DNA of 64,000 nt from Bacteroidia bacterium. Its GTDB lineage: Bacteria > Bacteroidota > Bacteroidia > J057. The notes below the pieces were generated by a model that was not told where the DNA came from, did not search any database, and saw only the letters and a program-made list of their open reading frames with translations. Of this stretch, positions 1-64,000 are shown in pieces. Position 1 is the first letter of the stretch. Every line of letters begins with the position of its first letter. Position numbers and translations under genes: made by a program. The DNA is taken from contig JAWPMV010000001.1 in assembly GCA_033391075.1 (NCBI GenBank), positions 3,472,001-3,536,000 on the forward strand, read 5' to 3'.

Positions 1-1
1 C

Positions 2-46
2 ACGCGCCAAAGTCTGGACAAACTTGAAGAGGAACTAAAACAATAG
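2..46 (+). CDS. 3' end of an upstream gene (partial)
   Basis: The frame starting at base 2 stays open to a TAG at 44-46 and encodes 14 residues ending LEEELKQ, a charged stretch that looks helical. The gene begins outside the window, so its family cannot be named. It runs in the same direction as the next gene, 60 bases away. The reading rests only on an open frame and plausible composition. Confidence 0.4.
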   Translation, partial: TRQSLDKLEEELKQ

Positions 47-106
47 GATCTCCCTTTACGTTCAACCATAGCCTCAGTACTTAATCCCTAAAACATTTCC
101 TCCTGC

Positions 107-763
107 ATGGAACTGGCCGAACTCAGGAAGCTCGTAAGACAAGGAGAAGGCTTTCAACTGGAATTTAAACGCAAAGCCAAATACCCGGAAAAAATCGCCC
201 GGGAATTTGTCGCATTTGCAAATTCTGAAGGAGGTATTCTATTGTTAGGGGTAGATGATGATGGCAGTATATATGGGAGCAAAAGCCCCGGAGAGGACCA
301 GTTTATCCTTGAAGATTTCCTCCAAAAATACCTTGTCCCAAAAATTGATTACAAAATCCGTAGAATTCCCATTACTGCCCAAAGAGAAGTAATTCTATTT
401 CAGGTAAAATCAAGTTATAGAAAACCTCATTTTATTCGCTACCCAGACAGGCAAAGTGAAAAACAGGCCTATGTACGGGTAAAAGATATGAGTGTAAAGG
501 CGAGTAAAGAAATGGTGAAAGTGCTAAGGCATAATAAAGACAAGCAAGGAGTATCTCTCCGAATTGGAGAAGCAGAAAAGCGAATCCTGGCTTATCTGGA
601 GGAACATGCAGGCATAAATCTCCAAACTACTTCTGAATTATTAAAAAGTAATCTCCAGCAAGCTTCAAGCAAACTCGTGATCCTTACACGGGCAGGAATC
701 CTCTCTATTAAAGCCAGTGAAAAAGGCGATGTGTTTTCCTTAAACAAAAAAGCCTTCGAATAA
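107..763 (+). CDS. AlbA_2/Schlafen-type putative DNA-binding protein
   Basis: This 218-residue protein has an AlbA_2 (Schlafen AlbA) domain at about residues 14-130. The typical signature is visible: E-F-K near residue 19, then FANSEGG and LLLGVDDDG near residues 38-52. Proteins with this domain are usually annotated as ATP-binding or helix-turn-helix regulators. The last 60 residues (about 155-218) look like a winged helix (EKRILAYL..., LQQASSKLVILTRAGIL), which suggests sequence-specific DNA binding. No catalytic motif is visible, and its target and effector are unknown. Many AlbA_2 proteins are longer and carry a C-terminal ATPase-like region; this one is a short form. Confidence 0.75.
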   Translation: MELAELRKLVRQGEGFQLEFKRKAKYPEKIAREFVAFANSEGGILLLGVDDDGSIYGSKSPGEDQFILEDFLQKYLVPKIDYKIRRIPITAQREVILFQVKSSYRKPHFIRYPDRQSEKQAYVRVKDMSVKASKEMVKVLRHNKDKQGVSLRIGEAEKRILAYLEEHAGINLQTTSELLKSNLQQASSKLVILTRAGILSIKASEKGDVFSLNKKAFE

Positions 764-782
764 CCGTACATTCCAATAATAA

Positions 783-805
783 AAATACCAAACTCACTGG
801 TATTT
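783..805 (+). terminator. weak hairpin after the AlbA_2 gene
   Basis: AAATACCA (783-790) and TGGTATTT (798-805) form a perfect 8-bp stem with a 7-base loop, 20 bases past the stop codon. The T-tract is short, so termination would be weak. The rest of the gap to base 1019 is AT-rich. It includes TAGATTTG at 872-879, which fits a Bacteroidota -7 box but has no convincing -33 element. Confidence 0.35.
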
Positions 806-1019
806 ATACAATTCAATTCCAATCTTACCGTTATGATGTAAGGTTAGGGTATTTCTATTAATAATTTTAATTAGATTTGCTCTCTACTGATTGAATAAGT
901 CAAGGTCATTTTTTAAGAAGAAACACTAACAGGGACCAATAACAGCCATTTTACTCGTTCCGGACTAGGAAAGATTTGTAATATAATGCTTTCCTCAAGG
1001 CTATATTTATTTGTAAGAT

Positions 1020-4000
1020 ATGACAAGAAATTTACGACTCATTCTAATCTTTAGCTTCAACTTTTTCATGCTTGGGCAACTCTATGCCCAGCAACCTGAA
1101 CAAGATTGTATCAATGCTATCCCCGTTTGTCAGAATGTATACGTCCAAACCAACTCCTATGTAGGAGAAGGCTTAGATCCTAATGAAATCGACGCCAATA
1201 TCTCTTGTCTTGGTAGTGGGGAAGAAAATGACGTCTGGTACATATTTACCGTACAGACAGCAGGGATGGTGAGTTTTACAGTAAATCCCATCAACTTTTT
1301 TGATGATTATGATTGGGCAGTTTATGACCTTACCAATAATAGCTGTGCAGATATAGCCACAAATGCAGGCCTTGAGATCAGCTGTAATTATTCTGCCACC
1401 TCAGGTCCTACCGGACCAAATCTTCCCGGAGGAGCTCCCAGTAATGGCGCGGGAGGCCCCAATAGAAATGGACTTATTCCGGTGGTTGCTGGTCAAACCC
1501 TCGTAGTCAACGTAAGTAATTTTTCCAATACCAGTTCAGGCTATACCCTGGATTTTTCGGCTTCTACAGCCTCTATTTTTGATAATATTCCTCCAACTAT
1601 GGATAGCATTTCTGCCGATTGTGGGGGGGGAGTTGAAGTTTCTTTCTCAGAAAATATAGTTTGTTCTACGGTTCAACCTACAGACTTTACTGTAACCGGT
1701 CCTGGTGGGCCTTTTACAGTAACAGCAGTAGGAGGAAACAATTGTGTTGCTGGCGGAACGTTCGATACGGATTTTGTATTGACAGTTAGTCCTTTGATGG
1801 TCCAAAGCGGAACCTATTATATCTCTTTAGCTGGAGACGTAGAAGATAACTGTGGAAATATCGGTATTTACGAAACAGATAGCATAGCGATCGTAATTCC
1901 CAATATCGCAGCAAGTGCTACTCAGGATACTATTTGCCAGGGGCAAAGTACTACCCTTTCTACTCCTTCTCAGCCAGGTTTCACCTATGTATGGTCAGGC
2001 GGGAATACAGGAGCTACCGTTACCATTACTCCCCCTCTTACTGCAGTATATAATGTATTCGCAACAGATCCATTTGGATGTACATCCACAGGCTCTGTTC
2101 CCATTACAGTTTTAGATACTGCTTTGGCGACTTTTAGCCTTTCCTCCAATTCCATCTGTCCGGATGAAGTTATAGATGTAACCTTCACTGGTTCCAACGA
2201 TCCCAGTGCAAGTTTCATTTGGGATTTTGGAGGGGCAAATGTACTCTCAGGTACAGGTGCTGGCCCCTATCAACTATCCTGGACTACAGCTGGTATAAAA
2301 TCAGTTAGTTTGAATATTAGCCAACAGGGTTGTGCAAGTGCCAGTAGCAGCAATACCGTTACAGTAAATCCAGGTCCGGAATCAGATTTTACGGTTCCAA
2401 CTAATCCTGTTTGCCTGGGTACAACAGCTACCATCACTTACAACGGAACTCCAAGTGCAACAGCCAATTATTTCTGGGATTTCGATGGGGGGATTGTCCT
2501 AAGTGGTGCTGGTGCAGGCCCATATCAGGTGAGTTGGGCGATTCCTGGACCCAAAAACATAAGCCTGAACGTAACAGATAATAATTGTGTTTCCCCAACT
2601 ACAACTAAAAGCCTCACTGTGGCAGCAAATCCCGTAGCAAACATAAGTCCACTCATGGATCAATGTCTAAAAGGGAATGCTTTCAATTTCAGTTATAATG
2701 GAGGGGCAAGTATAGGCAGTTATAGTTGGGACTTTGGCGATGGAAGTCCAGCAAGCAGTTTGGCTTCTCCCATACATACCTATACAAATTCCGGAAATTA
2801 TACCGCAACCCTCAACATCACAGATGGAAATGGTTGTAGCAATTCTACTACCCTGGATGTGGAAGTTTATCCGGCTGTACAGGCAGACTTTAATTTCAGT
2901 CCCGTCTGTTTCGGACAAAACACCAGCTTTACAGACCTCAGTAATACCAATGGAATTGCCATCCAATCCTGGGATTGGGACTTTGGAAATGGAAATGCTT
3001 CCAATCTTCAAAACCCCGACGAAACCTTCTCAAATTTTGGGTTCTTCAATACAAGACTTATCGTAACAACTGCACAGGGATGTGCAGATACCCTCATACA
3101 ACAAACAGAAGTATTTGAGCAACCGCAGGCGAACTTCAGTTTTACAAATGCTTGTGAAAATCTTCCAGTTAGCTTTACGGAGACTTCTGTAGTAAGTAGC
3201 TCTTCTCTCCTATACAATTGGGATTTTGGAGATGGGCAATCAGCGGTAGTTGCAAATCCAGATCATCAATATACCGGCTTTGGCAGCTTCCCTGTGAATC
3301 TGATTGTAACCACTCAAAATGGATGTACGGACCAATTCCAGGACAATATCCAGGTTTATCCTAAACCTATTGCCAATGTTCAAATTGATGCGGTATGTCA
3401 TGAGAATTCTACTGTATTCCAGGATTTATCAAGTGTAGCAGCTGGCAGTAGTATAAGTAGCTACAATTGGGACTTTGGAAATGGCCAAAGTTCTTCCGAC
3501 GCAAATCCGCAGTTTGCCTATGACCTGGCCGGAATATATGATGTGAGCCTGATTGTAGGAAGTGGAGAGGGTTGTCTGGATACGACCAGTCTTTCAGCCA
3601 CTGTCTATCCGAATCCCAAAGCTGATTTCAGCATGGAGTCAGTCTGTGAAAACGATGAGGCCAGCTTCATGAATCTCAGTACCATAGATGGCAGTATAAC
3701 GGCTGATGTTATTGATCAATTCGCCTGGAACTTTGGAGATAATAGTTCAGGATCCACCCTGGAAAATCCTACACACACTTATCAGACAGATGATACTTAT
3801 CAGGTTACCCTCACGGTAACTTCTAATAAAGGATGCGATGCAAACACGACCCTTCCTCTCCTGATCTATCCCGGACCTGATGCGCCACAAGCAGTTGAAG
3901 ACACTTCTTGTTTTGGCTATCCGGCATTTTTGATCGCCCAACCTCAGCCCGGCCAGGATGTGGACCACGTAGACTGGTACACAGAGGCAACAGGCGGCAG

Positions 4001-4652
4001 TCCATTCGAAACTAGCTTCACCTTTGTCACACCACCCTTGACAAGCACACAGACTTATTATATCGAAGCGGTTTCTGGATTTGGTTGCAGGAGTTCTCGT
4101 GTAGAAATCAATGCCTATACGCATGATGAGAGTTTAGGCCGTTTGGTGGTCAATGATTCTGTCCTTGAAATCCCACAAGCTATTGCTGAGTTTGCTGTCA
4201 TCGGTGGCAGTCCTATTGCTACCTATGATTGGGACTTTGGAGATGGAAATACCTCTACGGACTCGGAACCAGTGCATGAATACAAAAATGCAGGCAAGTT
4301 TCTGGTTAGCTTGAACTACCTCACAGAAAATGGATGTGAAGGGCAATTCTCTCGCTTGATCGAAGTAAAAGAGTTGGTTGTCGTAAGCATCCCCTCTGCT
4401 TTCTCTCCCAATGGAGATGGAGTCAATGATTTCTTCTACATCGGCAGCAATCTGATTACTGATGTAGATTTCAAAGTTTATAACCGTTGGGGAGAACTTG
4501 TTTTCCAAAGTCAGAATCCTGATTTCCAATGGAATGGATTCAGTTCAGAAGGAAAAAGATTAGCTGAAGGTGTGTATGTGTACTTGTTTGATGGAATTGA
4601 TATACAAGGACGCCCTATAGAGCGCTCCGGTACCATCAGTTTATTCAAGTAA
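1020..4652 (+). CDS. Giant PKD-repeat secreted protein with T9SS type B sorting domain
   Basis: This 1210-residue exported protein starts with a signal peptide of about 24 residues ending LYAQ. A cysteine-rich N-terminal region and an Ig-like segment (about 190-290) follow. Then comes a long array of PKD-type beta domains, each marked by W-D-F-G or a close variant, at about residues 401, 486, 570, 650, 734, 817, 903 and 1071. An Ig-like insert lies near 955-1030. The last 87 residues (from about 1124, PSAFSPNGDGVND) match the gliding-motility-associated CHU_C/T9SS type B domain. This domain directs export across the outer membrane and surface attachment. The likely role is an adhesin or surface scaffold; no catalytic domain is visible. 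Its 3' end overlaps the convergent oxidoreductase gene by 12 bases. Confidence 0.9.
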   Translation: MTRNLRLILIFSFNFFMLGQLYAQQPEQDCINAIPVCQNVYVQTNSYVGEGLDPNEIDANISCLGSGEENDVWYIFTVQTAGMVSFTVNPINFFDDYDWAVYDLTNNSCADIATNAGLEISCNYSATSGPTGPNLPGGAPSNGAGGPNRNGLIPVVAGQTLVVNVSNFSNTSSGYTLDFSASTASIFDNIPPTMDSISADCGGGVEVSFSENIVCSTVQPTDFTVTGPGGPFTVTAVGGNNCVAGGTFDTDFVLTVSPLMVQSGTYYISLAGDVEDNCGNIGIYETDSIAIVIPNIAASATQDTICQGQSTTLSTPSQPGFTYVWSGGNTGATVTITPPLTAVYNVFATDPFGCTSTGSVPITVLDTALATFSLSSNSICPDEVIDVTFTGSNDPSASFIWDFGGANVLSGTGAGPYQLSWTTAGIKSVSLNISQQGCASASSSNTVTVNPGPESDFTVPTNPVCLGTTATITYNGTPSATANYFWDFDGGIVLSGAGAGPYQVSWAIPGPKNISLNVTDNNCVSPTTTKSLTVAANPVANISPLMDQCLKGNAFNFSYNGGASIGSYSWDFGDGSPASSLASPIHTYTNSGNYTATLNITDGNGCSNSTTLDVEVYPAVQADFNFSPVCFGQNTSFTDLSNTNGIAIQSWDWDFGNGNASNLQNPDETFSNFGFFNTRLIVTTAQGCADTLIQQTEVFEQPQANFSFTNACENLPVSFTETSVVSSSSLLYNWDFGDGQSAVVANPDHQYTGFGSFPVNLIVTTQNGCTDQFQDNIQVYPKPIANVQIDAVCHENSTVFQDLSSVAAGSSISSYNWDFGNGQSSSDANPQFAYDLAGIYDVSLIVGSGEGCLDTTSLSATVYPNPKADFSMESVCENDEASFMNLSTIDGSITADVIDQFAWNFGDNSSGSTLENPTHTYQTDDTYQVTLTVTSNKGCDANTTLPLLIYPGPDAPQAVEDTSCFGYPAFLIAQPQPGQDVDHVDWYTEATGGSPFETSFTFVTPPLTSTQTYYIEAVSGFGCRSSRVEINAYTHDESLGRLVVNDSVLEIPQAIAEFAVIGGSPIATYDWDFGDGNTSTDSEPVHEYKNAGKFLVSLNYLTENGCEGQFSRLIEVKELVVVSIPSAFSPNGDGVNDFFYIGSNLITDVDFKVYNRWGELVFQSQNPDFQWNGFSSEGKRLAEGVYVYLFDGIDIQGRPIERSGTISLFK

Positions 4653-5744
4653 CAAATTAGCCATTTCTTGCCCAAGGGCACTTCCAATGGCTACTCCCAT
4701 ACCTCCCAGTCTCAAAGCTGCAAAGAGTCGATCATCCACTTGCTGGCAGATCGGCTCTTTACTTTCCCCAAAAGCCATAATTCCTGCCCAGCTATCCGCT
4801 ATTTCATAAGGATGATCAGGGATGATGATATCCTCCATCAAAGCTCTGAGTTTATCCATTATCAGATCGGTGGTTTTCATCTCCAGACTTTGCTCTCCAG
4901 CAAAATCCAGATTCCGCCCTCCTCCCAACATCAATCGATCTTCATAATTCCTAAAATAATAGTAGCCTTCCTCCATATGAAATACTCCCTTTATCTTCAG
5001 TCCCTCAATGGGTTCTGTAATCAATACCTGTCCCCTACCTGGCTTTAGTTCCAGTTGAGGAAAGAATTTCTGACTAAAGGCATTGGTACAAAAGGCCACT
5101 TTCTTACAGGAGAAAAGCAATTCCTCTCCTCCCATGGGATTTTTCACCGAAATCTCCATCCTGTCCGATTTTACGTTCCAGCTATTCACCTCAGCTCCAC
5201 TCAATATTCTGACACCCAGAGCAGCAACATGATTGCTTAGATTCCTCATCATTTCGCCTGTATCAATTTGAGCCTCAAAGGGATTCTCGATGATTCCTTT
5301 GACGGCATCACTTGAAAAAGCAAACTGGCTTATTCTCTCTGCTGCATTTTTATAAACCTTTGTGCCAAAAACCGGGCTCAATAATTTATTGATTTTGGCC
5401 AGTTGATCGAGGTAGTGAAGTTCTTCTCCCCTCAACAATTCATAGCCCCCATAATTGAGGTATCCCAGCTTTTTTTCTCCCAATCTCTTTTTTAGTAATC
5501 CGAGTCCCTTCCATCTTTTTTCTACCAGACCCAGCATCCCCTCCTCTCCAATGAGATTCAAGTCCTGCCATAACTCTGATACCGATCCGAAACAGGCAAA
5601 ACCTGCATTTTTCGTACTGGCTCCACTCGGAAATAAGCCCCTTTCCAAAACAAGAACCTTTGCATCAGAATCCTTTTCCAATAGTTCAGCAGCGGTGGAT
5701 AAGCCTACAATTCCTCCCCCCACAATTATGTAGTCATACTTCAT
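4641..5744 (-). CDS. FAD-dependent oxidoreductase, DAO family
   Basis: This 367-residue flavoprotein belongs to the D-amino-acid oxidase/glycine oxidase (DAO) family. The N-terminus MKYDYIIVGGGIVGLSTA is a classic Rossmann dinucleotide-binding start, followed by VLERG (ribose-binding acidic residue). SGASTKNAGFACFGS matches the flavin-contacting segment of DAO proteins. The C-terminal RLGGMGVAIGSALGQEMANLL closes the FAD site. I chose the ATG at 5744 because it places the Rossmann fold at the N-terminus; an in-frame upstream start at 5843 would add 33 unconserved residues. The substrate is unknown; an amino acid or other amine is likely. The gene faces away from the aromatic operon leader and converges with the PKD gene. 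Confidence 0.85.
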   Translation of the reverse strand: MKYDYIIVGGGIVGLSTAAELLEKDSDAKVLVLERGLFPSGASTKNAGFACFGSVSELWQDLNLIGEEGMLGLVEKRWKGLGLLKKRLGEKKLGYLNYGGYELLRGEELHYLDQLAKINKLLSPVFGTKVYKNAAERISQFAFSSDAVKGIIENPFEAQIDTGEMMRNLSNHVAALGVRILSGAEVNSWNVKSDRMEISVKNPMGGEELLFSCKKVAFCTNAFSQKFFPQLELKPGRGQVLITEPIEGLKIKGVFHMEEGYYYFRNYEDRLMLGGGRNLDFAGEQSLEMKTTDLIMDKLRALMEDIIIPDHPYEIADSWAGIMAFGESKEPICQQVDDRLFAALRLGGMGVAIGSALGQEMANLLLE

Positions 5745-5860
5745 CAAAGAATTCGATTCCCAAAAGCTGATAGATGGATATTGAGTAGGCTGCATAATAT
5801 CTGAATATGAATTTCGCAGAAAAGGATACGATCCGTTAATCATTCTGCAATAAAATTATT

Positions 5861-5891
5861 TTGTTTTATGATTTTATTATCCCTAATATTG
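5861..5891 (+). promoter_or_regulatory. Candidate promoter of the attenuated aromatic operon
   Basis: TTG at 5861-5863 is followed after 20 bases by TAATATTG at 5884-5891, one mismatch from the Bacteroidota -7 consensus TAnnTTTG. Transcription would start a few bases before the leader ATG at 5899, giving a nearly leaderless leader-peptide mRNA. A start further upstream is also possible. Confidence 0.4.
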
Positions 5892-5898
5892 TGTCGGA

Positions 5899-5976
5899 AT
5901 GAAATTAAGCCAAACATACAAGTCTTTTTATTATTACTTCTTTTATTTTTTTAAAAGCAGTCCAGGGACTTGTTAA
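5899..5976 (+). CDS. Phe/Tyr-rich leader peptide of the aromatic operon
   Basis: An unannotated ATG (5899) opens a 25-codon frame ending at TAA (5974-5976). Residues 9-19 read SFYYYFFYFFK, and Tyr7 makes 10 aromatics in 25 residues (5 Phe, 5 Tyr). The downstream genes make Phe and Tyr, so this has the expected form of a ribosome-stalling leader peptide in transcription attenuation. Both T-ending and C-ending codons occur (TTT, TTC, TAT, TAC), so the run is not one monotonous T tract. Even so, the DNA is T-rich and chance must be considered. No convincing Shine-Dalgarno is seen, which is usual for this phylum. Its job would be to report charging of tRNA-Phe and tRNA-Tyr rather than to act as a protein. 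Confidence 0.7.
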   Translation: MKLSQTYKSFYYYFFYFFKSSPGTC

Positions 5977-6032
5977 GTATAAACAATATATTTTTTTAGC
6001 CGTCCCTGAATGATATTCAGGGATTTTTTTTT
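5963..6032 (+). promoter_or_regulatory. Attenuator: competing antiterminator and terminator
   Basis: Segment 2, CAGGGAC (5963-5969), lies in leader codons 22-24. It is exactly complementary to segment 3, GTCCCTG (6002-6008), which is also the 5' arm of the terminator. An extra nested helix TTGTT (5970-5974) with AACAA (5982-5986) supports the antiterminator. A ribosome stalled early in the aromatic codons (5926-5952) would leave segment 2 free, so 2:3 pairs and transcription continues. A ribosome reaching the stop codon at 5974 would cover segment 2, so the terminator forms. The geometry matches classical trp/phe-type attenuation. The pairing is read from the sequence; the regulation is inferred. 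Confidence 0.7.
6003..6032 (+). terminator. Intrinsic terminator inside the aromatic operon leader
   Basis: TCCCTGAAT (6003-6011) and ATTCAGGGA (6015-6023) form a perfect 9-bp stem with a 3-base loop, followed by nine T residues (6024-6032). It sits only 11 bases before the prephenate dehydratase ATG. A constitutive terminator there would silence the operon, so it must be conditional. Confidence 0.85.
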
Positions 6033-6043
6033 AGTCAAAAATT

Positions 6044-6901
6044 ATGCATCAAGTGCTTCAGGCAACAAAACCCATAGCGATCCAGGGAGTCCAGGGCTCC
6101 TTCCATGAGATAGCTGCGAAGAAATACTTCGGAAATGAAATCGAACTGGAAATGTGTGATTCTTTTCCGGGCCTCTTTCAGGCAATGGAAAGTGGTCGTT
6201 CTTCTTTTGGGGTTGTTGCGATAGAAAATACCGTAGCAGGTACTATCCTTCCTAATTATGCCTTATTGCGTAATTCCAATTACAAAGTGATCGGTGAAGT
6301 TTATCTCCGCATTGAGCATCAATTGCTGGGGCTGAAAGGAAGTACGATTGAAACATTAGAAGAGGTTTATTCCCATCCAATGGCAATCAATCAGTGCAGA
6401 CACTTTTTTCGCTCCTACCCTCAAATCAAATTGATTTCTGCAGATGATACGGCTGCAAGTGCAGCCAGACTCGCCCAATCACAGACCAAAGGCCAGGCAG
6501 CTATAGCGAGTCGCCTTGCAGCCGAGACCTACGAACTTGAAATTCTCGCAGAAAGTATAGAAGATAATAAGAGGAACTTTACCCGCTTCCTGATCATTAC
6601 TGATGATATGGACTTCCTGGCGAAGCAAGAGGAGATTAACAAAGCGAGTATCAGTTTTATTGTAGCACATAAAGTCGGACATCTCTCTCAGATATTACAG
6701 GTTTTGAGTGCCTATGATATGAGTTTGAGTAAAATCCAGTCCTCTCCGATTGTAGGACAGGAATGGCAATATTTCTTCCATGTGGATTTGGAATTTGACG
6801 ACTACGAACGATTCAGACAGTCTTTAAATGCCATCAATCCCCTTTTATCAGAGTTAAAGGTATTGGGAGAATATCCAAAAGGCGACAAAAACGTTAGTTA
6901 G
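6044..6901 (+). CDS. pheA: Prephenate dehydratase
   Basis: This 285-residue enzyme converts prephenate to phenylpyruvate, the committed step to phenylalanine. The catalytic PDT domain covers about residues 10-190. It contains FPGLFQAMESG, VVAIENTVAGTI and the essential T-R-F in NFTRFLII (about residues 183-190). A C-terminal ACT domain (about 203-280, SFIVAHKVGHLSQIL) is the usual Phe-binding feedback site. There is no chorismate mutase domain here; that activity is on the DAHP synthase fusion three genes downstream. It is the first structural gene after the attenuator, and the next gene starts 22 bases after its stop. Confidence 0.93.
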   Translation: MHQVLQATKPIAIQGVQGSFHEIAAKKYFGNEIELEMCDSFPGLFQAMESGRSSFGVVAIENTVAGTILPNYALLRNSNYKVIGEVYLRIEHQLLGLKGSTIETLEEVYSHPMAINQCRHFFRSYPQIKLISADDTAASAARLAQSQTKGQAAIASRLAAETYELEILAESIEDNKRNFTRFLIITDDMDFLAKQEEINKASISFIVAHKVGHLSQILQVLSAYDMSLSKIQSSPIVGQEWQYFFHVDLEFDDYERFRQSLNAINPLLSELKVLGEYPKGDKNVS

Positions 6902-6923
6902 AAAAAGCGCTATTGCAAAGCAA

Positions 6924-8096
6924 ATGATTATACCTGAAGCAAATAGATTAGGCAGCGTGAAAGAATACTATTTCTCAAGAAAATTGAGAGAAATAAGAGC
7001 TCGCGTTGCAGCTGGAGAACACATCCTCAATCTCGGGATTGGCAATCCGGATATGTCTCCTTCTGATTCGACCCTTAAAACCCTGGTTAAAGAAGCCATT
7101 GAGCCGGGCAAGCATGGCTATCAACCTTATAAAGGAACTGCCCAGCTTAGATATGCTTTTGCCAAATGGTATGAGAATACCTATCGTGTACAATTACATG
7201 CAGATTCCGAAATCCTCCCGCTTATGGGATCCAAGGAAGGCATCATGCATGTCTCTATGGCTTTTCTCAATGAAGGAGATCAGGCGCTGGTACCAAATCC
7301 GGGATACCCGGCTTATTCAAGTGCAGCCCGCATTGCAGGAGCGGAAATTGTGTCTTACAAACTTTCGCCCGAAAATGACTGGTACCCAAATCTGGAAGAA
7401 TTAGCCAAACAAGATCTCAGCCGTGTAAAAATCATGTGGATCAATTATCCGCATATGCCTACAGGAACACGCCCTACAGATGAGCTTTTTGAGCAGTTGG
7501 TGGCTTTCGCCCAAGAACATAAAATCCTCCTCTGTCATGACAATCCTTATAGCCTGGTATTGAATCCGGATCCTAAAAGTATTCTTTCTATCCCTGGAGC
7601 CAAAGAAGTAGCGATTGAACTCAATTCTTTGAGTAAATCTCATAATATGGCTGGATGGAGAATCGGTTTATTTGCGGGAGCAGAGGCTTACCTTCAGGCT
7701 GTGCTAAAGGTAAAAAGCAATATGGATTCAGGAATGTTCCTTCCTTTACAGGAAGCCGCAGTTAGTGCACTTGCCAATTCATTTGCCTGGCATGGAGAAA
7801 GAAATGCAGAGTACCAGAAAAGAAGGAATATTGCCTTTGAGATGCTGGATGAATTGGGATGTAGCTACAAAAAAGATCAGGCGGGTATGTTTGTCTGGGC
7901 TCGGATTCCAGATAATGAAGCAAGCGGAGAGGAATTTTCAGAACGAATTCTAAATAGCATACACGTTTTCCTGACGCCCGGATTTATTTTCGGAGATCAG
8001 GGAGAAAAATATATACGTATTTCCCTATGCACACCAATGGATGGTCTGCAACTGGCCCTGGAAAGAATTAAAGCATTTACAAAAGCAACAGTATGA
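6924..8096 (+). CDS. Class I/II aminotransferase of the aromatic operon
   Basis: This 390-residue PLP enzyme is of aminotransferase fold type I. SLSKSHNMAGWRIG (about residues 233-247) contains the Schiff-base lysine. NPGYPAY, HDNPYS and YIRISLC mark the cofactor and carboxylate-binding (Arg) sites. Related sequences are annotated as aspartate or LL-diaminopimelate-type aminotransferases. Its place between prephenate dehydratase and prephenate dehydrogenase suggests it transaminates phenylpyruvate and 4-hydroxyphenylpyruvate, or prephenate. It overlaps the next gene by 4 bases (ATGA at 8093-8096), so the two are probably translationally coupled. The exact substrate is inferred from context. 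Confidence 0.88.
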   Translation: MIIPEANRLGSVKEYYFSRKLREIRARVAAGEHILNLGIGNPDMSPSDSTLKTLVKEAIEPGKHGYQPYKGTAQLRYAFAKWYENTYRVQLHADSEILPLMGSKEGIMHVSMAFLNEGDQALVPNPGYPAYSSAARIAGAEIVSYKLSPENDWYPNLEELAKQDLSRVKIMWINYPHMPTGTRPTDELFEQLVAFAQEHKILLCHDNPYSLVLNPDPKSILSIPGAKEVAIELNSLSKSHNMAGWRIGLFAGAEAYLQAVLKVKSNMDSGMFLPLQEAAVSALANSFAWHGERNAEYQKRRNIAFEMLDELGCSYKKDQAGMFVWARIPDNEASGEEFSERILNSIHVFLTPGFIFGDQGEKYIRISLCTPMDGLQLALERIKAFTKATV

Positions 8097-8962
8097 TTGT
8101 TTCGATCATTGGATTAGGATTGATTGGTGGTTCCCTTGCTTTGGATTTGAGAAGTAATGGCTTTGCGAGTCGTTTGATTGGTGTGGACCTGAAAAGGGAA
8201 CACCAGGAGCAAGCGATGGAATTAGGCCTGGTAGATGAAATCATGGAATGGGAAGAAGCCTGCAAAGTAGCGGATATTCTTATCCTAACAGTACCTGTAA
8301 GTGCGATTCTCAAGCAGCTTCCCAAAGCCCTGGACCTTGTACGCGAGGATGCTTTGGTCATGGATATGGGCTCAACCAAATCCGAAATAAAGCAAAGCAT
8401 ATCTGGACATCCGAAAAGAAAACGTGCTGTGCTCGCCCACCCTATGGCGGGCACAGAGTATTCTGGGCCCAAAGCTGCTATCCATAACCTTTTTCATAGA
8501 AAGGTAGCGATCATTTGTGATCCAACAGAAAGTGATAAGGATGCCCTCGAATTGGCAGAAAGATTATTAAAAAGCCTCTTCATGCGCATCATTTATATGG
8601 ATGCCCGGGAACATGATGTACATGCTGCATATGTTTCCCATGTCTCCCATATTAGTTCTTTTGTTCTGGCTCTCACGGTCCTTGAGAAAGAAAAAAGTGA
8701 AGCCAATATCTTCAATATGGCTTCCGGAGGTTTTGCCTCTACAGTTCGATTGGCGAAAAGTTCTCCCAAAATGTGGAGAGATGTCTACGAACAAAATGCG
8801 GACAACCTCATTGATGTACTCGAAATTTATATTAAAAAAATGCAGGCATTCAAAGGCCTGATTGAATCCGGAGAATTTGACAAGACAGCTGAACTCATGC
8901 AAGAAGCCAATGAGATCGGCAGGATTTTGAAAGAGACTCCTCACTTAATGAAATACAGCTAA
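8093..8962 (+). CDS. tyrA: Prephenate dehydrogenase
   Basis: This 289-residue NAD(P)-dependent enzyme oxidatively decarboxylates prephenate to 4-hydroxyphenylpyruvate for tyrosine synthesis. The N-terminus has the Rossmann motif IIGLGLIGGSLA (residues 4-15). VMDMGSTKSEI and HPMAGTEYSGP are the conserved substrate-site segments, and the histidine of HPMAGTE is catalytically important in the family. The helical C-terminal domain contains the paired YVSHVSHISSF histidines. No ACT domain is attached, so feedback by Tyr would have to act elsewhere or at the attenuator. Start codon overlap with the aminotransferase and a 10-base gap to the DAHP synthase gene indicate one operon. Confidence 0.92.
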   Translation: MIVSIIGLGLIGGSLALDLRSNGFASRLIGVDLKREHQEQAMELGLVDEIMEWEEACKVADILILTVPVSAILKQLPKALDLVREDALVMDMGSTKSEIKQSISGHPKRKRAVLAHPMAGTEYSGPKAAIHNLFHRKVAIICDPTESDKDALELAERLLKSLFMRIIYMDAREHDVHAAYVSHVSHISSFVLALTVLEKEKSEANIFNMASGGFASTVRLAKSSPKMWRDVYEQNADNLIDVLEIYIKKMQAFKGLIESGEFDKTAELMQEANEIGRILKETPHLMKYS

Positions 8963-8972
8963 TCTAGAAATT

Positions 8973-10067
8973 ATGGAAAAAATGGATCTGATTCCCATGA
9001 AAGAATGGGGACTGGGACTTGGAGACACCATGAATATATCCGGTCCCTGTAGCGCAGAAACCCCCGAACAAGTCATGGAGACTGCTCAGGGAGTTACTCA
9101 ACATGAAGTTGATGTTCTTCGTGCAGGTATCTGGAAACCCAGAACTCGCCCTAATTCTTTTGAAGGAGTGGGAAGTGTAGGCTTGAAATGGTTGAAAGAT
9201 GCCGGAGAAGCTACCGGTAAACCGGTTTGTACAGAAGTAGCCAACGTAAAGCATGTGTATGAAGCGCTACGAACCGGTATAGATATTCTTTGGGTAGGTG
9301 CTCGTACCACAACCAATCCATTTGCCGTTCAGGAGATCGCAGATGCACTCGAAGGAGTAAACATCCCGGTCATGGTAAAAAACCCGGTAAACCCGGATTT
9401 GGAACTATGGATAGGTGCTATGGAAAGGCTTTATAAATCGGGCATTAATAAAATTGCGGCTATTCACAGAGGATTTTCTACCTACGGACCTTCAAAATAT
9501 CGAAATGAGCCCCAGTGGGAAATTCCGATCGAGCTTAGAAGGCGTATGCCTGATCTTCCGATCATCTGTGATCCCAGTCATATTTCAGGAAAAAGAGAAT
9601 TGCTACAGCCTGTCTCTCAAAAAGCCCTGGACTTGAATTTCGATGGACTCATGATTGAATCCCATCCTAATCCTGACAAAGCTTTGAGTGATGCAAAACA
9701 ACAGGTAACTCCTGTAAGATTGGGAGAGATTCTGGAAAGCCTTGTTCACAGAAATGCCAATTCAGCTGATCCACAACTCTCAAATAAACTTGAAATGTTT
9801 AGAGAAAGGATAGATGAGATTGACGAACAACTCATCCGTATGTTGGCTGATAGAATGGATGTGGTTAAAAAGATTGGACAGTTTAAGAAGGATAATAGTA
9901 TCACCATTCTTCAGACTTCTCGTTGGAATGAAATCATTCAGGAGAGATTGGCACTCTCTTCCCCTCTGGGAATTAGTAATGATATAATGGTTGAAATCTT
10001 GCAGATGATTCATAAAGAATCTATCCGCCAGCAAACCGCAGTGATGAATGCAGTAGAATCCAAATAA
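8973..10067 (+). CDS. DAHP synthase fused to type II chorismate mutase
   Basis: This 364-residue bifunctional enzyme has an N-terminal DAHP synthase of the KDOPS-like family at about residues 10-260 (SGPCSAETPEQV, RAGIWKPRTRPNSFEG, GARTTTNPFAVQ, CDPSHISGKRE). It condenses PEP with erythrose 4-phosphate to start the shikimate pathway. The C-terminal AroQ-type chorismate mutase (about 272-358, FRERIDEIDEQLIRMLADRM) converts chorismate to prephenate. The fusion couples pathway entry to the branch feeding the two prephenate enzymes encoded just upstream. In related fusions the mutase domain also confers feedback inhibition by prephenate; that is family knowledge, not visible here. It is the last gene of the operon, followed by a strong terminator. 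Confidence 0.93.
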   Translation: MEKMDLIPMKEWGLGLGDTMNISGPCSAETPEQVMETAQGVTQHEVDVLRAGIWKPRTRPNSFEGVGSVGLKWLKDAGEATGKPVCTEVANVKHVYEALRTGIDILWVGARTTTNPFAVQEIADALEGVNIPVMVKNPVNPDLELWIGAMERLYKSGINKIAAIHRGFSTYGPSKYRNEPQWEIPIELRRRMPDLPIICDPSHISGKRELLQPVSQKALDLNFDGLMIESHPNPDKALSDAKQQVTPVRLGEILESLVHRNANSADPQLSNKLEMFRERIDEIDEQLIRMLADRMDVVKKIGQFKKDNSITILQTSRWNEIIQERLALSSPLGISNDIMVEILQMIHKESIRQQTAVMNAVESK

Positions 10068-10086
10068 GTTAGAATAGGATAAATGG

Positions 10087-10119
10087 AAAAAGCGCGAATC
10101 GGTTGACTCGCGCTTTTTT
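10087..10119 (+). terminator. Terminator of the aromatic operon
   Basis: AAAAAGCGCGA (10087-10097) pairs with TCGCGCTTTTT (10108-10118), with a 10-base loop and a run of six T. It lies 20 bases after the DAHP synthase stop. Confidence 0.9.
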
Positions 10120-10200
10120 CTTATAATTTACAATTGCATCAAAACGTGTTACTACACAATATTACTACTATTAAGTCTTCTTATGCCCTACCCCGCTGAT

Positions 10201-10965
10201 TCAAAGTTCTGCCATATAGGCCGTTGGGTAAAGTCTTTTCATACGCCTGTCTATATCACTAATGGTTACTCTTCCGTCTTTATTTTCATCTAAGCCTCTA
10301 TTCTGAGTATAAGCTCTGGTAGGCTTTGCATAGAGGGTGTAGCAGTACTCCTGCTTCCGGGCTCTTGGATAAAGGATTGCCAGATAAAGGTCCGTCAAGC
10401 TATCATAATTGCCATAGCGTTGTCTGGCCGTTTCGAGATACATATATACATACTCCAACTGCTGCAAGTGGGTCATTCGTCCCAACCTCTGTAGAGAAAC
10501 ATTCATTTCGCTGGCAGTAGCTGGCATAAATTGTATCAAACCCGTCGCTCCACTCCCTCTATGATTGAGGACCTGTGCGTCAAACTTAGACTCCGAATAC
10601 ATCACTGCCATCAACCATTCTGCGCGTACTCCCAGCATATCAGAAATCTCTTTTACCTTTCTTTCAAAAGAAGCTTCATCTGAGACATAGAGACTGGCCT
10701 TATCCATAAGGTAGAGGCGAGAATCATCCAGAGGTAAGCCTTCCACCTCTGCTGTGGGATTCTTGATTCCCAGGGATTCTACCTTGGGGTTATATAGCAC
10801 ATGACTAAGCAAGTTGGATGCGAAAACAAGGATCAGCCCTAAGCTGATATTTTTGAAATTACCACTCAAATTGGAGGGCATGGGCCTGGCTACCTGCGTC
10901 TCAACCCGCGCCGCTGCCTGATAAGCCCCTCGTTGTTTGGGAATTCTCGGTTTGTAAAAATTCAT
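10201..10965 (-). CDS. Lytic transglycosylase with C-terminal EF-hand-like motif
   Basis: This 254-residue protein is anchored by a single hydrophobic segment (about residues 39-56) after a basic N-terminus. The SLT (lysozyme-like) domain spans about 95-215. The catalytic glutamate lies in MYSESKFDAQ, followed by GSGATGLIQFMPATA, a hallmark of family 1 transglycosylases that cleave peptidoglycan with 1,6-anhydro products. The C-terminus carries DENKDGRVTISDID, which fits a calcium-binding EF-hand/dockerin-type loop (DxNxDGxVxxxD). A calcium-linked exo-domain is unusual for an SLT protein of this size. It acts on cell-wall remodelling in the periplasm. It stands alone, convergent with the aromatic operon. 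Confidence 0.85.
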   Translation of the reverse strand: MNFYKPRIPKQRGAYQAAARVETQVARPMPSNLSGNFKNISLGLILVFASNLLSHVLYNPKVESLGIKNPTAEVEGLPLDDSRLYLMDKASLYVSDEASFERKVKEISDMLGVRAEWLMAVMYSESKFDAQVLNHRGSGATGLIQFMPATASEMNVSLQRLGRMTHLQQLEYVYMYLETARQRYGNYDSLTDLYLAILYPRARKQEYCYTLYAKPTRAYTQNRGLDENKDGRVTISDIDRRMKRLYPTAYMAEL

Positions 10966-11060
10966 GTCTTTCCGATAAAGTGTTCAAATTTGCCATCTTT
11001 AATAGCATGTGATGCGTTTATTTTTAGTAAATTTAGAGAAAACTTTTATTATCGCAAACT

Positions 11061-11105
11061 TTTTTAGCAAAAAGATATCATTTTTAGCAAAAATTTTTAG
11101 CAAAA
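11061..11105. repeat. Three copies of TTTTTAGCAAAA in the gap 10966-11299
   Basis: TTTTTAGCAAAA occurs at 11061-11072, 11081-11092 and 11094-11105. The copies lie in the 334-base region between the divergent transglycosylase and desaturase genes. Starts are 20 and 13 bases apart, so the spacing is irregular. A regulator binding site is possible but unproven. The rest of the gap holds no open frame worth calling. Confidence 0.6.
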
Positions 11106-11299
11106 GCTAACATAGCCCCCAAAAGCAGTAAGGAAAACATTTAGAACGAGAATGGGTTCAAAGAGGGATGCCTATCCAGAGAAGTAAGCGGAGCCTGAAT
11201 AATTATGCACTTTCAGACAATTTTTCTTCCTCTTGCTAGGTCTTATTTGTATTTTTGTAGCTAAAGCTCTGCTACTACGCTAACAAATAATAAGGTTAC

Positions 11300-12325
11300 A
11301 TGAACGATGCCGAGATTAAACTAGCCTTAAAGAACTGGAGGTCTTTATTGCGCTCGTACCAAATGCCAAATCACAAGAAAGCCTTTATCCAAATCGCTAA
11401 TTCCATCCTCCCATCTATCGGAATTACGGCCTTGATGATCTATTCGGTTCATCTGGAGATGTATTGGCTGCTGGCTCTACTGGCTATATTGAATGGTCTG
11501 TTTTTGAGCCGTGTTTTCATCATTCAACATGATTGTGGACATCAATCTTTTTTTAAAGAGAAGAAACTAAATAAGACTGTAGGACTCATATGCAGTGTTT
11601 TTACTTCCATTCCGTATTCCTATTGGGCAAAAGCACATGATTTTCATCATGCCCATAACGGCCAAATGGAATTTAGAGGAATAGGTGATATTCCTACCAT
11701 GACGGTAGAGGAGTTCAAAAACTCATCCTGGTTCAAAAGACTGGCTTACCGAGTCCTGAGGAGCGATGTGGGCATTTTATTTATTGCTCCGGTTGCTTAT
11801 ATGCTTTTCTCAAACCGTTTTCCTCTGTATAATATTAACAATGGCTGGAAAAAAGTGAGAAGATCCCAGGTATATAATAACCTGATTTTGCTATCCATTT
11901 ACGTTGGATTTGCTTTTATCATTGGGGTTAAAGCTTTTATTCTGGTTCAATTTCTGAACATTGTCGCCTTTGGCATCATTGCCTTCTGGTTCTTCTATGT
12001 TCAACATCAGCATGAAGAGACTTACCGAGAGTGGAAGCACAATTGGGACCATCTCCTTGCTTCAATCAGAGGGAGCACCTATTATGATCTTCCAAAAGTA
12101 CTGAACTGGTTTACAGGAAATATCGGTTTTCACCATATTCATCACCTGAATTCCCGCATCCCCAATTATAATCTGATTGAGTGTGCAAAGAAAAATCCTG
12201 TTCTTCAGAAATACGTGACCAAAGTAAAATTTATCGAAAGCTTTAAGTGCTTGAGGAATAAACTTTGGGATGAGGAGAAAAAGAAAATGGTTGGCTGGCG
12301 AGAAGCCAATCTGAATCTAATATAA
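11300..12325 (+). CDS. Fatty acid desaturase, membrane di-iron type
   Basis: This 341-residue integral membrane enzyme introduces a double bond into fatty acyl chains. The three histidine clusters of the di-iron site are present: HDCGH at 77-81, HDFHHAH near 113-119 and HHIHH at 278-282, with an extra HQHEE near 235. Hydrophobic segments lie at about 30-75, 155-170 and 190-235. The NIGFHHIHHLNSRIPNYNL end resembles delta-12-type desaturases of Bacteroidota. It probably adjusts membrane fluidity. TATTTTTG at 11250-11257 is a good -7 box 42 bases upstream of the ATG, but I see no well-spaced -33 element. A strong terminator follows, so the gene is monocistronic. Confidence 0.9.
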   Translation: MNDAEIKLALKNWRSLLRSYQMPNHKKAFIQIANSILPSIGITALMIYSVHLEMYWLLALLAILNGLFLSRVFIIQHDCGHQSFFKEKKLNKTVGLICSVFTSIPYSYWAKAHDFHHAHNGQMEFRGIGDIPTMTVEEFKNSSWFKRLAYRVLRSDVGILFIAPVAYMLFSNRFPLYNINNGWKKVRRSQVYNNLILLSIYVGFAFIIGVKAFILVQFLNIVAFGIIAFWFFYVQHQHEETYREWKHNWDHLLASIRGSTYYDLPKVLNWFTGNIGFHHIHHLNSRIPNYNLIECAKKNPVLQKYVTKVKFIESFKCLRNKLWDEEKKKMVGWREANLNLI

Positions 12326-12328
12326 AAT

Positions 12329-12354
12329 AACCCCCGCAATTTTGTGGGGGTTTT
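12329..12354 (+). terminator. Terminator after the desaturase gene
   Basis: CCCCCGCA (12331-12338) pairs with TGTGGGGG (12343-12350), including one G-T pair, with a 4-base loop and flanking A and T tracts. It starts three bases after the stop codon. Confidence 0.88.
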
Positions 12355-12400
12355 CTTTTGCCCCTAATGAAGGGAAATCATCTTTGATTTAGATGCATAT

Positions 12401-12480
12401 AAGTTCAAATTCAAGCATCAAGCGCAAATTCAAATGAGCCTGACACTTGAACTTGAGCCTTGCACTTGAACTTAATCTGC
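12401..12480. repeat. TTCAA-rich degenerate repeat patch
   Basis: This noncoding patch contains repeated AGTTCAA, AATTCAA and CTTGAACTT words in both orientations, for example ACTTGAACTT at 12443-12452 and 12469-12478. The 13-mer AAGTTCAAATTCA at 12401-12413 recurs at 54005-54017. It looks like a low-complexity intergenic repeat found at more than one place in this genome. Function unknown. Confidence 0.35.
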
Positions 12481-12532
12481 TGAAAAAGCTAAAAGCGGCT
12501 ATTTAATTAGAATAAGGCAAGCCATTCAAACA

Positions 12533-13291
12533 TCAGTGTACATAGCTACCCGCATTGATGTCAATGCTACATCCTGTTGCATGATCCATCATTCCACTCG
12601 CCAGGAATAATACGCTAGGAGCCACATCTTTAGGTTCTGTCAGTTGATTAAGGGCTAAATCATTGAGAACGATCTCTTCTCCATAAGTATCAATAAATTC
12701 CTGTGCCATATCTGTACGGGTAAAGCCGGGAGCTACGATAAAGGATTTGATCCCTTCTTTGCCAAAAGCTCGGGCAATAGATCGACTCAGGGCCACCATG
12801 CCCCCTTTTGAAGCAGCGTAGGCCATATATTCAGGGGTATCTCCTCTAAAAGCTGCGCGAGAGGATATATGGATAAAGCGTCCTCCTCCTTGCTTACTGA
12901 AATGAGGAATCAATTCATGACATAGCAAAGCTGTAGCCACAAGGTTTACTTGCAGGGTTTTATTCCAGCCTGATTGGAAGCTATCCGTATCGGCATCCCG
13001 TTCAATGGGTACCACTATACCTGCATTATTGACCAGCACATCGATTTGTCCAAAACTCTCTAAAACCTCTGATACTAATCTGACACAATCTTCAGCCGAT
13101 TCTAAATTGGCCTGAAAGCTTTGTGCACCCCCTCCAATTTCCCTTGCCAAAGCCTCTGCATCGGCCTTATTGCGATTGTAATGAACCGCTACCTGAGCAC
13201 CAGATCCGGCCAAAAGCTGAGCGATACTTTTTCCGATTCCTCTGCTGGCTCCGGTAACCAGAATCTTCTGATTGGATAAGTCTATTTTCAT
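12533..13291 (-). CDS. SDR-family oxidoreductase, FabG-like
   Basis: This 252-residue short-chain dehydrogenase/reductase has the glycine-rich TGASRGIG cofactor motif (about residues 11-18) and NNAG near 87. The catalytic Ser-Tyr-Lys set is visible in HISSRAAF and YMAYAASKGG. The C-terminus, ATGCSIDINAGSYVH, is typical of NADP-dependent 3-oxoacyl-ACP reductases. I use the ATG at 13291; the upstream in-frame start at 13381 would run into the fabD coding region. It is divergent from fabD with a 54-base gap, which supports but does not prove a role in fatty-acid synthesis. SDRs are too diverse for a firm substrate call. Confidence 0.85.
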   Translation of the reverse strand: MKIDLSNQKILVTGASRGIGKSIAQLLAGSGAQVAVHYNRNKADAEALAREIGGGAQSFQANLESAEDCVRLVSEVLESFGQIDVLVNNAGIVVPIERDADTDSFQSGWNKTLQVNLVATALLCHELIPHFSKQGGGRFIHISSRAAFRGDTPEYMAYAASKGGMVALSRSIARAFGKEGIKSFIVAPGFTRTDMAQEFIDTYGEEIVLNDLALNQLTEPKDVAPSVLFLASGMMDHATGCSIDINAGSYVH

Positions 13292-13345
13292 GTTTCTTCT
13301 TTCGCTTATATATTTGCGCTTCAAATTACTCACACAGATAAACTT

Positions 13346-14227
13346 ATGAAAGCTCTCGTTTTCCCCGGTCAGGGTGCACAATTTGTAGGAATGGGTCAGA
13401 AATTATATGACGCTTCCGATCTGGCAAAGAATATGTTTGCCAAAGCCAATGAGATTCTGGGGTTTGATATACAGGGAATTATGTTTGGAGGAACTGATGA
13501 AGACCTCAAAAGAACTTCCGTAACCCAACCTTCCATTTATATTCATTCTGTTGTTGCTGCTATGGTCAATGATCTGGCCAAAGATGCTGCAATGACTGCT
13601 GGACATTCATTAGGAGAATTCTCTGCCCTCACAGTGGCAGGTGCTCTTTCTTTTGAAGATGGCTTGAAGCTGGTTTCTATCAGAGCCAATGCCATGCAGA
13701 AAGCCTGTGACATCCAGGAAAGTACCATGGCAGCCATTCTTGGAATGGAAGATGCAGAGGTTGAAGCCGTATGTGCTGCTATTGACGGAGAGGTAGTAGT
13801 TCCAGCCAACTATAATACCATTGGACAATTGGTAATCTCAGGAAGCAAAGCCGGGATCGCCAAAGCCATAGAAATGGCCCAGGAAAAAGGAGCCAGGAGA
13901 GCGATTGAGCTACCCGTAAATGGTGCCTTTCACTCCCCACTTATGGAACCTGCAAGAGTCGAGCTGGCAGAAGGGATTGAACAAACCCAATTTTCTGATA
14001 CCCGCATTCCCGTTTACCAAAATGTAGATGCGAAAGCACACAGTTCTGCTGCAGAAATTAAAGCCAATTTATTGCAACAATTGACCTCTTCGGTTAGATG
14101 GACACAGACTATGCAAAACATGATTGCAGCAGGTGCCAGCGAATTTATTGAAGTAGGTCCTGGAAAAGCTCTTTCCGGTATGGCTAAAAAAATCGATCGC
14201 AAATTCCCGGTTAGCCAGGTAAGCTAA
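13346..14227 (+). CDS. fabD: Malonyl-CoA:ACP transacylase
   Basis: This 293-residue enzyme moves malonyl groups from CoA to acyl carrier protein, feeding fatty-acid elongation. It starts with VFPGQGAQFVGMG. The nucleophile Ser88 sits in GHSLGE, and the catalytic histidine is in NGAFHSPLM near residue 197. The C-terminal FIEVGPGKALSGM is standard for the family. Length fits FabD. TATATTTG at 13309-13316 is a good -7 box for this gene within the short divergent gap with fabG. A long hairpin follows the stop. Confidence 0.95.
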   Translation: MKALVFPGQGAQFVGMGQKLYDASDLAKNMFAKANEILGFDIQGIMFGGTDEDLKRTSVTQPSIYIHSVVAAMVNDLAKDAAMTAGHSLGEFSALTVAGALSFEDGLKLVSIRANAMQKACDIQESTMAAILGMEDAEVEAVCAAIDGEVVVPANYNTIGQLVISGSKAGIAKAIEMAQEKGARRAIELPVNGAFHSPLMEPARVELAEGIEQTQFSDTRIPVYQNVDAKAHSSAAEIKANLLQQLTSSVRWTQTMQNMIAAGASEFIEVGPGKALSGMAKKIDRKFPVSQVS

Positions 14228-14255
14228 ACTCAAAAGAAACCGCATACATCAAAAA

Positions 14256-14287
14256 GGGAAAGAATCCTTAAAGAGGGATTCTTTCCC
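14256..14287 (+). terminator. Perfect 12-bp hairpin after fabD
   Basis: GGGAAAGAATCC (14256-14267) and GGATTCTTTCCC (14276-14287) are exactly complementary, with an 8-base loop. There is no T-tract after it, so it may stabilise the fabD 3' end or give only partial termination. Confidence 0.6.
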
Positions 14288-14343
14288 CAATTTCTACTGG
14301 CAAATCAGGTAGAGAATTGATAAATTGTTATAGTAAAAACACA

Positions 14344-14625
14344 ATGAATATGACCCTGGAAGAAAAATTTGAATCAGCGAAGGAGCGAATCCTGACCTTA
14401 AAAGAAAAGCCTTCAAACGACACCATGCTAAAAGTTTACAGTTTGTATAAGCAAGGGAGCCTGGGGGATATTGATATGGAAGCTCCTGGAGTGTTTGATT
14501 TTGTTGCAAAAGCCAAATACAATGCCTGGGAACAGCTAAAAGGGCTTAGCCAGGATGACGCAAAGATGCAGTATATAGACTTGGTCGATGAATTGTTGTC
14601 AGCTGCTAAAAAAAATCCTGAATAG
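14344..14625 (+). CDS. Acyl-CoA-binding protein
   Basis: This small protein of about 93 residues matches the ACBP four-helix bundle. LEEKFESAKERILTL opens helix 1, and LKVYSLYKQGSLGDI contains the conserved Y-x-x-Y-K-Q acyl-CoA contact set. AKYNAWEQLKGLSQDDAKMQYIDLV matches the K-x-x-A-W core. It binds long-chain acyl-CoA esters and buffers or carries them in the cytoplasm. I chose the ATG at 14344 (14350 is equally possible); an in-frame start at 14317 would add nine unconserved residues. Position next to fabD and near the desaturase fits lipid metabolism. Confidence 0.85.
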   Translation: MNMTLEEKFESAKERILTLKEKPSNDTMLKVYSLYKQGSLGDIDMEAPGVFDFVAKAKYNAWEQLKGLSQDDAKMQYIDLVDELLSAAKKNPE

Positions 14626-14632
14626 ATTCCCT

Positions 14633-15889
14633 TTACTTTTGAAGAAAGAGATACGTCCCTTTTTTATTGCTGACTAAAAGATCAGTCCGCCTGTCTTTAT
14701 TCATATCTGCCAGTTCGATCTGGGTTCCTACCCCCACTCCCCGATCAATTTCCTCCACCCGCCAGGATAGTTCTCCCCCTTCCTGCTTTTCAGCCTCCAT
14801 AAAGACGAGTACCAATGGATCATCCCAACCAGGATCATTGCCATTGTGGGCAAGATATCTTTTACCTGTTATGATATCAGGCTTGCCATTTTGATTGAGA
14901 TCCCCCATCGCAACAGCATGCGCCTGTGATAATTTATATGGGATTTCATGCTTCTGAAAGATTCTTTCCCCTGCTTCCATTTTTTGCTCAAACCACCACA
15001 ATCCATACCGATGAGCAGAGGAAGCAAAAAAATCAGCATCTCCATCCTCATCTATATCCCAAATCGGCATTTGGGCAAAAACATATTGAGGATATTCGGG
15101 AGATGCGATGCTATCAAAAGGAATTCGAAAGAAATCCCAGGAATTCTGAGTCTCATCTTGAGGGGCTTTATACCAACCTTGTCTTGTCAATACATCCTTT
15201 TTACCATCACCATCTATGTCTCCAACTCCCAATCCATGGCCCACAGCTCCTGGAGCAAAACTTTCGCCTTTACCCTCTCCAATCCTCAATTCTTTCCAAA
15301 ATTCACCCATTCTTTGGGGACTCATCCAACTCATCTGGTAATTCCCTTCCTCCCATTTCACACCTGTCACAAAGCCCAATTCTCCTTTCCCCTCCAGATC
15401 CGTCAGGATAGGACTTTCACCATGATAGTCCTCTACCGCTCTAAATTCCTCCCAATGTCCTGCTTTTCCCTGAGGGTTTTTATACCAGTAAACGGGCCTT
15501 CCCATCACCGGATAAACCAGGACATCCTGCCAGCCATCTCCATTTACATCCATGACATGGCAGGCAAAAGAGTTGCTGTAATAAGCATAATCAGAAGCAG
15601 GTTTATCCTCCCGATATACGCTGCTTAAAAAGTCTCCAGGAGGTCTGATTTCATGCATCTTCCAGCCAGGAGCCTCATACCAGACATCTCCAATGACAAT
15701 GTCTTTTTCGCCATCATTATTGAGATCAGCAGTCGTTATACTTTCTGATCGGAAAACAGAATCAATGAGGATTTTTTCAAAGGCAGGAATCCCAGAGTCA
15801 GCAATTTCCTTTTTTTTCTCTGAGCAGGAAGCTCCTATCAGTCCTGAGATCATCAAGACTATGGGCAGTATAAGCAGCTTTAACTTCAT
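14633..15889 (-). CDS. FG-GAP/VCBS-repeat lipoprotein
   Basis: This 418-residue lipoprotein has a signal peptide and lipobox ending at Cys22. The mature part contains about six calcium-binding-like FG-GAP/VCBS loops: DLNNDGEKD, DVNGDGWQD, DIDGDGKKD, DIDEDGDAD, DLNQNGKPD and DMNKDRRTD. Such repeats build a beta-propeller as in integrin alpha-chain heads. It is probably outer-membrane or surface exposed and may bind carbohydrate or protein. No catalytic site is visible. It ends 8 bases from the convergent ACBP gene and lies 30 bases downstream of the TPR/binding protein on the same strand, so the two may be co-transcribed. Confidence 0.8.
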   Translation of the reverse strand: MKLKLLILPIVLMISGLIGASCSEKKKEIADSGIPAFEKILIDSVFRSESITTADLNNDGEKDIVIGDVWYEAPGWKMHEIRPPGDFLSSVYREDKPASDYAYYSNSFACHVMDVNGDGWQDVLVYPVMGRPVYWYKNPQGKAGHWEEFRAVEDYHGESPILTDLEGKGELGFVTGVKWEEGNYQMSWMSPQRMGEFWKELRIGEGKGESFAPGAVGHGLGVGDIDGDGKKDVLTRQGWYKAPQDETQNSWDFFRIPFDSIASPEYPQYVFAQMPIWDIDEDGDADFFASSAHRYGLWWFEQKMEAGERIFQKHEIPYKLSQAHAVAMGDLNQNGKPDIITGKRYLAHNGNDPGWDDPLVLVFMEAEKQEGGELSWRVEEIDRGVGVGTQIELADMNKDRRTDLLVSNKKGTYLFLQK

Positions 15890-15919
15890 GTTTTCTTCTT
15901 TCCTGAATTTAGCTAAAGC

Positions 15920-17725
15920 CTAGCGATCTTCAAGGCTCTCAAAGCTGAGCACCTCTGTATCATTTACCTTAACTACTCTTCCGTCCTTATATGCGCCTAT
16001 GTTTAAATAGGAATTGCTTTGACCAGAACGAAAATCATAACTGATATGCAAGCCTCTATAGGGAGGATGATTTCTCAAATAGCTTTCCAGGCTCATTGCC
16101 GGAGGATAATAGTTATCCAGCACATGAACCAGATACTTCCCCAGATCAAATCCCTGCACGCTGTATTCGCCCGGAGGAAGAAAGTATTTTTGTAGATATG
16201 CCTGGTAGAAATTGCGATACTTGACATCTTCATTTTGTGTATAAAAAGAGGAGGTAAAGGTCAATTCCAATGCCTGTTTCAAGCTTTCATCTATGGTACT
16301 ATAGCGCTTCCACATATGCGGTCCTCCCATGACTTTGATCGGCAGTTCCAGGGCCCTCAATTTGCTCATGATTAAGCCACAGGACTCTTCTGCACCTAAA
16401 ATAGGGATGTATACCCCATCCGGTTCCTGAAATTTCAGGGCTCGAACCAAATCGGGAATCTCATCTTTGGCTATTTCATAATCAGGATCTATAGGTATAG
16501 AAATTACAATTCCCCCCAATTGCTGGAAAGTCTCCGTAAATGCCTGGGCCATAAGGTCCGTACTTTTGGTCTGATTGGTCCAGACCACCACTTTTTCCAA
16601 CTCCAGAGAATCCCTCGCATATTGAGCCATCACCCGCCCATGTACCTGAACTTCAGGAGTGGCAAGGAAGGTAAACTGCTTATCATCAATCAGATTGGAT
16701 GAGGGGCTCAGGGGAACGATTTGAGGAGTCCCCGTTCGTTCTGCCCAACGTGAAATAACTTCTGACTGGGTATTAAAAATACTCCCCAGCACCAAATCCG
16801 GATAAAAATTATTGAGTTCGTAAAGCAGATCTTCGACCTTTTGAGAATCTTTAGCAGAATCAAAAATTCTAAATACAAAATCCTTGGATCTGTTTTCTGC
16901 TTCATCCAAAGCCATCTGCAGGCCTTCATAAAACTCCAAAGCCAATTTACTTTTTGCAGGTATTTCAATCAGGCTATCCCTATACATTCCATCTTCCAAA
17001 TGCAAGGGAAGGAAAACAGCTACTTTAAATTCATTGCGATCTCTGCGCCTTTTCTGCCTCCGCCTGTCAAACTGCCGGATGAGGTAATCTGATTTCTCAC
17101 CTCCATTTCTCAGCCATTTCCGATAAATATCTTTAGCTGTATCCCGATCGCCCCGGTTTAGGTATTGAAAACAGAGAGCTTCGAGAAATAAAAGCTTGTT
17201 GACCGAATCATAAGATTCAAGATAGCGTTCGAGGAAATAGTCATCAGCTGAAAAAGCGAATTCTCTCATTTTGAATTTGGCATCATCTCGTAAGGTTTTA
17301 TCTCTGGCACTATCAGCTACCCATTGAAAGAGTTTCATAGCCTGAACCTTCATATAATCATCTTCTCGCTCCATAAACAGGAGCGCCTTATGGTATTTGG
17401 AATCGCCTACATAGCGAGAACCGGGAAAATTGTGAATCAGGCTGTCGAACTGCATATGGGCTTCAAAAGGCTCACCTTTGAAGTAATGGCTAAGGCCCAA
17501 TAAGTAAATTGCAGCAGAAGTCGCCTGATGTTCGGGTCTGAGAAGTGCCCGCTTAAATTTGACCATGGCCCAATCATAGTCCCCTTCTTGCAAAGCAGAC
17601 TTGCCTTGAAAAATAAGTTCAGCAGCTTCCAGGTCCTCTTTGGGACCTTTATTCTTATTATTATTTTTCTGTGCTAACAGGCCAAGAGGAAAGATCAGAA
17701 TGATAGCAAGGATCCAAAAACGCAT
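15920..17725 (-). CDS. Exported TPR plus periplasmic-binding-protein-like protein
   Basis: This 601-residue protein has a signal peptide of about 18 residues ending GLLAQ. Residues 30-210 look like a TPR/BamD-type helical region (YLLGLSHYFKGEPFEAHMQF, RYVGDSKYHKALLFM). A basic hinge (DRRRQKRRRDRNEFK) leads into a type I periplasmic-binding fold at about 225-590, beginning KVAVFLPLHL and including ALEFYEGLQMALDEAE. The fold resembles Leu/Ile/Val-type receptors. The combination recalls LpoA-like penicillin-binding-protein activators, which also join TPR and binding-protein folds, but that link is structural analogy only. No ABC transporter genes are nearby, so a transport role is doubtful. Confidence 0.75.
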   Translation of the reverse strand: MRFWILAIILIFPLGLLAQKNNNKNKGPKEDLEAAELIFQGKSALQEGDYDWAMVKFKRALLRPEHQATSAAIYLLGLSHYFKGEPFEAHMQFDSLIHNFPGSRYVGDSKYHKALLFMEREDDYMKVQAMKLFQWVADSARDKTLRDDAKFKMREFAFSADDYFLERYLESYDSVNKLLFLEALCFQYLNRGDRDTAKDIYRKWLRNGGEKSDYLIRQFDRRRQKRRRDRNEFKVAVFLPLHLEDGMYRDSLIEIPAKSKLALEFYEGLQMALDEAENRSKDFVFRIFDSAKDSQKVEDLLYELNNFYPDLVLGSIFNTQSEVISRWAERTGTPQIVPLSPSSNLIDDKQFTFLATPEVQVHGRVMAQYARDSLELEKVVVWTNQTKSTDLMAQAFTETFQQLGGIVISIPIDPDYEIAKDEIPDLVRALKFQEPDGVYIPILGAEESCGLIMSKLRALELPIKVMGGPHMWKRYSTIDESLKQALELTFTSSFYTQNEDVKYRNFYQAYLQKYFLPPGEYSVQGFDLGKYLVHVLDNYYPPAMSLESYLRNHPPYRGLHISYDFRSGQSNSYLNIGAYKDGRVVKVNDTEVLSFESLEDR

Positions 17726-17835
17726 AAAGGAGTGAATGTTTTTTCTAAAAACGGAGATATTAAGCTTTCGTTATAAATTCGCCCAATAAAAATACCCATA
17801 TTTGGGTTCGGATTGATTTAGGAGCTGTTTTATAT

Positions 17836-19941
17836 ATGTATAATATCTGGAACAAAGAAATAACCTACCTAAAAAAAGTAGGCCCCAAGCGGGCGGAGCT
17901 CCTCGCATCCGAAAGCAATATCCGGGTTTATTCCGACCTTTTAAACTATTTCCCAAGAAAATATCTGGACAGATCGCGAGTAAGTAAAATAGGCTCCCTG
18001 ACAGGAGATGAGGGCTTTACTACTTTATTAGGAAGGATTACTGATACAGATTTGGTAAAAGGACAAAGAGGAAAGAGTCGCCTGGTTGCAACTTTTAAGG
18101 ATGATAGTGGCACTGCAGAACTCGTATGGTTTCAGGGGGTAAAATGGATGCAAAAAAATTTGGTGATTGGGGAAGAAGTAGCTCTTTTTGGTCGTCCGAG
18201 TCGATATGGAAAGAAAATTAGCTTCACCCATCCGGAAATCGATCACCTAAAAGACAAAGAAGAAGATCAGCAATCTTTTCTTCCGATAATACCCGCCTAT
18301 CCGTCTAATGAAAAACTTGGGAGAGTAGGACTGGATTCCAGAGGATTCAGAACTATCGTGCAAAAACTGTTGGAGGAAACGGAAAATATGATTCCGGAGA
18401 CCCTTTCACAGCCACTGATGGATACCTACAAGCTCATTAGCAGAAGGGAAGCCATCAAGCATATACATTTCCCTCCCAGTTTTGTTGCCCTCAAAAGTGC
18501 CCAATACCGCCTCAAGTTTGAGGAGTTTTTCTACTTCCAATTGATGCTGGCCCGGAGAAGGAAACACGCAAAGGTCCAGAATCAGAGCAGTCCTTTTCGC
18601 AAGATCGGCCAATATTTCAATGGCTTTTTTGAGAAGCATATGCCTTTCGAATTAACGGATGCCCAGAAAAGAGTCCTCAGGGAAATCCGGAAAGATTTAG
18701 GGCAGCCTATCCAGATGAATCGACTCGTGCAGGGAGATGTTGGGAGTGGAAAGACCATGGTCGCCTTTATGAGTATGCTGATGGCCAAGGATAATGGCTT
18801 TCAGGCCGCTATTATGGCTCCGACAGCTATCCTGGCAGAGCAGCACTATAAGAAAATCACTCAGATGGCTGAAAAGGTGGGCATGACGAGCTGCCTATTG
18901 GTCGGTGGGCAAAAGAAGAAAGAAAGAACCGCAATTTTGGAGAGCATAGCTGATGGAAGTGTCGATATCGCTATTGGGACCCATGCGCTTATCGAGGATA
19001 CCGTTGTTTTCAAAAAACTGGGACTTGTGGTGGTAGATGAGCAGCATAAATTTGGGGTAAAGCAAAGAGCCAGACTTTGGCAAAAAGCCGAACCTTTCCC
19101 CCACAACCTCATCATGACCGCTACGCCTATCCCTCGTACTCTCGCTATGAGTTTGTATGGGGATGTAGATGTTTCCATTATAGACGAACTTCCTCCGGGA
19201 AGAAAGCCCGTTAAAACTGTAGTCAGAGGAGAATCCAAAAGACTGGAAGTGCTGGGCTTTATTCGGGACCAATTGGAGAAGGGCATGCAAGCCTATGTAG
19301 TTTATCCCCTGGTAGAAGAATCCGAAAAACTGGACTACCTCGCAGCTGTAAAAGGTTTTGAACTTCTGGAGCGATATTATAAAAATTTCCGGGTGGGAAT
19401 TGTTCATGGGCGCCAACATGCCGACGACAAGGAAATGGAGATGCAGCGATTTGTAGAAAACAAGACCCAAATCCTGGTTTCCACAACCGTAATAGAAGTA
19501 GGAGTAGATGTACCCAATGCTTCCGTAATGGTAATCGAGAATGCTGAGAAGTTCGGCCTTTCCCAACTACACCAATTAAGGGGTCGGGTAGGCAGAGGCA
19601 GTGATCAGGCATATTGTATCCTGATGGCAGGAAAAAAGGTTTCTAAAGAAGGTAGGAAACGGCTGGGAGCCATGCGAGATACCAATGATGGCTTCAAGAT
19701 TTCAGAAGTAGACCTCGAACTCAGAGGGCCAGGAGACTTCCTCGGAGTTCGCCAGAGTGGTTTGCCAGAATTTCAGCTGGCAAATATTGTAGAAGATCGG
19801 GATTTGCTTGAAAATGCTCGCAAAGCAGCTTTTGATCTGGTCGAAAGGGATCCAGCCCTCCAATTGGAAGAAAACAAGCTTGTTGCTTATTATTTCAAGC
19901 AATACATGAAGATTTACGGGCACATCGGTACCCTCGCCTGA
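17836..19941 (+). CDS. recG: ATP-dependent DNA helicase RecG
   Basis: This 701-residue protein has full-length RecG architecture. The N-terminal wedge/OB domain (about 1-240) starts with an HhH-like VGPKRAELL. The helicase core has Walker A GDVGSGKT at 300-307, DEQH at 401-404 and TATPIPRT. The second RecA-like lobe ends in QLRGRVGRG. The TRG-like C-terminus contains the DLELRGPGDFLGVRQSG hallmark. RecG remodels stalled replication forks and branch-migrates Holliday junctions; ruvC lies 8 kb downstream in the same window. The stop codon directly abuts the stop of the convergent T9SS gene, with no gap for a dedicated terminator. Confidence 0.96.
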   Translation: MYNIWNKEITYLKKVGPKRAELLASESNIRVYSDLLNYFPRKYLDRSRVSKIGSLTGDEGFTTLLGRITDTDLVKGQRGKSRLVATFKDDSGTAELVWFQGVKWMQKNLVIGEEVALFGRPSRYGKKISFTHPEIDHLKDKEEDQQSFLPIIPAYPSNEKLGRVGLDSRGFRTIVQKLLEETENMIPETLSQPLMDTYKLISRREAIKHIHFPPSFVALKSAQYRLKFEEFFYFQLMLARRRKHAKVQNQSSPFRKIGQYFNGFFEKHMPFELTDAQKRVLREIRKDLGQPIQMNRLVQGDVGSGKTMVAFMSMLMAKDNGFQAAIMAPTAILAEQHYKKITQMAEKVGMTSCLLVGGQKKKERTAILESIADGSVDIAIGTHALIEDTVVFKKLGLVVVDEQHKFGVKQRARLWQKAEPFPHNLIMTATPIPRTLAMSLYGDVDVSIIDELPPGRKPVKTVVRGESKRLEVLGFIRDQLEKGMQAYVVYPLVEESEKLDYLAAVKGFELLERYYKNFRVGIVHGRQHADDKEMEMQRFVENKTQILVSTTVIEVGVDVPNASVMVIENAEKFGLSQLHQLRGRVGRGSDQAYCILMAGKKVSKEGRKRLGAMRDTNDGFKISEVDLELRGPGDFLGVRQSGLPEFQLANIVEDRDLLENARKAAFDLVERDPALQLEENKLVAYYFKQYMKIYGHIGTLA

Positions 19942-21210
19942 TTATTCCTTCAGGAACTTCTCCAGATAGGTCTTTCCACTTTCATCCCTCAGCTGCAACA
20001 CATACAGCCCAGGACTCAATCCTTCGCTTGCGATCTCAAGAAGATTCTGACCCAAAATATTTCGTCCTTTTTCCTCCAGGACCAATTTCCCCTGAAGATC
20101 AATAATGTTAATGTCAATGGTTCGACTTTCGATCGAAGCCACATTGATAAATAATCGGGACTGAACCGGATTGGGTCTTAGCTCAAGTTTATTGTATGCA
20201 ATATTGGGATCTACAGAAACGGTATTTCCAATAGGCTGGAAACGAGAAATCGTATCATTCGTAACATCATCATCTGTTCCGAAGCCACTGATCCATACTT
20301 TGAGTGGCACACTGGCTTCCGTAGAAGGCTTCCAGGCTGAATCGGCTACCCAATTGATGGTATCGTTTGGCATGAGTTCAAAACTATCTGCTACTCCGAA
20401 GCTGAATATTTCATCCCCACTTATCGTACAGGTTATTCTCAGCTGAGAAGAATCAAAAACAACCGGACTAAGGCCTCTATTAATAATTGACCCCGTGATA
20501 AATACAGAATCACCCGGATTTACATCCAATTCATCTACCTGAAACATAGCCATGTCAAAATTCTCAACTTCGGCCAGGCGCACATCATCAATTGCCAGAA
20601 TAAATTTATCTGTTGAAGTATGACGAAAAGCAATGTAAACCGTTTGTCCTCCATAGTCCGCAAGACTAGCTGTTTCAAAAGTAAAATCACTTCCCTGATC
20701 TGCTACTGTATATACAGCAGGATTGGCCAGAAATCCGGCTTCGTCAGGCGTTGTGGTTGAAACCCGAATCTCATAGCTTTCTCCAAACTCTACATCCTGT
20801 GAGTAAGCATACCAACTCAGACAGGTATTATTGGGAAGCGTTAGCTGAGGAAGGATGAGGTAATCATTGCTGGTACCAACGGTATCCTCATAATAGGAAG
20901 GGGAAGCAAAAATCTTATTAACGCGAAGATTATCTTTAAAATCTGCTACGCCTTGCCAGCCGGGATTTGGAGTAAGAAAAGTTATTTCGCCATTTGGCTC
21001 TAACATATCCACATCCAGCACCTGCCATCCTGCAGGGAGACCATTGGTAAAGTCTTCTTCCAGAATCACGTTTCCGCCACAGGGAAACCTTCTAAAGCGA
21101 TTTAAATCTTCTTCTGGTGCAGGAAAACCGGAACGACTGGTTTTCTGTGCAAAAAGGGGAAGATTGATCAGGATAAGTAATAAGGTGGATATAAGGATAC
21201 GCATATACAA
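19942..21210 (-). CDS. Secreted protein with T9SS type A sorting domain
   Basis: This protein of about 422 residues has a signal peptide ending LPLFAQ (the start could also be the Met at 21204). The middle region, with a GLPAGWQVLD entry, DYLILPQLTL and FRHTSTDKFILAIDDVRL, looks like a choice-of-anchor/MAM-like jelly-roll module, followed by an Ig-like segment. The last 75 residues (ELRPNPVQSRLFINV ... GLYVLQLRD) are a T9SS type A sorting domain. It should be exported through the type IX system and retained or released at the cell surface. The ligand is unknown. It is transcribed in the same direction as rpmB but separated from it by a terminator. Confidence 0.85.
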   Translation of the reverse strand: MYMRILISTLLLILINLPLFAQKTSRSGFPAPEEDLNRFRRFPCGGNVILEEDFTNGLPAGWQVLDVDMLEPNGEITFLTPNPGWQGVADFKDNLRVNKIFASPSYYEDTVGTSNDYLILPQLTLPNNTCLSWYAYSQDVEFGESYEIRVSTTTPDEAGFLANPAVYTVADQGSDFTFETASLADYGGQTVYIAFRHTSTDKFILAIDDVRLAEVENFDMAMFQVDELDVNPGDSVFITGSIINRGLSPVVFDSSQLRITCTISGDEIFSFGVADSFELMPNDTINWVADSAWKPSTEASVPLKVWISGFGTDDDVTNDTISRFQPIGNTVSVDPNIAYNKLELRPNPVQSRLFINVASIESRTIDINIIDLQGKLVLEEKGRNILGQNLLEIASEGLSPGLYVLQLRDESGKTYLEKFLKE

Positions 21211-21259
21211 GCTAGTCTTTAGATAGATTGTCGTTCAATTTTAGGAAAACGTTGCCTAC

Positions 21260-21297
21260 TAAAAACGAAAAAACTCAAATTACATGGGTAATTTGAG
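21260..21297 (-). terminator. Terminator of rpmB
   Basis: CTCAAATTAC (21274-21283) and GTAATTTGAG (21288-21297) form a perfect 10-bp stem with a 4-base loop. Read on the minus strand it is followed by six T and a second T run. It lies 26 bases after the rpmB stop. Confidence 0.85.
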
Positions 21298-21317
21298 CTC
21301 TTCCGATCTCTACACGA
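21297..21317 (-). other. Sequencing-adapter-like 13-mer beside rpmB
   Basis: On the minus strand 21309-21297 reads AGATCGGAAGAGC, identical to the start of the common Illumina adapter read-through sequence. It is immediately preceded by TCGTGTAG (21317-21310), a word that also occurs in that adapter just after AGATCGGAAGAGCG. The words are in scrambled order. It could be chance, or a trace of adapter or a misjoin in the assembly between rpmB and its terminator. Confidence 0.4.
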
Positions 21318-21322
21318 GAGAA

Positions 21323-21559
21323 TTATACTTTTTGACCACGGGCTCTCATTTCTTTGACAACCGCAGTGATTCCTTTCTTATTGATATCTCTAATGCCTTT
21401 AGCAGAAACTTTCAGGCTGATCCAACGATCTTCTTCAGGAAGGTAAAACTTTTTCTTGAAGAGGTTAGGGTAAAACTTACGCTTTACTTTATTGTTTGAT
21501 TTGGAAACATGGTTTCCAGAGATAGTTTTCTTTCCGGTAACTTGACAAACTCTAGCCAT
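21323..21559 (-). CDS. rpmB: 50S ribosomal protein L28
   Basis: This 78-residue protein is a complete bacterial L28. It starts MARVCQVTGKK (one Cys of the ancestral zinc site remains), and the middle NHVSKSNNKVKRKFYPNL is the conserved rRNA-contact segment. In many Bacteroidota rpmB is followed by rpmG and a small DUF4295 gene. Here neither follows; a terminator comes 26 bases later. Upstream, on the minus strand, TTTG and TATTTG spaced by 21 bases lie about 60-90 bases before the ATG and may be its promoter. Confidence 0.95.
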   Translation of the reverse strand: MARVCQVTGKKTISGNHVSKSNNKVKRKFYPNLFKKKFYLPEEDRWISLKVSAKGIRDINKKGITAVVKEMRARGQKV

Positions 21560-21669
21560 TTTCTTCGCTTAAATGATTTAATTCTATAGGATATACCTAT
21601 TAATTCTTTCGGAGCGCAAATATCAGAAATATTCCTAAAAGTTCAAACAATAGAGCCTGAAAATAAATA

Positions 21670-21700
21670 CCGATGCATAGATTTATCATCCATGCATCGG
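21670..21700 (-). terminator. Hairpin downstream of the M48 protease gene
   Basis: CCGATGCAT (21670-21678) and ATGCATCGG (21692-21700) form a perfect 9-bp stem with a 13-base loop. On the minus strand it is followed by an imperfect T-rich stretch. It separates the M48 gene from rpmB. Confidence 0.65.
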
Positions 21701-21722
21701 ATTTCTATCTTTTCAAGGACTC

Positions 21723-22583
21723 TTATTTATAACTTTTGGCCAATTGAAGGGCTTCAGGCGCCCATTCTGCCAGATTATTCGCTCGGGTTTGAGGAGAAGG
21801 GTGGGTACTCATAAATTCAGGAGGCGTTTCTCCCCCTTTTTGTTGCATACGCTGCCAGAAAGGTGCAGCCTGGTACACATCATAACCGGCAATTGCCATG
21901 AGATACAAACCGATTTGATCCGCTTCAGATTCATGTTTCCGGCTAAACGGAAGCAATACGCCTACTTGAGCACCAAGTCCCATAGCCGCCATAAATACCG
22001 ACTGGGTTCTTTCGGCCTTTTGTTTTTCTTCTGCCGTTTGTGATTGCCCATTGCGAGATTGCATATATACACCGATCCCTGCGAGGGCTCCCTGCAATCC
22101 CAGGGTTTGGGTCATTCGCTCGTTTCCGTGATGCGCTAGTGCATGTGCCAATTCATGCCCCATAACAACAGCTAAGCCATTATCATCTTTAGCGACAGGC
22201 AAAATTCCGGAATAAACTACAATCTTACCTCCCGGCATGGCCCAGGCATTGACTGCTTTATCATCCACCAGGTTAAATTCCCAATCAAACTCCTTCAATT
22301 CATCTGCCAGTCCATTTGCCCGATAATATTTTTCAACGGCCTGCTGGATTCGCTTCCCTACCCTACGAACCCTTTCCGCATCAGTCCCGCTTCTGACCAC
22401 CTTATTATTTTTCAGGAAATCATTGTATTGGGACAAACTCATTTCATTTAAAGTAGAACCGGGAATCAGCTTTACCTGTTTCCGATCCGTAAAAACTACT
22501 TTCGAACAAGAAACCAGGATCAAACTGGCGATAAGTAAAAGGGGAAGGATGGGGGTTTTGCTAATTATTGTCTTGACTTGCAT
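21723..22583 (-). CDS. M48-family metallopeptidase lipoprotein
   Basis: This protein of about 286 residues has a lipoprotein signal with Cys26 in LILVSC. The zinc site HELAHALAHHGNE (HExxH) and the downstream glutamate in HESEADQIGLYLMAIAGYD define an M48B/LoiP-BepA-like protease. These periplasmic enzymes help quality control of outer-membrane proteins. There is no TPR extension like that of BepA, so it resembles the short LoiP/YcaL type. I chose the ATG at 22583 because it begins the signal peptide; the longer in-frame start at 22730 adds 49 residues with no signal. STHPSPQTRANNL near the C-terminus is also typical of the family. Confidence 0.9.
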   Translation of the reverse strand: MQVKTIISKTPILPLLLIASLILVSCSKVVFTDRKQVKLIPGSTLNEMSLSQYNDFLKNNKVVRSGTDAERVRRVGKRIQQAVEKYYRANGLADELKEFDWEFNLVDDKAVNAWAMPGGKIVVYSGILPVAKDDNGLAVVMGHELAHALAHHGNERMTQTLGLQGALAGIGVYMQSRNGQSQTAEEKQKAERTQSVFMAAMGLGAQVGVLLPFSRKHESEADQIGLYLMAIAGYDVYQAAPFWQRMQQKGGETPPEFMSTHPSPQTRANNLAEWAPEALQLAKSYK

Positions 22584-22722
22584 GTAAGCATTTAATTTGG
22601 TGGAATATTTCGAGTCTTCAGTAGACTTGAGAATACATAGTGATACTATATTAGTAAGACGAAAGTTACAAAGGCTTGTCACCTGTGTTGATGCTTTATA
22701 CAAGCGTGTAGAAACAAATACT

Positions 22723-22754
22723 TTTGGCAATCGTAAGATTTTTTATTAGTTTTG
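22723..22754 (+). promoter_or_regulatory. greA promoter
   Basis: TTTG (22723-22726), 20 bases, then TAGTTTTG (22747-22754) matches the Bacteroidota promoter consensus exactly. The start would lie near 22760, giving a 5' leader of about 140 bases before greA. The gap from 22584 to 22901 holds only this promoter and the leader hairpins. Confidence 0.7.
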
Positions 22755-22830
22755 ATTACTATCGAGACACAAATTTGGGTTGGCTGTTCTAGCTAGCCCT
22801 ATTATTTTTTTGTTTTTAATTGAATGAATA

Positions 22831-22875
22831 AGTCCTCTAAAAGAGGCATTAGGACCAAAACAAAGGGTCCTGGAC
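22831..22875 (+). promoter_or_regulatory. Hairpins in the greA 5' leader
   Basis: CCTCT/AGAGG (22834-22838 with 22842-22846, loop AAA) is followed by AGGACC/GGTCCT (22851-22856 with 22866-22871). GTCC at 22832-22835 and GGAC at 22872-22875 could pair with parts of the second stem instead, so alternative folds exist. No T-tract follows. Regulatory use is speculative. Confidence 0.35.
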
Positions 22876-22901
22876 AATGTTTTATCTTAAATTTTACAGC
22901 T

Positions 22902-23375
22902 ATGAGTGATGTGACGTATTTGACTCGGGAAGGCTATGAAAAGCTAAAAGCTGAATTAGATGACCTCAAAGGAAGAGGTCGGAGTGAAATTGCAAAAGCA
23001 ATCCAAAAAGCACGCGAAATGGGTGACTTGAGTGAAAATGCAGAATATGATGCTGCCAAGGATGCTCAGGGACTACTCGAAATGAAAATTGCCAAATTGG
23101 AAGGCACCATTGCTGGTGCCAGAATTCTGGATGGGTCGGACTTGAATACCGACAAAGCCTATATTTTATGTAAGGTAAAGGTCAAGAATCTGAAAATGAA
23201 GAAGACCTTTACGTATACCCTGGTTGCTGAGGAAGAAGCAGACCTCAAAGCTGGAAAGATTTCGATTAAATCACCCGTTGGAAAAGGGATTCTGGGTAAA
23301 GAGGTAGGAGATTTGATTGAAATTGATGTTCCTGCCGGAAAACTACAATTCGAACTTCTGGAAATCAGCAGATAG
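22902..23375 (+). CDS. greA: Transcription elongation factor GreA
   Basis: This 157-residue protein has the GreA architecture. The N-terminal coiled coil (about 8-75) contains the two acidic tip residues within GDLSENAEYDAAKD that trigger RNA polymerase transcript cleavage. The C-terminal FKBP-like domain ends SPVGKGILGKEVGD, typical of GreA. It rescues backtracked RNA polymerase. I use the ATG at 22902; an in-frame ATG at 22824 would add 26 basic residues absent from family members. The HIT gene begins immediately after its stop codon, so they form one operon. Confidence 0.94.
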   Translation: MSDVTYLTREGYEKLKAELDDLKGRGRSEIAKAIQKAREMGDLSENAEYDAAKDAQGLLEMKIAKLEGTIAGARILDGSDLNTDKAYILCKVKVKNLKMKKTFTYTLVAEEEADLKAGKISIKSPVGKGILGKEVGDLIEIDVPAGKLQFELLEISR

Positions 23376-23768
23376 ATGGCCTCAATATTCACACGGATCG
23401 TAAAAGGAGAAATACCCTGTCATAAAGTTGCGGAAACAGAAGATTATCTGGCCTTTCTGGACATCTCTCCAGTTGCCAGAGGCCATGTACTCGCGATTCC
23501 CAAACAGGAAGTTGATTACCTCTTCGATCTGGGTGATGATGCTTATGTAGGGCTACAGCTATTCGCCAAAGAAGTAGCTATTGCCCTCAAAGCTGCGATT
23601 CCCTGTGAAAGAATAGGTACAGCCGTTATTGGGCTGGAAGTACCTCACACCCATATCCATTTGATTCCTATCAATAGTATCGACGATCTCAATTTTAGCA
23701 AACCCAAGCTCAAATTGAGCCAGGAAGAATTGGCCGAGATCGCAGAGCAGATACGAACGAAACTATAA
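23376..23768 (+). CDS. HIT-family nucleotide hydrolase/transferase
   Basis: This 130-residue protein has the histidine triad HTHIHLIPI (about residues 88-96), with the middle histidine as nucleophile. The N-terminal SIFTRIVKGEIPCHKVAE is typical of the HINT/PKCI branch. These enzymes cleave nucleoside phosphoramidates or dinucleoside polyphosphates. Start follows directly on the greA stop (23375/23376), which indicates translational coupling. Pairing of greA with a HIT gene is, to my knowledge, common in this phylum. A terminator follows. Confidence 0.92.
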   Translation: MASIFTRIVKGEIPCHKVAETEDYLAFLDISPVARGHVLAIPKQEVDYLFDLGDDAYVGLQLFAKEVAIALKAAIPCERIGTAVIGLEVPHTHIHLIPINSIDDLNFSKPKLKLSQEELAEIAEQIRTKL

Positions 23769-23792
23769 GAAAAAACCAATACAACTCTTTCT

Positions 23793-23822
23793 CCCCTTCA
23801 GCTTCTGAAGGGGATTTTTTTT
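23793..23822 (+). terminator. Terminator of the greA-HIT operon
   Basis: CCCCTTCAG (23793-23801) and CTGAAGGGG (23805-23813) form a perfect stem with a 3-base loop, followed by A and eight T residues. Confidence 0.92.
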
Positions 23823-23978
23823 GACCTTCCATGCCATTTATCTTTTCTGACTGTCTATTTGACGGAAGAATTTGGGGACTGCTGTAAAATTATCAACTCG
23901 GTCGTTTGGGTATTGTGTGAAAGCATAATGCTCCCTACTCAAATTGCTTCCCATTTACATAGTTTAAATAGGATAAAA

Positions 23979-25052
23979 ATGGAAACGAAAAACGCACAAT
24001 TACTATTTAGCAATTCGTGGGAGGACCCTCAGCTACTCCTCGAAGCATTGGGAAAAGGAAGAGGAAAACGCATACTTTCAATAGCTGCAGCAGGAGATAG
24101 CAGCCTGTCTTTGCTTTCAGGCTCTCCTGAAGAAATACTGGCTATAGATACCAATCCCTTTCAGCTCTACCTGGTAGAATTGAAGAAGATGGCCATTAAG
24201 CACCTGGATAGATGGGAAGTCCTGGCCTTTTTAGGATTTGCTCCTTGCGAAAATCGTCTCAGCTTCTACCAGGAACTCAAAGGCTGGTTGAGCTATGATG
24301 CACAGGTATTTTGGGATGCTCATAAAGATCTGTTGGCAAACGGGATCATTTTTCAGGGGAAATTTGAAAAATATTTCAGTTTCTTCGCCAAAAGAATTCT
24401 CCCCCTGATCCATTCTAAAAACAAGGTAGCAGCCATGTTTCAAAATAGAAATGCAGACCAACAATTGCATTTTTATATGGAACACTGGAATACCCTGAGG
24501 TGGAGAATTATGTTCAAATTGTTTTTCAACTCTAAAGTCCTCAAGAGATTTAAGTGGAACCTGAATCATTTACCTCAACTTGAACTCCCGGTAGAAGACT
24601 ATCTTTTTCAGCAAGCAGAAAGTCAACTCAGTGCAGCCTTTGCAGCGAAAAACCCTTTACTCCGTTTTGCCCTCAAAGGTAGTTTTGACAATGAATTGCC
24701 TCATTACCTGAAAGAAGAACACTTCCCACTTATAAAGCAGAATATAGATCGGTTGAAATTGCAGGAAGGAGATATATTGTCTGTGCTGAAAGGAGAGTCA
24801 TCTTTCGAACAGTTCAATCTCGGACTGGTTCCCGAACAAATTCCCCACAAAAAACTCGTCCATCTGGCAGCAGGCCTCGCTTACTATTCGAGCAAAGAAG
24901 CCAATATTGCCTATTGGAATTTGAGTCAACCCCAGCGTCTTTCTCAGATCGCACCTGGCTATTTTCAATTCAGGAAATCCCTTTCCGAGTTACTTAGCCA
25001 GAAAGATCAGGGATTCTTTTGTCAATACTTCACCTCAGAAGTACGTATCTAA
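23979..25052 (+). CDS. BtaA-like DUF3419 aminocarboxypropyltransferase
   Basis: This 357-residue protein is of the DUF3419/BtaA type. BtaA transfers the 3-amino-3-carboxypropyl group of S-adenosylmethionine to diacylglycerol, the first step to betaine lipids. The N-terminal FSNSWEDPQLLLEAL and the SAM-fold segment ILSIAAAGDSSLSLL followed by ILAIDTNPFQLYL match the family. No BtaB methyltransferase is adjacent, so a full betaine-lipid pathway is not shown here. The ATG at 23979 gives the family start; an upstream in-frame start at 23859 adds 40 unconserved residues. Function by family only; other lipid or small-molecule acceptors are possible. Confidence 0.8.
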   Translation: METKNAQLLFSNSWEDPQLLLEALGKGRGKRILSIAAAGDSSLSLLSGSPEEILAIDTNPFQLYLVELKKMAIKHLDRWEVLAFLGFAPCENRLSFYQELKGWLSYDAQVFWDAHKDLLANGIIFQGKFEKYFSFFAKRILPLIHSKNKVAAMFQNRNADQQLHFYMEHWNTLRWRIMFKLFFNSKVLKRFKWNLNHLPQLELPVEDYLFQQAESQLSAAFAAKNPLLRFALKGSFDNELPHYLKEEHFPLIKQNIDRLKLQEGDILSVLKGESSFEQFNLGLVPEQIPHKKLVHLAAGLAYYSSKEANIAYWNLSQPQRLSQIAPGYFQFRKSLSELLSQKDQGFFCQYFTSEVRI

Positions 25053-25313
25053 TAGGTCAAAAAGAACTTTTTCATACGAAAAAATGATTCTGATAGAAAA
25101 AATTTGACCGATTACGAACTTTTTTTTTAACCGAAGCGTATTTATACTGAACTCCTCCCCAATTTTAAGCTAAATGATATTCTCGTCCTGTTGAAAATCG
25201 ATTTAGTCTAGCGATAACAGGGTTTCAGTAAAATTTCAACCCTAACATATTAAGCTATACCACATTCCGGAAATGAATACGAAACCGGGTCAAGAGAAGT
25301 ATGCCTGTACCTG

Positions 25314-25335
25314 AGGTAAACCATATGGCTTACCT
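25314..25335. promoter_or_regulatory. 22-bp near-perfect palindrome before the ANL gene
   Basis: AGGTAA (25314-25319), a central CCATATGG (25321-25328) and TTACCT (25330-25335) form a palindrome with a single mismatched pair (25320/25329). It ends 15 bases before the ATG at 25351. It may be an operator or an mRNA hairpin beside the ribosome binding site. The remainder of the gap from 25053 is AT-rich with no other feature I can support. Confidence 0.45.
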
Positions 25336-25340
25336 TCAAC

Positions 25341-25345
25341 AGGAG
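25341..25345 (+). promoter_or_regulatory. Shine-Dalgarno-like AGGAG before the ANL gene
   Basis: AGGAG lies 5 bases before the ATG at 25351 and just after the palindrome. A clear Shine-Dalgarno is uncommon in this phylum and fixes the start. Confidence 0.5.
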
Positions 25346-25350
25346 TATTT

Positions 25351-26901
25351 ATGCAAACAACACAGAATATAATTGGGCTTTTTCTCGATTGCGCAGAAAA
25401 AAACCCCGAGCAGATTGCCCTTATTGATAAGAATGGAAGGGCGTATAGTTACCAGGAACTTCGCACACAGGTGGAAAGTCGTGCAGCTTATTTGTATAAG
25501 CATGGCTTACGATCTGGAGATGAAGTTCTCATATGCTGCGGCCAGGACATAGACCTGATCCGCAATGTATTAGCATTATTTTACCTGGGGGCTATAGCCG
25601 TCTATCCAGGAGATTGGACCCAGCGGACGTATTTGGAGAAATGCTGCCAAGCTCAGGCTTGTAAAGCTATGATAGCTGCTCCCAAAGCCCGACTGATGGC
25701 TTATTTCTCAAAGCCTTTACGGAAAATTCCGTTAAAAATGGAAGCCCATTCTCCTAATTACCATTCCATATTTCCTTTAGCCAAAGTACAGGAAGAACAA
25801 AATGCTTTAATCAGCTTTGTTCAGAAAGAGGATCAGATACTTGCTTTGAAAAGAAGCCACAAGGATTTACATACGCTCTTTCAAAGTCTCCTGGAAATTC
25901 AGGATCCACAGGCCTGGGAAATCGCCGCCCACAACAGTCTGGAATCTTTGCTTAGTTATCTAAGTATGGGAGCCACTTCTGTTATGCTCGATTTCAAGCG
26001 AAAAGTTTTGCAAAAACAGGAAGTAGAAAAGCTTTTTCAAGTTTTGAGCCTGTACAAAATCAATCGCCTGAATTGTGATCCTGCTATGCTTCGTGCTCTT
26101 TCCGATTATTTGATTGTAGAGGTAGAAGATCTGGCAGATCTGCAAAAGGTATATATTCAGGGTCCAGCTTTTCCGATTCAGGATGCTCATTTATTTACAG
26201 AGGCTTTACCCCGAACAGAAATCACCTATGCCTATACAGCAGCTCAAATGCCTCCTCTTACAACTGCAGGGATCAGAGATATCCTGCATTTCAGCAAAAG
26301 GGATCAGGGCTGTTATTTGGGTCAGAAATTGGGGGGAGTAAATATAAAGCTACTAGATATCGTGGATAAAGAGGTTCGTAAACTCAACTACCAGGAGTTT
26401 AGTCGACTATTGGTACCTAGTGGAGAAATTGGAGAAGTTTTGCTAAAAATTGATCCTATCGTCCAGGAAAAGAATCCGGAACTGTATACAAAAGAAGAGG
26501 TCTTGCAGGTAGAAGGTGATCTTTGGTACAAAAGTGGAGATACAGCCCGTTTCAAATCCGGGCGCTTGTACTATACCGGAAAAAAAGAATCTCTTATGGA
26601 GTACAAATTAAAGGTTTTGTCTCCCTTTATGTATGAACACTATTTACAGGAAATAAACAGCATTGCTCAGGCGACTTTATTGGAGCTGGATGGAAAGCTC
26701 AGCATCATTATTGAAGCTCGAAAAGAGAATTTACAGGAAAAGATCGGCGAAGAACTAAAGCATATCAGTCTTCACTTTGACCAGGTCATATTTGTCCGCA
26801 AAATTCCTATGCTTAAAGAAGGAAGCTCCGGCATTGATTATACTGCACTGAAAAATATGCTAAAGGAAGGTTCAATCAATGCTGCTTTTAAGCTGGATTA
26901 G
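25351..26901 (+). CDS. ANL-superfamily protein with lost adenylation motifs
   Basis: This 516-residue protein has the acyl/aryl-CoA synthetase (AMP-binding) fold. The N-terminus reads like an AMP-dependent ligase (NPEQIALIDKNGRAYSYQELR), and DLWYKSGDTARFKSGRLYY retains the A7 motif. The A3 phosphate-binding loop, normally like TSGTTGKPK, is replaced by VQKEDQILA directly before the preserved RSHKDL. The A10 lysine (normally SGKIDYTAL) is replaced by glycine in SSGIDYTAL. A5 is degenerate (YAYTAAQ). It probably cannot adenylate and may be a pseudoenzyme acting as scaffold or sensor. There is no frameshift, so it is maintained as a gene. It overlaps the convergent YbhN-like gene by 30 bases. 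Confidence 0.75.
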   Translation: MQTTQNIIGLFLDCAEKNPEQIALIDKNGRAYSYQELRTQVESRAAYLYKHGLRSGDEVLICCGQDIDLIRNVLALFYLGAIAVYPGDWTQRTYLEKCCQAQACKAMIAAPKARLMAYFSKPLRKIPLKMEAHSPNYHSIFPLAKVQEEQNALISFVQKEDQILALKRSHKDLHTLFQSLLEIQDPQAWEIAAHNSLESLLSYLSMGATSVMLDFKRKVLQKQEVEKLFQVLSLYKINRLNCDPAMLRALSDYLIVEVEDLADLQKVYIQGPAFPIQDAHLFTEALPRTEITYAYTAAQMPPLTTAGIRDILHFSKRDQGCYLGQKLGGVNIKLLDIVDKEVRKLNYQEFSRLLVPSGEIGEVLLKIDPIVQEKNPELYTKEEVLQVEGDLWYKSGDTARFKSGRLYYTGKKESLMEYKLKVLSPFMYEHYLQEINSIAQATLLELDGKLSIIIEARKENLQEKIGEELKHISLHFDQVIFVRKIPMLKEGSSGIDYTALKNMLKEGSINAAFKLD

Positions 26902-27879
26902 CATAAGCCCGAGCAAGGCAGGAAAGATGAGGTTGAATACATAAAGTACAAAGGTACTGCCAACAGCCGTTACCGCAGATACTTGCCAAATTCCCATTAC
27001 AAAAAGGGCAACAGATTCCCGAAGCCCTAATTCTGTAAAGGAAAAGTAGGGCAAAAGAGATTTAATCAGAAAGACCAGACCGATAAGTAGGAAAGCGAGA
27101 AATGGATTTCCACTGAATCCAAAAGCCAGAAGTAAAAGAGCATATTGAAGGCTATAGACCAAAAATCGCAAGCCCCCTATCAAACTCATGAAAAGGATAT
27201 TCTGAGGGCTTAAGCTCCCCAGGCCATTCATCAGCACCTCCTTTCCTTTCTTCCATTTATTTGGTAGCCATCTATGGAGGTTCAATTTGGCGGAAAATAT
27301 CAGCAAAACGGAAAACACAAGCGATATCCCTATAAGTATTAATACCAGCCACTCATTTTCAAGACCAATAGCAGGGATAAGTTCCTGAAGTACTTCCGCT
27401 TCACCTAGGAGCAAATAAGCAAAACAGTAACAACCCACCCAAAGCGTTATCAACATTTGAGTCAGTCTATTAAGAAGTAGCACTACCCCAGCCTCCCAGC
27501 GTTTTCCTCGCTTCAGGTACATGAGTCTTCCAGCGTAATCTCCTATTCGATTGGGCGTAAAAATTCCGGTGGCAACTCCTGCAATGACTCCTTTCCAGGC
27601 TGATCGAAATGAATATTCCGGATATAAACCTCCAAGGGCATATTTCCACTTCCAGGCTTCCAATCCCCAGTTTACAGGAATAAGTAGGAAAGCCAGCAGC
27701 GCGAATCCTATATGAGAAGTTCCCATGTTCGAAAACCATGCATTCCAGGAAACCTCCTCTTGTTTCAGTTTGTAGTAAATGAAAACAAGGGCACAAATCG
27801 TGATGAGGATTTTAAGAAAAAGCGCAAGGTATTTTTTCCCGGAGGAAAAAGAAAGGCGAATGCTTTGGGTTTGCCTCAT
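26872..27879 (-). CDS. YbhN/UPF0104 (LPG synthase TM-like) membrane protein
   Basis: This 335-residue polytopic protein has about eight hydrophobic segments and belongs to the flippase-like/lysylphosphatidylglycerol-synthase TM-region family. The conserved core GVIAGVATGIFTPNRIGDYAGRLMYL (about residues 95-120) is visible. There is no C-terminal aminoacyltransferase domain, so lipid lysylation is unlikely. A lipid or polyprenol transport role is possible. Its last 30 bases overlap the end of the ANL gene in antisense orientation. Confidence 0.85.
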   Translation of the reverse strand: MRQTQSIRLSFSSGKKYLALFLKILITICALVFIYYKLKQEEVSWNAWFSNMGTSHIGFALLAFLLIPVNWGLEAWKWKYALGGLYPEYSFRSAWKGVIAGVATGIFTPNRIGDYAGRLMYLKRGKRWEAGVVLLLNRLTQMLITLWVGCYCFAYLLLGEAEVLQELIPAIGLENEWLVLILIGISLVFSVLLIFSAKLNLHRWLPNKWKKGKEVLMNGLGSLSPQNILFMSLIGGLRFLVYSLQYALLLLAFGFSGNPFLAFLLIGLVFLIKSLLPYFSFTELGLRESVALFVMGIWQVSAVTAVGSTFVLYVFNLIFPALLGLMLIQLKSSID

Positions 27880-27987
27880 AGTAGCAAATAATATGCATCT
27901 GATCTTAAATCCAAGTCTTTGCCCTAAGTGGCATTACATTTATGAGGAGAATAGACGTCTATCCCCTTCTTTTTTGTATGTTTGGGA

Positions 27988-28548
27988 ATGGCTGAAGCTG
28001 CAGAAAGAATCATCCTGGGCATTGATCCGGGCACCCAAATCACCGGCTATGGGATTATTCGCTGTAAGGGCAAAAAGATGGAAATGATGGTGTGCGGAGT
28101 GATTCGCCTAGATAGAGGTCCCAAATCCCATGCAGAGAAGTTATCTCAAATTTATCATCGGGTCGGAGGGATCATACGCGAGTTTTCTCCCACAGAGATG
28201 GCATTGGAAGCCCCTTTCTTTGGAAAAAATGTACAATCCATGCTCAAACTCGGGAGAGCCCAGGGCGTAGCTATGGCTGCCGGTTTGTCGCAAGGACTGG
28301 AAATCTTTGAATATGCTCCCAAAAAAATTAAAGTTGCCGTGACCGGTCGGGGCACTGCCAGCAAAGAACAAGTACACGGCATGCTCCAGAAACTCCTCAA
28401 AACAAAAATAGAACCCCTTAAGCTGGATGCCACAGATGGATTGGCTGTAGCTGTCTGTCACTTTTTCCAGGGGAATAGCGTCTCAAAAGGGAAGTCCTAT
28501 AAAAACTGGGGCTCTTTTCTTAAAGAAAACCCGGATAGACTCAAATAA
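27988..28548 (+). CDS. ruvC: Holliday junction resolvase RuvC
   Basis: This 186-residue endonuclease cuts Holliday junctions symmetrically. The acidic catalytic residues are in place: Asp13 of ILGIDPGT, the Glu of MALEAPFF, and the two Asp of LDATDGLAVAVCH. KNVQSMLKLGRAQG is the family dimer/DNA segment. I use the ATG at 27988; a TTG two codons upstream is possible. TATGTTTG at 27977-27984 fits a -7 box only four bases before that ATG, which would give a leaderless message, but no -33 element is seen. ruvA and ruvB are not in this window. Confidence 0.95.
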   Translation: MAEAAERIILGIDPGTQITGYGIIRCKGKKMEMMVCGVIRLDRGPKSHAEKLSQIYHRVGGIIREFSPTEMALEAPFFGKNVQSMLKLGRAQGVAMAAGLSQGLEIFEYAPKKIKVAVTGRGTASKEQVHGMLQKLLKTKIEPLKLDATDGLAVAVCHFFQGNSVSKGKSYKNWGSFLKENPDRLK

Positions 28549-28713
28549 AACCATCCTCCCAAAGATTTCATGCAATCCAGCAAGCGTTTTCAGGTCTATA
28601 AATAAGGACCCATTCATAATTCTGGATGCATTATTAAACCTGGATAAAAATATTCATGGGCATAGCATCGTTAGGATTGCGTATATACCCAAGAAACAAA
28701 CACCCTGGCTAAT

Positions 28714-30432
28714 ATGAAATTTACCTTCTCTGGCGTAGTTCTCATCATTTTCCTCCTGTTAAACCAAAGCCTGCAAGCAAATGATTGTAGCAGTGCCGCA
28801 AATCTTACCCTAAATAATCCTACGAGTATTGTTCTGGATGCCTGTAATAATACCGACCTGGCTGGCGGGGTTTATCCCTGTGCAAATTGTGATCAGGACG
28901 CATGGTTCACGATAGACCTTGCAGGAACCAATCTCATCCAGCAGCATGTCCGTTTTAATATTGAGGCAAATGGATCTGCGGAACTCAATGCAGTGCTGAT
29001 GTATTCAGATTCATGGGAAGAAAGTGGAGACATATGTACCTGGAGCAATGCTACTGCAGCTTTAGGACTACAAAGAAACATCAACATCTGTAACATAAAT
29101 ATTACAGGAATCGGCGATATATATGAGTTAGACTCATATGGACTTGATGGTTCCGGGAAATACGTTTTGCTTATTGAAAAAACGACTACTCCGGGTACCG
29201 CAACCACCATTACCATTACTCCAGAAATTTTAGGAACCTGCAATGCCCCAGCGAATGACCGTTGTTCTTCTCCCCTCGCTTTGGGATCAGGAAACGGGAT
29301 CGATCCTATGGCACCCAGCCCTAATGTACCGGCCTGGTCTGATGCGATGAAGGCAAGTACAGCCTGTGCGACTAAACAAAGAATCAGTCGGGCAACTGTA
29401 GGTAATCCAGGAACGGCCCTGGTTGTTACTGAAGATCATTATGATTATAAACCTTTCGGCCAACCGAGAAGATATACAGGAAATATTGGAGATGGAGCTA
29501 AATTTCTGGGTTCTCCCGTTAGCCAGGCAGATACCTATTTGGAAAATACCCTCTACTATAGTTTTACAGTTCCGGGTACAGGTACCAATTCTGACTGGAA
29601 TCTCGCCATAGGTAATTCGGGCGGGTGTAGCCAGGAACCCAATGATATGGTAGTCATGATTTTGAATAATCTGGATTGTTCGGATGCAGACAATTCAGGA
29701 TTACGGGCTAGTCAAAAGATCAGTATGGACAATGGATTGGCTGCTGGCCTTCCTTCCTACACCTTTAGTAGTCTTACCTTAACCGGTGGAAACACATACT
29801 ATGTAGTTGTTGACGGAACCCGAGCTTCTCAATGCGATTTTTGCATGCTCCTCTATAACGGAGGTGTGGTAAATCCCATCCTTCCTGCTGAACTCAGCAA
29901 TTTCAATGGATACAATCAAGGAATAGAAAATATCTTGTTATGGGAAACCTCTCTTGAAGAGAATCATGATTATTTTTCTGTAGAGAGAAGTCTTGATGGA
30001 GAGAATTTCGAAGAAATTGGCAGAGTACAGGGCATAGGAAATGCTGAAGCCGGAAATTCATATTCATTTATCGATCCTTCGGCCAAAGTCGGACTGAATT
30101 ATTATCGACTGAATATGATTGATATCGATGGCAGCAGTTATTACTCCAGAAGTATTCAAATATTAAGGGAAGCTCCTTCTACTGCTTTAATTTCCCTTTA
30201 TCCCAATCCTGCAAGAAGTGAAGTGGAGTTATATTTTAGCTCAGAGGAAAGTGGGACAGCTTATGCAGAGATCATTGATATCAAAGGAAGAAAGGTATTG
30301 AGTAAACGGATCAAAACTGCTCCCGGCGAACAAAAAGAAAAGATCAAGCTTGATGAATTGGCCAGTGGAATTTATGCCATCAAATTTCAAATGGGCGCTT
30401 ATGTGAAGGTGCAAAAACTCATCAAACAGTAA
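28714..30432 (+). CDS. Secreted protein with T9SS type A sorting domain
   Basis: This 572-residue protein has a signal peptide of about 22 residues ending SLQAN. The N-terminal half is cysteine-rich with pre-peptidase/PPC-like beta modules (CANCDQDAWFTIDL, LYYSFTVPGTG, GNTYYVVVDGT). A segment starting near residue 400 (LLWETSLEENHDYFSVERSLDG) is the common linker before T9SS domains. The last 80 residues (ISLYPNPARSEVEL ... SGIYAIKF) are a type A sorting domain. It is exported by the type IX system; ligand unknown. A strong terminator follows. Confidence 0.85.
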   Translation: MKFTFSGVVLIIFLLLNQSLQANDCSSAANLTLNNPTSIVLDACNNTDLAGGVYPCANCDQDAWFTIDLAGTNLIQQHVRFNIEANGSAELNAVLMYSDSWEESGDICTWSNATAALGLQRNINICNINITGIGDIYELDSYGLDGSGKYVLLIEKTTTPGTATTITITPEILGTCNAPANDRCSSPLALGSGNGIDPMAPSPNVPAWSDAMKASTACATKQRISRATVGNPGTALVVTEDHYDYKPFGQPRRYTGNIGDGAKFLGSPVSQADTYLENTLYYSFTVPGTGTNSDWNLAIGNSGGCSQEPNDMVVMILNNLDCSDADNSGLRASQKISMDNGLAAGLPSYTFSSLTLTGGNTYYVVVDGTRASQCDFCMLLYNGGVVNPILPAELSNFNGYNQGIENILLWETSLEENHDYFSVERSLDGENFEEIGRVQGIGNAEAGNSYSFIDPSAKVGLNYYRLNMIDIDGSSYYSRSIQILREAPSTALISLYPNPARSEVELYFSSEESGTAYAEIIDIKGRKVLSKRIKTAPGEQKEKIKLDELASGIYAIKFQMGAYVKVQKLIKQ

Positions 30433-30451
30433 AGAAATTTACCACAATATT

Positions 30452-30490
30452 AAACCTCCTGCTTTCTTTGAAAGCAGGAGGTTTCTTTTT
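30452..30490 (+). terminator. Terminator after the T9SS gene
   Basis: AAACCTCCTGCTTT (30452-30465) and AAAGCAGGAGGTTT (30471-30484) form a perfect 14-bp stem with a 5-base loop, followed by C and T-rich sequence. Confidence 0.92.
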
Positions 30491-30632
30491 CCTCTTTCGT
30501 CAACTATTCCCTCCTTTTTATCCTAATAAAATCCAAAACTAGGCACAGAGGCCCACAACTTATTGATAATGAATATATTGTAGCTTTTTTTGCGAAAATT
30601 CTCTATATTCTTTAGACACTAATCAATTTACA

Positions 30633-31436
30633 ATGACTTACTTCAAAAACATTTTATTTGCCGCCTGCCTAGTAGGCCTTATGATGCTTTTTGGAGGATT
30701 TGGATCATTGATCACTTCCTCCGAAATGGAGCCTGATCGTTTTCAGAATGAAACCGAGCTAATTGAAGGAGCATGGGAATTAACTCAAATTAGGGGTGAA
30801 AGTGCAAAAGACCTCAACATTCGAATGGTGAAAATCATTTCAGGAGGCCATTTTTCGTTTGCTTTTTTCAATGATGAAACACAGCAGTTTTTCAGCGCGG
30901 GAGGAGGCACTTATTCCTACTCCAATGGCCGCTATTCAGAGCACATTGAATTTCATACGATTAATCCGGAATTGACCGGAACATCTGTACACTTTGATGC
31001 TGAATTTCGGGACAAAATGTGGTACCATACCGGATCCATAAATGGAGAGCCCTTGGAAGAAGTCTACGAAAGAGTAGATGAAGGAAAAGGGCTAGATCAC
31101 ATCGGATCCTGGGAAATTTTTCGCTTATCCAATGAAGGGGGAAAAATGGTCCCTCAGCAAAAAGGCATGCGGACCATCAAACTCTTGTCAGGTTCCCGTT
31201 TCCAATGGGCGACCTGGGATGAACGAAAAGGAGAATTTATTGGTACGGGTGGAGGCACCTATGACACCAAGGATGGCTACTATACGGAGAACATTGAATT
31301 TTTCTCCAGGGACTCAATCCGGGTGGGCAAGAGTATCACCTTTGGTTGTGACATCAAAGGAAATACCTGGCATCATGAGGAATACGCAGGTTCGCGTGGC
31401 CTTCAGATCAATGAAATATGGATACGTATGCAGTAA
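30633..31436 (+). CDS. Exported protein with a tandemly duplicated domain
   Basis: This 267-residue protein has an N-terminal hydrophobic segment (signal peptide or anchor). Two homologous units follow, about 45-150 and 155-267. Both start with GAWEL or GSWEI, contain GGGTY followed by Y-x-E-x-I-E-F, and end with a histidine/tryptophan strand (WYHTGSINGE in one, WHHEEYAGSRG in the other) and an E-x-(Y/W)-x-R end. The pattern suggests two lipocalin-like beta barrels fused in tandem. I do not recognise an assigned function. It stands alone between terminators. Confidence 0.7.
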   Translation: MTYFKNILFAACLVGLMMLFGGFGSLITSSEMEPDRFQNETELIEGAWELTQIRGESAKDLNIRMVKIISGGHFSFAFFNDETQQFFSAGGGTYSYSNGRYSEHIEFHTINPELTGTSVHFDAEFRDKMWYHTGSINGEPLEEVYERVDEGKGLDHIGSWEIFRLSNEGGKMVPQQKGMRTIKLLSGSRFQWATWDERKGEFIGTGGGTYDTKDGYYTENIEFFSRDSIRVGKSITFGCDIKGNTWHHEEYAGSRGLQINEIWIRMQ

Positions 31437-31503
31437 TTTTTCTCTATCACAAACAAACCTTTAGCCTTTGGAAATACATCTACGCAAAACCTAAAAACAA
31501 ATT

Positions 31504-31530
31504 AGCCCTCACTAAGCGTGGGGGCTTTTA
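31504..31530 (+). terminator. Terminator of the duplicated-domain gene
   Basis: AGCCCTCAC (31504-31512) pairs with GTGGGGGCT (31518-31526), with one T-G pair and a 5-base loop, followed by four T. Confidence 0.8.
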
Positions 31531-31535
31531 TCTAT

Positions 31536-31565
31536 AAAAAAGGGGAGAACAAATGTTCTCCCCTT
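31536..31565 (-). terminator. Terminator of the SNF transporter gene
   Basis: AAGGGGAGAAC (31540-31550) and GTTCTCCCCTT (31555-31565) form a perfect 11-bp stem. On the minus strand it runs into a T tract, 20 bases after the transporter stop. Confidence 0.88.
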
Positions 31566-31585
31566 ATATATGTTGATTCAACTTA

Positions 31586-32989
31586 TCAGTGCATAAAACT
31601 GAAGCCGAAGAATTTCTCTAAGAGGTTTGAGATAAAGATAAAGCCCAAAATGATAGGACATACATAGCTAATCGCAATATTGATAAACTTCTCCAGACCG
31701 GATCCTTTATAGCTTGGATTACCTTTGGAGATTTCGTCGGAGAGATTAGCCGTCTTCCACCTAAAGGCGACAAATAAACTCATCAGCAATCCCCCAAGGG
31801 GCAAACTTACTTCAGAGAATGCATCAGCAACCAGGGTGAGGAAATCCTGCGTCTTTCCTCCATAATTGATTATCCCCTCTTCTCCGCCACTCAAAGCCGG
31901 AGAAAATCCCTGAGACATCATACTTGGGATTCCAATCAGGAAAATAACTGCAGCAACAACTGAAACAGATTTTCCTCTGGACCACTTTCTTTCATCTACA
32001 AAATAGGAAACCGGTACCTCAAGCAGAGAGATAGTGGAAGTAAGAGCAGCTACACAAACCAATAGGAAGAAACTACCTCCAACGACCTTACCCACAATCG
32101 GCCCCATTTCAGCAAATGCTTTTGGTAATACCACAAAGATCAAACTTGGGCCCTGAGCGGCCTCCAAATCCATGGCAAACATCAAGGGAAGCAATAGCAT
32201 ACCGGCAAGGAAAGCTACTCCTGTATCCGCAACTGTTACGATAGCTGCAGAAGAAGTAATATTATCCTGCTTACCTATATAAGAACCATAAGTGATCAAG
32301 GCTCCCATTCCCAGTGATAGAGAAAAGAAGGCATGTCCCATGGCTGAATTTATCACATCCAGATTAAGCTTGGAGAAATCGGGTTTGAGGTAATACTCAA
32401 CTCCTTCCCAGGATCCCGGAAGGGTCAGGGCATAAATGATCAATCCTAACAAGATTACCAGGAGTACAGGCATCAGAATTTTGGCTGCAGACTCGATCCC
32501 TTTTTGCACCCCTCTCATTACAACGAAAGCTGTAATTGCCATAAAGGCCAATGAAAAGAAGAAAAGCTCACCGATCTGTCCGACATAGGAACCAAAGAAA
32601 GCACCGAAATCTGCCTCATTTAACAGGTCTCCAAAGCTTATTTTCAGGAAGTAGCCAAAGGCCCATCCTGCAATTACATTATAAAAAGAGAGAATCATGA
32701 AACCACAAGCAACCCCTAAAATCCCTACCAGGGCCCAGTTTTTATTTCCTGTTTTGAGATAGGCTCCATAAGGATTGGAGCGGGTATGACGCCCAAGGCT
32801 GATTTCCCCGACCATAACGGGAAATCCTATCAAAAAAATACAGAGTAAATAAATCAGGAAAAATGCGCCCCCACCATTGTCGGCGGTTTCATATGGGAAT
32901 TTCCAGATGTTACCCAGACCAACTGCCGATCCCGCTGCTGCTGCAACAAATCCCAGGCGACTGGAAAATCCTGTTCTCGTAGTAGACAT
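31586..32989 (-). CDS. Sodium-dependent SNF/NSS-family transporter
   Basis: This 467-residue integral membrane protein belongs to the neurotransmitter:sodium symporter family. The TM1 signature AAAGSAVGLGNIWKFPYETADNGGGAF (sodium and substrate site) and the TM2 segment GEISLGRHTRSNPYGAY are intact. About 11 or 12 hydrophobic segments follow. Prokaryotic members such as LeuT and MhsT import amino acids with Na+. The substrate here cannot be read from sequence. The gene appears monocistronic. Confidence 0.93.
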   Translation of the reverse strand: MSTTRTGFSSRLGFVAAAAGSAVGLGNIWKFPYETADNGGGAFFLIYLLCIFLIGFPVMVGEISLGRHTRSNPYGAYLKTGNKNWALVGILGVACGFMILSFYNVIAGWAFGYFLKISFGDLLNEADFGAFFGSYVGQIGELFFFSLAFMAITAFVVMRGVQKGIESAAKILMPVLLVILLGLIIYALTLPGSWEGVEYYLKPDFSKLNLDVINSAMGHAFFSLSLGMGALITYGSYIGKQDNITSSAAIVTVADTGVAFLAGMLLLPLMFAMDLEAAQGPSLIFVVLPKAFAEMGPIVGKVVGGSFFLLVCVAALTSTISLLEVPVSYFVDERKWSRGKSVSVVAAVIFLIGIPSMMSQGFSPALSGGEEGIINYGGKTQDFLTLVADAFSEVSLPLGGLLMSLFVAFRWKTANLSDEISKGNPSYKGSGLEKFINIAISYVCPIILGFIFISNLLEKFFGFSFMH

Positions 32990-33042
32990 AGTTTCTTTCT
33001 TCTAAGGGTTTTAGGTTATTTAAGGTTGAAATATAGGAATTT

Positions 33043-36000
33043 TTACGGGATAGCTTTTTTCTTCTTTAAAAATTTTAGCCCTTCCTTTTTATCTTTTTCC
33101 CCAACTTCTTCCATCCCAACACTGGACTTGACCCCGCTCAGGACTGCCTGAACCCAGTGATTGACAAAGCCCTTTTCCGGATTCACCTCATATCTAATCT
33201 TTCCATAGCGCAAAAACCTCCGGTTGGGGTTGTCTTGTTTCACCACCAGGGTATTGGCGATGGCTGAGAGTATGGGTTTGCGTTTTACGGCATCCTGTTC
33301 ACCTCCCTTACCATCCAGCACACTTACTTTCAGATCATTGTAGCGCATGACCATATTTCCACGACTCTCATATTTGTCCGCAAAGACTTCAAATTTTGTG
33401 GATTTAATCTTTCCCTGCTTGATCCGAATACGACCGGCAGGAATCATGATAGAGTTTAACTCCTGCATGTCCCAGGGGCCAACATTCCCGGTAAAACTAT
33501 AACTGTTGAGGGTATCCTGGAGGGGAAATAGAAATTTGGCTTCTAATTGTCCGTTTTGCATAAGGGTAGCCCGAGCCGTAAGGGTGCTAGTAAGCAAAGG
33601 ATTTACTTCCAGGTATTCGGGATCATTGCTGATGTACTGTATGCTGGCATCTATATCTGTGAGAAAGACAAAACCTGCCTGCCTTCTAAAACCAGTTTTA
33701 AGCTGGAAATTGACGGCTCCTCCCATGATGTCTACCCGATCCAACTTTATTGCAAGCGGCAATTGGCGGATCATTTCCTGAGGGAATGGCGGCCTCCTAC
33801 CGGGTTGCATTCTGAAACGCTGATCTTTATTCACCCGAAAATCAAGCCCCTGGACTTCCATTCGTTTTCCCCAGAATCTTCCTTCTTCAAAAAGCTTATA
33901 CGCATCTATCCCTTCCAGACGAATTTTATGAGTTTGCATAAAAAGCTTATTCTCCGCATAGCCCTTTCGCATCACAAAATCTATGATCTCAAAATTTGGC
34001 AGAATCAGGGCCGAATCAATTTCTGCATATCCATTTTTCGTGGAAAGCCTTAATTCATTAAAGGTAAAAGTGTACATGCTGTCCTGAAACGGAAAGCTGT
34101 GACTCGCAACTTTTATATCCACATCATCTGAGTAGAAAAGACGATCTTTCCTCAAAAGACCCAGTGAATCCAATTTAAAATTCCGGGCTTTTACTCCCAA
34201 ACCTTTATACGAATGCTGAAAGCTGCTATCTTCTTCTAAACGATCCTGAAAGAAGCTGGCAGCTTCCACATGAAGCTCTCCTATGTTGAGGATCTCAAAA
34301 CTGGGATGCAGGATATCATACAAATCCTGATCTGTTCCGCTGGAGTCTTTGCGTAGGATTACCTGCCGGATAATTGGCTTGTTTATAAAAAGACGACCGA
34401 AATCCAGCTTTTTCTCAAAATACCATTCATCTGGATCTATTCCAGCCATGTTTACACGAGGGATGCTTAATTCCCATGCTTGATTAGCATTTTTGAGCTT
34501 ATCTGAATTCCACTGAGGAAGCAGTCGGATGTTTTCTGCATAAATACTGGAATCAGCTGTTGAGATACCAACATTACCTATGCGCATAGCATAGCTGCTA
34601 TCCGGCAACATGATATAATAGTCCTCGACCCGAGCGCCCAATTCTATATGCTGAGCATAGAAAAGATCATCTGTCCGAAAGGCTGAACTGGAATCCAGTC
34701 GAAAATCTGAAACATAAAGATTTAGATTTTCTGCTTTAAACTCATTGGTTCCTCCCTGATAATCATTTACCTGCAATTTGCCCTGATTCACTTTCAGCTG
34801 GCGAACACGGAGGGAATTAAGCTGTGCGGATATAAAATCATAGAGATTTGCTTTTGCCAGTGAGTCAATCTCCTCTTTCTCTATATCGGGATAACGTTCA
34901 AGCTCCACTGTAGGCGTATCGATGCTGATCATTTGCATATCAGCATTTCGATTGGAAAGGAGGTCATAGAGGTTTACTCCCTTTAGTTGCAGATCGGGTA
35001 GCTTGATCCGATACTTTTGCCCGATAGATTCTGTCCCTTGATTTCTTGGTCGAATATCTACTGCGCAAAGACGTATGTCTCCCCTTTGAGTGGATATATC
35101 CAGATTTCCCACAGAGACCTGATGAAGACTATCCGGAAGGTTTTGAAAGAAATTTGCAGCCTGAAGCTTTATATCCTTTGCATAGAAAAGGTCCTTTTGA
35201 TGGGAGGCCAGAGAATCCAGTTTGAAATTTCGAATATCAAGCGCCAGTTGAGGCAGGACATAGCTTTCCTGAGACTTAACTTCTTCCAGTTCCAAACGAG
35301 CATTTTGAAGGATCAGTCGATCCATTTGCAAGCTTTTGAAAGCTGAGGATATAGCAGGGTAAAGGTCGATATCCTCAAGGAATGACTCTTTCTGACGTGA
35401 ATTGGGTTTCCGTCCCAGGTCTTTCAACCTGATTTCTGCTCCTGAGAGAAATACACTATCTACAAACAATTCTTCCTCGAAATAGGACTTATAAACATCT
35501 AAACCATGGAAATAGCTTCTGGGAACTACAATATTGGCAATTACTCCATGCTGTTTTTGAGCAGCCTTTAAGGGAGTAAAAACCAACGAATCCGCATAGA
35601 AGGAAGAATCCGCAGTTGCAATCCCCAAATGTCTTGCCTGAATGCTATAAGAAGAATCCGGCAAGGTCAGGGAATAATGATCCACTTGCATATTGACACG
35701 GATGTCATCTGCATAAAAGGGTCGATCCGCTTTTTTGCTCGCGGAGGGATTTAGCTGAAAGTTGCGAATATTTACTTCCAATTCACGGGCTTTAAATCCA
35801 TCTCCCAGAACATCTTCCCCCGCCATAAAATTAAAAGTTCCTCCACGAATATCGAGAGATTTCACCTCCAACTTCTTCAGATAACCCCCGATCAATAAAT
35901 TGAGGTTCTGTTCACTAATCTCATCTATCTTTTCCTTCTTTATTTCAGGATAATTGGTTAGGCCGACGATGGGTTGATTGATTCTTACCTTATCAACCTC

Positions 36001-37419
36001 CAGAATTTGATCATGCCATAACTCCGCCAGATCTACTCCTTCAATCTGCAATTCCGGTACTTCTAAATCCAGGATGTCCTGGTTTAATCTGTTCAACCTA
36101 CTCCGCGTCCCCGCTAAAGGAAAAATGCTCATCGCTTCTCCTTTTATCTGTTTATCGAAACTGGAAATTCGAGCAGCCTTTCCGGAAAGTTGGTAGGAAT
36201 CTTCCTTTAGCAAAAATTGGTAGGTATCAATTTTCAGATCCAGTTCCTCTGCCAGCATCAAGCTTGCTTCTTTTTCCATCATCGTGGAATCGAGGGCCAG
36301 GTTCTGCATATAAAGGCCGACACCTTCCAGGGAAATTTGCTTATTGGTATCTCCCAGAGTTGCAATCTTAGAGAAAGAGCCTTTCTCAATCGATAAGCCT
36401 TCGATATTGATATTGTTGAAATAGGGTTGAATGCCCTGATAGAGATCAGAAAGTTCCGGCAATTTCTGTCTAAGGGAGTCGCTTTTAAATTTACCCAACT
36501 GGATCAATTGGGGCTTTACCAATCTAACCGCCCCTAAATTCACATTTCTATTGATCGCTATTTCCCGGGGTTTGATATCCTGAATGACGATGCGGGGCAC
36601 CTTGAGTTCGAAGAGATTCTTTGTAGGTCCGCTACCGACAGTATAGCTGCGCAGATTGGGTTCGACATGAAGGTTATCAACAAAAAATTCGCTTTTCCGA
36701 CTGGATAGCCCAATTTTACCGGCCTTAAGCACATAAGAAGAATCTGCCGTAATATGGACGTATTTGTCCACATCGATCTCCAGATCAGCTTCCTTTACCT
36801 TAAACCAGCTCAAAACTTCCGATCCAGAGCTAGAATCCATGAGAACTTCCTCAGCTATAAAATTGAGATTTTCTGCTACAAAAGAATTTCTCTTGAAATT
36901 TTTCTGGTCATTGTAAGAGAGTTTCCCTCCTTTGATCTCAAATTCATCAATCTCAATCCCTTTGATTTGCGGGGAAACTATTTCATAGAGGCTTTTTTGA
37001 ACAGGAAGGCTATCAGAGATACTTCTTTCCTCACGTAAACAATTTACCTGAGGATTTTCTATATAAAGTCTTTCGGTATGGACTTTTCTTGTGGAAAGGA
37101 ATTCTCTGAAGAAAAAGTGCTGTAATTCTATATGGGGGAAAGTAAAATCAAAAATGTTTTGAGGGGCATTGGGTCCTCTTTCCCCATTATAAACGATAGA
37201 TACATCATTCAAGGCAATCGTACGTGCCGAAAGGTTCCAATCAACTTCCAGGCTTTTGACCTTGTAGCGATCATTACTCCTAAGCTCTACCAGCTCTCTT
37301 ACAAAAGCCTCAATAGAAGGCTCAACAAGAAGATGTACCAGGCTCTGCGCTGTGATTAGCAGAAACAGGAATATTCCCAGGAATATCAAAAACCATTTTT
37401 TGCCTTTGCCAGAAAGCAT
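33043..37419 (-). CDS. 1458-residue AsmA-like envelope protein
   Basis: This very long protein has one N-terminal membrane segment (about 8-28, WFLIFLGIFLFLLITAQSL). It is followed entirely by predicted beta strands, as in AsmA/TamB/YhdP-type proteins that bridge the inner and outer membranes and are thought to carry phospholipids. A unit of about 230-250 residues recurs at least four or five times. Each has LFYADDI or FYAQHIE type strands, then LPDSSY, then GI(A/S)TADSS and a YADS/YAEN strand. Conservation within repeats is clear by eye (LPDSSYSIQARHLGIATADSS versus LPDSSYAMRIGNVGISTADSS). No enzyme motif is seen. Lipid transport is inferred from the family; the protein may instead be a structural envelope element. 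Confidence 0.7.
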   Translation of the reverse strand: MLSGKGKKWFLIFLGIFLFLLITAQSLVHLLVEPSIEAFVRELVELRSNDRYKVKSLEVDWNLSARTIALNDVSIVYNGERGPNAPQNIFDFTFPHIELQHFFFREFLSTRKVHTERLYIENPQVNCLREERSISDSLPVQKSLYEIVSPQIKGIEIDEFEIKGGKLSYNDQKNFKRNSFVAENLNFIAEEVLMDSSSGSEVLSWFKVKEADLEIDVDKYVHITADSSYVLKAGKIGLSSRKSEFFVDNLHVEPNLRSYTVGSGPTKNLFELKVPRIVIQDIKPREIAINRNVNLGAVRLVKPQLIQLGKFKSDSLRQKLPELSDLYQGIQPYFNNINIEGLSIEKGSFSKIATLGDTNKQISLEGVGLYMQNLALDSTMMEKEASLMLAEELDLKIDTYQFLLKEDSYQLSGKAARISSFDKQIKGEAMSIFPLAGTRSRLNRLNQDILDLEVPELQIEGVDLAELWHDQILEVDKVRINQPIVGLTNYPEIKKEKIDEISEQNLNLLIGGYLKKLEVKSLDIRGGTFNFMAGEDVLGDGFKARELEVNIRNFQLNPSASKKADRPFYADDIRVNMQVDHYSLTLPDSSYSIQARHLGIATADSSFYADSLVFTPLKAAQKQHGVIANIVVPRSYFHGLDVYKSYFEEELFVDSVFLSGAEIRLKDLGRKPNSRQKESFLEDIDLYPAISSAFKSLQMDRLILQNARLELEEVKSQESYVLPQLALDIRNFKLDSLASHQKDLFYAKDIKLQAANFFQNLPDSLHQVSVGNLDISTQRGDIRLCAVDIRPRNQGTESIGQKYRIKLPDLQLKGVNLYDLLSNRNADMQMISIDTPTVELERYPDIEKEEIDSLAKANLYDFISAQLNSLRVRQLKVNQGKLQVNDYQGGTNEFKAENLNLYVSDFRLDSSSAFRTDDLFYAQHIELGARVEDYYIMLPDSSYAMRIGNVGISTADSSIYAENIRLLPQWNSDKLKNANQAWELSIPRVNMAGIDPDEWYFEKKLDFGRLFINKPIIRQVILRKDSSGTDQDLYDILHPSFEILNIGELHVEAASFFQDRLEEDSSFQHSYKGLGVKARNFKLDSLGLLRKDRLFYSDDVDIKVASHSFPFQDSMYTFTFNELRLSTKNGYAEIDSALILPNFEIIDFVMRKGYAENKLFMQTHKIRLEGIDAYKLFEEGRFWGKRMEVQGLDFRVNKDQRFRMQPGRRPPFPQEMIRQLPLAIKLDRVDIMGGAVNFQLKTGFRRQAGFVFLTDIDASIQYISNDPEYLEVNPLLTSTLTARATLMQNGQLEAKFLFPLQDTLNSYSFTGNVGPWDMQELNSIMIPAGRIRIKQGKIKSTKFEVFADKYESRGNMVMRYNDLKVSVLDGKGGEQDAVKRKPILSAIANTLVVKQDNPNRRFLRYGKIRYEVNPEKGFVNHWVQAVLSGVKSSVGMEEVGEKDKKEGLKFLKKKKAIP

Positions 37420-37486
37420 AAATAATCAGGCTATCCCACAAAAGTAGTGAATAATAGCCGTTTCATAAATGAGCTTTATGTTTTAC

Positions 37487-37975
37487 TCATTTATCATTCT
37501 CCTCTTCTCCATCTCCTCCACCAAATACCATATTGGTACTGGTATATGTTGACCCATAATTATATGCCAGCGTCACAACTTGTTTCATGGCATCGATGAA
37601 CTGCTCTTCTGTCAATTCTTTGAGAGGATGTGTAAAGACTGTCATCACATATTCTTCAAAAATACAGTACTTCGCATCAAGGGCTCTATCGAAATTTGCT
37701 TCCAACAAAGTCTCGAATTCCTTTTTCTTGACATCCTTCAGTTCAACAACCGGGGTCATTATCCTCATACGATTTGCATTCTGATCGGTTATGATATAAA
37801 TGACTCTATTGCCATAAACCGCCTGCCAATTGCCCAATTGGCCCTCAACGGCATCAACTTCTTTACTGAGAATACGGCTCATTTTTCGATTGTCCATATC
37901 CTGAGAAAAGGCCGTGAAAGAAAAAAATAGGCTGAATATTGTGAGCAGGAAGGAAAGTTGTGCTGTCTTTTTCAT
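37487..37975 (-). CDS. Exported small protein, possibly YbjN-like
   Basis: This 162-residue protein has a signal peptide of about 25 residues ending TAFSQ. The mature part (NRVIYIITDQNANRMRIMTPVVEL, then a helix and AKYCIFEEYVMTVFTHPLKEL) has the alternating strand/helix pattern of the YbjN/type III secretion chaperone-like fold. It ends with a low-complexity GGGDGEEENDK tail. No catalytic residue is visible. It lies between the AsmA-like protein and the cyclase on the same strand, with short gaps, but co-transcription is not certain. Confidence 0.6.
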   Translation of the reverse strand: MKKTAQLSFLLTIFSLFFSFTAFSQDMDNRKMSRILSKEVDAVEGQLGNWQAVYGNRVIYIITDQNANRMRIMTPVVELKDVKKKEFETLLEANFDRALDAKYCIFEEYVMTVFTHPLKELTEEQFIDAMKQVVTLAYNYGSTYTSTNMVFGGGDGEEENDK

Positions 37976-38054
37976 GTGCTATAGATTTACATTTCCTAAA
38001 ACAGAAAAATTGTCAATTCTTCGCTAGAGGAATGTCTGCTATCCTACAAAGGAT

Positions 38055-39170
38055 CTATTCTGCAAATTCATAACTGTGTTCGACTTGCTCTTTCTTGCTT
38101 ACGCTGTAAATCGAAATACGGTTTTCTTTCCCTTTGAGGGCTACATTACCGACATATTCGGTGAGGAGGTCTTTTTCGTTTTCCAATCGCTCTTTAAGGC
38201 TTTCGGTAATCAGGATCTGCTTTTTAAACTCATTACATCTTCCCTGTATGCGAGCAGCAGTATTTAAGACATCACTATGGTAGGCGATTTCCTTTTTCAC
38301 TACGCCAACCTCAGCCACCATCACGAGCCCCAGATTCACGCCGGCTTTAAATGCGGGAACGAGATCATATTTGTTGAAATAATAGTTGGCTCTTTTCTGG
38401 ATGGTTTCGTCGAAAGTAAAGAAGGTCTTTATACAATTGGCGTTCCTAAGACCATCTACCATACGCCAGGTCAGTACTGCTTCGTCTCCCACATACTGAT
38501 AGACCTCTACATCATGTACTTCAATAGCATGTGTCAGATCCTGGAAGCAATCCTGAATCAGTTCACTATACAAAACATGTCCGAGGCGCTCTGCATAAGT
38601 CGTGGAGGATTTCAGATCCAGGAACATAAATATTCGTTCCTCTTCTTGTGGCTGGTGATACTTCCCTATAAGAAGCTTATACAGAATCCCAGGGCCATAC
38701 ATCCGATTCATCTGGCGTATGAGGTTGAATATAATGCTGACGAAACCGGTATAAATGATGAGTACAAAAGAGATTTTCTGAAAGGGAGTATCTTTTAGCA
38801 TGCCGACAATATTACCAGCAAGTTTATCGTCCATGATCCAGTGAAAAAGAAGAAGATAACCCAGGATAATAAGGAGGGTAAGGACTATATGGACTGCGCT
38901 TCTTACAACTATGGTCATCCAATAGGGCTGATTTCTCAAAAGCCCTTTCACCGTATCCAAAGCACCAAAGATAATCCCAAAAGTAGCTCCCAGTCCAAAT
39001 CCTAAACTTAGAATTTGAACCCAGATACCTGATTCTTCGGGAATCAATAAGTATAGACCATCCCCACTAGCGCCATACAATCTGACCATGGCAAAGAGAG
39101 TAATTGCTGCAATCCAGGCCAAAGTAGTTGACACTACGTTCCTAACATGTTTGCTAAATGGTTTCGCCAT
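38055..39170 (-). CDS. Membrane-bound class III nucleotide cyclase
   Basis: This 371-residue protein has about four or five N-terminal membrane helices (residues 15-165). A class III adenylate/guanylate cyclase catalytic domain follows (about 180-350). The first metal-binding Asp is in FMFLDLKSSTTYAERLG, and the second is in YQYVGDEAVLTW. DVLNTAARIQGRCNEF contains the Asn/Arg transition-state pair. It should make a cyclic nucleotide in the cytoplasm in response to a membrane signal. Whether ATP or GTP is used cannot be settled by eye. No receptor domain is attached beyond the membrane region. Confidence 0.85.
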   Translation of the reverse strand: MAKPFSKHVRNVVSTTLAWIAAITLFAMVRLYGASGDGLYLLIPEESGIWVQILSLGFGLGATFGIIFGALDTVKGLLRNQPYWMTIVVRSAVHIVLTLLIILGYLLLFHWIMDDKLAGNIVGMLKDTPFQKISFVLIIYTGFVSIIFNLIRQMNRMYGPGILYKLLIGKYHQPQEEERIFMFLDLKSSTTYAERLGHVLYSELIQDCFQDLTHAIEVHDVEVYQYVGDEAVLTWRMVDGLRNANCIKTFFTFDETIQKRANYYFNKYDLVPAFKAGVNLGLVMVAEVGVVKKEIAYHSDVLNTAARIQGRCNEFKKQILITESLKERLENEKDLLTEYVGNVALKGKENRISIYSVSKKEQVEHSYEFAE

Positions 39171-39276
39171 AAGCGACCTTATTCTAAAAGCAATTCAAGT
39201 TAGGAAAAATGTCATAGGGCACAAACAATCCAGTGATTCTCCCTTTCTTATTTCCCTGCTTTAATTTGCATAAATG

Positions 39277-39309
39277 AAAAATGCCCTCTCCCAGGAGAAG
39301 GCATTTTTC
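39277..39309 (-). terminator. Terminator after the lipoprotein gene
   Basis: AAAAATGCC and GGCATTTTT flank TCTC/GAGA, giving a long stem with one C-A mismatch. On the minus strand it is followed by a T tract. It lies just past the stop of the 39331-39948 gene. Confidence 0.75.
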
Positions 39310-39330
39310 TATCTTTTTATCAAGGATTGT

Positions 39331-39948
39331 TTATTTAACAGATTGCTCATGCAAGCTTTTCAACCAATTTACCAACTCAGTAGCATTTCCTGAATTAAGG
39401 AATTTGGCCGTTTGTCCTTCTGACTTTAGCATAAACTGAGAGAAATACTCAGAGGAACTAGGCGCACCCTGGCAGTTTCCTCCTCCATTATATCCGGGAA
39501 CTCCCAGCGTAAAGCCATAGAACTCTACATTTTGAGAGGCAGAGGGATTTGAAGTTCCATCAAGCGTCCTTGCTCTTGAAGCCAGCCTGATCTTTTTGAA
39601 CTGCTCAACTAAGATATCCAAATCAACTTCAGCTACCTGCTTGCCATGATTGATCATATTCTGAAGCGCAGCTGGATGGATCGTTCCATTATCAGCGCTT
39701 ACAGAATAACTAATTGATTCAAGGGTTTTCAGATTTCCAGCATTATCAACGATAAATCCCGTCTTCTTTTCAGTAGCAACATCGAAATAGGAAACCAGGA
39801 ACATCGCATCAGGTGTGCGGTAGTTGGCGAGGTATTCTGCTCCTGTATATTCAACTGCTTCATAAACGCGAGGTTCTTCAGCAACCTGACAGGCAGAGAA
39901 TAAGAAGGCCAGACCAAGGATAATCAGGGTAGAGAGTTTAGTCTTCAT
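39331..39948 (-). CDS. Hypothetical lipoprotein
   Basis: This protein of about 205 residues has a lipoprotein signal peptide with Cys20 (LAFLFSACQ). The mature part contains VEYTGAEYLANYRTPDAMFLVSYFD near the N-terminus and a GYNGGGNCQG segment. No known domain is recognised. I use the ATG at 39948; the in-frame start at 40008 would place the signal 20 residues inside. It sits downstream of the TraB/GumN gene on the same strand, separated by a hairpin. Confidence 0.65.
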   Translation of the reverse strand: MKTKLSTLIILGLAFLFSACQVAEEPRVYEAVEYTGAEYLANYRTPDAMFLVSYFDVATEKKTGFIVDNAGNLKTLESISYSVSADNGTIHPAALQNMINHGKQVAEVDLDILVEQFKKIRLASRARTLDGTSNPSASQNVEFYGFTLGVPGYNGGGNCQGAPSSSEYFSQFMLKSEGQTAKFLNSGNATELVNWLKSLHEQSVK

Positions 39949-40047
39949 GTTAAAGTCGTTAGATGTGTTAGAGTTTAGCTGGCTTATCAGATGCCTGAGA
40001 GGAGACATTCCTATCTAAGCTATCCTAACAAGTTAAAGAATAGAAAT

Positions 40048-40081
40048 TAGGCTTTCAAGTCCTTCCGGACCTAAAAGCCTA
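40048..40081 (-). terminator. Hairpin between TraB/GumN and lipoprotein genes
   Basis: TAGGCTTT (40048-40055) and AAAGCCTA (40074-40081) form an outer stem enclosing AGTCC/GGAC pairing. The minus-strand tail is only moderately T-rich, so it may act as a weak terminator of the sigma-factor operon. Confidence 0.6.
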
Positions 40082-40111
40082 CTTTTTACATATTTTTCAG
40101 GGTTTTTTTGC

Positions 40112-41005
40112 CTATTTCACGGCTTTGACCGTGTACCCTTGTTCTTTCAGGAGGTTGATAACTCCCTTGGGTCCCCAGAGATGAGCCGCTCCAACAGCAA
40201 AAAAACTTACTTTTTCACTCATCATATTTTCCATCTTGGGAATCCAGTTTTCATTACGATTGTCGAGCATGACATCCTGATATCCTTCCATTTCAGAAGA
40301 CTGCGTACTGAACTCATACAGGCCTTTGAGGTCCTGATCAACATACAGCTGAACCATTTCCTCTATTTTCCCTTTCTCAGTACCATAGGATTTTATGAAT
40401 TCCACCAACATCTCGGCTTGATCTTCATAAGGGATTTTATCAAAAATGCTCATTTGATCCTCCACACTCTCCAATCCCAAAATCTCTAAAGAAGATTTCT
40501 TGGCAATTTTCATAAACTCCATCTCATAGGAAGCTGTTTTTTCTCCTAACATTTTAGGATACATGACACTCAGGGCCATAAAAGGTTTCATCTTTTCGAA
40601 TAGCATCAGATTCATGCCCAGGGTATCATTGAAGAAATTGGAGACTAAGCCATAATCCTCTTCTGAAAGTAAATCCTTAAGGGATTGCCCATCTTTCATG
40701 GTAATTTTTGTCATCATCCCCATCATGGTCTTCGGGTCGTCCATATCCAGTTCCATGACGACTTGCTCTGCAGCAACCACTTTTTCCTTAGTCGTTTCAG
40801 TCATCATAAAGTCTTCTTCTGAAATGATGTGAATCGTTCCAAAAAGAAAAGAAGAAGTTTCCAATCCATTCCCGCTGATTTCCCATAACAGGCCTTGCCC
40901 TTCTTTTTCAGCTACTGCTACATCCGTTTGTCCAAAGAGAGATTGATTGAAAAGGCCCAAAAAGCCTAGAAAGATAAATTTTATAATTGTTAAGAGGTTC
41001 TTCAT
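40112..41005 (-). CDS. TraB/GumN-family protein
   Basis: This 297-residue exported protein has a signal peptide of about 26 residues. The family signature is clear. SSFLFGTIHIISEEDF carries the first conserved G-T-x-H, and MELDMDD carries the glutamate. FFAVGAAHLWGPKGVINLLKEQGY is the C-terminal G-A-x-H-L motif. The family includes metal-dependent proteases (Tiki) and bacterial proteins of unclear role, so a metalloprotease is plausible but unproven here. It follows the sigma factor and its membrane partner with a 38-base gap and is probably in the same operon. Confidence 0.85.
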   Translation of the reverse strand: MKNLLTIIKFIFLGFLGLFNQSLFGQTDVAVAEKEGQGLLWEISGNGLETSSFLFGTIHIISEEDFMMTETTKEKVVAAEQVVMELDMDDPKTMMGMMTKITMKDGQSLKDLLSEEDYGLVSNFFNDTLGMNLMLFEKMKPFMALSVMYPKMLGEKTASYEMEFMKIAKKSSLEILGLESVEDQMSIFDKIPYEDQAEMLVEFIKSYGTEKGKIEEMVQLYVDQDLKGLYEFSTQSSEMEGYQDVMLDNRNENWIPKMENMMSEKVSFFAVGAAHLWGPKGVINLLKEQGYTVKAVK

Positions 41006-41043
41006 TTGATCTTATATAATAATTTGCCTGAGTGATATTTAGC

Positions 41044-41670
41044 TTAAAGTTCTTTTAATTCTGTCAGGCATTGTTTCAATTCCTGATAATGTCTTCCATA
41101 AAGTCTGCGGTAATACCAATTGGTTCCAAATATGGCAACGATTGCATAGAGCAGCATAGCGCCTCCAAACAGGAACCAGGCTTCTCCACTCAGAATAGGT
41201 TCTTCACTTCCAGTAGATAAACGTCTAACATATAAACCATAGTATCCCCCTGTAAATGCCAGGGTTGGCACCAGAAAAATAACGGCATACAGGTAGACTC
41301 GCATATAGGCTCCCATATTGCGGGTAATATTTTCCAGGGATTCCAGCAGATTGTCGGAGTGGAGGGCATTACGATTGAGGGCTTTGTATTTGTAATAGTA
41401 AAACAGCCCTGTACCCATAAACATGATACTAAAAAGAATAATCTCCCAGCTCGAAACTTCTTCTTTACGTGTCCACAACCAATATACCAGGCCCAGACCC
41501 AGCATAGCTGATGCAAGGACTTCTATAAATATATTTCGGTTAATACGGGACAAAGCCCCCTGCGAGCGTTTCTCAAGCAATACCTGTATCTGACTATGAT
41601 TCAGGTACTGATCTTTAGAAAGATCGCTGGAATGAGATGACCATATTTCTTTTAGTTCCTCTAAATTCAT
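41044..41670 (-). CDS. Membrane protein, probable partner of the ECF sigma factor
   Basis: This 208-residue protein has a soluble N-terminus (MNLEELKEIWSSHSSDLSKDQ) and four membrane helices (about 50-66, 76-92, 124-145 and 165-185). I do not recognise a named domain. The gene begins 9 bases after the ECF sigma stop, so it occupies the position where anti-sigma factors are encoded. The N-terminal acidic helix could hold the sigma factor, but no ZAS-type HxxxCxxC motif is seen. The anti-sigma role is inferred from position only. Confidence 0.65.
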   Translation of the reverse strand: MNLEELKEIWSSHSSDLSKDQYLNHSQIQVLLEKRSQGALSRINRNIFIEVLASAMLGLGLVYWLWTRKEEVSSWEIILFSIMFMGTGLFYYYKYKALNRNALHSDNLLESLENITRNMGAYMRVYLYAVIFLVPTLAFTGGYYGLYVRRLSTGSEEPILSGEAWFLFGGAMLLYAIVAIFGTNWYYRRLYGRHYQELKQCLTELKEL

Positions 41671-41679
41671 ACAAGCAAA

Positions 41680-42186
41680 TCAGGTAAAATGAGGTAACAA
41701 TATCTTTTTCAGTTTGCCTTTGATACGATTGATCTTCACGCCCACATGATTACTGGTAATCCCAATGATGGAGGCAATCTCATCATAGCTATGCTCCTCG
41801 AGATGAAGCATAATGATGGCTTTTTCCACATCGGATAGCAGTTTGATCGCTTCGTACAAAAACTTCTTTTTTTCTTCCTGTTCCCGATCGGGACCAGAAG
41901 CCGCCAGTTCGAATTCTCTTTCGGTTAGTCCCTGTTCGACTTCTCTTCTTTTTCTTTTACGCAGGCCCGATATAGCCGTATTTAAGGCTACACGATACAT
42001 CCAGGTACTAATGCGGGAATCTCCTCTAAAATGAGCATACGAACGCCAGAGTTGCAGGAGAATCTCCTGAAACAAATCATTTCTATCCTGGGAACTATCG
42101 CAGTACATATTGCATACTTTATGGATAATTCCCTGGTTTTTCTCAACCAATTCTACAAATGCCTCTTTCTGCATTTCTTCCGTCAT
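41680..42186 (-). CDS. ECF RNA polymerase sigma factor
   Basis: This protein of about 168 residues has sigma region 2 (FVELVEKNQGIIHKVC through DLFQEILLQLWRS and STWMYRVALNTAIS) and region 4 (YDEIASIIGITSNHVGVKINRIKGKLKKIL). Region 3 is missing, as expected for extracytoplasmic-function sigma-70 proteins. It directs RNA polymerase to a small regulon, often including its own operon. I chose the ATG at 42186; a GTG at 42216 would add 10 residues and is possible. The next gene down, a membrane protein, is a candidate anti-sigma partner. Confidence 0.92.
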   Translation of the reverse strand: MTEEMQKEAFVELVEKNQGIIHKVCNMYCDSSQDRNDLFQEILLQLWRSYAHFRGDSRISTWMYRVALNTAISGLRKRKRREVEQGLTEREFELAASGPDREQEEKKKFLYEAIKLLSDVEKAIIMLHLEEHSYDEIASIIGITSNHVGVKINRIKGKLKKILLPHFT

Positions 42187-42270
42187 AGATCGGGGATCTT
42201 TCAAGGAAAGACTCACCCTATGTAACGTAAGTCGAAATTGTCAGGAAAAAATTACAAAAACCTAACAAAA

Positions 42271-42302
42271 TTGTTTCAACAAGGTTTTATTCAGTACCTT
42301 TG
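42271..42302 (+). promoter_or_regulatory. tpx promoter
   Basis: TTG (42271-42273), 21 bases, then TACCTTTG (42295-42302) matches TTG-N-TAnnTTTG exactly. The start would lie near 42308, about 20 bases before the tpx ATG. Confidence 0.7.
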
Positions 42303-42329
42303 TTCCACACGATTAAATTACATAAAAAC

Positions 42330-42842
42330 ATGGCATCTGTCACACTCAAAGGCGCACCATTTCCAATCAAGGATGATATTCCTGTGGCTGGCGTACCTGC
42401 ACCTGATTTTACATTTGTGAGGTCTGATCTTAGCGAAGCGAGTCTCCTCGATGATTACAATGGTAAGATTAAAGTATTGATTGCTGTACCTAGTCTTGAT
42501 ACCGGGATTTGCCAAATGGAAACCCGCAAATTCAATGAAGAACTCAGTAAAAGAGAAGGGGTTCAGGGAATCGTTATTTCCAAAGACCTTCCCTTTGCGA
42601 TGAATAGATTTTGTGAGACTGAGGGAATCAAGAATGTAATCATTGGTTCTGACTATAGATACAGTGATTTTATCAATGAGTACAATACCGAGATTTTGAA
42701 AGGCCCATTGAAAGGTTTGTCTGCTCGTGCAGTATTTGTTGTTGATTCAGCTGATAACATCGTTTATTCAGAGCTGGTTCCAGAGATCGCACAAGAGCCA
42801 GAATACAGCAAAGCATTAGAAGCTGTAGATGAGCTTATCTAA
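42330..42842 (+). CDS. tpx: Thiol peroxidase
   Basis: This 170-residue atypical 2-Cys peroxiredoxin reduces peroxides using thioredoxin. The peroxidatic Cys61 lies in PSLDTGICQMETRKF and the resolving Cys95 in RFCETEGI, the same positions as in classical Tpx. The usual TPVC is TGIC here, a conservative change. GLSARAVFVVD near the C-terminus carries the active-site arginine. I use the ATG at 42330; ten residues upstream there is an in-frame ATG that precedes the predicted transcript start or falls inside the promoter. Monocistronic with its own promoter and terminator. Confidence 0.94.
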   Translation: MASVTLKGAPFPIKDDIPVAGVPAPDFTFVRSDLSEASLLDDYNGKIKVLIAVPSLDTGICQMETRKFNEELSKREGVQGIVISKDLPFAMNRFCETEGIKNVIIGSDYRYSDFINEYNTEILKGPLKGLSARAVFVVDSADNIVYSELVPEIAQEPEYSKALEAVDELI

Positions 42843-42860
42843 AAAATATCAATCAATTGA

Positions 42861-42892
42861 AAAAGCCAGGGCCTCAGGTTCTGGCTTTTTTT
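42861..42892 (+). terminator. Terminator between tpx and the Na/Pi gene
   Basis: AAAAGCCAG (42861-42869) and CTGGCTTTT (42881-42889) form the stem, followed by a T tract to 42892. The A tract on the other side lets it act for the convergent Na/Pi gene too. Confidence 0.9.
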
Positions 42893-42894
42893 GT

Positions 42895-44139
42895 TTATAA
42901 AAAGTCAGTGGTAATGGCAATCAGGATAAAAGGAATGATAAAGAATACACTTATCACATAAGCGATTCCATAAAATCTGCTTTTGCGAGCATATTTCCCC
43001 AGGCCTTTAGCCAAATTTACCGGAAGTGTCCTTAATTTTTCGAAAGGAAATAAAAGAAATACACCAAATAGATTGAAGAGTAAATGGACAAAGGCACAGG
43101 CCAAAGCTGAAGCTCCCCCTTCCATTCCCAAAAATAAGGCAGCAATGATAACGGTAGAGGTTGTACCGATATTGGCTCCCATCAGGAAGTTGAAGGCTCT
43201 TTCCAGGCTTACCTTTCTGGTCGCAACCAAAGGAACCATCAGAGAGGAAGTAACTGAACTGGATTGAATCGCGGCTGTCGTCAGGAAACCCATCAATAAA
43301 GACCGAAAAGGACGTCCGAACACATATTTATTCATATTCTGCTCCCTTACGCCTACGAGCAGGTTCTTCAAAATATAAGTGAGGAGTCGAAGGGAAATGA
43401 AGAGTAAGAGCACCCCTCCAAATAATCCCATATAAGGATTGTTATTGAATAATGCGAGTATCCATTCACTGCTTTTGGTAAGTAGAGAGAGGGAGTCTGT
43501 AAATACAATCCCATTTTTTATTTCAAACCAGGAAGCGAAAAGCAAGGATGATTTTTCCAAAAATCCTGTAAAAAGCTCCAAGGGTAGTAGAATCACTACG
43601 ATGAGGATATTGAAGAAATCGTGAACAGAGGCGCCGGAAACTGCTCCTTCAAATTCATCTCGATTGCCAATATGTCCCAGAGAAACTATGGTACTGGTTA
43701 CAGCGGTTCCAATATTTGCACCCATGATCATGGGGATCGCATTGGCCAATGAAATTTCCCCACTTGCAACCAAAGCCACAATGATCGTGGTAATGGTAGA
43801 AGAACTCTGAATTATGGCAGTGGCAAGAATTCCAATAAATAGGGCAATGAAGGGGAAGGTGGTAATGCTTAGCAGGTTTTCGGCAATCTTTCCCCCCAAA
43901 AGGCCTAATCCGGCACTCATCAACTTGAGGGAAACCAGAAATATATAGATAGCCCCCAGCAATTTCAAGATGGTGAAGGCAATCTGACTTTTTCCTCCAG
44001 AAGCTGTTTCCAATACATGGGCATCAAGTCCAGAGTCTTCTGTATTACCTGTTGTATATGAGGATATTTCTTCGTTCTTATTCAAATTCAAATCGGCCTT
44101 AGAACATAAATTTGTCGTAGTGCCCTTTACCCTAAACAT
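42895..44139 (-). CDS. Na/Pi-cotransporter family protein
   Basis: This membrane protein of about 414 residues carries the internal duplication of the NptA/PF02690 family. The two QSSS signatures are visible (AIIQSSSTITTI and AAIQSSSVTSSL), each followed by MGANIGT. Each marks one inverted half of a phosphate:sodium symporter. There is no PhoU-like C-terminal domain. The polar N-terminal region of roughly 50 residues is unusual and the exact start is unsure (44139 chosen; 44193 possible). It probably moves phosphate across the inner membrane. Confidence 0.88.
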   Translation of the reverse strand: MFRVKGTTTNLCSKADLNLNKNEEISSYTTGNTEDSGLDAHVLETASGGKSQIAFTILKLLGAIYIFLVSLKLMSAGLGLLGGKIAENLLSITTFPFIALFIGILATAIIQSSSTITTIIVALVASGEISLANAIPMIMGANIGTAVTSTIVSLGHIGNRDEFEGAVSGASVHDFFNILIVVILLPLELFTGFLEKSSLLFASWFEIKNGIVFTDSLSLLTKSSEWILALFNNNPYMGLFGGVLLLFISLRLLTYILKNLLVGVREQNMNKYVFGRPFRSLLMGFLTTAAIQSSSVTSSLMVPLVATRKVSLERAFNFLMGANIGTTSTVIIAALFLGMEGGASALACAFVHLLFNLFGVFLLFPFEKLRTLPVNLAKGLGKYARKSRFYGIAYVISVFFIIPFILIAITTDFL

Positions 44140-44242
44140 CAGATATAAGCGAAAAAAGAGGTACTCATATCCATCAGATCTATCTCTCGACAAAAGTAAG
44201 AGATATAATATTACCGTATCATTAAATTATCAGAGGGGCGTA

Positions 44243-44860
44243 TTATAAGCCTAGCCACTCAAAGAAATCAGCTGCCGTTCGGGGCCTGAGTAATACGGTG
44301 AGAACCAAGCCCGCCAAACCTCCCCAGAGGTGTGCATCATGTCCGATTTTATCATGGGGTTTGTAAATGGCCGCATAGAAACTATAGCCCATATACCCCA
44401 ATCCCAGTAACCAGCCCGGCATATCTATCAGAAAATATAAACTCAGGGTGATATCCGGTTGAATCAGAATTATACTCATGACAACGGCACTCACCCCGCC
44501 CGAAGCTCCCAGAGCACTATACATTTCATTGTCTTTCTCTGAAATCAAACGAGGAATATGACTCAGGACAACAGAACCCCAGTAAAGCACAAAAAATTGC
44601 CAGCTACCAAGAATAGACTCCAGACTGAATGCAAAGAAATAAAAGACCAGCATATTCAGGATCAAATGCATATTGCTGCCATGAATAAGGGCCGAGCTAA
44701 ACAACATTTGATATTCCTTTTGGTGGACAAGTCGGTAGGGATTAAAGATAAATTTATACATCAGAACCCCATCCCGAAATGCCAGGATGCTGGTTAAAAT
44801 GGTAATGATGAAAATTCCTGTCGCAACCGGAGTCTGCAAGTAGTATTGAAAAATATCCAT
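44243..44860 (-). CDS. Rhomboid-family intramembrane serine protease
   Basis: This 205-residue protein has six membrane helices and an intact catalytic set. Ser120 lies in GASGG, His177 in HDAHLWGGLAG, and the oxyanion-stabilising pair is His65/Asn69 in HLILNM. It cleaves transmembrane substrates within the bilayer. Length fits the basic bacterial six-helix type. No partner gene indicates its substrate. Confidence 0.93.
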   Translation of the reverse strand: MDIFQYYLQTPVATGIFIITILTSILAFRDGVLMYKFIFNPYRLVHQKEYQMLFSSALIHGSNMHLILNMLVFYFFAFSLESILGSWQFFVLYWGSVVLSHIPRLISEKDNEMYSALGASGGVSAVVMSIILIQPDITLSLYFLIDMPGWLLGLGYMGYSFYAAIYKPHDKIGHDAHLWGGLAGLVLTVLLRPRTAADFFEWLGL

Positions 44861-44935
44861 TGGGTCTTCTCTTTCAATTCAAATGTAAGGATAAATCTGG
44901 CTTTATAGAGGATTCAATTACCTTTCAGCATGCTT

Positions 44936-45133
44936 TTATTCCCACTCCGCATCAGCTTCTGGCTCCTGATTCAAATCCTCTTTTATCGCATAGCTCTGAG
45001 GGGTAATTTCAAGTTCAGATTTATGCTTATAAAGGGAAGTCTTCCTCCTGCTTTGCTCGACGGTCCTTTTTAGTAAAAGGAATAATGTCCCCAGGATGAC
45101 CAAAGAACAAAGTAGGCTAAGAATCGTTTTCAT
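44936..45133 (-). CDS. Small single-pass membrane protein
   Basis: This 65-residue frame has one N-terminal membrane helix (about 3-20, ILSLLCSLVILGTLFLLL). A basic stretch (KRTVEQSRRK) and an acidic C-terminus (NQEPEADAEWE) follow. Charge order predicts the tail in the cytoplasm. It lies upstream of the rhomboid gene on the same strand and divergent from the next small membrane protein. No family is recognised. Confidence 0.55.
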   Translation of the reverse strand: MKTILSLLCSLVILGTLFLLLKRTVEQSRRKTSLYKHKSELEITPQSYAIKEDLNQEPEADAEWE

Positions 45134-45251
45134 AACAGTAGGATATTACGTATTTTAATAGTCTGAATTATAAGAAACGACAATCTGATTCCTCTTTTCA
45201 AGAGGTTTTGGGTTCCTCTGATGAAGCTGAACGTTAATAATTAATTTAATC

Positions 45252-45494
45252 ATGCTTTTGTCCTTATCTATCGCATTCTTTGTATTTGCTGCTCTGGTGG
45301 GAGTTCTGTATCTGATCAGAACCTACAGTCGTCCCACTGTACAGGCACAAATTTCCAGGGATGACACCAACAATGATAGTAGCCAGGATGGCGGAGGTGG
45401 CGATGGAGGGATCGACTATGATCCGGACGCTCCCCTGGATCTTCCTCCCGGGGTATACGTGCTTCCTAAGGAACCTGTTGGCATATCCGAGTGA
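45252..45494 (+). CDS. Small membrane protein with acidic proline-rich tail
   Basis: This 80-residue frame has one membrane helix (about 3-23) followed by a Gly/Asp-rich linker (DDTNNDSSQDGGGGDGG). The tail is DYDPDAPLDLPPGVYVLPKEP. Similar short tails occur in uncharacterised proteins of this phylum, to my knowledge, but I cannot name the family. It lies 18 bases before the GH5 gene, so it probably heads an operon of four genes running to 49083. Confidence 0.6.
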   Translation: MLLSLSIAFFVFAALVGVLYLIRTYSRPTVQAQISRDDTNNDSSQDGGGGDGGIDYDPDAPLDLPPGVYVLPKEPVGISE

Positions 45495-45512
45495 TATCCT
45501 CCCCATTTTCTT

Positions 45513-46853
45513 ATGAATAAAAGCTCTGGACTTCTTTTTTCCTTAATCATATTCGCGAGCTGTTTCTTCAAACAGCTGGAGGCACAATCTCTATTAAATC
45601 TTCGCGGAAATCCTTTTTATATAAACGGAATCAATATCCCCTGGAACAATTTCGGCTGGGATATAGGGCTGCATCCGAGCAAAGGAGTGGGCTATGATCC
45701 CTTTTTCTTCGAAGAAGTATTTAGCAATCTTGAAGCAAAAGGAGTAAATACAGCTCGTTTCTGGCTTCACTGTGATGCAAGAGCTACTCCTGAGATCGAT
45801 CAGAACTTTTTCGTCACAGGATTGGATGCTCCTTTCTTTGATCATCTGGATGACATGATCGAACGGGCCGCGAATCATAAGGTGAAATTGATCATCTGTT
45901 TGTGGAGTTTTGAATTGGCAGAAGAATTTCCGGATTTGATCCGGGATGAAGCAAGAACACAGTCCTATATTGACCAGGTGCTCATTCCCATGGTCCAGCG
46001 CTATGCAGATCGATGCAATATCCTCGCCTGGGAGATCATGAATGAACCTGAATGGACCGTCAAGAACCTAAAAAGAGGACATGAAGGCCAGGTAGAGTTA
46101 GCAGAGATTCAACGCTTTGTAGCTATGCAAACAGCAGCCATTCATGAGCATTGTGATCATTTGGTCACCCTTGGTTCTGCCAGTTTAATGTGGAATGCAA
46201 ATCTCAAGGAAAATCCGAATAAAGATTTTCTGTGGTCAGACCAGGCTTTACAAAATGCCTACGACGATCCCCTCGCCTACCTGGATTTTTACCAGATCCA
46301 CTTTTTCGATTGGATGAAAGAATGGGGAAAGAATTATGATCCCTTCCTCAAAGGAGCCAGTTGGTATCATTCGGATAAGCCTGTATTGATTGGAGAAACC
46401 CCTGTGGTTTCGGAGCATTATAAACCGGAGGAGATGCTAGAACGTGCCTGGCAAAATGGCTATATGGGTACTATGCTATGGTCCTATGCGGCACGAGACG
46501 GTTTGGGTTCCTGGTTTGGGACAGATGATGCATTGGGAGATTTTGCACAGAATTTCCCCTATCCGCAATTTTTGGCTGATCCCTGCACCTATTACGAACC
46601 GGATACCGAAAGTCTGGTGATGAAGGGAAATCTTCTTCAATCCGGTGAAGCCCTCTCCATTGAAGCCAATCTTATGGAGGAAGGCCCTATCCGCATATTG
46701 ATCAGAGATGTTCAAGGTAGAGTAGTTTTAGATCGAAAAAGTTTCCTGCATCCGGGAAAAAATGTATTTCAATTAGGTACTCGGGTTAAGGGATCAGGAT
46801 TGTATTTTCTGCAGATCAATGATGGTCCGATTAGAAAGCTGCTTTTTTATTAA
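45513..46853 (+). CDS. Glycoside hydrolase family 5 (mannanase/cellulase-like)
   Basis: This 446-residue secreted enzyme has a signal peptide of about 25 residues ending LEAQS. The (beta/alpha)8 catalytic domain spans about 30-360. The acid/base Glu178 is in LAWEIMNEPEW, and the nucleophile is Glu295 in VLIGETPV, which is the GH5/clan A arrangement. GINIPWNNFGWDIG at the N-terminus resembles beta-mannanase-type GH5 proteins. The last 75 residues (ANLMEEGPIRILIRDVQGRVVLDR ... GLYFLQINDG) resemble a short T9SS-type sorting domain. The substrate is probably a beta-1,4-linked polysaccharide; which one is not visible. Confidence 0.85.
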   Translation: MNKSSGLLFSLIIFASCFFKQLEAQSLLNLRGNPFYINGINIPWNNFGWDIGLHPSKGVGYDPFFFEEVFSNLEAKGVNTARFWLHCDARATPEIDQNFFVTGLDAPFFDHLDDMIERAANHKVKLIICLWSFELAEEFPDLIRDEARTQSYIDQVLIPMVQRYADRCNILAWEIMNEPEWTVKNLKRGHEGQVELAEIQRFVAMQTAAIHEHCDHLVTLGSASLMWNANLKENPNKDFLWSDQALQNAYDDPLAYLDFYQIHFFDWMKEWGKNYDPFLKGASWYHSDKPVLIGETPVVSEHYKPEEMLERAWQNGYMGTMLWSYAARDGLGSWFGTDDALGDFAQNFPYPQFLADPCTYYEPDTESLVMKGNLLQSGEALSIEANLMEEGPIRILIRDVQGRVVLDRKSFLHPGKNVFQLGTRVKGSGLYFLQINDGPIRKLLFY

Positions 46854-46862
46854 GTTCGCTTC

Positions 46863-47747
46863 ATGCAAATCGAAATCCCCACTCCTTCTATATTCAATTT
46901 CAATCACATCCTTAAACATCTGGATCGTAGTCCACAAGAGCTTTTGCACTATGTGGAGGAAGATCGGGTTTGGAAATGGGTGAAATGGAAAGGAGAAAGT
47001 GGTTTGATCTCATTTATCCACGATGGAGATCACTTTCAGCTCAATCTACACGAATATTCTTCAGGCCTGGCTGACTTGCTCCCTGAATATCTTTCCACTT
47101 GGTTTGACCTTGATCAGGACCTGGACAAGTTTTATCAATTGGTAAAAGAAGATGGGCTCCTGGCTCCTCTTAGCTCCTCTTTGTATGGCTTGCGAGTAGT
47201 TGGGGTTCACGGGCTCTTCGAAGCTCTTTCCTGGGCCATTATAGGACAACAGGTCAACCTGAGTTTCGCCTACAGCATGAAAAAGAGATTGATAGAGAAT
47301 TATGGAAGCTCTTTGCTTTATAGAGATAAAAATTATTGGAGCTTTCCAGAGCCTAAAGCCATCATGCAGGCAAAAATTGAGGATTTGATGGGACTTTCCA
47401 TTTCTCGTCGAAAGGCAGAGTACCTAATTGAGGTAGCCAATCAGATGGAAAAGGGAGATTTAAGCATAGAAAATCTCCAGAAATTGGGTAAAGCGGAAGA
47501 GATCGAAAAAAAATTATGTAAGATCAGAGGCATAGGTCCCTGGACAGCAAATTATGTAATGTTGAGATGCCTGAGAATCCCCTCTGCTTATCCCGTAGGA
47601 GATGCTGGATTGCAAAATGCGGTAAAGCAAAGATTGAAAATGGTTAGAAAACCCAGCTCTGAGGAATTATATTCTTTAGCAGAAAATTGGAAAGGTTGGG
47701 AAGCTTACGCAACCTTTTACCTTTGGAACGGTTTAAACAAAGAATAA
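46863..47747 (+). CDS. AlkA-type DNA-3-methyladenine glycosylase
   Basis: This 294-residue base-excision repair enzyme belongs to the HhH-GPD superfamily. The helix-hairpin-helix is in KIRGIGPWTANYVMLR, and the catalytic aspartate is Asp247 in YPVGDAGLQ. The aromatic N-terminal domain and EALSWAIIGQQVNLSFAYSM match AlkA. It removes alkylated purines from DNA. No Ada-type methyltransferase domain is attached. It starts 9 bases after the GH5 stop, an operon pairing with no obvious functional link. Confidence 0.9.
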   Translation: MQIEIPTPSIFNFNHILKHLDRSPQELLHYVEEDRVWKWVKWKGESGLISFIHDGDHFQLNLHEYSSGLADLLPEYLSTWFDLDQDLDKFYQLVKEDGLLAPLSSSLYGLRVVGVHGLFEALSWAIIGQQVNLSFAYSMKKRLIENYGSSLLYRDKNYWSFPEPKAIMQAKIEDLMGLSISRRKAEYLIEVANQMEKGDLSIENLQKLGKAEEIEKKLCKIRGIGPWTANYVMLRCLRIPSAYPVGDAGLQNAVKQRLKMVRKPSSEELYSLAENWKGWEAYATFYLWNGLNKE

Positions 47748-47808
47748 GGTTTTTACCGAGCAGCACTTCCACGATCCTAATTAATCAAAACGAGCCTTCC
47801 AGCTACCT

Positions 47809-49083
47809 ATGTCAAGAATTATATTTTTCGCCATACTGATCGGATTTTTCCTTCTGCTTGACCTCATTTCCTATTCCGGACTAAAAAGTATCATCAAGGA
47901 TATCAAAAAAGCCCATTTAAGAAAAGGATTGCGGATTCTGGCCCTGGTTGCCAGCATCACCAAAATCCTGGCTGTATTTATTCTGGTGATTGTCTACGGA
48001 TTCAATTATCGGGAATTTCAGGGAATAGCAGCCGTTAGCAATGCGCTTTTATTCCTTATTATGATCCCTCAACTTATTTTTGTGCTGGTCATGCTGGCAG
48101 AGGATGTTTTTCGTTTTGGGGAATGGATACTTAAGAAATTGAATTTCCTGGATAAAAAACCTGCTGCGGAAACTGAGGCAAAAGGCAATGGTATGGAAAG
48201 CAGACGTAAATTTGTAACGCAATTAGGTTTAGGTATAGCCGCTGTTCCTTTTTTAGGAGTAATGCATGGTGTAACCCGTGGCAAATATGCGTTTACTGTA
48301 CGAAACGTTACCTTAAAAATACCAGAGTTGCCACAAGCTTTCCATGGATTTAAGCTGGCTCAGATATCGGATATCCATTCCGGGAGTTTTGATGATCCGG
48401 AGAAAGTCTTTAAGGGAATAGAGCTAGTAAATGAGCAAAAAGCTGACCTCATCGCCTTTACAGGAGATCTGGTAAACAATCGGGCAAGCGAAATTGAGCC
48501 CTGGATAGATGCCTTCAATGTACTCAATGCTCCCTTTGGCAAATACTCTATTTTGGGCAATCACGATTATGGTCATTATGTAGACTGGCCCTCCAAACAA
48601 GATGAAGTTGATAACCTCAATCGCTTGAAAGAAAACCATGCGAAGATGGGCTTTCAACTCTTGCAAAACGAAAACCGCATTCTTGAAAAGGACGGAGACA
48701 AAATCGCCTTGCTGGGGGTAGAGAATTGGGGAAAAGGTGGATTTCCTAAATATGGTGATTTGGATCAAGCCCTGACAGGTGTAGAAGAACTACCTGTGAA
48801 AGTGCTTCTTTCCCATGATCCCTCTCACTGGGACCAAAAGGTACTGGACCACAAGCAAAAAATCCATTTGACTCTATCGGGTCATACCCATGGCATGCAA
48901 TTCGGTATTGAAATTCCCGGGATCAAATGGAGCCCGGTTAAATACCGCTACCCCAGATGGGCAGGTCTTTATCAGGAAGCCGAACAATACTTATATGTCA
49001 ACAGAGGATTTGGATTCCTTGCCTTTCCTGGACGAGTGGGAATATGGCCCGAAGTAACCGTAATAGAATTGCAACAGGCCTAA
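47809..49083 (+). CDS. Membrane-anchored metallophosphoesterase (YkuE/YaeI-like)
   Basis: This 424-residue protein has about four N-terminal membrane helices (residues 3-120). After a linker comes a signal-like stretch (KFVTQLGLGIAAVPFLG) and a calcineurin-like phosphoesterase domain (about 180-420). Metal-binding motifs are complete: D-I-H in LAQISDIHSG, GDLV, GNHD and SGHTHG. Members such as YkuE and YaeI hydrolyse phospholipid or UDP-lipid substrates; which applies here is unknown. It ends 3 bases before the stop of the convergent DUF1508-OmpA gene. Confidence 0.85.
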   Translation: MSRIIFFAILIGFFLLLDLISYSGLKSIIKDIKKAHLRKGLRILALVASITKILAVFILVIVYGFNYREFQGIAAVSNALLFLIMIPQLIFVLVMLAEDVFRFGEWILKKLNFLDKKPAAETEAKGNGMESRRKFVTQLGLGIAAVPFLGVMHGVTRGKYAFTVRNVTLKIPELPQAFHGFKLAQISDIHSGSFDDPEKVFKGIELVNEQKADLIAFTGDLVNNRASEIEPWIDAFNVLNAPFGKYSILGNHDYGHYVDWPSKQDEVDNLNRLKENHAKMGFQLLQNENRILEKDGDKIALLGVENWGKGGFPKYGDLDQALTGVEELPVKVLLSHDPSHWDQKVLDHKQKIHLTLSGHTHGMQFGIEIPGIKWSPVKYRYPRWAGLYQEAEQYLYVNRGFGFLAFPGRVGIWPEVTVIELQQA

Positions 49084-49086
49084 AAA

Positions 49087-51243
49087 CTATTTAATCAGGA
49101 CCAATTCCAGCCTACGATTGATCGGATCATTCTCCTTTTTGAGGGGATTGTTATTGGCAAATCCATCAAAGCTAAGACGCTCTTCTGGCACTCCTCTTTC
49201 GATCAATTTTCGATAGATACAGCGCGCCCTTATATCTGAAAGGGTGAGAAAATCTTCCGCAAAAGGTCCGGAATAATAATCGTTCTCATTCAAATCGATA
49301 TGTCCATATATTTCCAGTTTCGCCCCTGGATACGCTCCCAGCAATTTGGTTAAATCATCCAGTTCTGCTTCTGCCTCTTTATTGAGTTTGGGTGAATTGT
49401 AGGGAAAACGGGCATGATCCATAATGTAAACGGGAGATTTTCCACTAGCTCCTCCTGCTAAGAATGCTTCCATTTTCGCCAGGATAGAATTAGTAGGGAA
49501 GCCAAATTTTCCCAGGCCTGTAGCAGCACCGGCATCCGAACTTGCCCTTAAATCTTCGGTTTCTTCTTTTCCTTCTGATTCAGAACTTTCATCTGAAGTT
49601 TCTCCAACCCCCTCTTTTCGCAGAATTTCGTCTCCCTCTGACTTATTAGCGATGGATTCCTCTTTTTCCTCTTCCCCTTCTATCATTCCGTCCTCGCTAG
49701 ATGATGCAGAAGAAGTACTACTCTCCGCTCCCTCCGTAGAAGAAATGACAGGTCTATTATTCGGATCTTCCTTAACGGGACTTACAGCAGCCTCTTCACC
49801 ACAAGATCTAGCCAACCAAATCAGCAGCATGATCAAGGCCGCAACCAATAGCCAGGGCAAAATCTTTGACCAGGAAAATCCTGAATCACTCTTATCCGCT
49901 TTTTCTTCCTCCTCTGCTTCCGGCTCTGGCTCGTCTTTGAGGTCGATATGGTCAGGAACATGTGTATGCACATCTGATTTGTCCGCACTCCCATCCAGGA
50001 TTCCTATTCCATCACCACCCGGAGGGATAATTACAGGAGGTAATTCATTTTCTTCAGATTCTCTACCTACTTCAATTTTGAAGCTTTCGTCCAGATTATC
50101 CGTATTCAGGCTTACGCCATATTCGGCTGCATATCGGGGAATTTGAATCCTAAGCCAGGCGATGATTGCATCGATATCCAGAGCCGAATCAAAGAATTTA
50201 CTCCTGCCGATTTCTTGTCGGTTACCTGCACGAATAATGAAGTAAGGCTTGCCATCCGCTTCTCTTTTTTCAAAGCGATTTGCAAGTCCCGCATTTCTGA
50301 TCAATGACTTGATCCCATTATCTCGAGAACGAGTACTCGAATAGCCTTCACTGAATAGTAAAGCTTCTCCTTCTTCATTGTTGAAATGGAAATAATGTAA
50401 ACCTTCCGCGCCTTTGAAGGCATCGAAACCTACTTTTGTACTTCCCCCTTTTTGATCCAAAATGTACTGATTTACAGCTTTTTTAGGAGCCTTGGGAGGT
50501 TCTGGATACTTTTTTTCGAAAGAAGGAGCTTTTTCCTGTATAAAGGAAACGGCTGTTTGGGCACTTGCTTCATCCGGAAAGGTCCCACTTCTGGCAATTT
50601 CTTTTCCATTACTGCCTTTCAGAATAAAATAGCTTCCTCCGGCATCTGCGATGATTTCGTATTTCCGTGGATTCCTGGATTGCTTGATGATCGCCCGAAT
50701 CCGTTTGTCTCGCTGAGTCTCGGTATTAAAGGAACGACTATACAAAATAGGAGTCCCTTGCTCATTGTTGAACAGGAAATAGTGTTTATTATTTTTCTTA
50801 CTCTTGAGCGTATGAAATCCTAATTTTTTGGAGCGGGCCAGTAAGCTAAAGTCATAAAGTTCGGCGAAGTTTATCTCCTTGGGCAGGCTTGGCATCCGTC
50901 GGTTTGTCCGCTGTCTCCGCATATTAACCTCAAAGGAGGTATTGTCATTTGCTTGTGTGCGGAGTCTTTGAATTTTCTCACTCAAGTCATTTTCTGAATC
51001 GAATTCCAGACTTTTCATCCATAATTCACCCGCTTCATCCTTGAGTTCGAAATAAAACCTGCCATTCTCCTCCTGAAGATTGATGGCATCAGGGTCGCGA
51101 ATTTGATCTACAAATCCCCGTATACTGGCGACACAATTTTCTCGATTTTGAAAAACAGGACTATCCAGAATAGCTTCACCTGCTTCATTCTGTACCTGAA
51201 ATAAAAACTTTCCTTCTGCTTGAGGAATTAGGCTGAATTGCAT
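49087..51243 (-). CDS. Six-unit DUF1508 protein fused to an OmpA-like domain
   Basis: This 718-residue protein has an unusual layout. Residues 1-385 hold six YegP/DUF1508-like units in three pairs, recognised by strands such as GKFLFQVQNEAGEAIL, GRFYFELKDEAGEL, KHYFLFNNEQGTPIL, GSYFILKGSNGKEI, HYFHFNNEEGEALL and PYFIIRAGNRQEI. Next comes an acidic stretch and one membrane helix (about 461-482, LPWLLVAALIMLLIWLA). A Ser/Glu-rich linker follows, then an OmpA C-terminal peptidoglycan-binding-like domain (about 615-718, LEIYGHIDLN, LSDIRARCIYRKLI, NRRLELVLI). No signal peptide precedes the DUF1508 part, so it would be cytoplasmic with the OmpA part periplasmic. Function unknown. Confidence 0.8.
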   Translation of the reverse strand: MQFSLIPQAEGKFLFQVQNEAGEAILDSPVFQNRENCVASIRGFVDQIRDPDAINLQEENGRFYFELKDEAGELWMKSLEFDSENDLSEKIQRLRTQANDNTSFEVNMRRQRTNRRMPSLPKEINFAELYDFSLLARSKKLGFHTLKSKKNNKHYFLFNNEQGTPILYSRSFNTETQRDKRIRAIIKQSRNPRKYEIIADAGGSYFILKGSNGKEIARSGTFPDEASAQTAVSFIQEKAPSFEKKYPEPPKAPKKAVNQYILDQKGGSTKVGFDAFKGAEGLHYFHFNNEEGEALLFSEGYSSTRSRDNGIKSLIRNAGLANRFEKREADGKPYFIIRAGNRQEIGRSKFFDSALDIDAIIAWLRIQIPRYAAEYGVSLNTDNLDESFKIEVGRESEENELPPVIIPPGGDGIGILDGSADKSDVHTHVPDHIDLKDEPEPEAEEEEKADKSDSGFSWSKILPWLLVAALIMLLIWLARSCGEEAAVSPVKEDPNNRPVISSTEGAESSTSSASSSEDGMIEGEEEKEESIANKSEGDEILRKEGVGETSDESSESEGKEETEDLRASSDAGAATGLGKFGFPTNSILAKMEAFLAGGASGKSPVYIMDHARFPYNSPKLNKEAEAELDDLTKLLGAYPGAKLEIYGHIDLNENDYYSGPFAEDFLTLSDIRARCIYRKLIERGVPEERLSFDGFANNNPLKKENDPINRRLELVLIK

Positions 51244-51302
51244 AGTGTGTAATAGTTTCTAATAGAAGTGCAGGTTATGACATCTAAAAACAAAAAATTG
51301 TC

Positions 51303-52460
51303 TTATTTACAAAATTCAAGGGCAGTTTTTCTCAAAATTTCAGTACAATCTACAACTGATTGAAAATCTACATATTCAACTGCGCCATGTAATCCCTTTC
51401 CGCTTGGCCCAAAAATAACAGAAGGAATGCCTGCCTGAGAAAGTAGAGCAGCATCTGTCCAAAAGCCTATACCGCCGTGTTGAGCTGCTTTTCCAAGACT
51501 TTGCTCGAAACATTGATCTAGTAGTTTGACAATTTCGGCCTCTTTGGAAACCTCCAAGGGATGCCGTTCAACATCCATTTCATAGTCAACTTTCAAGTCC
51601 GGATATGCGACTATCGCACGGGCAATGACTTCTTTCAACTGTTCCTCAACAAAAGCTCTATCTTCTCCCGGCAAGGTTCTCCATTCTACACTTAGTTCAC
51701 AAAGATGTGGATATACGCTGATCTCTGTTCCTCCTTTGATAATGGAAGCATGTAAAGAAGGTCTCCCCAGTAAAGGATGACTCCTTTTAGGCAATTCTTC
51801 ATTTTCCCATTTGAGCAATTCCTGTAAAAGGTAAGAAGCCTCTAAAATTGCATCTTTCCCAACTTCAGGACGACTTCCGTGAGCCGCTTTTCCATGAACC
51901 TTCAAATTTGTCCAGACAAAGCCTTTATGAGCAAGCATCACCTGCATATCTGTAGGTTCGGTAACGATGGCAGCATCTGCTCGAAAATCCTCCAAAAGCT
52001 TTTCGGTCCCTTTACTCAAAAACTCCTCATCCCCTACACAAGCTACAATCAAATCTCCTTTCAACTGCTCACCAGATTCCGCAATTATTTTCGTTGCCTG
52101 GATCATGGCTGCCACTCCACTTTTCATGTCCATGCTGCCTCTTCCGTAGACCTTACCATCTTTGAATTCTCCGCCGAAAGGATCGATGTCCATGTCTGTA
52201 ATTCCAACCGTATCAATATGTCCATTGAACAGTAAGCTCTTAGCTCCTCCACTCCCTCTCAAGATGCCTATGGCATTTTTTCGCCCATCTGCAAAGGTCT
52301 GATATTGTACCTCCAAGCCAAAGGATGCCATATATGCCCCCAAATAAGTGGCCAGTTGACTTTCGCCACTGCCTTCTTGAGAAAGACTAGGATTTACGGA
52401 TTCAATACGAATCATCTCCTGCAGGAGATGGAGGAGTTCATTGGAATATGAGCTGGTCAT
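51303..52460 (-). CDS. M20-family metallopeptidase (ArgE/DapE-like)
   Basis: This 385-residue zinc enzyme has FNGHIDTVG with the first metal His/Asp, GRGSMDMKSGVAAM with the bridging Asp, and GDEEFLSKGTE with the catalytic and metal Glu pair. A small dimerisation domain (HGKAAHGSRPEVGKDAI) is inserted. The family removes acyl groups from amino acids or cleaves dipeptides; acetylornithine deacetylase and succinyl-diaminopimelate desuccinylase are closest in pattern. The exact substrate is uncertain without neighbouring pathway genes. Divergent DUF1508-OmpA and MarR genes give no hint. Confidence 0.88.
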   Translation of the reverse strand: MTSSYSNELLHLLQEMIRIESVNPSLSQEGSGESQLATYLGAYMASFGLEVQYQTFADGRKNAIGILRGSGGAKSLLFNGHIDTVGITDMDIDPFGGEFKDGKVYGRGSMDMKSGVAAMIQATKIIAESGEQLKGDLIVACVGDEEFLSKGTEKLLEDFRADAAIVTEPTDMQVMLAHKGFVWTNLKVHGKAAHGSRPEVGKDAILEASYLLQELLKWENEELPKRSHPLLGRPSLHASIIKGGTEISVYPHLCELSVEWRTLPGEDRAFVEEQLKEVIARAIVAYPDLKVDYEMDVERHPLEVSKEAEIVKLLDQCFEQSLGKAAQHGGIGFWTDAALLSQAGIPSVIFGPSGKGLHGAVEYVDFQSVVDCTEILRKTALEFCK

Positions 52461-52550
52461 CTATTTCAAATATTTTTCAAAAGTTAAAAAAATACCTGAA
52501 GCAGAGGTGAAGTATTTATGAAATGATTGCAGGGAAAGGGGAAAATGAAA

Positions 52551-53003
52551 TTATCCTCTCAGCTTATCCAGGAGTTCGTTGAGTCGATCAGCTTCATCCT
52601 GACTTAGGTTGCTCAGGATTCCGTCCAATTTGCCCTGAACTCCATCTATTTGTGTAAGAAGATCGAGGCCTGCATTACTGATGACCACATCTACCAGTCG
52701 TTTGTCTGCCTTACAAATTTTCCTTTCCACCAAATCTTTCTTCAACAATCGATCGATAATGCGAGAGACGTCAGACATCCTGTCCAACATACGACTTCGG
52801 ATATCGGAAGTAGAAACAGGTTTGGGATGTTGTCCCCGTAAAATCCGTAAGACATTATATTGTTGCAGGGTTACTCCAAAGGGTTTAAGTGACTCCTTCT
52901 GAATTTGATTCATCCAGTTGTGAGTAAAAAAGAGATTTACTGCTACTTTTTGGTAGACACTTTTAAAAGGAGTCTTCTGTTTAATAGCCTCTTCTAGTTT
53001 CAT
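52551..53003 (-). CDS. MarR-family transcriptional regulator
   Basis: This protein of about 150 residues has a winged helix: NVLRILRGQHPKPVSTSDIRSRML as recognition region and VSRIIDRLLKKDLVERKICKADKRLVDVVIS as the wing. These are diagnostic of MarR. It probably represses or activates a nearby or distant target in response to a small ligand. I use the ATG at 53003, preceded by AGGAAGG on the minus strand. TATATTTG (minus strand 53040-53033) is a good -7 box 24 bases upstream. The longer in-frame start at 53072 is less likely. Confidence 0.88.
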   Translation of the reverse strand: MKLEEAIKQKTPFKSVYQKVAVNLFFTHNWMNQIQKESLKPFGVTLQQYNVLRILRGQHPKPVSTSDIRSRMLDRMSDVSRIIDRLLKKDLVERKICKADKRLVDVVISNAGLDLLTQIDGVQGKLDGILSNLSQDEADRLNELLDKLRG

Positions 53004-53243
53004 TGAATGTCCTTCCTGTTTATTTTTCTTCACAAATATATTGTAAAATCTTAATACATGTTTAACCATCAAAAGACTAACTTTGTTGGTGAAATAATTT
53101 TGATGGCAAGCCTATTGCTATATAGCTGCTGAAGATGGAAGGACAGATGTCGGAGAATGGACATCATATTCCTGAATTTATGGGGATATTGCTTTAATTT
53201 GCAGCAGTTTAGAAATTCACAGAACATAACAATCAACCCACAT

Positions 53244-53900
53244 ATGAAATTTTTTATTGATACCGCTAACCTTGATGACATCCGGGAAGCCAATCAAATG
53301 GGCGTATTAGATGGCGTTACGACCAATCCTTCTCTTATGGCTAAAGAGGGAATCACTGATGTAATGGGACATTATAAGCGAATTTGTGAAGAAGTAGATG
53401 GCGATGTAAGTGCGGAAGTAATCTCCACAGATTATGAAGGGATTGTAAGGGAAGGAAGAGAATTGGTGAAAATCCACCCCAATATCACAGTTAAAATTCC
53501 TATGATCAAGGAAGGCGTAAAAGCGATACGTACCCTTTCCTCAGAAGGCATCAAGATCAATACTACTTTAATCTTTAATCCTATCCAGGCCCTGGTAGCA
53601 GCTAAGGCGGGTTCAAAATACGTGAGTCCTTTTATTGGAAGGTTGGATGATATCGGTCAGGAAGGAATGGACTTGATTCGTGAAATTCGTGAAATCTTTG
53701 ATAATTACGGAACTGAAACTATGATTTTGGCTGCAAGTATCCGTCATAATCAACACCTGCGCGCCTGTGCACTTGCCGGAGCTGATGTAGCGACTATGCC
53801 TTTGAAAGTAATAGATGGTATGATCAAGCATCCACTTACGGATAAAGGCCTTGCAAAATTTCTTGCAGATCATGCAAAAATGAAAGAAGCGGTACAATAG
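53244..53900 (+). CDS. fsa: Transaldolase/fructose-6-phosphate aldolase family
   Basis: This 218-residue protein belongs to the small-subunit transaldolase group (TalC/FSA). The N-terminus [16 protein letters not shown] and [13 protein letters not shown] are diagnostic, and Lys84 in TVKIPM forms the Schiff base. It catalyses transfer or cleavage of dihydroxyacetone units in the pentose-phosphate pathway. The distinction between transaldolase and fructose-6-phosphate aldolase turns on one active-site residue I cannot decide by eye. I use the ATG at 53244; an upstream in-frame start at 53157 adds 29 unconserved residues. A terminator follows. Confidence 0.9.
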
Positions 53901-53920
53901 GTATTCCTATAAAATAAAGA

Positions 53921-53948
53921 AGCTCCACCTTGGTGGGGCTTTTTTTTT
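53921..53948 (+). terminator. Terminator of the transaldolase gene
   Basis: AGCTCCAC (53921-53928) pairs with GTGGGGCT (53933-53940), with one T-G pair and a 4-base loop, followed by eight T. Confidence 0.9.
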
Positions 53949-54050
53949 GTCTGTGGGGCAGAATTTGGAATAGAAGTAGAAGTAGAAGTACAAATTCAAG
54001 TTTCAAGTTCAAATTCAGCTGGGTGAAAGGAAGGAAATTCACCACCCTTT

Positions 54051-54152
54051 GTCATTGCGAGTCCTTATGAAGGGCGAAGCAATCTCCTTGACTTCGAAAG
54101 CATTATTTGAATTAAGGGGATTGCTTCGCTCAGGATTAGAGCTCGCAATGAC
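54051..54152. repeat. Palindromic intergenic element
   Basis: GTCATTGCGAG (54051-54061) is the exact inverse complement of CTCGCAATGAC (54142-54152). Inside, GCGAAGCAATCTCC (54074-54087) pairs with GGGGATTGCTTCGC (54116-54129) with one mismatch. The whole 102-base unit can fold into one long cruciform or hairpin. It resembles the GTCATTGCGAG-type palindromic elements seen in intergenic DNA of many Bacteroidota. No transposase is present, so it is either a MITE-like or REP-like element. Confidence 0.75.
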
Positions 54153-54310
54153 AGCTTTGCTGGTTGAGTTTTCGCAATGACAGCTTTGCTGGTTGAGTTT
54201 TCGAAATGACAGCTTTGCTGATTGGGTTTTCGCAATGACAGCTTTGCTGGTTGAGTTTTCGCAATGACAGCTTTGCTGATTGGGTTATCACAATGAAAGC
54301 TTCGCTGTTT
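54142..54310. repeat. 29-bp tandem repeat array
   Basis: A 29-base unit containing ACAGCTTTGCTG, then TTGAGTTTT or TTGGGTTTT and CGCAATG, starts at 54151, 54180, 54209, 54238, 54267 and, degenerate, 54296. It grows out of the right arm of the palindromic element (CGCAATGAC is part of every unit). Unit variants alternate GGTTGAG and GATTGGG. The minus-strand open frame it creates (SKAVIAKTQPAKLS repeats) is an artefact of the array. Confidence 0.85.
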
Positions 54311-54705
54311 CAATTACTCTGGCCCAAAAAGAATGAAAGAGAAACACTTACGTATCTCTCTCTCATTAGGCGGCTAAATTAAGGATAGCTCAAGAAATCT
54401 GATGGCTCAGTCCTGAGCTATTTGTTGGAAAAAATCTTATTAAGATGTAGATAAATTATTTATTTGAATATTTCGTAATTTACCAATGCAAAAATAAACA
54501 AGTATTTGATATTTGCCAATCTTATTTATCAACATTTAAATACTAAACGTTTCTTTAGCTCCTTTATTTCATCCCACTAAAATCTTTTCCTCCCCTCTCC
54601 TATTCATACGCAAAAAATAAACCAGAAAGAAAAACAGTCTGAAATGCAACCTTTTACAAAACTTTCAGTATAAATTGAAAGTACTGAACGCTTAATCTCA
54701 ATATC
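54311..54705. other. Noncoding AT-rich gap
   Basis: I see no gene, terminator or clear promoter in this stretch. TATTTG occurs twice near 54503-54515 without a spaced partner. The sequence is strongly AT-rich, which may mark a promoter region for the next gene. Confidence 0.4.
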
Positions 54706-55080
54706 ATGACTCTCACCCTCGGCACCTACCTCATCTATATCCTACTCAGCTTGTTACTGACTCTTTTTGTAGGAAACATACTTGGCAAAACAGGCAAAGT
54801 TTTTTTCCAAGACTACTTCAGAGAGAATGAAAATCTTGCAGAAAATATCAATCGTCTAGCCCTGCTCGGCTTCTATTTGCTCAATATTGGATACATAAGC
54901 CTTACCGCCCATAGTGGAATTGCTATTCGTGACTATGAGCACATGTTTGAAGTACTCAGTTATAAGATCGGGATAAACCTGCTGGTACTGGCTGGATTCT
55001 ACTTATTTGATCTCTGGATGATGCTTCGGATGCGCAATAGAAAAAAGCGGATAGAGGATTATATCCACCTGGCAAAATAA
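54706..55080 (+). CDS. Small membrane protein of unknown function
   Basis: This 124-residue protein has three membrane helices (about 5-25, 45-65 and 85-108). The N-terminus is LGTYLIYILLSLLLTLFVGNILGK, and the middle has NRLALLGFYLLNIGYISL. A basic cytoplasmic tail (RMRNRKKRIEDYIHLAK) ends it. No domain is recognised; the even hydrophobic pattern and basic tail support a real gene. It lies upstream of sucC but has its own spacing of 82 bases and sucC has its own promoter. Confidence 0.65.
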   Translation: MTLTLGTYLIYILLSLLLTLFVGNILGKTGKVFFQDYFRENENLAENINRLALLGFYLLNIGYISLTAHSGIAIRDYEHMFEVLSYKIGINLLVLAGFYLFDLWMMLRMRNRKKRIEDYIHLAK

Positions 55081-55106
55081 GGGATTGGGATTTTTCACAA
55101 ATCCTA

Positions 55107-55137
55107 TTTGTTATCTCTCTGATGTATAGTATTTTTG
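55107..55137 (+). promoter_or_regulatory. sucC promoter
   Basis: TTTG (55107-55110), 19 bases, then TATTTTTG (55130-55137) matches the Bacteroidota consensus exactly. Transcription would begin near 55143, about 20 bases before the sucC ATG. Confidence 0.72.
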
Positions 55138-55162
55138 CGGCCAGATAACAAATACAATATAT

Positions 55163-56377
55163 ATGAAACTTCACGAGTACCAGGCCAAAGAATTGATCAA
55201 ATCCTATGGTGTACCCATCCAGGAAGGGGTAGTTGCCACCACTGTTGATGAAGCGGTAGCTGCCGCGGAGAACCTTTACGATAGTCCAGACGGACAATTT
55301 TTCGTAGTAAAAGCCCAGATTCATGCGGGTGGACGCGGAAAAGGAGTCGTGAAAGAAACAGGTGCAAATGGGGTTGTTGTAGCGAAAGGAGTTGAGGGAG
55401 TAAAAGAAATCGCAGGTAAAATCCTCGGAGGAACCCTGGTTACCAAACAAAATAAAGCTACGGGCGGAAGTGTAGTAAACAAAATCCTTATTGCTCAGGA
55501 TATGTACTACCCCGGCGAAAGCGAAAGAGAAGAATTTTATTTTAGCATCACCCTGGATAGAAATACCAGCAAAGATGTGATTATTGCTTCTAGTGAAGGA
55601 GGAGTAAATATTGAAGAAGTTGCTGAGGAAAATCCTGACGCAATTGTCAAAGAATGGATTGACCCTGCAGTAGGTCTTCAGGCATTTCAGGCAAGAAAGC
55701 TTGCTTATGCTTTAGGACTTTCTGGAGTAGCCTTCAAAAATGGGGTGAAGTTCATCATGAAGCTATACAATGCCTATAAAGGTACGGATGCTGACATGTT
55801 GGAGATCAACCCCATGTTCAAAACTGCCGACGACAAAGTAGTAGCAGTTGATTGTAAATTGAGTATTGATGGTAATGCATTGTACCGCCACAAGGATTTC
55901 GCAGAATTAAGAGATACTGCTGAAGAAGATCCTTTGGAAGTAGAAGCTTCAAAATACCACCTCAACTATATCAAACTGGATGGAAATGTAGGATGTATGG
56001 TGAATGGAGCTGGATTGGCCATGGCTACTATGGACATGATCAAATTGAGTGGAGGTGATCCTGCCAACTTCCTGGACGTAGGGGGTGGAGCAAGTGCTGA
56101 AACCGTAGAGCAAGGTTTCCGCATCATCCTCAAAGATCCCAATGTAAAAGCTATCCTCGTAAATATCTTTGGTGGAATCGTTCGCTGTGATCGTGTTGCC
56201 AATGGAGTTGTGGAAGCATACAAGAACATCGGTGAGATTCCTGTTCCGATCATCGTAAGACTTCAAGGCACCAATGCAGAATTGGGTGCTAAAATCATCG
56301 ATGAGTCTGGACTTAAAGTTGCCTCTGCCATCACTTTAGCAGAAGCTGCAGATAGAGTAAAAGAAGCTTTGGCCTAA
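55163..56377 (+). CDS. sucC: Succinate-CoA ligase, beta subunit
   Basis: This 404-residue subunit of succinyl-CoA synthetase works in the TCA cycle, making ATP or GTP by substrate-level phosphorylation. The ATP-grasp domain begins MKLHEYQAKELIKSYGVP with VKAQIHAGGRGKGVVK. The CoA-ligase half includes GCMVNGAGLAMATMDMIKLSGGDPANFLDVGGGA and ILVNIFGGIVRCD. The alpha subunit gene is not in the window. Own promoter upstream and terminator downstream make it monocistronic, whereas many bacteria pair sucC with sucD. Confidence 0.95.
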   Translation: MKLHEYQAKELIKSYGVPIQEGVVATTVDEAVAAAENLYDSPDGQFFVVKAQIHAGGRGKGVVKETGANGVVVAKGVEGVKEIAGKILGGTLVTKQNKATGGSVVNKILIAQDMYYPGESEREEFYFSITLDRNTSKDVIIASSEGGVNIEEVAEENPDAIVKEWIDPAVGLQAFQARKLAYALGLSGVAFKNGVKFIMKLYNAYKGTDADMLEINPMFKTADDKVVAVDCKLSIDGNALYRHKDFAELRDTAEEDPLEVEASKYHLNYIKLDGNVGCMVNGAGLAMATMDMIKLSGGDPANFLDVGGGASAETVEQGFRIILKDPNVKAILVNIFGGIVRCDRVANGVVEAYKNIGEIPVPIIVRLQGTNAELGAKIIDESGLKVASAITLAEAADRVKEALA

Positions 56378-56400
56378 GCGTAGCTTTTAAAATATAAAAA

Positions 56401-56428
56401 AGCCTTCACCACTGGTGGAGGCTTTTTT
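56401..56428 (+). terminator. Terminator of sucC
   Basis: AGCCTTCACC (56401-56410) and GGTGGAGGCT (56414-56423) form a 10-bp stem with one T-G pair and a 3-base loop. A five-A tract precedes it and a T run follows. Confidence 0.92.
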
Positions 56429-56464
56429 TATTACACAATATCTGTCATCTCAACTTACAAATCC

Positions 56465-56544
56465 CTTGTCATACCGACCTTACGGAGGGACCTACATACG
56501 ATTCCATATAATTTAGTTGCTACTACTTCGCTCAGCCTGACAAG
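56465..56544. repeat. Second palindromic intergenic element
   Basis: CTTGTCA (56465-56471) and TGACAAG (56538-56544) are inverse complements, with partial pairing beyond. It shares the word CTTCGCTCAG (56526-56535) with the 54051-54152 element (54124-54133). It is therefore probably a diverged relative of the same class. Further imperfect inverted pairs (GGACCT/AGGTCC) extend to the right. Confidence 0.5.
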
Positions 56545-56653
56545 GAGGTCCGGCCTACTAGCAGATGATAGCAATCGTCTGATTCAATCTGCTCCAAAAC
56601 ATCCCTAGGCGAAACTGCTATCCTCGCCCTTCGATCAAATCACAGACCTAACC

Positions 56654-57367
56654 TTATGCCTTGGGAAACTGTGCGAATAAAATCCTGCCGGTCAGCAGTC
56701 TCATATTATTATGGATATTCAAATCCATTTTTCGACGCTTATTGAAAAGCCAGATAAAGGGATATAGCCAAAGCAGCCAACGAGAAGTATTTTGTCTTTT
56801 ATCCACTTCTATTCTCCCCAATTTCAATCCATTTCTGATGGCCAAATAGTGATACTGATCCAGGGTGAGAGAAGCAACATGCTGCAACCCATCATTATTG
56901 CGCAATTGCAAGGGTTTGAAGCTATAGAAGAAGCCGGAAAAGAGAAAGCGCCAGCGAGATTTCAGTGAAAGGATATTGGGTGTAGATATAACCAGACTAC
57001 CTCCCGGCTTAAGTATTCTGCTACATTCAGAGAAAAAGACCTCATGGTCGAGAATATGCTCCATCACCTCTATGGCAATGATGATATCGAAGGTTTCCGC
57101 TTCATAGGGTAAAGGTTCTGTCAAATCAGCCTTTTTACATTCTACCTGATCATAGTAGAAAATCTCAGGAAAAAGATCACAAGCCGAAACCTGATAGCCT
57201 TCTTCATGCAGCTTTTTGGTAAAGGCTCCATGTCCTGCACCCACATCCAGGACATGGATGTCCGTTTTGTTTTGGGTCAGGTCTTTAAAAAATGGATAGA
57301 ATCGATCATGTACCTGTGGGATGGCAATAGGTTTGATCTCTTTTGTTACCCCGCTTGATTGGCTCAT
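56654..57367 (-). CDS. Class I SAM-dependent methyltransferase
   Basis: This protein of about 237 residues has motif I VLDVGAGHGAFTKKL, motif II CDLFPE, and post-motif segments KKADLTEPLPYEAETFDIIIAIEVMEHI and RILKPGGSLVISTPN. These place it with UbiE/Methyltransf_11-type enzymes. A hydrophobic C-terminal region (WLLWLYPFIWLFNKRRK) hints at membrane association and perhaps a lipid or quinone substrate. I use the ATG at 57367; an upstream in-frame start at 57409 adds 14 residues. It follows the J-domain genes on the same strand with a 51-base gap. Confidence 0.82.
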   Translation of the reverse strand: MSQSSGVTKEIKPIAIPQVHDRFYPFFKDLTQNKTDIHVLDVGAGHGAFTKKLHEEGYQVSACDLFPEIFYYDQVECKKADLTEPLPYEAETFDIIIAIEVMEHILDHEVFFSECSRILKPGGSLVISTPNILSLKSRWRFLFSGFFYSFKPLQLRNNDGLQHVASLTLDQYHYLAIRNGLKLGRIEVDKRQNTSRWLLWLYPFIWLFNKRRKMDLNIHNNMRLLTGRILFAQFPKA

Positions 57368-57417
57368 TTTTCTTTTAATTTGGCTAAGGCCTGCAAATAT
57401 ATGCAGCATTTAAGAAC

Positions 57418-58272
57418 TCAGACCCATAATCTGAGAAAAAGTATGACAATTATTCCTGTGATTGCCAGCAGAAAGAAACCAAAACCCGCCATAAACTCAA
57501 GCTTAACCTGCTTGCTCCAAAGAGCAGCTATCAAAATCAAGCCGAGATACAGGAGAAAACCTGGTCCACCAAAGAGGCTTTGATTGGGATCAATCCAACT
57601 TTCACCCTGACGGCAGGCCTTGTTTAATTCAACGGCAGTAAGAATCCCAAAGAAATTTCCTCTTCGAATATTTAGTACTTTATCTGGATCTATACATTCC
57701 TCAAAAGCCGCATTTACTCTAAAACTCTCCTCCCCCATCTGGTAATGTGAATAGAACTTGCCACTTTCCTCCAACTTCATTCCCAAATAAACCACGGATT
57801 GATCTCTGATCTCATTTGCAAACCAACCTTCCGCGAGGATCAGGATAAAAAAGACTGCCAGGGGAATGGAAATGATCCGTAGTCCTAGCCTGACTTTATC
57901 AAAAAAAGATGCTTCCCGTTCCATCTCTCTTTTTTTCCGTTGGCCTGCAGGACTCGCCCAATACCTCCGCCTCATTTCTTCATGATCCACATTTTCTGCA
58001 CGCATATCTGGCCCGGGACGTCTGGGGCCACTCGGAGCACCTGAAATAATATCCCCGGCACTTCTCCTCAAATCATACATCTTCCGCTTGAGAGGATCAC
58101 TCAAGGTTTCATGGGCAGCATTGATTGCGACAAACTGTTTGTGAGCATCCGGATCAGGATTGGTGTCCGGATGGTATTTCATAGCCAGTTCTCGGTAGGC
58201 AGCTTTTATCTCAGCAGAAGTGGCCGTTTCGCTGAGTCCAAGGAGGTCATATAGCGTAAAGTTATCTGGCAA
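57418..58272 (-). CDS. Membrane-anchored J-domain protein (paralogue 1)
   Basis: This 284-residue protein has an N-terminal J domain (about 6-68) with intact HPD at 34-36 ([13 protein letters not shown]). It would stimulate a DnaK-type chaperone. A linker contains the motif EEMRRRYWASPAGQRKKREME. Two membrane helices (about 135-155 and 235-255) and a third near the C-terminus follow, with a periplasmic insert between. There is no zinc-finger or DnaJ C-terminal substrate domain, so it is a specialised co-chaperone. It is a tandem paralogue of the next gene. Confidence 0.83.
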   Translation of the reverse strand: MPDNFTLYDLLGLSETATSAEIKAAYRELAMKYHPDTNPDPDAHKQFVAINAAHETLSDPLKRKMYDLRRSAGDIISGAPSGPRRPGPDMRAENVDHEEMRRRYWASPAGQRKKREMEREASFFDKVRLGLRIISIPLAVFFILILAEGWFANEIRDQSVVYLGMKLEESGKFYSHYQMGEESFRVNAAFEECIDPDKVLNIRRGNFFGILTAVELNKACRQGESWIDPNQSLFGGPGFLLYLGLILIAALWSKQVKLEFMAGFGFFLLAITGIIVILFLRLWV

Positions 58273-58297
58273 TGTCGGTTTAAGGCTAAATCGTTTT

Positions 58298-58903
58298 TTA
58301 AAAGGTAATCGAAAGGAAAGCGATAAATAGAATGATCAGAAAAAATCCCATAGCCCCAGTCGCTTCTTTCTTAGATTTTGAAATCCAAAGGATGCTGACC
58401 AGGCCCAATACCATATAGGATAAGGGTTTGGCTCTATCTGGATCATTGTCGAATTGGCGGAAAGGGAAAAACAAATCATATATAACTAATAATGCAATCG
58501 GGATAGAAAGAAACAAAAGAATTTTGGAAAGTAGCTTGACCCACTTATTTGCATCTTCATATTCTTTCCGTTTGCGCTGACCTGCAGGACTGTTCCAATA
58601 GGCTCTTCTAATTTCTTCTTGTGTCATCTGGTCTGCCGAAGCTGGACCTGAAGCTGGTCTTGTCTTTTGGACGTTGAGAATAGCCCCACCCTTTCGACTT
58701 AAATCATAGACTTTTCGCTTAAAAGGATCCTTTAATGTCCTGTAAGCGGTATTTATCACCTGAAATTGTTGCTTGGCATCCGGATCGGGATTGGTATCCG
58801 GATGGTATTTCTTGGCAAGCTTACGGTAGGAGAGCTTGATTTCTTCCTGGCTAGCCTTTTCACTGACTCCAAGAAGCTCGTATAAATTGAAATTTGCAGG
58901 CAA
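58298..58903 (-). CDS. Membrane-anchored J-domain protein (paralogue 2)
   Basis: This 201-residue protein has a J domain with HPD at 34-36 ([13 protein letters not shown]) and the same linker motif as its neighbour ([21 protein letters not shown]). It has two or three membrane helices in the C-terminal half. It is shorter than paralogue 1 and lacks the periplasmic insert. The pair is transcribed together with a 25-base gap. The shared juxtamembrane motif suggests a common partner; the function is unknown. Confidence 0.83.
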
Positions 58904-58953
58904 TTCACTAAGAATTTAGTGTTCACCTGCAAATTACATATTTTCAAAGGAGA

Positions 58954-59976
58954 TTATTCTTCTAATTCTCCATCCTTAAACTTTCCAATTTTTTTACTCC
59001 CATCACTGGCGATGATAGTTCCTTCTCCGTTTTGGAGATCCATATGCCAGTATCCTTCGTAACGGCTACCATCTGTATAGCTTAATACGCCATACCCTTG
59101 TCTTTTACCTCTGATCCAGGCACCTTCATAAACTTCTCCACTTCCGTAGGTAAATTTTCCTTCTCCCTGGAAAAAGCCTCGATAAAACTCGCCCTCGTAG
59201 ATTCCTTCTCCTCCTACCCCTACACCTGTTCCCGTGGCTTCATTCCTTTTCCAGTTTCCTTCAAGGGTTCGACCATTGATGATGTATTGCCCCTCTCCGA
59301 TTCTATCTCCATTTACCCAATTGCCGATATATTCTGTAATAATATCGCCTCGGGTGTACTTCCAGGTTCCATGTCCATTATACCGATTAGCAGTAAAACC
59401 ACCGACATATTCCTCTTTGCTTCCTCCGGCATCAATAATGAGATTGCCTTTGCCTTCTCTGGCTCCTTTTACCCAATCGCCATCATATACCTGGGTTTTT
59501 TGGCTCATTTTACCCTTACCCTCTCGAATTCCATTGACAAAATCGCCTACATAGATATCTCCATTTTTATAGGTAAAGCTTCCAAAACCGTGTTTTCGGT
59601 CTTCTTTCCACTCTCCCTCATAGGTATCTCCATTGGCATAATGCATTTTGCCGACCCCATGCATAGCTCCTTTTTCCCAATCACCTTCATATACATTCTT
59701 ATTCTTAAAGAAATATTTTCCGGTACCATCTCTTTGGTTCAATTGGTAGTTCCCCACATATAAAGTATCTCCAAATGGAGAAACCAGGGAACCAAAGCCA
59801 TGTCGAGCCTTGTTATGTAAATTACCTACATATACGACACCATTGCTATATTCAACGGTATCAATATCTATGGCGGTTTGTCCTACTGGCATGGAGCGAG
59901 TAAGAGAATCCTGACTAAAAATTAGGCACGAATACAGAAAATAGGGGATGAAAATGGTTAAATGCTTAATTTTCAT
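58954..59976 (-). CDS. Exported MORN-repeat protein
   Basis: This 340-residue protein has a signal peptide of about 22 residues ending LIFSQ, followed by about twelve MORN repeats. Each repeat has a core like YEGEWKEDRKHGFGSFTYKNGD, varying at the charged positions. The repeats fill the protein from about residue 40 to the end. MORN proteins form extended beta sheets that bind lipids or proteins; an envelope-facing scaffold is likely. It starts 237 bases from the divergent FtsB-like gene. No enzyme domain is attached. Confidence 0.85.
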   Translation of the reverse strand: MKIKHLTIFIPYFLYSCLIFSQDSLTRSMPVGQTAIDIDTVEYSNGVVYVGNLHNKARHGFGSLVSPFGDTLYVGNYQLNQRDGTGKYFFKNKNVYEGDWEKGAMHGVGKMHYANGDTYEGEWKEDRKHGFGSFTYKNGDIYVGDFVNGIREGKGKMSQKTQVYDGDWVKGAREGKGNLIIDAGGSKEEYVGGFTANRYNGHGTWKYTRGDIITEYIGNWVNGDRIGEGQYIINGRTLEGNWKRNEATGTGVGVGGEGIYEGEFYRGFFQGEGKFTYGSGEVYEGAWIRGKRQGYGVLSYTDGSRYEGYWHMDLQNGEGTIIASDGSKKIGKFKDGELEE

Positions 59977-60112
59977 AAGGAAGAATTTTAAGCTAAAAAA
60001 TTTATCGCGCTTATAAATAATTCTCTTTATACTTTAATCTATCTAAAATCTTCAATAGATTAAGGAACTTATGTTTGAATGGGGAAAATAGCCTGATTTT
60101 TAGTTTATAGGC

Positions 60113-60143
60113 TTGCTTATTAGGCAATTAGCACCTATATTTG
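60113..60143 (+). promoter_or_regulatory. Promoter of the FtsB/DivIC-like gene
   Basis: TTG (60113-60115), 20 bases, then TATATTTG (60136-60143) matches the consensus exactly. The start would lie near 60149, about 65 bases before the ATG. Confidence 0.68.
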
Positions 60144-60213
60144 AAGTGTTACCTTCAATAAAGGTATCTAGTAGATTGAAAATCAACGAGATAACACAGC
60201 AAAACCAGTAGAA

Positions 60214-60531
60214 ATGGACAAATTTCGAAAACTCGTAGGGAAATACAGTCTAAAGCTCATACAGACCAAATACACCAAATACTACATGGTTTTGGTATTT
60301 GCTATGGTATGGATGCTGTTTCTGGACAGATTTAAGCTGACTTCAAGGTATAAAGTGCAGCAGGAGATTGAACAGCTGAGGGCAGAAAGGAATTACTACG
60401 AGCAATCACTCAAAGAGCTTGAGAAACGGTCATATCAAATGACCCAAAGTGAAGAAATAGAACGTCTGGCACGTGAAAAATATTATATGAAGAAAAGCGA
60501 TGAGGATGTTTTTCTCATTGTAGAGGAATGA
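60214..60531 (+). CDS. FtsB/DivIC-family septum formation protein
   Basis: This 105-residue bitopic protein has one membrane helix (about 22-42, TKYYMVLVFAMVWMLFLD). A periplasmic coiled coil (IEQLRAERNYYEQSLKELEKR) and the conserved EIERLAREKYYMKKSDEDVFLI end follow. These features define the FtsB/DivIC family that links FtsL and FtsQ in the division complex. Length and order fit. It has its own promoter and terminator. Confidence 0.88.
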   Translation: MDKFRKLVGKYSLKLIQTKYTKYYMVLVFAMVWMLFLDRFKLTSRYKVQQEIEQLRAERNYYEQSLKELEKRSYQMTQSEEIERLAREKYYMKKSDEDVFLIVEE

Positions 60532-60556
60532 TTTCAACAAATCGCTTGATTCTGAG

Positions 60557-60592
60557 AAATACAGGTCGCAATTTTGCGACCTGTATTTTTTT
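60557..60592 (+). terminator. Terminator between the FtsB-like gene and asnS
   Basis: ATACAGGTCGCA (60559-60570) and TGCGACCTGTAT (60575-60586) form a perfect 12-bp stem with a 4-base loop, followed by a T run. Confidence 0.93.
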
Positions 60593-60608
60593 ATATAATT
60601 GATTCATC

Positions 60609-62039
60609 ATGAAACGAACAGAAATCAAAGACTTGCTAAGTCAAGAAGCACAAGAACAGAGTGTGCTGGTCAAAGGTTGGGTAAGAACCTTCCGCGCCAA
60701 TCGTTTTATCGCCCTTAATGATGGATCAACTATAAATAATCTTCAGGTCGTAGTAGATTTTGAGCAATATTCGGAAGATTTGCTAAAAAAAATCAATACA
60801 GGTGCTTGTGTTGCAGTTACAGGTAAACTGATCGAATCTCAGGGTTCAGGCCAGGCCGTAGAAGTATTGGCTGAAAGCCTGGAAGTATTGGGAGAAGCTG
60901 ATCCTGCGGTTTATCCTATCCAACCTAAAAAGCATAGTTTGGAATTTCTTAGGGAAAAGGCGCATCTCCGCATGCGTACCAATACCTTCGCAGCTGTATT
61001 CCGCATTCGCCACAACCTGGCCTATGCAATTCATAAATACTATCATGATCGGGGCTTCTATTATATGCATACGCCCATCATTACCGGGAGTGATGCAGAA
61101 GGAGCAGGAGAAATGTTCAGGGTAAGTACATTGCCACTACAAAATCCTCCTTTGACAGAAGAGGGAGGAATTAACTGGAAAGAAGACTTCTTTGGAAAGG
61201 AAACCAACCTTACCGTATCCGGACAATTGGAAGCTGAGGTAGGTGCATTAGCCCTCGGCAAGGTTTATACTTTTGGTCCTACTTTCCGTGCTGAAAATTC
61301 AAACACAACCCGACATCTCGCTGAGTTTTGGATGATAGAGCCAGAGATGGCTTTCTATGATATCCATGACAATATTGCGCTTGCAGAGGACTTTCTGCAG
61401 TATATAATTCGCTTTGCTTTAGAAAACTGCAAAGACGACCTCCAATTCCTGCACGACAAGATAGAGAAAGAGGAAAGAAATCTTCCTGCCGATAAACGCA
61501 GGATCATGAGCCTGATGGATACCCTCGATTTTGTCGTTAACAACGAATTTGAGAAAATCACCTATACAGATGCCATCAATATTCTCCGCAATTCCAAACC
61601 TTATAAAAAAGGCAAGTTTGAATATCCGGTTGAATGGGGCATCGATCTTCAATCTGAGCACGAACGCTACCTTGTAGAGAAGAAATTCAAAAAGCCAGTA
61701 GTTGTGATCGATTATCCCAAAGAAATCAAAGCCTTCTATATGCGGGCTAATGAGGATGGGAAAACCGTAGGTGCTATGGATATTCTTTTTCCTGGTATTG
61801 GAGAAGTAGTTGGTGGATCTCAGCGTGAAGAAAGATTGGATGTATTACTGGCAAAAATGGAGCAGATGAATATCCCAGAAGAAGAACTCTGGTGGTACCT
61901 CGACTTGAGAAGGTTTGGAAGTGCCCCCCATTCAGGCTTTGGATTGGGATTTGAAAGAATCATCCAGTTTGTAACCGGTATGAGCAATATCAGGGACGTC
62001 ATCATGTTCCCTCGTGCTCCGAAATCAGCCGCTTTTTAG
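60609..62039 (+). CDS. asnS: Asparaginyl-tRNA synthetase
   Basis: This 476-residue class IIb synthetase charges tRNA-Asn. The N-terminal OB-fold anticodon-binding domain (about 15-105) has [23 protein letters not shown]. Motif 2 is [28 protein letters not shown] and motif 3 is [15 protein letters not shown]. The asparagine-type signatures are present rather than the aspartate ones. The gene starts 16 bases after a terminator, with little room for a separate promoter, so it may depend on readthrough or an internal promoter. Confidence 0.95.
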
Positions 62040-62134
62040 GCAAAAAAGCAGGAAAGGTTTTCGTTAAAATCAGATTTTAATTACGCAATTTCAGTATTTA
62101 CTTTAAATCGTAATTTATTGAAATACGTAATTAT

Positions 62135-62587
62135 ATGTCTTGCTCTTACCGATTACCGCATTTCCCCATGCTGGTCTCGATCAGCCTTCTGGCATACCTG
62201 ATCTTTTCCTGTACCGAATCTGATCCTGCCAGAAGTCTCAATGGTACCTGGCAATACGCTTTTCATGAAAATGTAGAAAATGGCGAGATCGCCTCAGAAC
62301 CTGATTACATCGCTCGACCGGTCGTGATCACCTTTGATGACAATGGCAAAAAAGGTGATTTCTTCGGCCAGACAGTAACCAATGCTATTCAGGGAAAATA
62401 CAGGATTGAAAGTGATGGAAGTATCTCATTTACAGAGATAACCGGAGGCCAAAGAGGTGAGCCTGATTGGGCCGCAGGATTTTGGGAAGCCCTTAATTCG
62501 GCAAGAAACTACACTATGGAGAATGAGCGTTTGGAAATCCTTTATGATGAAGGAAACAAGAAACTCATTTTTGTACCTGAAGAATAA
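62135..62587 (+). CDS. Small lipoprotein
   Basis: This 150-residue protein has a lipoprotein signal with Cys26 (LAYLIFSCTES), or Cys15 if translation starts at the internal Met. The mature part (LNGTWQYAFHENVENGE, a VITFDDNGKKGDFFG strand and YRIESDGSISFTEITGGQRGEP) looks like a small lipocalin-like or META-type beta barrel. Function unknown. It is followed by a strong terminator. Confidence 0.65.
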   Translation: MSCSYRLPHFPMLVSISLLAYLIFSCTESDPARSLNGTWQYAFHENVENGEIASEPDYIARPVVITFDDNGKKGDFFGQTVTNAIQGKYRIESDGSISFTEITGGQRGEPDWAAGFWEALNSARNYTMENERLEILYDEGNKKLIFVPEE

Positions 62588-62647
62588 TATGCGCAAATGC
62601 TTCCTCAGGAAGGAAGCTTGAAATACAGGTATGTTTTGATCAATTGA

Positions 62648-62682
62648 GCTGCGACAGACGAGGGTCTGTCGCAGCCTTTTTT
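62648..62682 (+). terminator. Terminator after the small lipoprotein gene
   Basis: GCTGCGACAGAC (62648-62659) and GTCTGTCGCAGC (62664-62675) form a perfect 12-bp stem with a 4-base loop, followed by C and six T. Confidence 0.95.
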
Positions 62683-62711
62683 GGGAATCCTCCCCAATTC
62701 TTTTACATTTG
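62681..62711 (+). promoter_or_regulatory. Candidate rnr promoter
   Basis: TTG (62681-62683), 20 bases, then TACATTTG (62704-62711) matches the consensus exactly. The start near 62717 would leave a leader of about 190 bases before rnr. That leader holds no open frame I trust, only a GCCCGTGGGC mini-hairpin near 62848. Confidence 0.6.
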
Positions 62712-62906
62712 CAGCGATCAGCCTTGTAACCTTTTACTACAAGAATCGATATAAGAAGTGAAAATCTTCTATGCCGAAGGAGTTGATGAGGATATTGAAT
62801 GTGGAGTCGGCCCTACCCGCCTTTATTGTTCCCACCTTGAATTACGCCCGTGGGCGATTATTAACAGTACAACACAACCATTTACTATTTAACAGAAACA
62901 AAAAAC

Positions 62907-64000
62907 ATGTCACGAAAATCTAAATCTTCCTCAAGAGGAGGAAAGAAAAAAAGAAACAAACACACTACGAAAAAAGGAAAAAACAGAGGAAGCAAAACAG
63001 CACGAAACAAGCTCATGGAAAAAAGAATTTTGAGCTTCCTCAAAGAAAATAAATCACAAGCTTTTTCGAGTAAACAAATTGCCTCTCTGACTGGAATCTG
63101 GTCAGATTTGACCAATAATCAGATTCGATCATACCTGGATGCATTAGCGGATGATGGTCGAGTTCAATATCTGGATAAAGGAAAATATCAATACCTCTTT
63201 AAATCTACACTTATTAGTGGAAAAATAGAGGTAACAAGAAGTGGAGCTGGTTATCTTCTCATGGAGGATGGACCGGATATCTACATTCACCCCAAAAATA
63301 TAGACAAGGCCTTACATGGCGATTTTGTCAAAGTAAAACGCATCAGCAAACGTAGCAAAGACAAAAAGCCTGAAGGAAAAGTAGTGGAGATTCTCCAGCG
63401 AGTTCGAACCGAATTTGTCGGGGTAGTTGAAGAAGGTTTTGGCGGTTCTTACTTTCTGCTTGCGGACGATCCAAGAATCAAACAGGACTTTTACATTGCT
63501 CCGAAAAACCTGAACGGTGCCAAAGATGGAGAGAAAGTACATGCCCGATTTTTGAATTGGGAGAATCGATCTCCTGAGGTAGAGGTCATAAAGGTATTAG
63601 GGGAAGCCGGAGAGCATAATACAGAGATGCATGCCATCCTTTTCCAATACGGATTTGATCCTAGTTTTCCTCCTCAAGTAGAAGCTGAAGCCGAGGCAAT
63701 CAAAGAAGAAATACCTGCGAAAGAATACAAGCAAAGGAGGGACATGCGTAAGGTAACGACCTTTACCATAGATCCGCATGATGCCAAAGACTTTGACGAT
63801 GCTCTTTCTTTTCAGGTCCTGGAAAATGGGAATTATGAAGTTGGGGTTCACATCGCAGATGTATCCTATTACGTCAAACCTGATAGCCCTATAGATAGGG
63901 AGGCTTTTAAAAGAGCCACCTCAGTATATCTGGTAGATCGTACGGTTCCCATGTTACCAGAAAAGCTTTCTAATAAAGTATGTTCTCTTCGCCCACATGA
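62907..64000 (+). CDS. rnr: Ribonuclease R, 5' part (cut by window end)
   Basis: The frame from ATG 62907 stays open to the end of the window (364 codons). It starts with a very basic tail (RKSKSSSRGGKKKRNK), then a helix-turn-helix-like region (KRILSFLKENKSQAFSSKQIASLTG). Cold-shock domains follow. The RNB catalytic signature TFTIDPHDAKDFDDALSF, which holds the metal-binding aspartates, is near residue 285. RNase R is a 3'-5' exonuclease that degrades structured RNA. The C-terminal S1 domain lies outside the window. Confidence 0.92.
   Translation, partial: MSRKSKSSSRGGKKKRNKHTTKKGKNRGSKTARNKLMEKRILSFLKENKSQAFSSKQIASLTGIWSDLTNNQIRSYLDALADDGRVQYLDKGKYQYLFKSTLISGKIEVTRSGAGYLLMEDGPDIYIHPKNIDKALHGDFVKVKRISKRSKDKKPEGKVVEILQRVRTEFVGVVEEGFGGSYFLLADDPRIKQDFYIAPKNLNGAKDGEKVHARFLNWENRSPEVEVIKVLGEAGEHNTEMHAILFQYGFDPSFPPQVEAEAEAIKEEIPAKEYKQRRDMRKVTTFTIDPHDAKDFDDALSFQVLENGNYEVGVHIADVSYYVKPDSPIDREAFKRATSVYLVDRTVPMLPEKLSNKVCSLRPH

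Follow-up and report, generated by a model that had tools for sequence, protein, structure and literature searches.

A leader peptide, terminator and predicted antiterminator ahead of pheA in Bacteroidota: very probably a ribosome-mediated attenuator with Phe and Tyr control codons

The window analysed here is a 64,000-nucleotide stretch of a Bacteroidia genome (contig JAWPMV010000001.1) that carries, on its + strand, a four-gene operon with the order pheA-AT-tyrA-aroG/CM. The first gene, pheA, encodes prephenate dehydratase (6044-6901; Pfam PF00800); it is followed by genes for a class I/II aminotransferase (AT, 6924-8096; PF00155), prephenate dehydrogenase (tyrA, 8093-8962; PF02153 and PF20463) and a DAHP synthase fused to a type II chorismate mutase (aroG/CM, 8973-10067; PF00793 and PF01817). 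A hairpin with a T run, seen by eye past the last of these genes at 10092-10119, is the likely operon end. The upstream neighbour gene (4641-5843) lies on the − strand and is directed away from the operon. Ahead of pheA, and on its strand, an ATG-to-TAA frame at 5899-5976 encodes 25 amino acids, MKLSQTYKSFYYYFFYFFKSSPGTC, with five Phe and five Tyr codons; codons 10-18 (5926-5952) form an uninterrupted run, FYYYFFYFF, and 67 nt separate the end of the frame from the pheA ATG at 6044. No fold is expected for the encoded peptide. A first-pass annotation had proposed that this frame is a leader peptide standing directly before genes for just these two amino acids; ORF reading and the Pfam assignments bear out the frame, its codons and the genes that it precedes. 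Its accompanying worry, that T-rich DNA can give such a run by chance, is justified for the single sequence: 75 of 5000 dinucleotide shuffles of the one 200-nt region yield an ATG ORF with 10 or more Phe/Tyr codons (84 of 2000 when three start codons are allowed). Because so many shuffles do as well, the run by itself is weak evidence, only mildly unusual for T-rich DNA and suggestive rather than proof; across loci, as described below, the worry falls away. An overlapping Leu-rich ORF (5868-5954; MILLSLILCRNEIKPNIQVFLLLLLLFF) was considered and rejected as a reading of that T-rich run in a different frame: an ATG frame of that kind is found in only two of eight members of the window's family (the second is L008) and in five of 125 pheA loci, whereas the aromatic frame is present in eight of eight and 94 of 125.

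Between the leader ORF and pheA there is one intrinsic-terminator-like hairpin (6002-6024; 10 bp; −12.6 kcal/mol), followed by eight T residues. It is not needed by the upstream neighbour gene, since that gene runs the other way. Its 5' arm (6002-6011) will be referred to as region 3, and its 3' arm together with the T run (6015-6032, the arm extending to 6024) as region 4. Part of region 3, GTCCCTG (6002-6008), doubles as the 3' arm of a predicted antiterminator, the 5' arm of which is CAGGGAC (region 2; 5963-5969), in the last codons of the leader; the pairing is worth −14.2 kcal/mol, and a fraction of 0.005 of shuffles does equally well. Region 1 (5918-5927) pairs with 5964-5973 in the minimum-energy fold, for which z = −3.1. 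The predicted regions are ordered 1-2-3-4, as in a classical attenuator.

Folding with parts of the RNA masked, as a ribosome would mask them, suggests how these pairings may succeed each other. A ribosome mask reaching to the aromatic run, applied before region 4 exists, is predicted to let 2:3 form (5.0-7.2 expected pairs); moved to the stop codon, it leaves the defined arm of region 2 with 0 expected pairs to region 3, and 3:4 has 9.5 in the full RNA, although 4.0 expected pairs with region 3 persist in the window at that ribosome position when region 2 is defined more widely. Once the window's RNA is finished, 3:4 is predicted to be more stable than 2:3 in every ribosome state, so that antitermination must be kinetic, with 2:3 pairing before region 4 is made. 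Without a ribosome, and before region 4 is made, the window's sequence favours 2:3 over 1:2; the latter is present in the full RNA and absent at the earlier stage. Under the same conditions 1:2 dominates in four of the eight family members (G002, G007, G008 and G009).

The leader and its terminator are widely conserved. In a sample of 13 genomes of the window's family, nine had a PheA match and eight of these had upstream DNA (L009 is truncated); each of the eight, counting the window, has a terminator preceded by an ATG ORF that contains a Phe/Tyr run, and the other seven PheA proteins are just 54-60% identical to that of the window. The wider sample, drawn by similarity to the window's PheA (to the family loci were joined 35 titled loci, two from a search of the order and others from a search of the class, in which 88 of 296 genomes matched), came to 125 non-duplicate loci with enough upstream DNA. 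An ORF starting with ATG, 10-45 codons long and with at least six Phe/Tyr/Trp codons within 12, is found in 94 of the 125 (73 of 2500 shuffles); the ORF joined with a hairpin of −9 kcal/mol or better and a T run is found in 93, against two of 2500 shuffles. These loci are not independent of each other, since some genera were sampled repeatedly (Marinifilum seven times). The first-pass annotation had named orthologous upstream regions with a missing or frameshifted aromatic ATG frame as what would count against a leader; the counts from family and wider sample point the other way. It is the conservation of leader plus terminator in both samples that settles the case, and the terminator, the antiterminator and the promoter, none of which figured in that annotation, make it.

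Five of the 32 loci missed by the joint rule look like real leaders: L095 starts with GTG, the terminator of L087 is cut off, and the runs of L048, L053 and L063 are shorter. From the other 27, L045 (titled Acidobacteria) among them, a leader was taken to be absent; ten of these were read in sequence and no leader was found in any, L111 and L117 having a hairpin with a T run and no aromatic frame. Codon changes among relatives tell the same story as the counts. In 42 pairs of close leaders, 73 aromatic codons differ, 15 synonymously, 42 by swaps among Phe, Tyr and Trp, and 16 otherwise; an aromatic residue is thus kept in 57 of 73, against 18.5% for random change (5.5% synonymous, 13% swap, 81.5% other). 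A search of the phylum matched 258 of 296 genomes; among 40 loci (L210-L249) chosen from rows of the same phylum and another class, leader and terminator occur in only three (L230, L231 and L247), each with shared operon genes beside pheA, and L217 has aroG/CM beside pheA and no leader. The best 20 loci of that search (L190-L209), at least three of which come from genomes already used, have leader and terminator in 19, the exception being L192. Two metagenome-assembled genomes titled Lentisphaeria and Victivallales (L013 and L038) also have an aromatic ORF and terminator before a pheA whose product is 53-54% identical to the window's; either gene transfer or mis-binned contigs would account for this.

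The predicted antiterminator can be followed through the same loci. Of 105 leaders, 82 pass the 0.05 level for complementarity between regions 2 and 3, and 63 the 0.01 level; the 23 leaders above 0.05 include some with mis-called terminators and three from the window's own family, in which five of eight members pass. The median position of region 2 across leaders, −10 to 0 nt relative to the stop codon, would bring it under a terminating ribosome. Pairing of each region 2 with its own region 3 averages −15.7 kcal/mol, against −9.8 with region 3 swapped in from other loci; own pairing beats the mean swap in 84 of 86 loci, and the own region 3 ranks in the top 10% of partners in 56 of 86. That pairing is lost on swapping argues that the arms covary. 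Structure prediction and covariation together point to an antiterminator that is mutually exclusive with the terminator, and that would be exposed by a ribosome stalled in the run and covered by one at the stop codon.

The control codons can be compared with the genes that they precede in the 93 loci with leader and terminator, each judged by the leader closest to pheA (L042, whose stretch ends 76 nt after pheA, was left out of the match). Where AT, tyrA or aroG/CM lies downstream on the same strand in the stretch fetched, the leader holds both Phe and Tyr, in 85 of 85 loci; 29 of these leaders also hold Trp. Seven loci, all from Marinifilum, have none of the three genes within 2.5 kb (after pheA of M. 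flexuosum, L022, the first ORF to reach 100 amino acids is on the other strand), and their proximal leaders are Phe only, seven of seven. L034 departs slightly from this, in that a single Tyr stands outside the Phe run of its first leader, the one farther from pheA. In two Marinifilum genomes (L131 and L132) AT-tyrA-aroG/CM is located elsewhere, and its leaders hold Phe, Tyr and Trp. Two leaders, MKTVTTYISNFYYFWFYFYPTR and MSNKAFTYRFYFYYFWFNTNRAGCLIP, belong to the L131 operon itself, and a hairpin (seen by eye) and T run come after each; in L132, which is cut at its start, the second leader and the terminator preceding it are visible. The converse arrangement is found in the genus g36, where tyrA stands alone, none of the 30 stretches, which take in about 1.5 kb to either side, having a match to pheA, AT or aroG/CM. 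A leader with Tyr-Tyr-Tyr and a terminator precedes it in 29 of the 30 (L141-L170); the start is mostly GTG, and the 23 distinct peptides mostly have one Phe further on. The pheA loci of g36 (L126 and L128) have no leader. A search for tyrA in 23 genomes gave eight matches, of which L136 is the g36 locus and L133 lies directly after pheA; no convincing aromatic leader adjoins tyrA at the remaining L134, L135, L137, L138, L139 and L140, four of which have AT genes upstream. Marinifilum and g36 being one genus each, these amount to two evolutionary cases. As far as sequence can tell, control codons follow gene content, and this match in relatives lends support to the original suggestion that the window's leader would sense both charged tRNAs at once.

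The Bacteroidota promoter box, TAnnTTTG, is placed at −12 to −5 relative to the transcription start by PMC9723704; the −33 consensus is TTTG (PMC7366714). A −7 box differing from that consensus at one position, TAATATTG, lies on the + strand at 5884-5891, 7 nt before the leader ATG, with a single, weak −33-like candidate, TTTG, at 5860-5863 on the same strand. By that placement transcription is predicted to start at 5896, giving a 5' UTR of ~3 nt, which would leave no room for a Shine-Dalgarno sequence. (A sigma-70 scan had its sole + strand site inside pheA and was set aside in favour of the Bacteroidota box.) Searching with the fixed pattern TANNNTYG placed a box 4-11 nt from the ATG in all eight family members (2.8% per sequence in shuffles), and 4-11 nt from the start in ten of 15 other loci of Saprospiraceae type, a grouping made by hand from record titles in which L028 is labelled only Bacteroidetes. 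Among the remaining 78 leaders the box is 4-11 nt away in ten and 12-32 nt away in 35, and no box is recognised in 33. Since only ten of these 78 fit, 'near-leaderless' was rejected as a general rule. For comparison, leaderless mRNAs make up 5.5% according to PMC9723704, and 5' UTRs under 10 nt ~3.7% (PMC7366714). In the tyrA leaders of g36 the box is exactly 4 nt before the start in 29 of 29, so that the GTG, where it is used, would be the first codon of the RNA.

We consider it very probable that the element is a ribosome-mediated transcription attenuator sensing Phe- and Tyr-tRNA. Transcription would start ~3 nt ahead of the leader ATG, with a ribosome beginning translation of the leader at once. 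When Phe-tRNA or Tyr-tRNA is short, the ribosome would stall in FYYYFFYFF, leaving CAGGGAC free to pair with GTCCCTG; the terminator hairpin would be blocked and pheA-AT-tyrA-aroG/CM would be transcribed. When both tRNAs are plentiful, the ribosome would reach the UAA at 5974-5976 and cover region 2, the hairpin would form and transcription would end at the T run. The E. coli pheA (pheL) and trp (trpL) leaders are classical ribosome-mediated attenuators. As in these, the window has a short ORF ahead of the operon in which codons for the end products are clustered, a predicted antiterminator and a terminator that are alternatives to each other, and a stop codon at which a terminating ribosome may block region 2. 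It differs from them in mixing Phe and Tyr codons in one run before a combined Phe/Tyr operon, in its very short predicted 5' UTR and in matching no Rfam leader family.

Other readings of the same facts deserve consideration. A leader stall might re-fold the RNA around the pheA start and so control pheA translation or mRNA stability rather than termination. The pheA ATG of the window lies 19 nt past the stem and 11 nt past the T run, so that the start could be affected, and the chosen pheA starts of L093 and L098 are 5 nt past the stem; yet the distance between hairpin and pheA varies widely among loci, up to 130 nt (L062), which fits termination better than start-site masking, and the window's hairpin is followed by T8 (T runs elsewhere are partly built into the detection rule). 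This makes control of translation or stability quite improbable. It has precedent, in peTrpL of Sinorhizobium meliloti (PMC7298713), that a leader peptide or short terminated RNA should also act in trans; the peptide sequence outside the run varies widely among loci, however, and we regard an additional trans action as very improbable here. That a riboswitch, a T-box or an RNA-binding protein sets the terminator, with the ORF incidental, would suit a structured 5' element that ends in a terminator and folds as stably as this one, but conservation lies in the coding of the run together with short complementary arms, and codon identity tracks gene content. A cmscan of 5700-6200 against Rfam, which has Phe_leader among its leader families, gave nothing at gathering score, and no T-box was among its matches at E up to 1; PyrR (24.3 bits, with a gathering score of 54) was rejected as chance, and the only other match listed, snoR118, was also below gathering. 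Control by any of these three is accordingly an extremely improbable reading. A chance frame in T-rich intergenic DNA beside an unrelated terminator, for which the shuffles of the single region do allow, is already refuted by conservation across loci, and the aromatic bias of the codon changes, the match of codons to genes and the opposite orientation of the upstream gene all weigh in the same direction, leaving it a negligible probability.

If the element is the Phe/Tyr attenuator proposed, its kind is classical; what is new here is its anatomy, its breadth, the matching of codons to genes, the tandem copies in relatives (see below) and the predicted ~3 nt 5' UTR. The first-pass annotation named no described example for this operon in Bacteroidota, but the idea has been touched on there. 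A study of Flavobacterium psychrophilum (PMC9723704) offers clues for leader-peptide attenuation before amino-acid operons and describes a structured element upstream of pheA, conserved in other Flavobacteriaceae genera and lacking an Rfam hit: the same gene in the same phylum. Unlike the present analysis, the main text of that paper gives no leader sequence, control codons, antiterminator or comparison of codons with genes. Beyond it, a literature search (most subscription papers being outside its scope) found no paper on a Bacteroidota pheA leader, and none on transcription-translation coupling in this phylum; the main text of a ribosome-profiling study of F. johnsoniae (PMC6847099) mentions neither attenuation nor pheA. 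Two features have precedents elsewhere. The trpL leader ORF of S. meliloti (PMC7298713) is, like the window's, at or next to the 5' end of its transcript, although it concerns Trp in an alphaproteobacterium and its RNA starts on the ATG, whereas the window's RNA is predicted to start ~3 nt before. Two leader ORFs in series are found in Salmonella mgtCBR (PMC3641672), where the copies sense different signals (ATP and proline); in the tandem pheA copies the codons are alike in kind.

The window has a single leader copy. Two aromatic leaders with separate hairpins are found in 11 loci, of which six are from Marinifilum (L020, L022, L023, L024, L033 and L034); in these, and in L057, the first hairpin is weak or doubtful. 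The four clear cases (L086, L099, L108 and L124) have first hairpins of −14.3 to −21.5 kcal/mol and second hairpins of −11.8 to −19.2 kcal/mol.

A more general proposal can be put together from these elements. Bacteroidota, the mRNAs of which do without Shine-Dalgarno sequences, may use a modular form of ribosome-coupled attenuation in the control of aromatic amino acids. Reading of the control ORF would, in the window's family, begin at (almost) the 5' end of the transcript, ribosomes loading as the RNA emerges and keeping pace with the polymerase. The parts of split operons would each keep a leader re-coded for their own product (Phe only for a lone pheA, Tyr for a lone tyrA, and Phe and Tyr, with or without Trp, for shared genes), and some lineages would have two attenuators of the same kind in series. 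Taken jointly, this composite may equally well hold or fail. Leader-peptide attenuation requires a ribosome that closely trails RNA polymerase, and a broadly conserved attenuator with matched codons would be indirect evidence for such coupling in Bacteroidota, as well as a ready assay for it. We find the matching of codons to genes across split operons, and the breadth of the element, the most interesting parts. Marinifilum, with its split operons, and g36, with its lone tyrA, offer natural experiments on how control codons track the genes they precede. Many genomes would also gain short genes and regulatory annotation from the element.

Leaders of comparable design are found before other amino-acid operons of the same organisms. 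In the window's family trpE is preceded by a leader with WW or WWW in ten of ten loci; in the window's own genome it reads MKVLQNTNFWWWHGSDTES (L182, about 1312-1371), is followed by a hairpin and T run seen by eye, and is probably a trp attenuator. A His-rich ORF (at least three His in ten) lies ahead of hisG in seven of nine family loci, and in three of nine under a stricter rule (four His in ten, ATG, short window). The own-genome example (L173, about 1132-1257) ends in FHVHHIHHSSL and is probably a his attenuator. The detectors of these runs keep largely to their own operons: that for aromatic runs was positive in one of nine hisG and none of ten trpE upstream regions, and those for His and Trp runs in none of 125 pheA upstream regions. 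Four of the hisG loci (L172-L175) have in common a GGAGGAA at or just past the stop codon.
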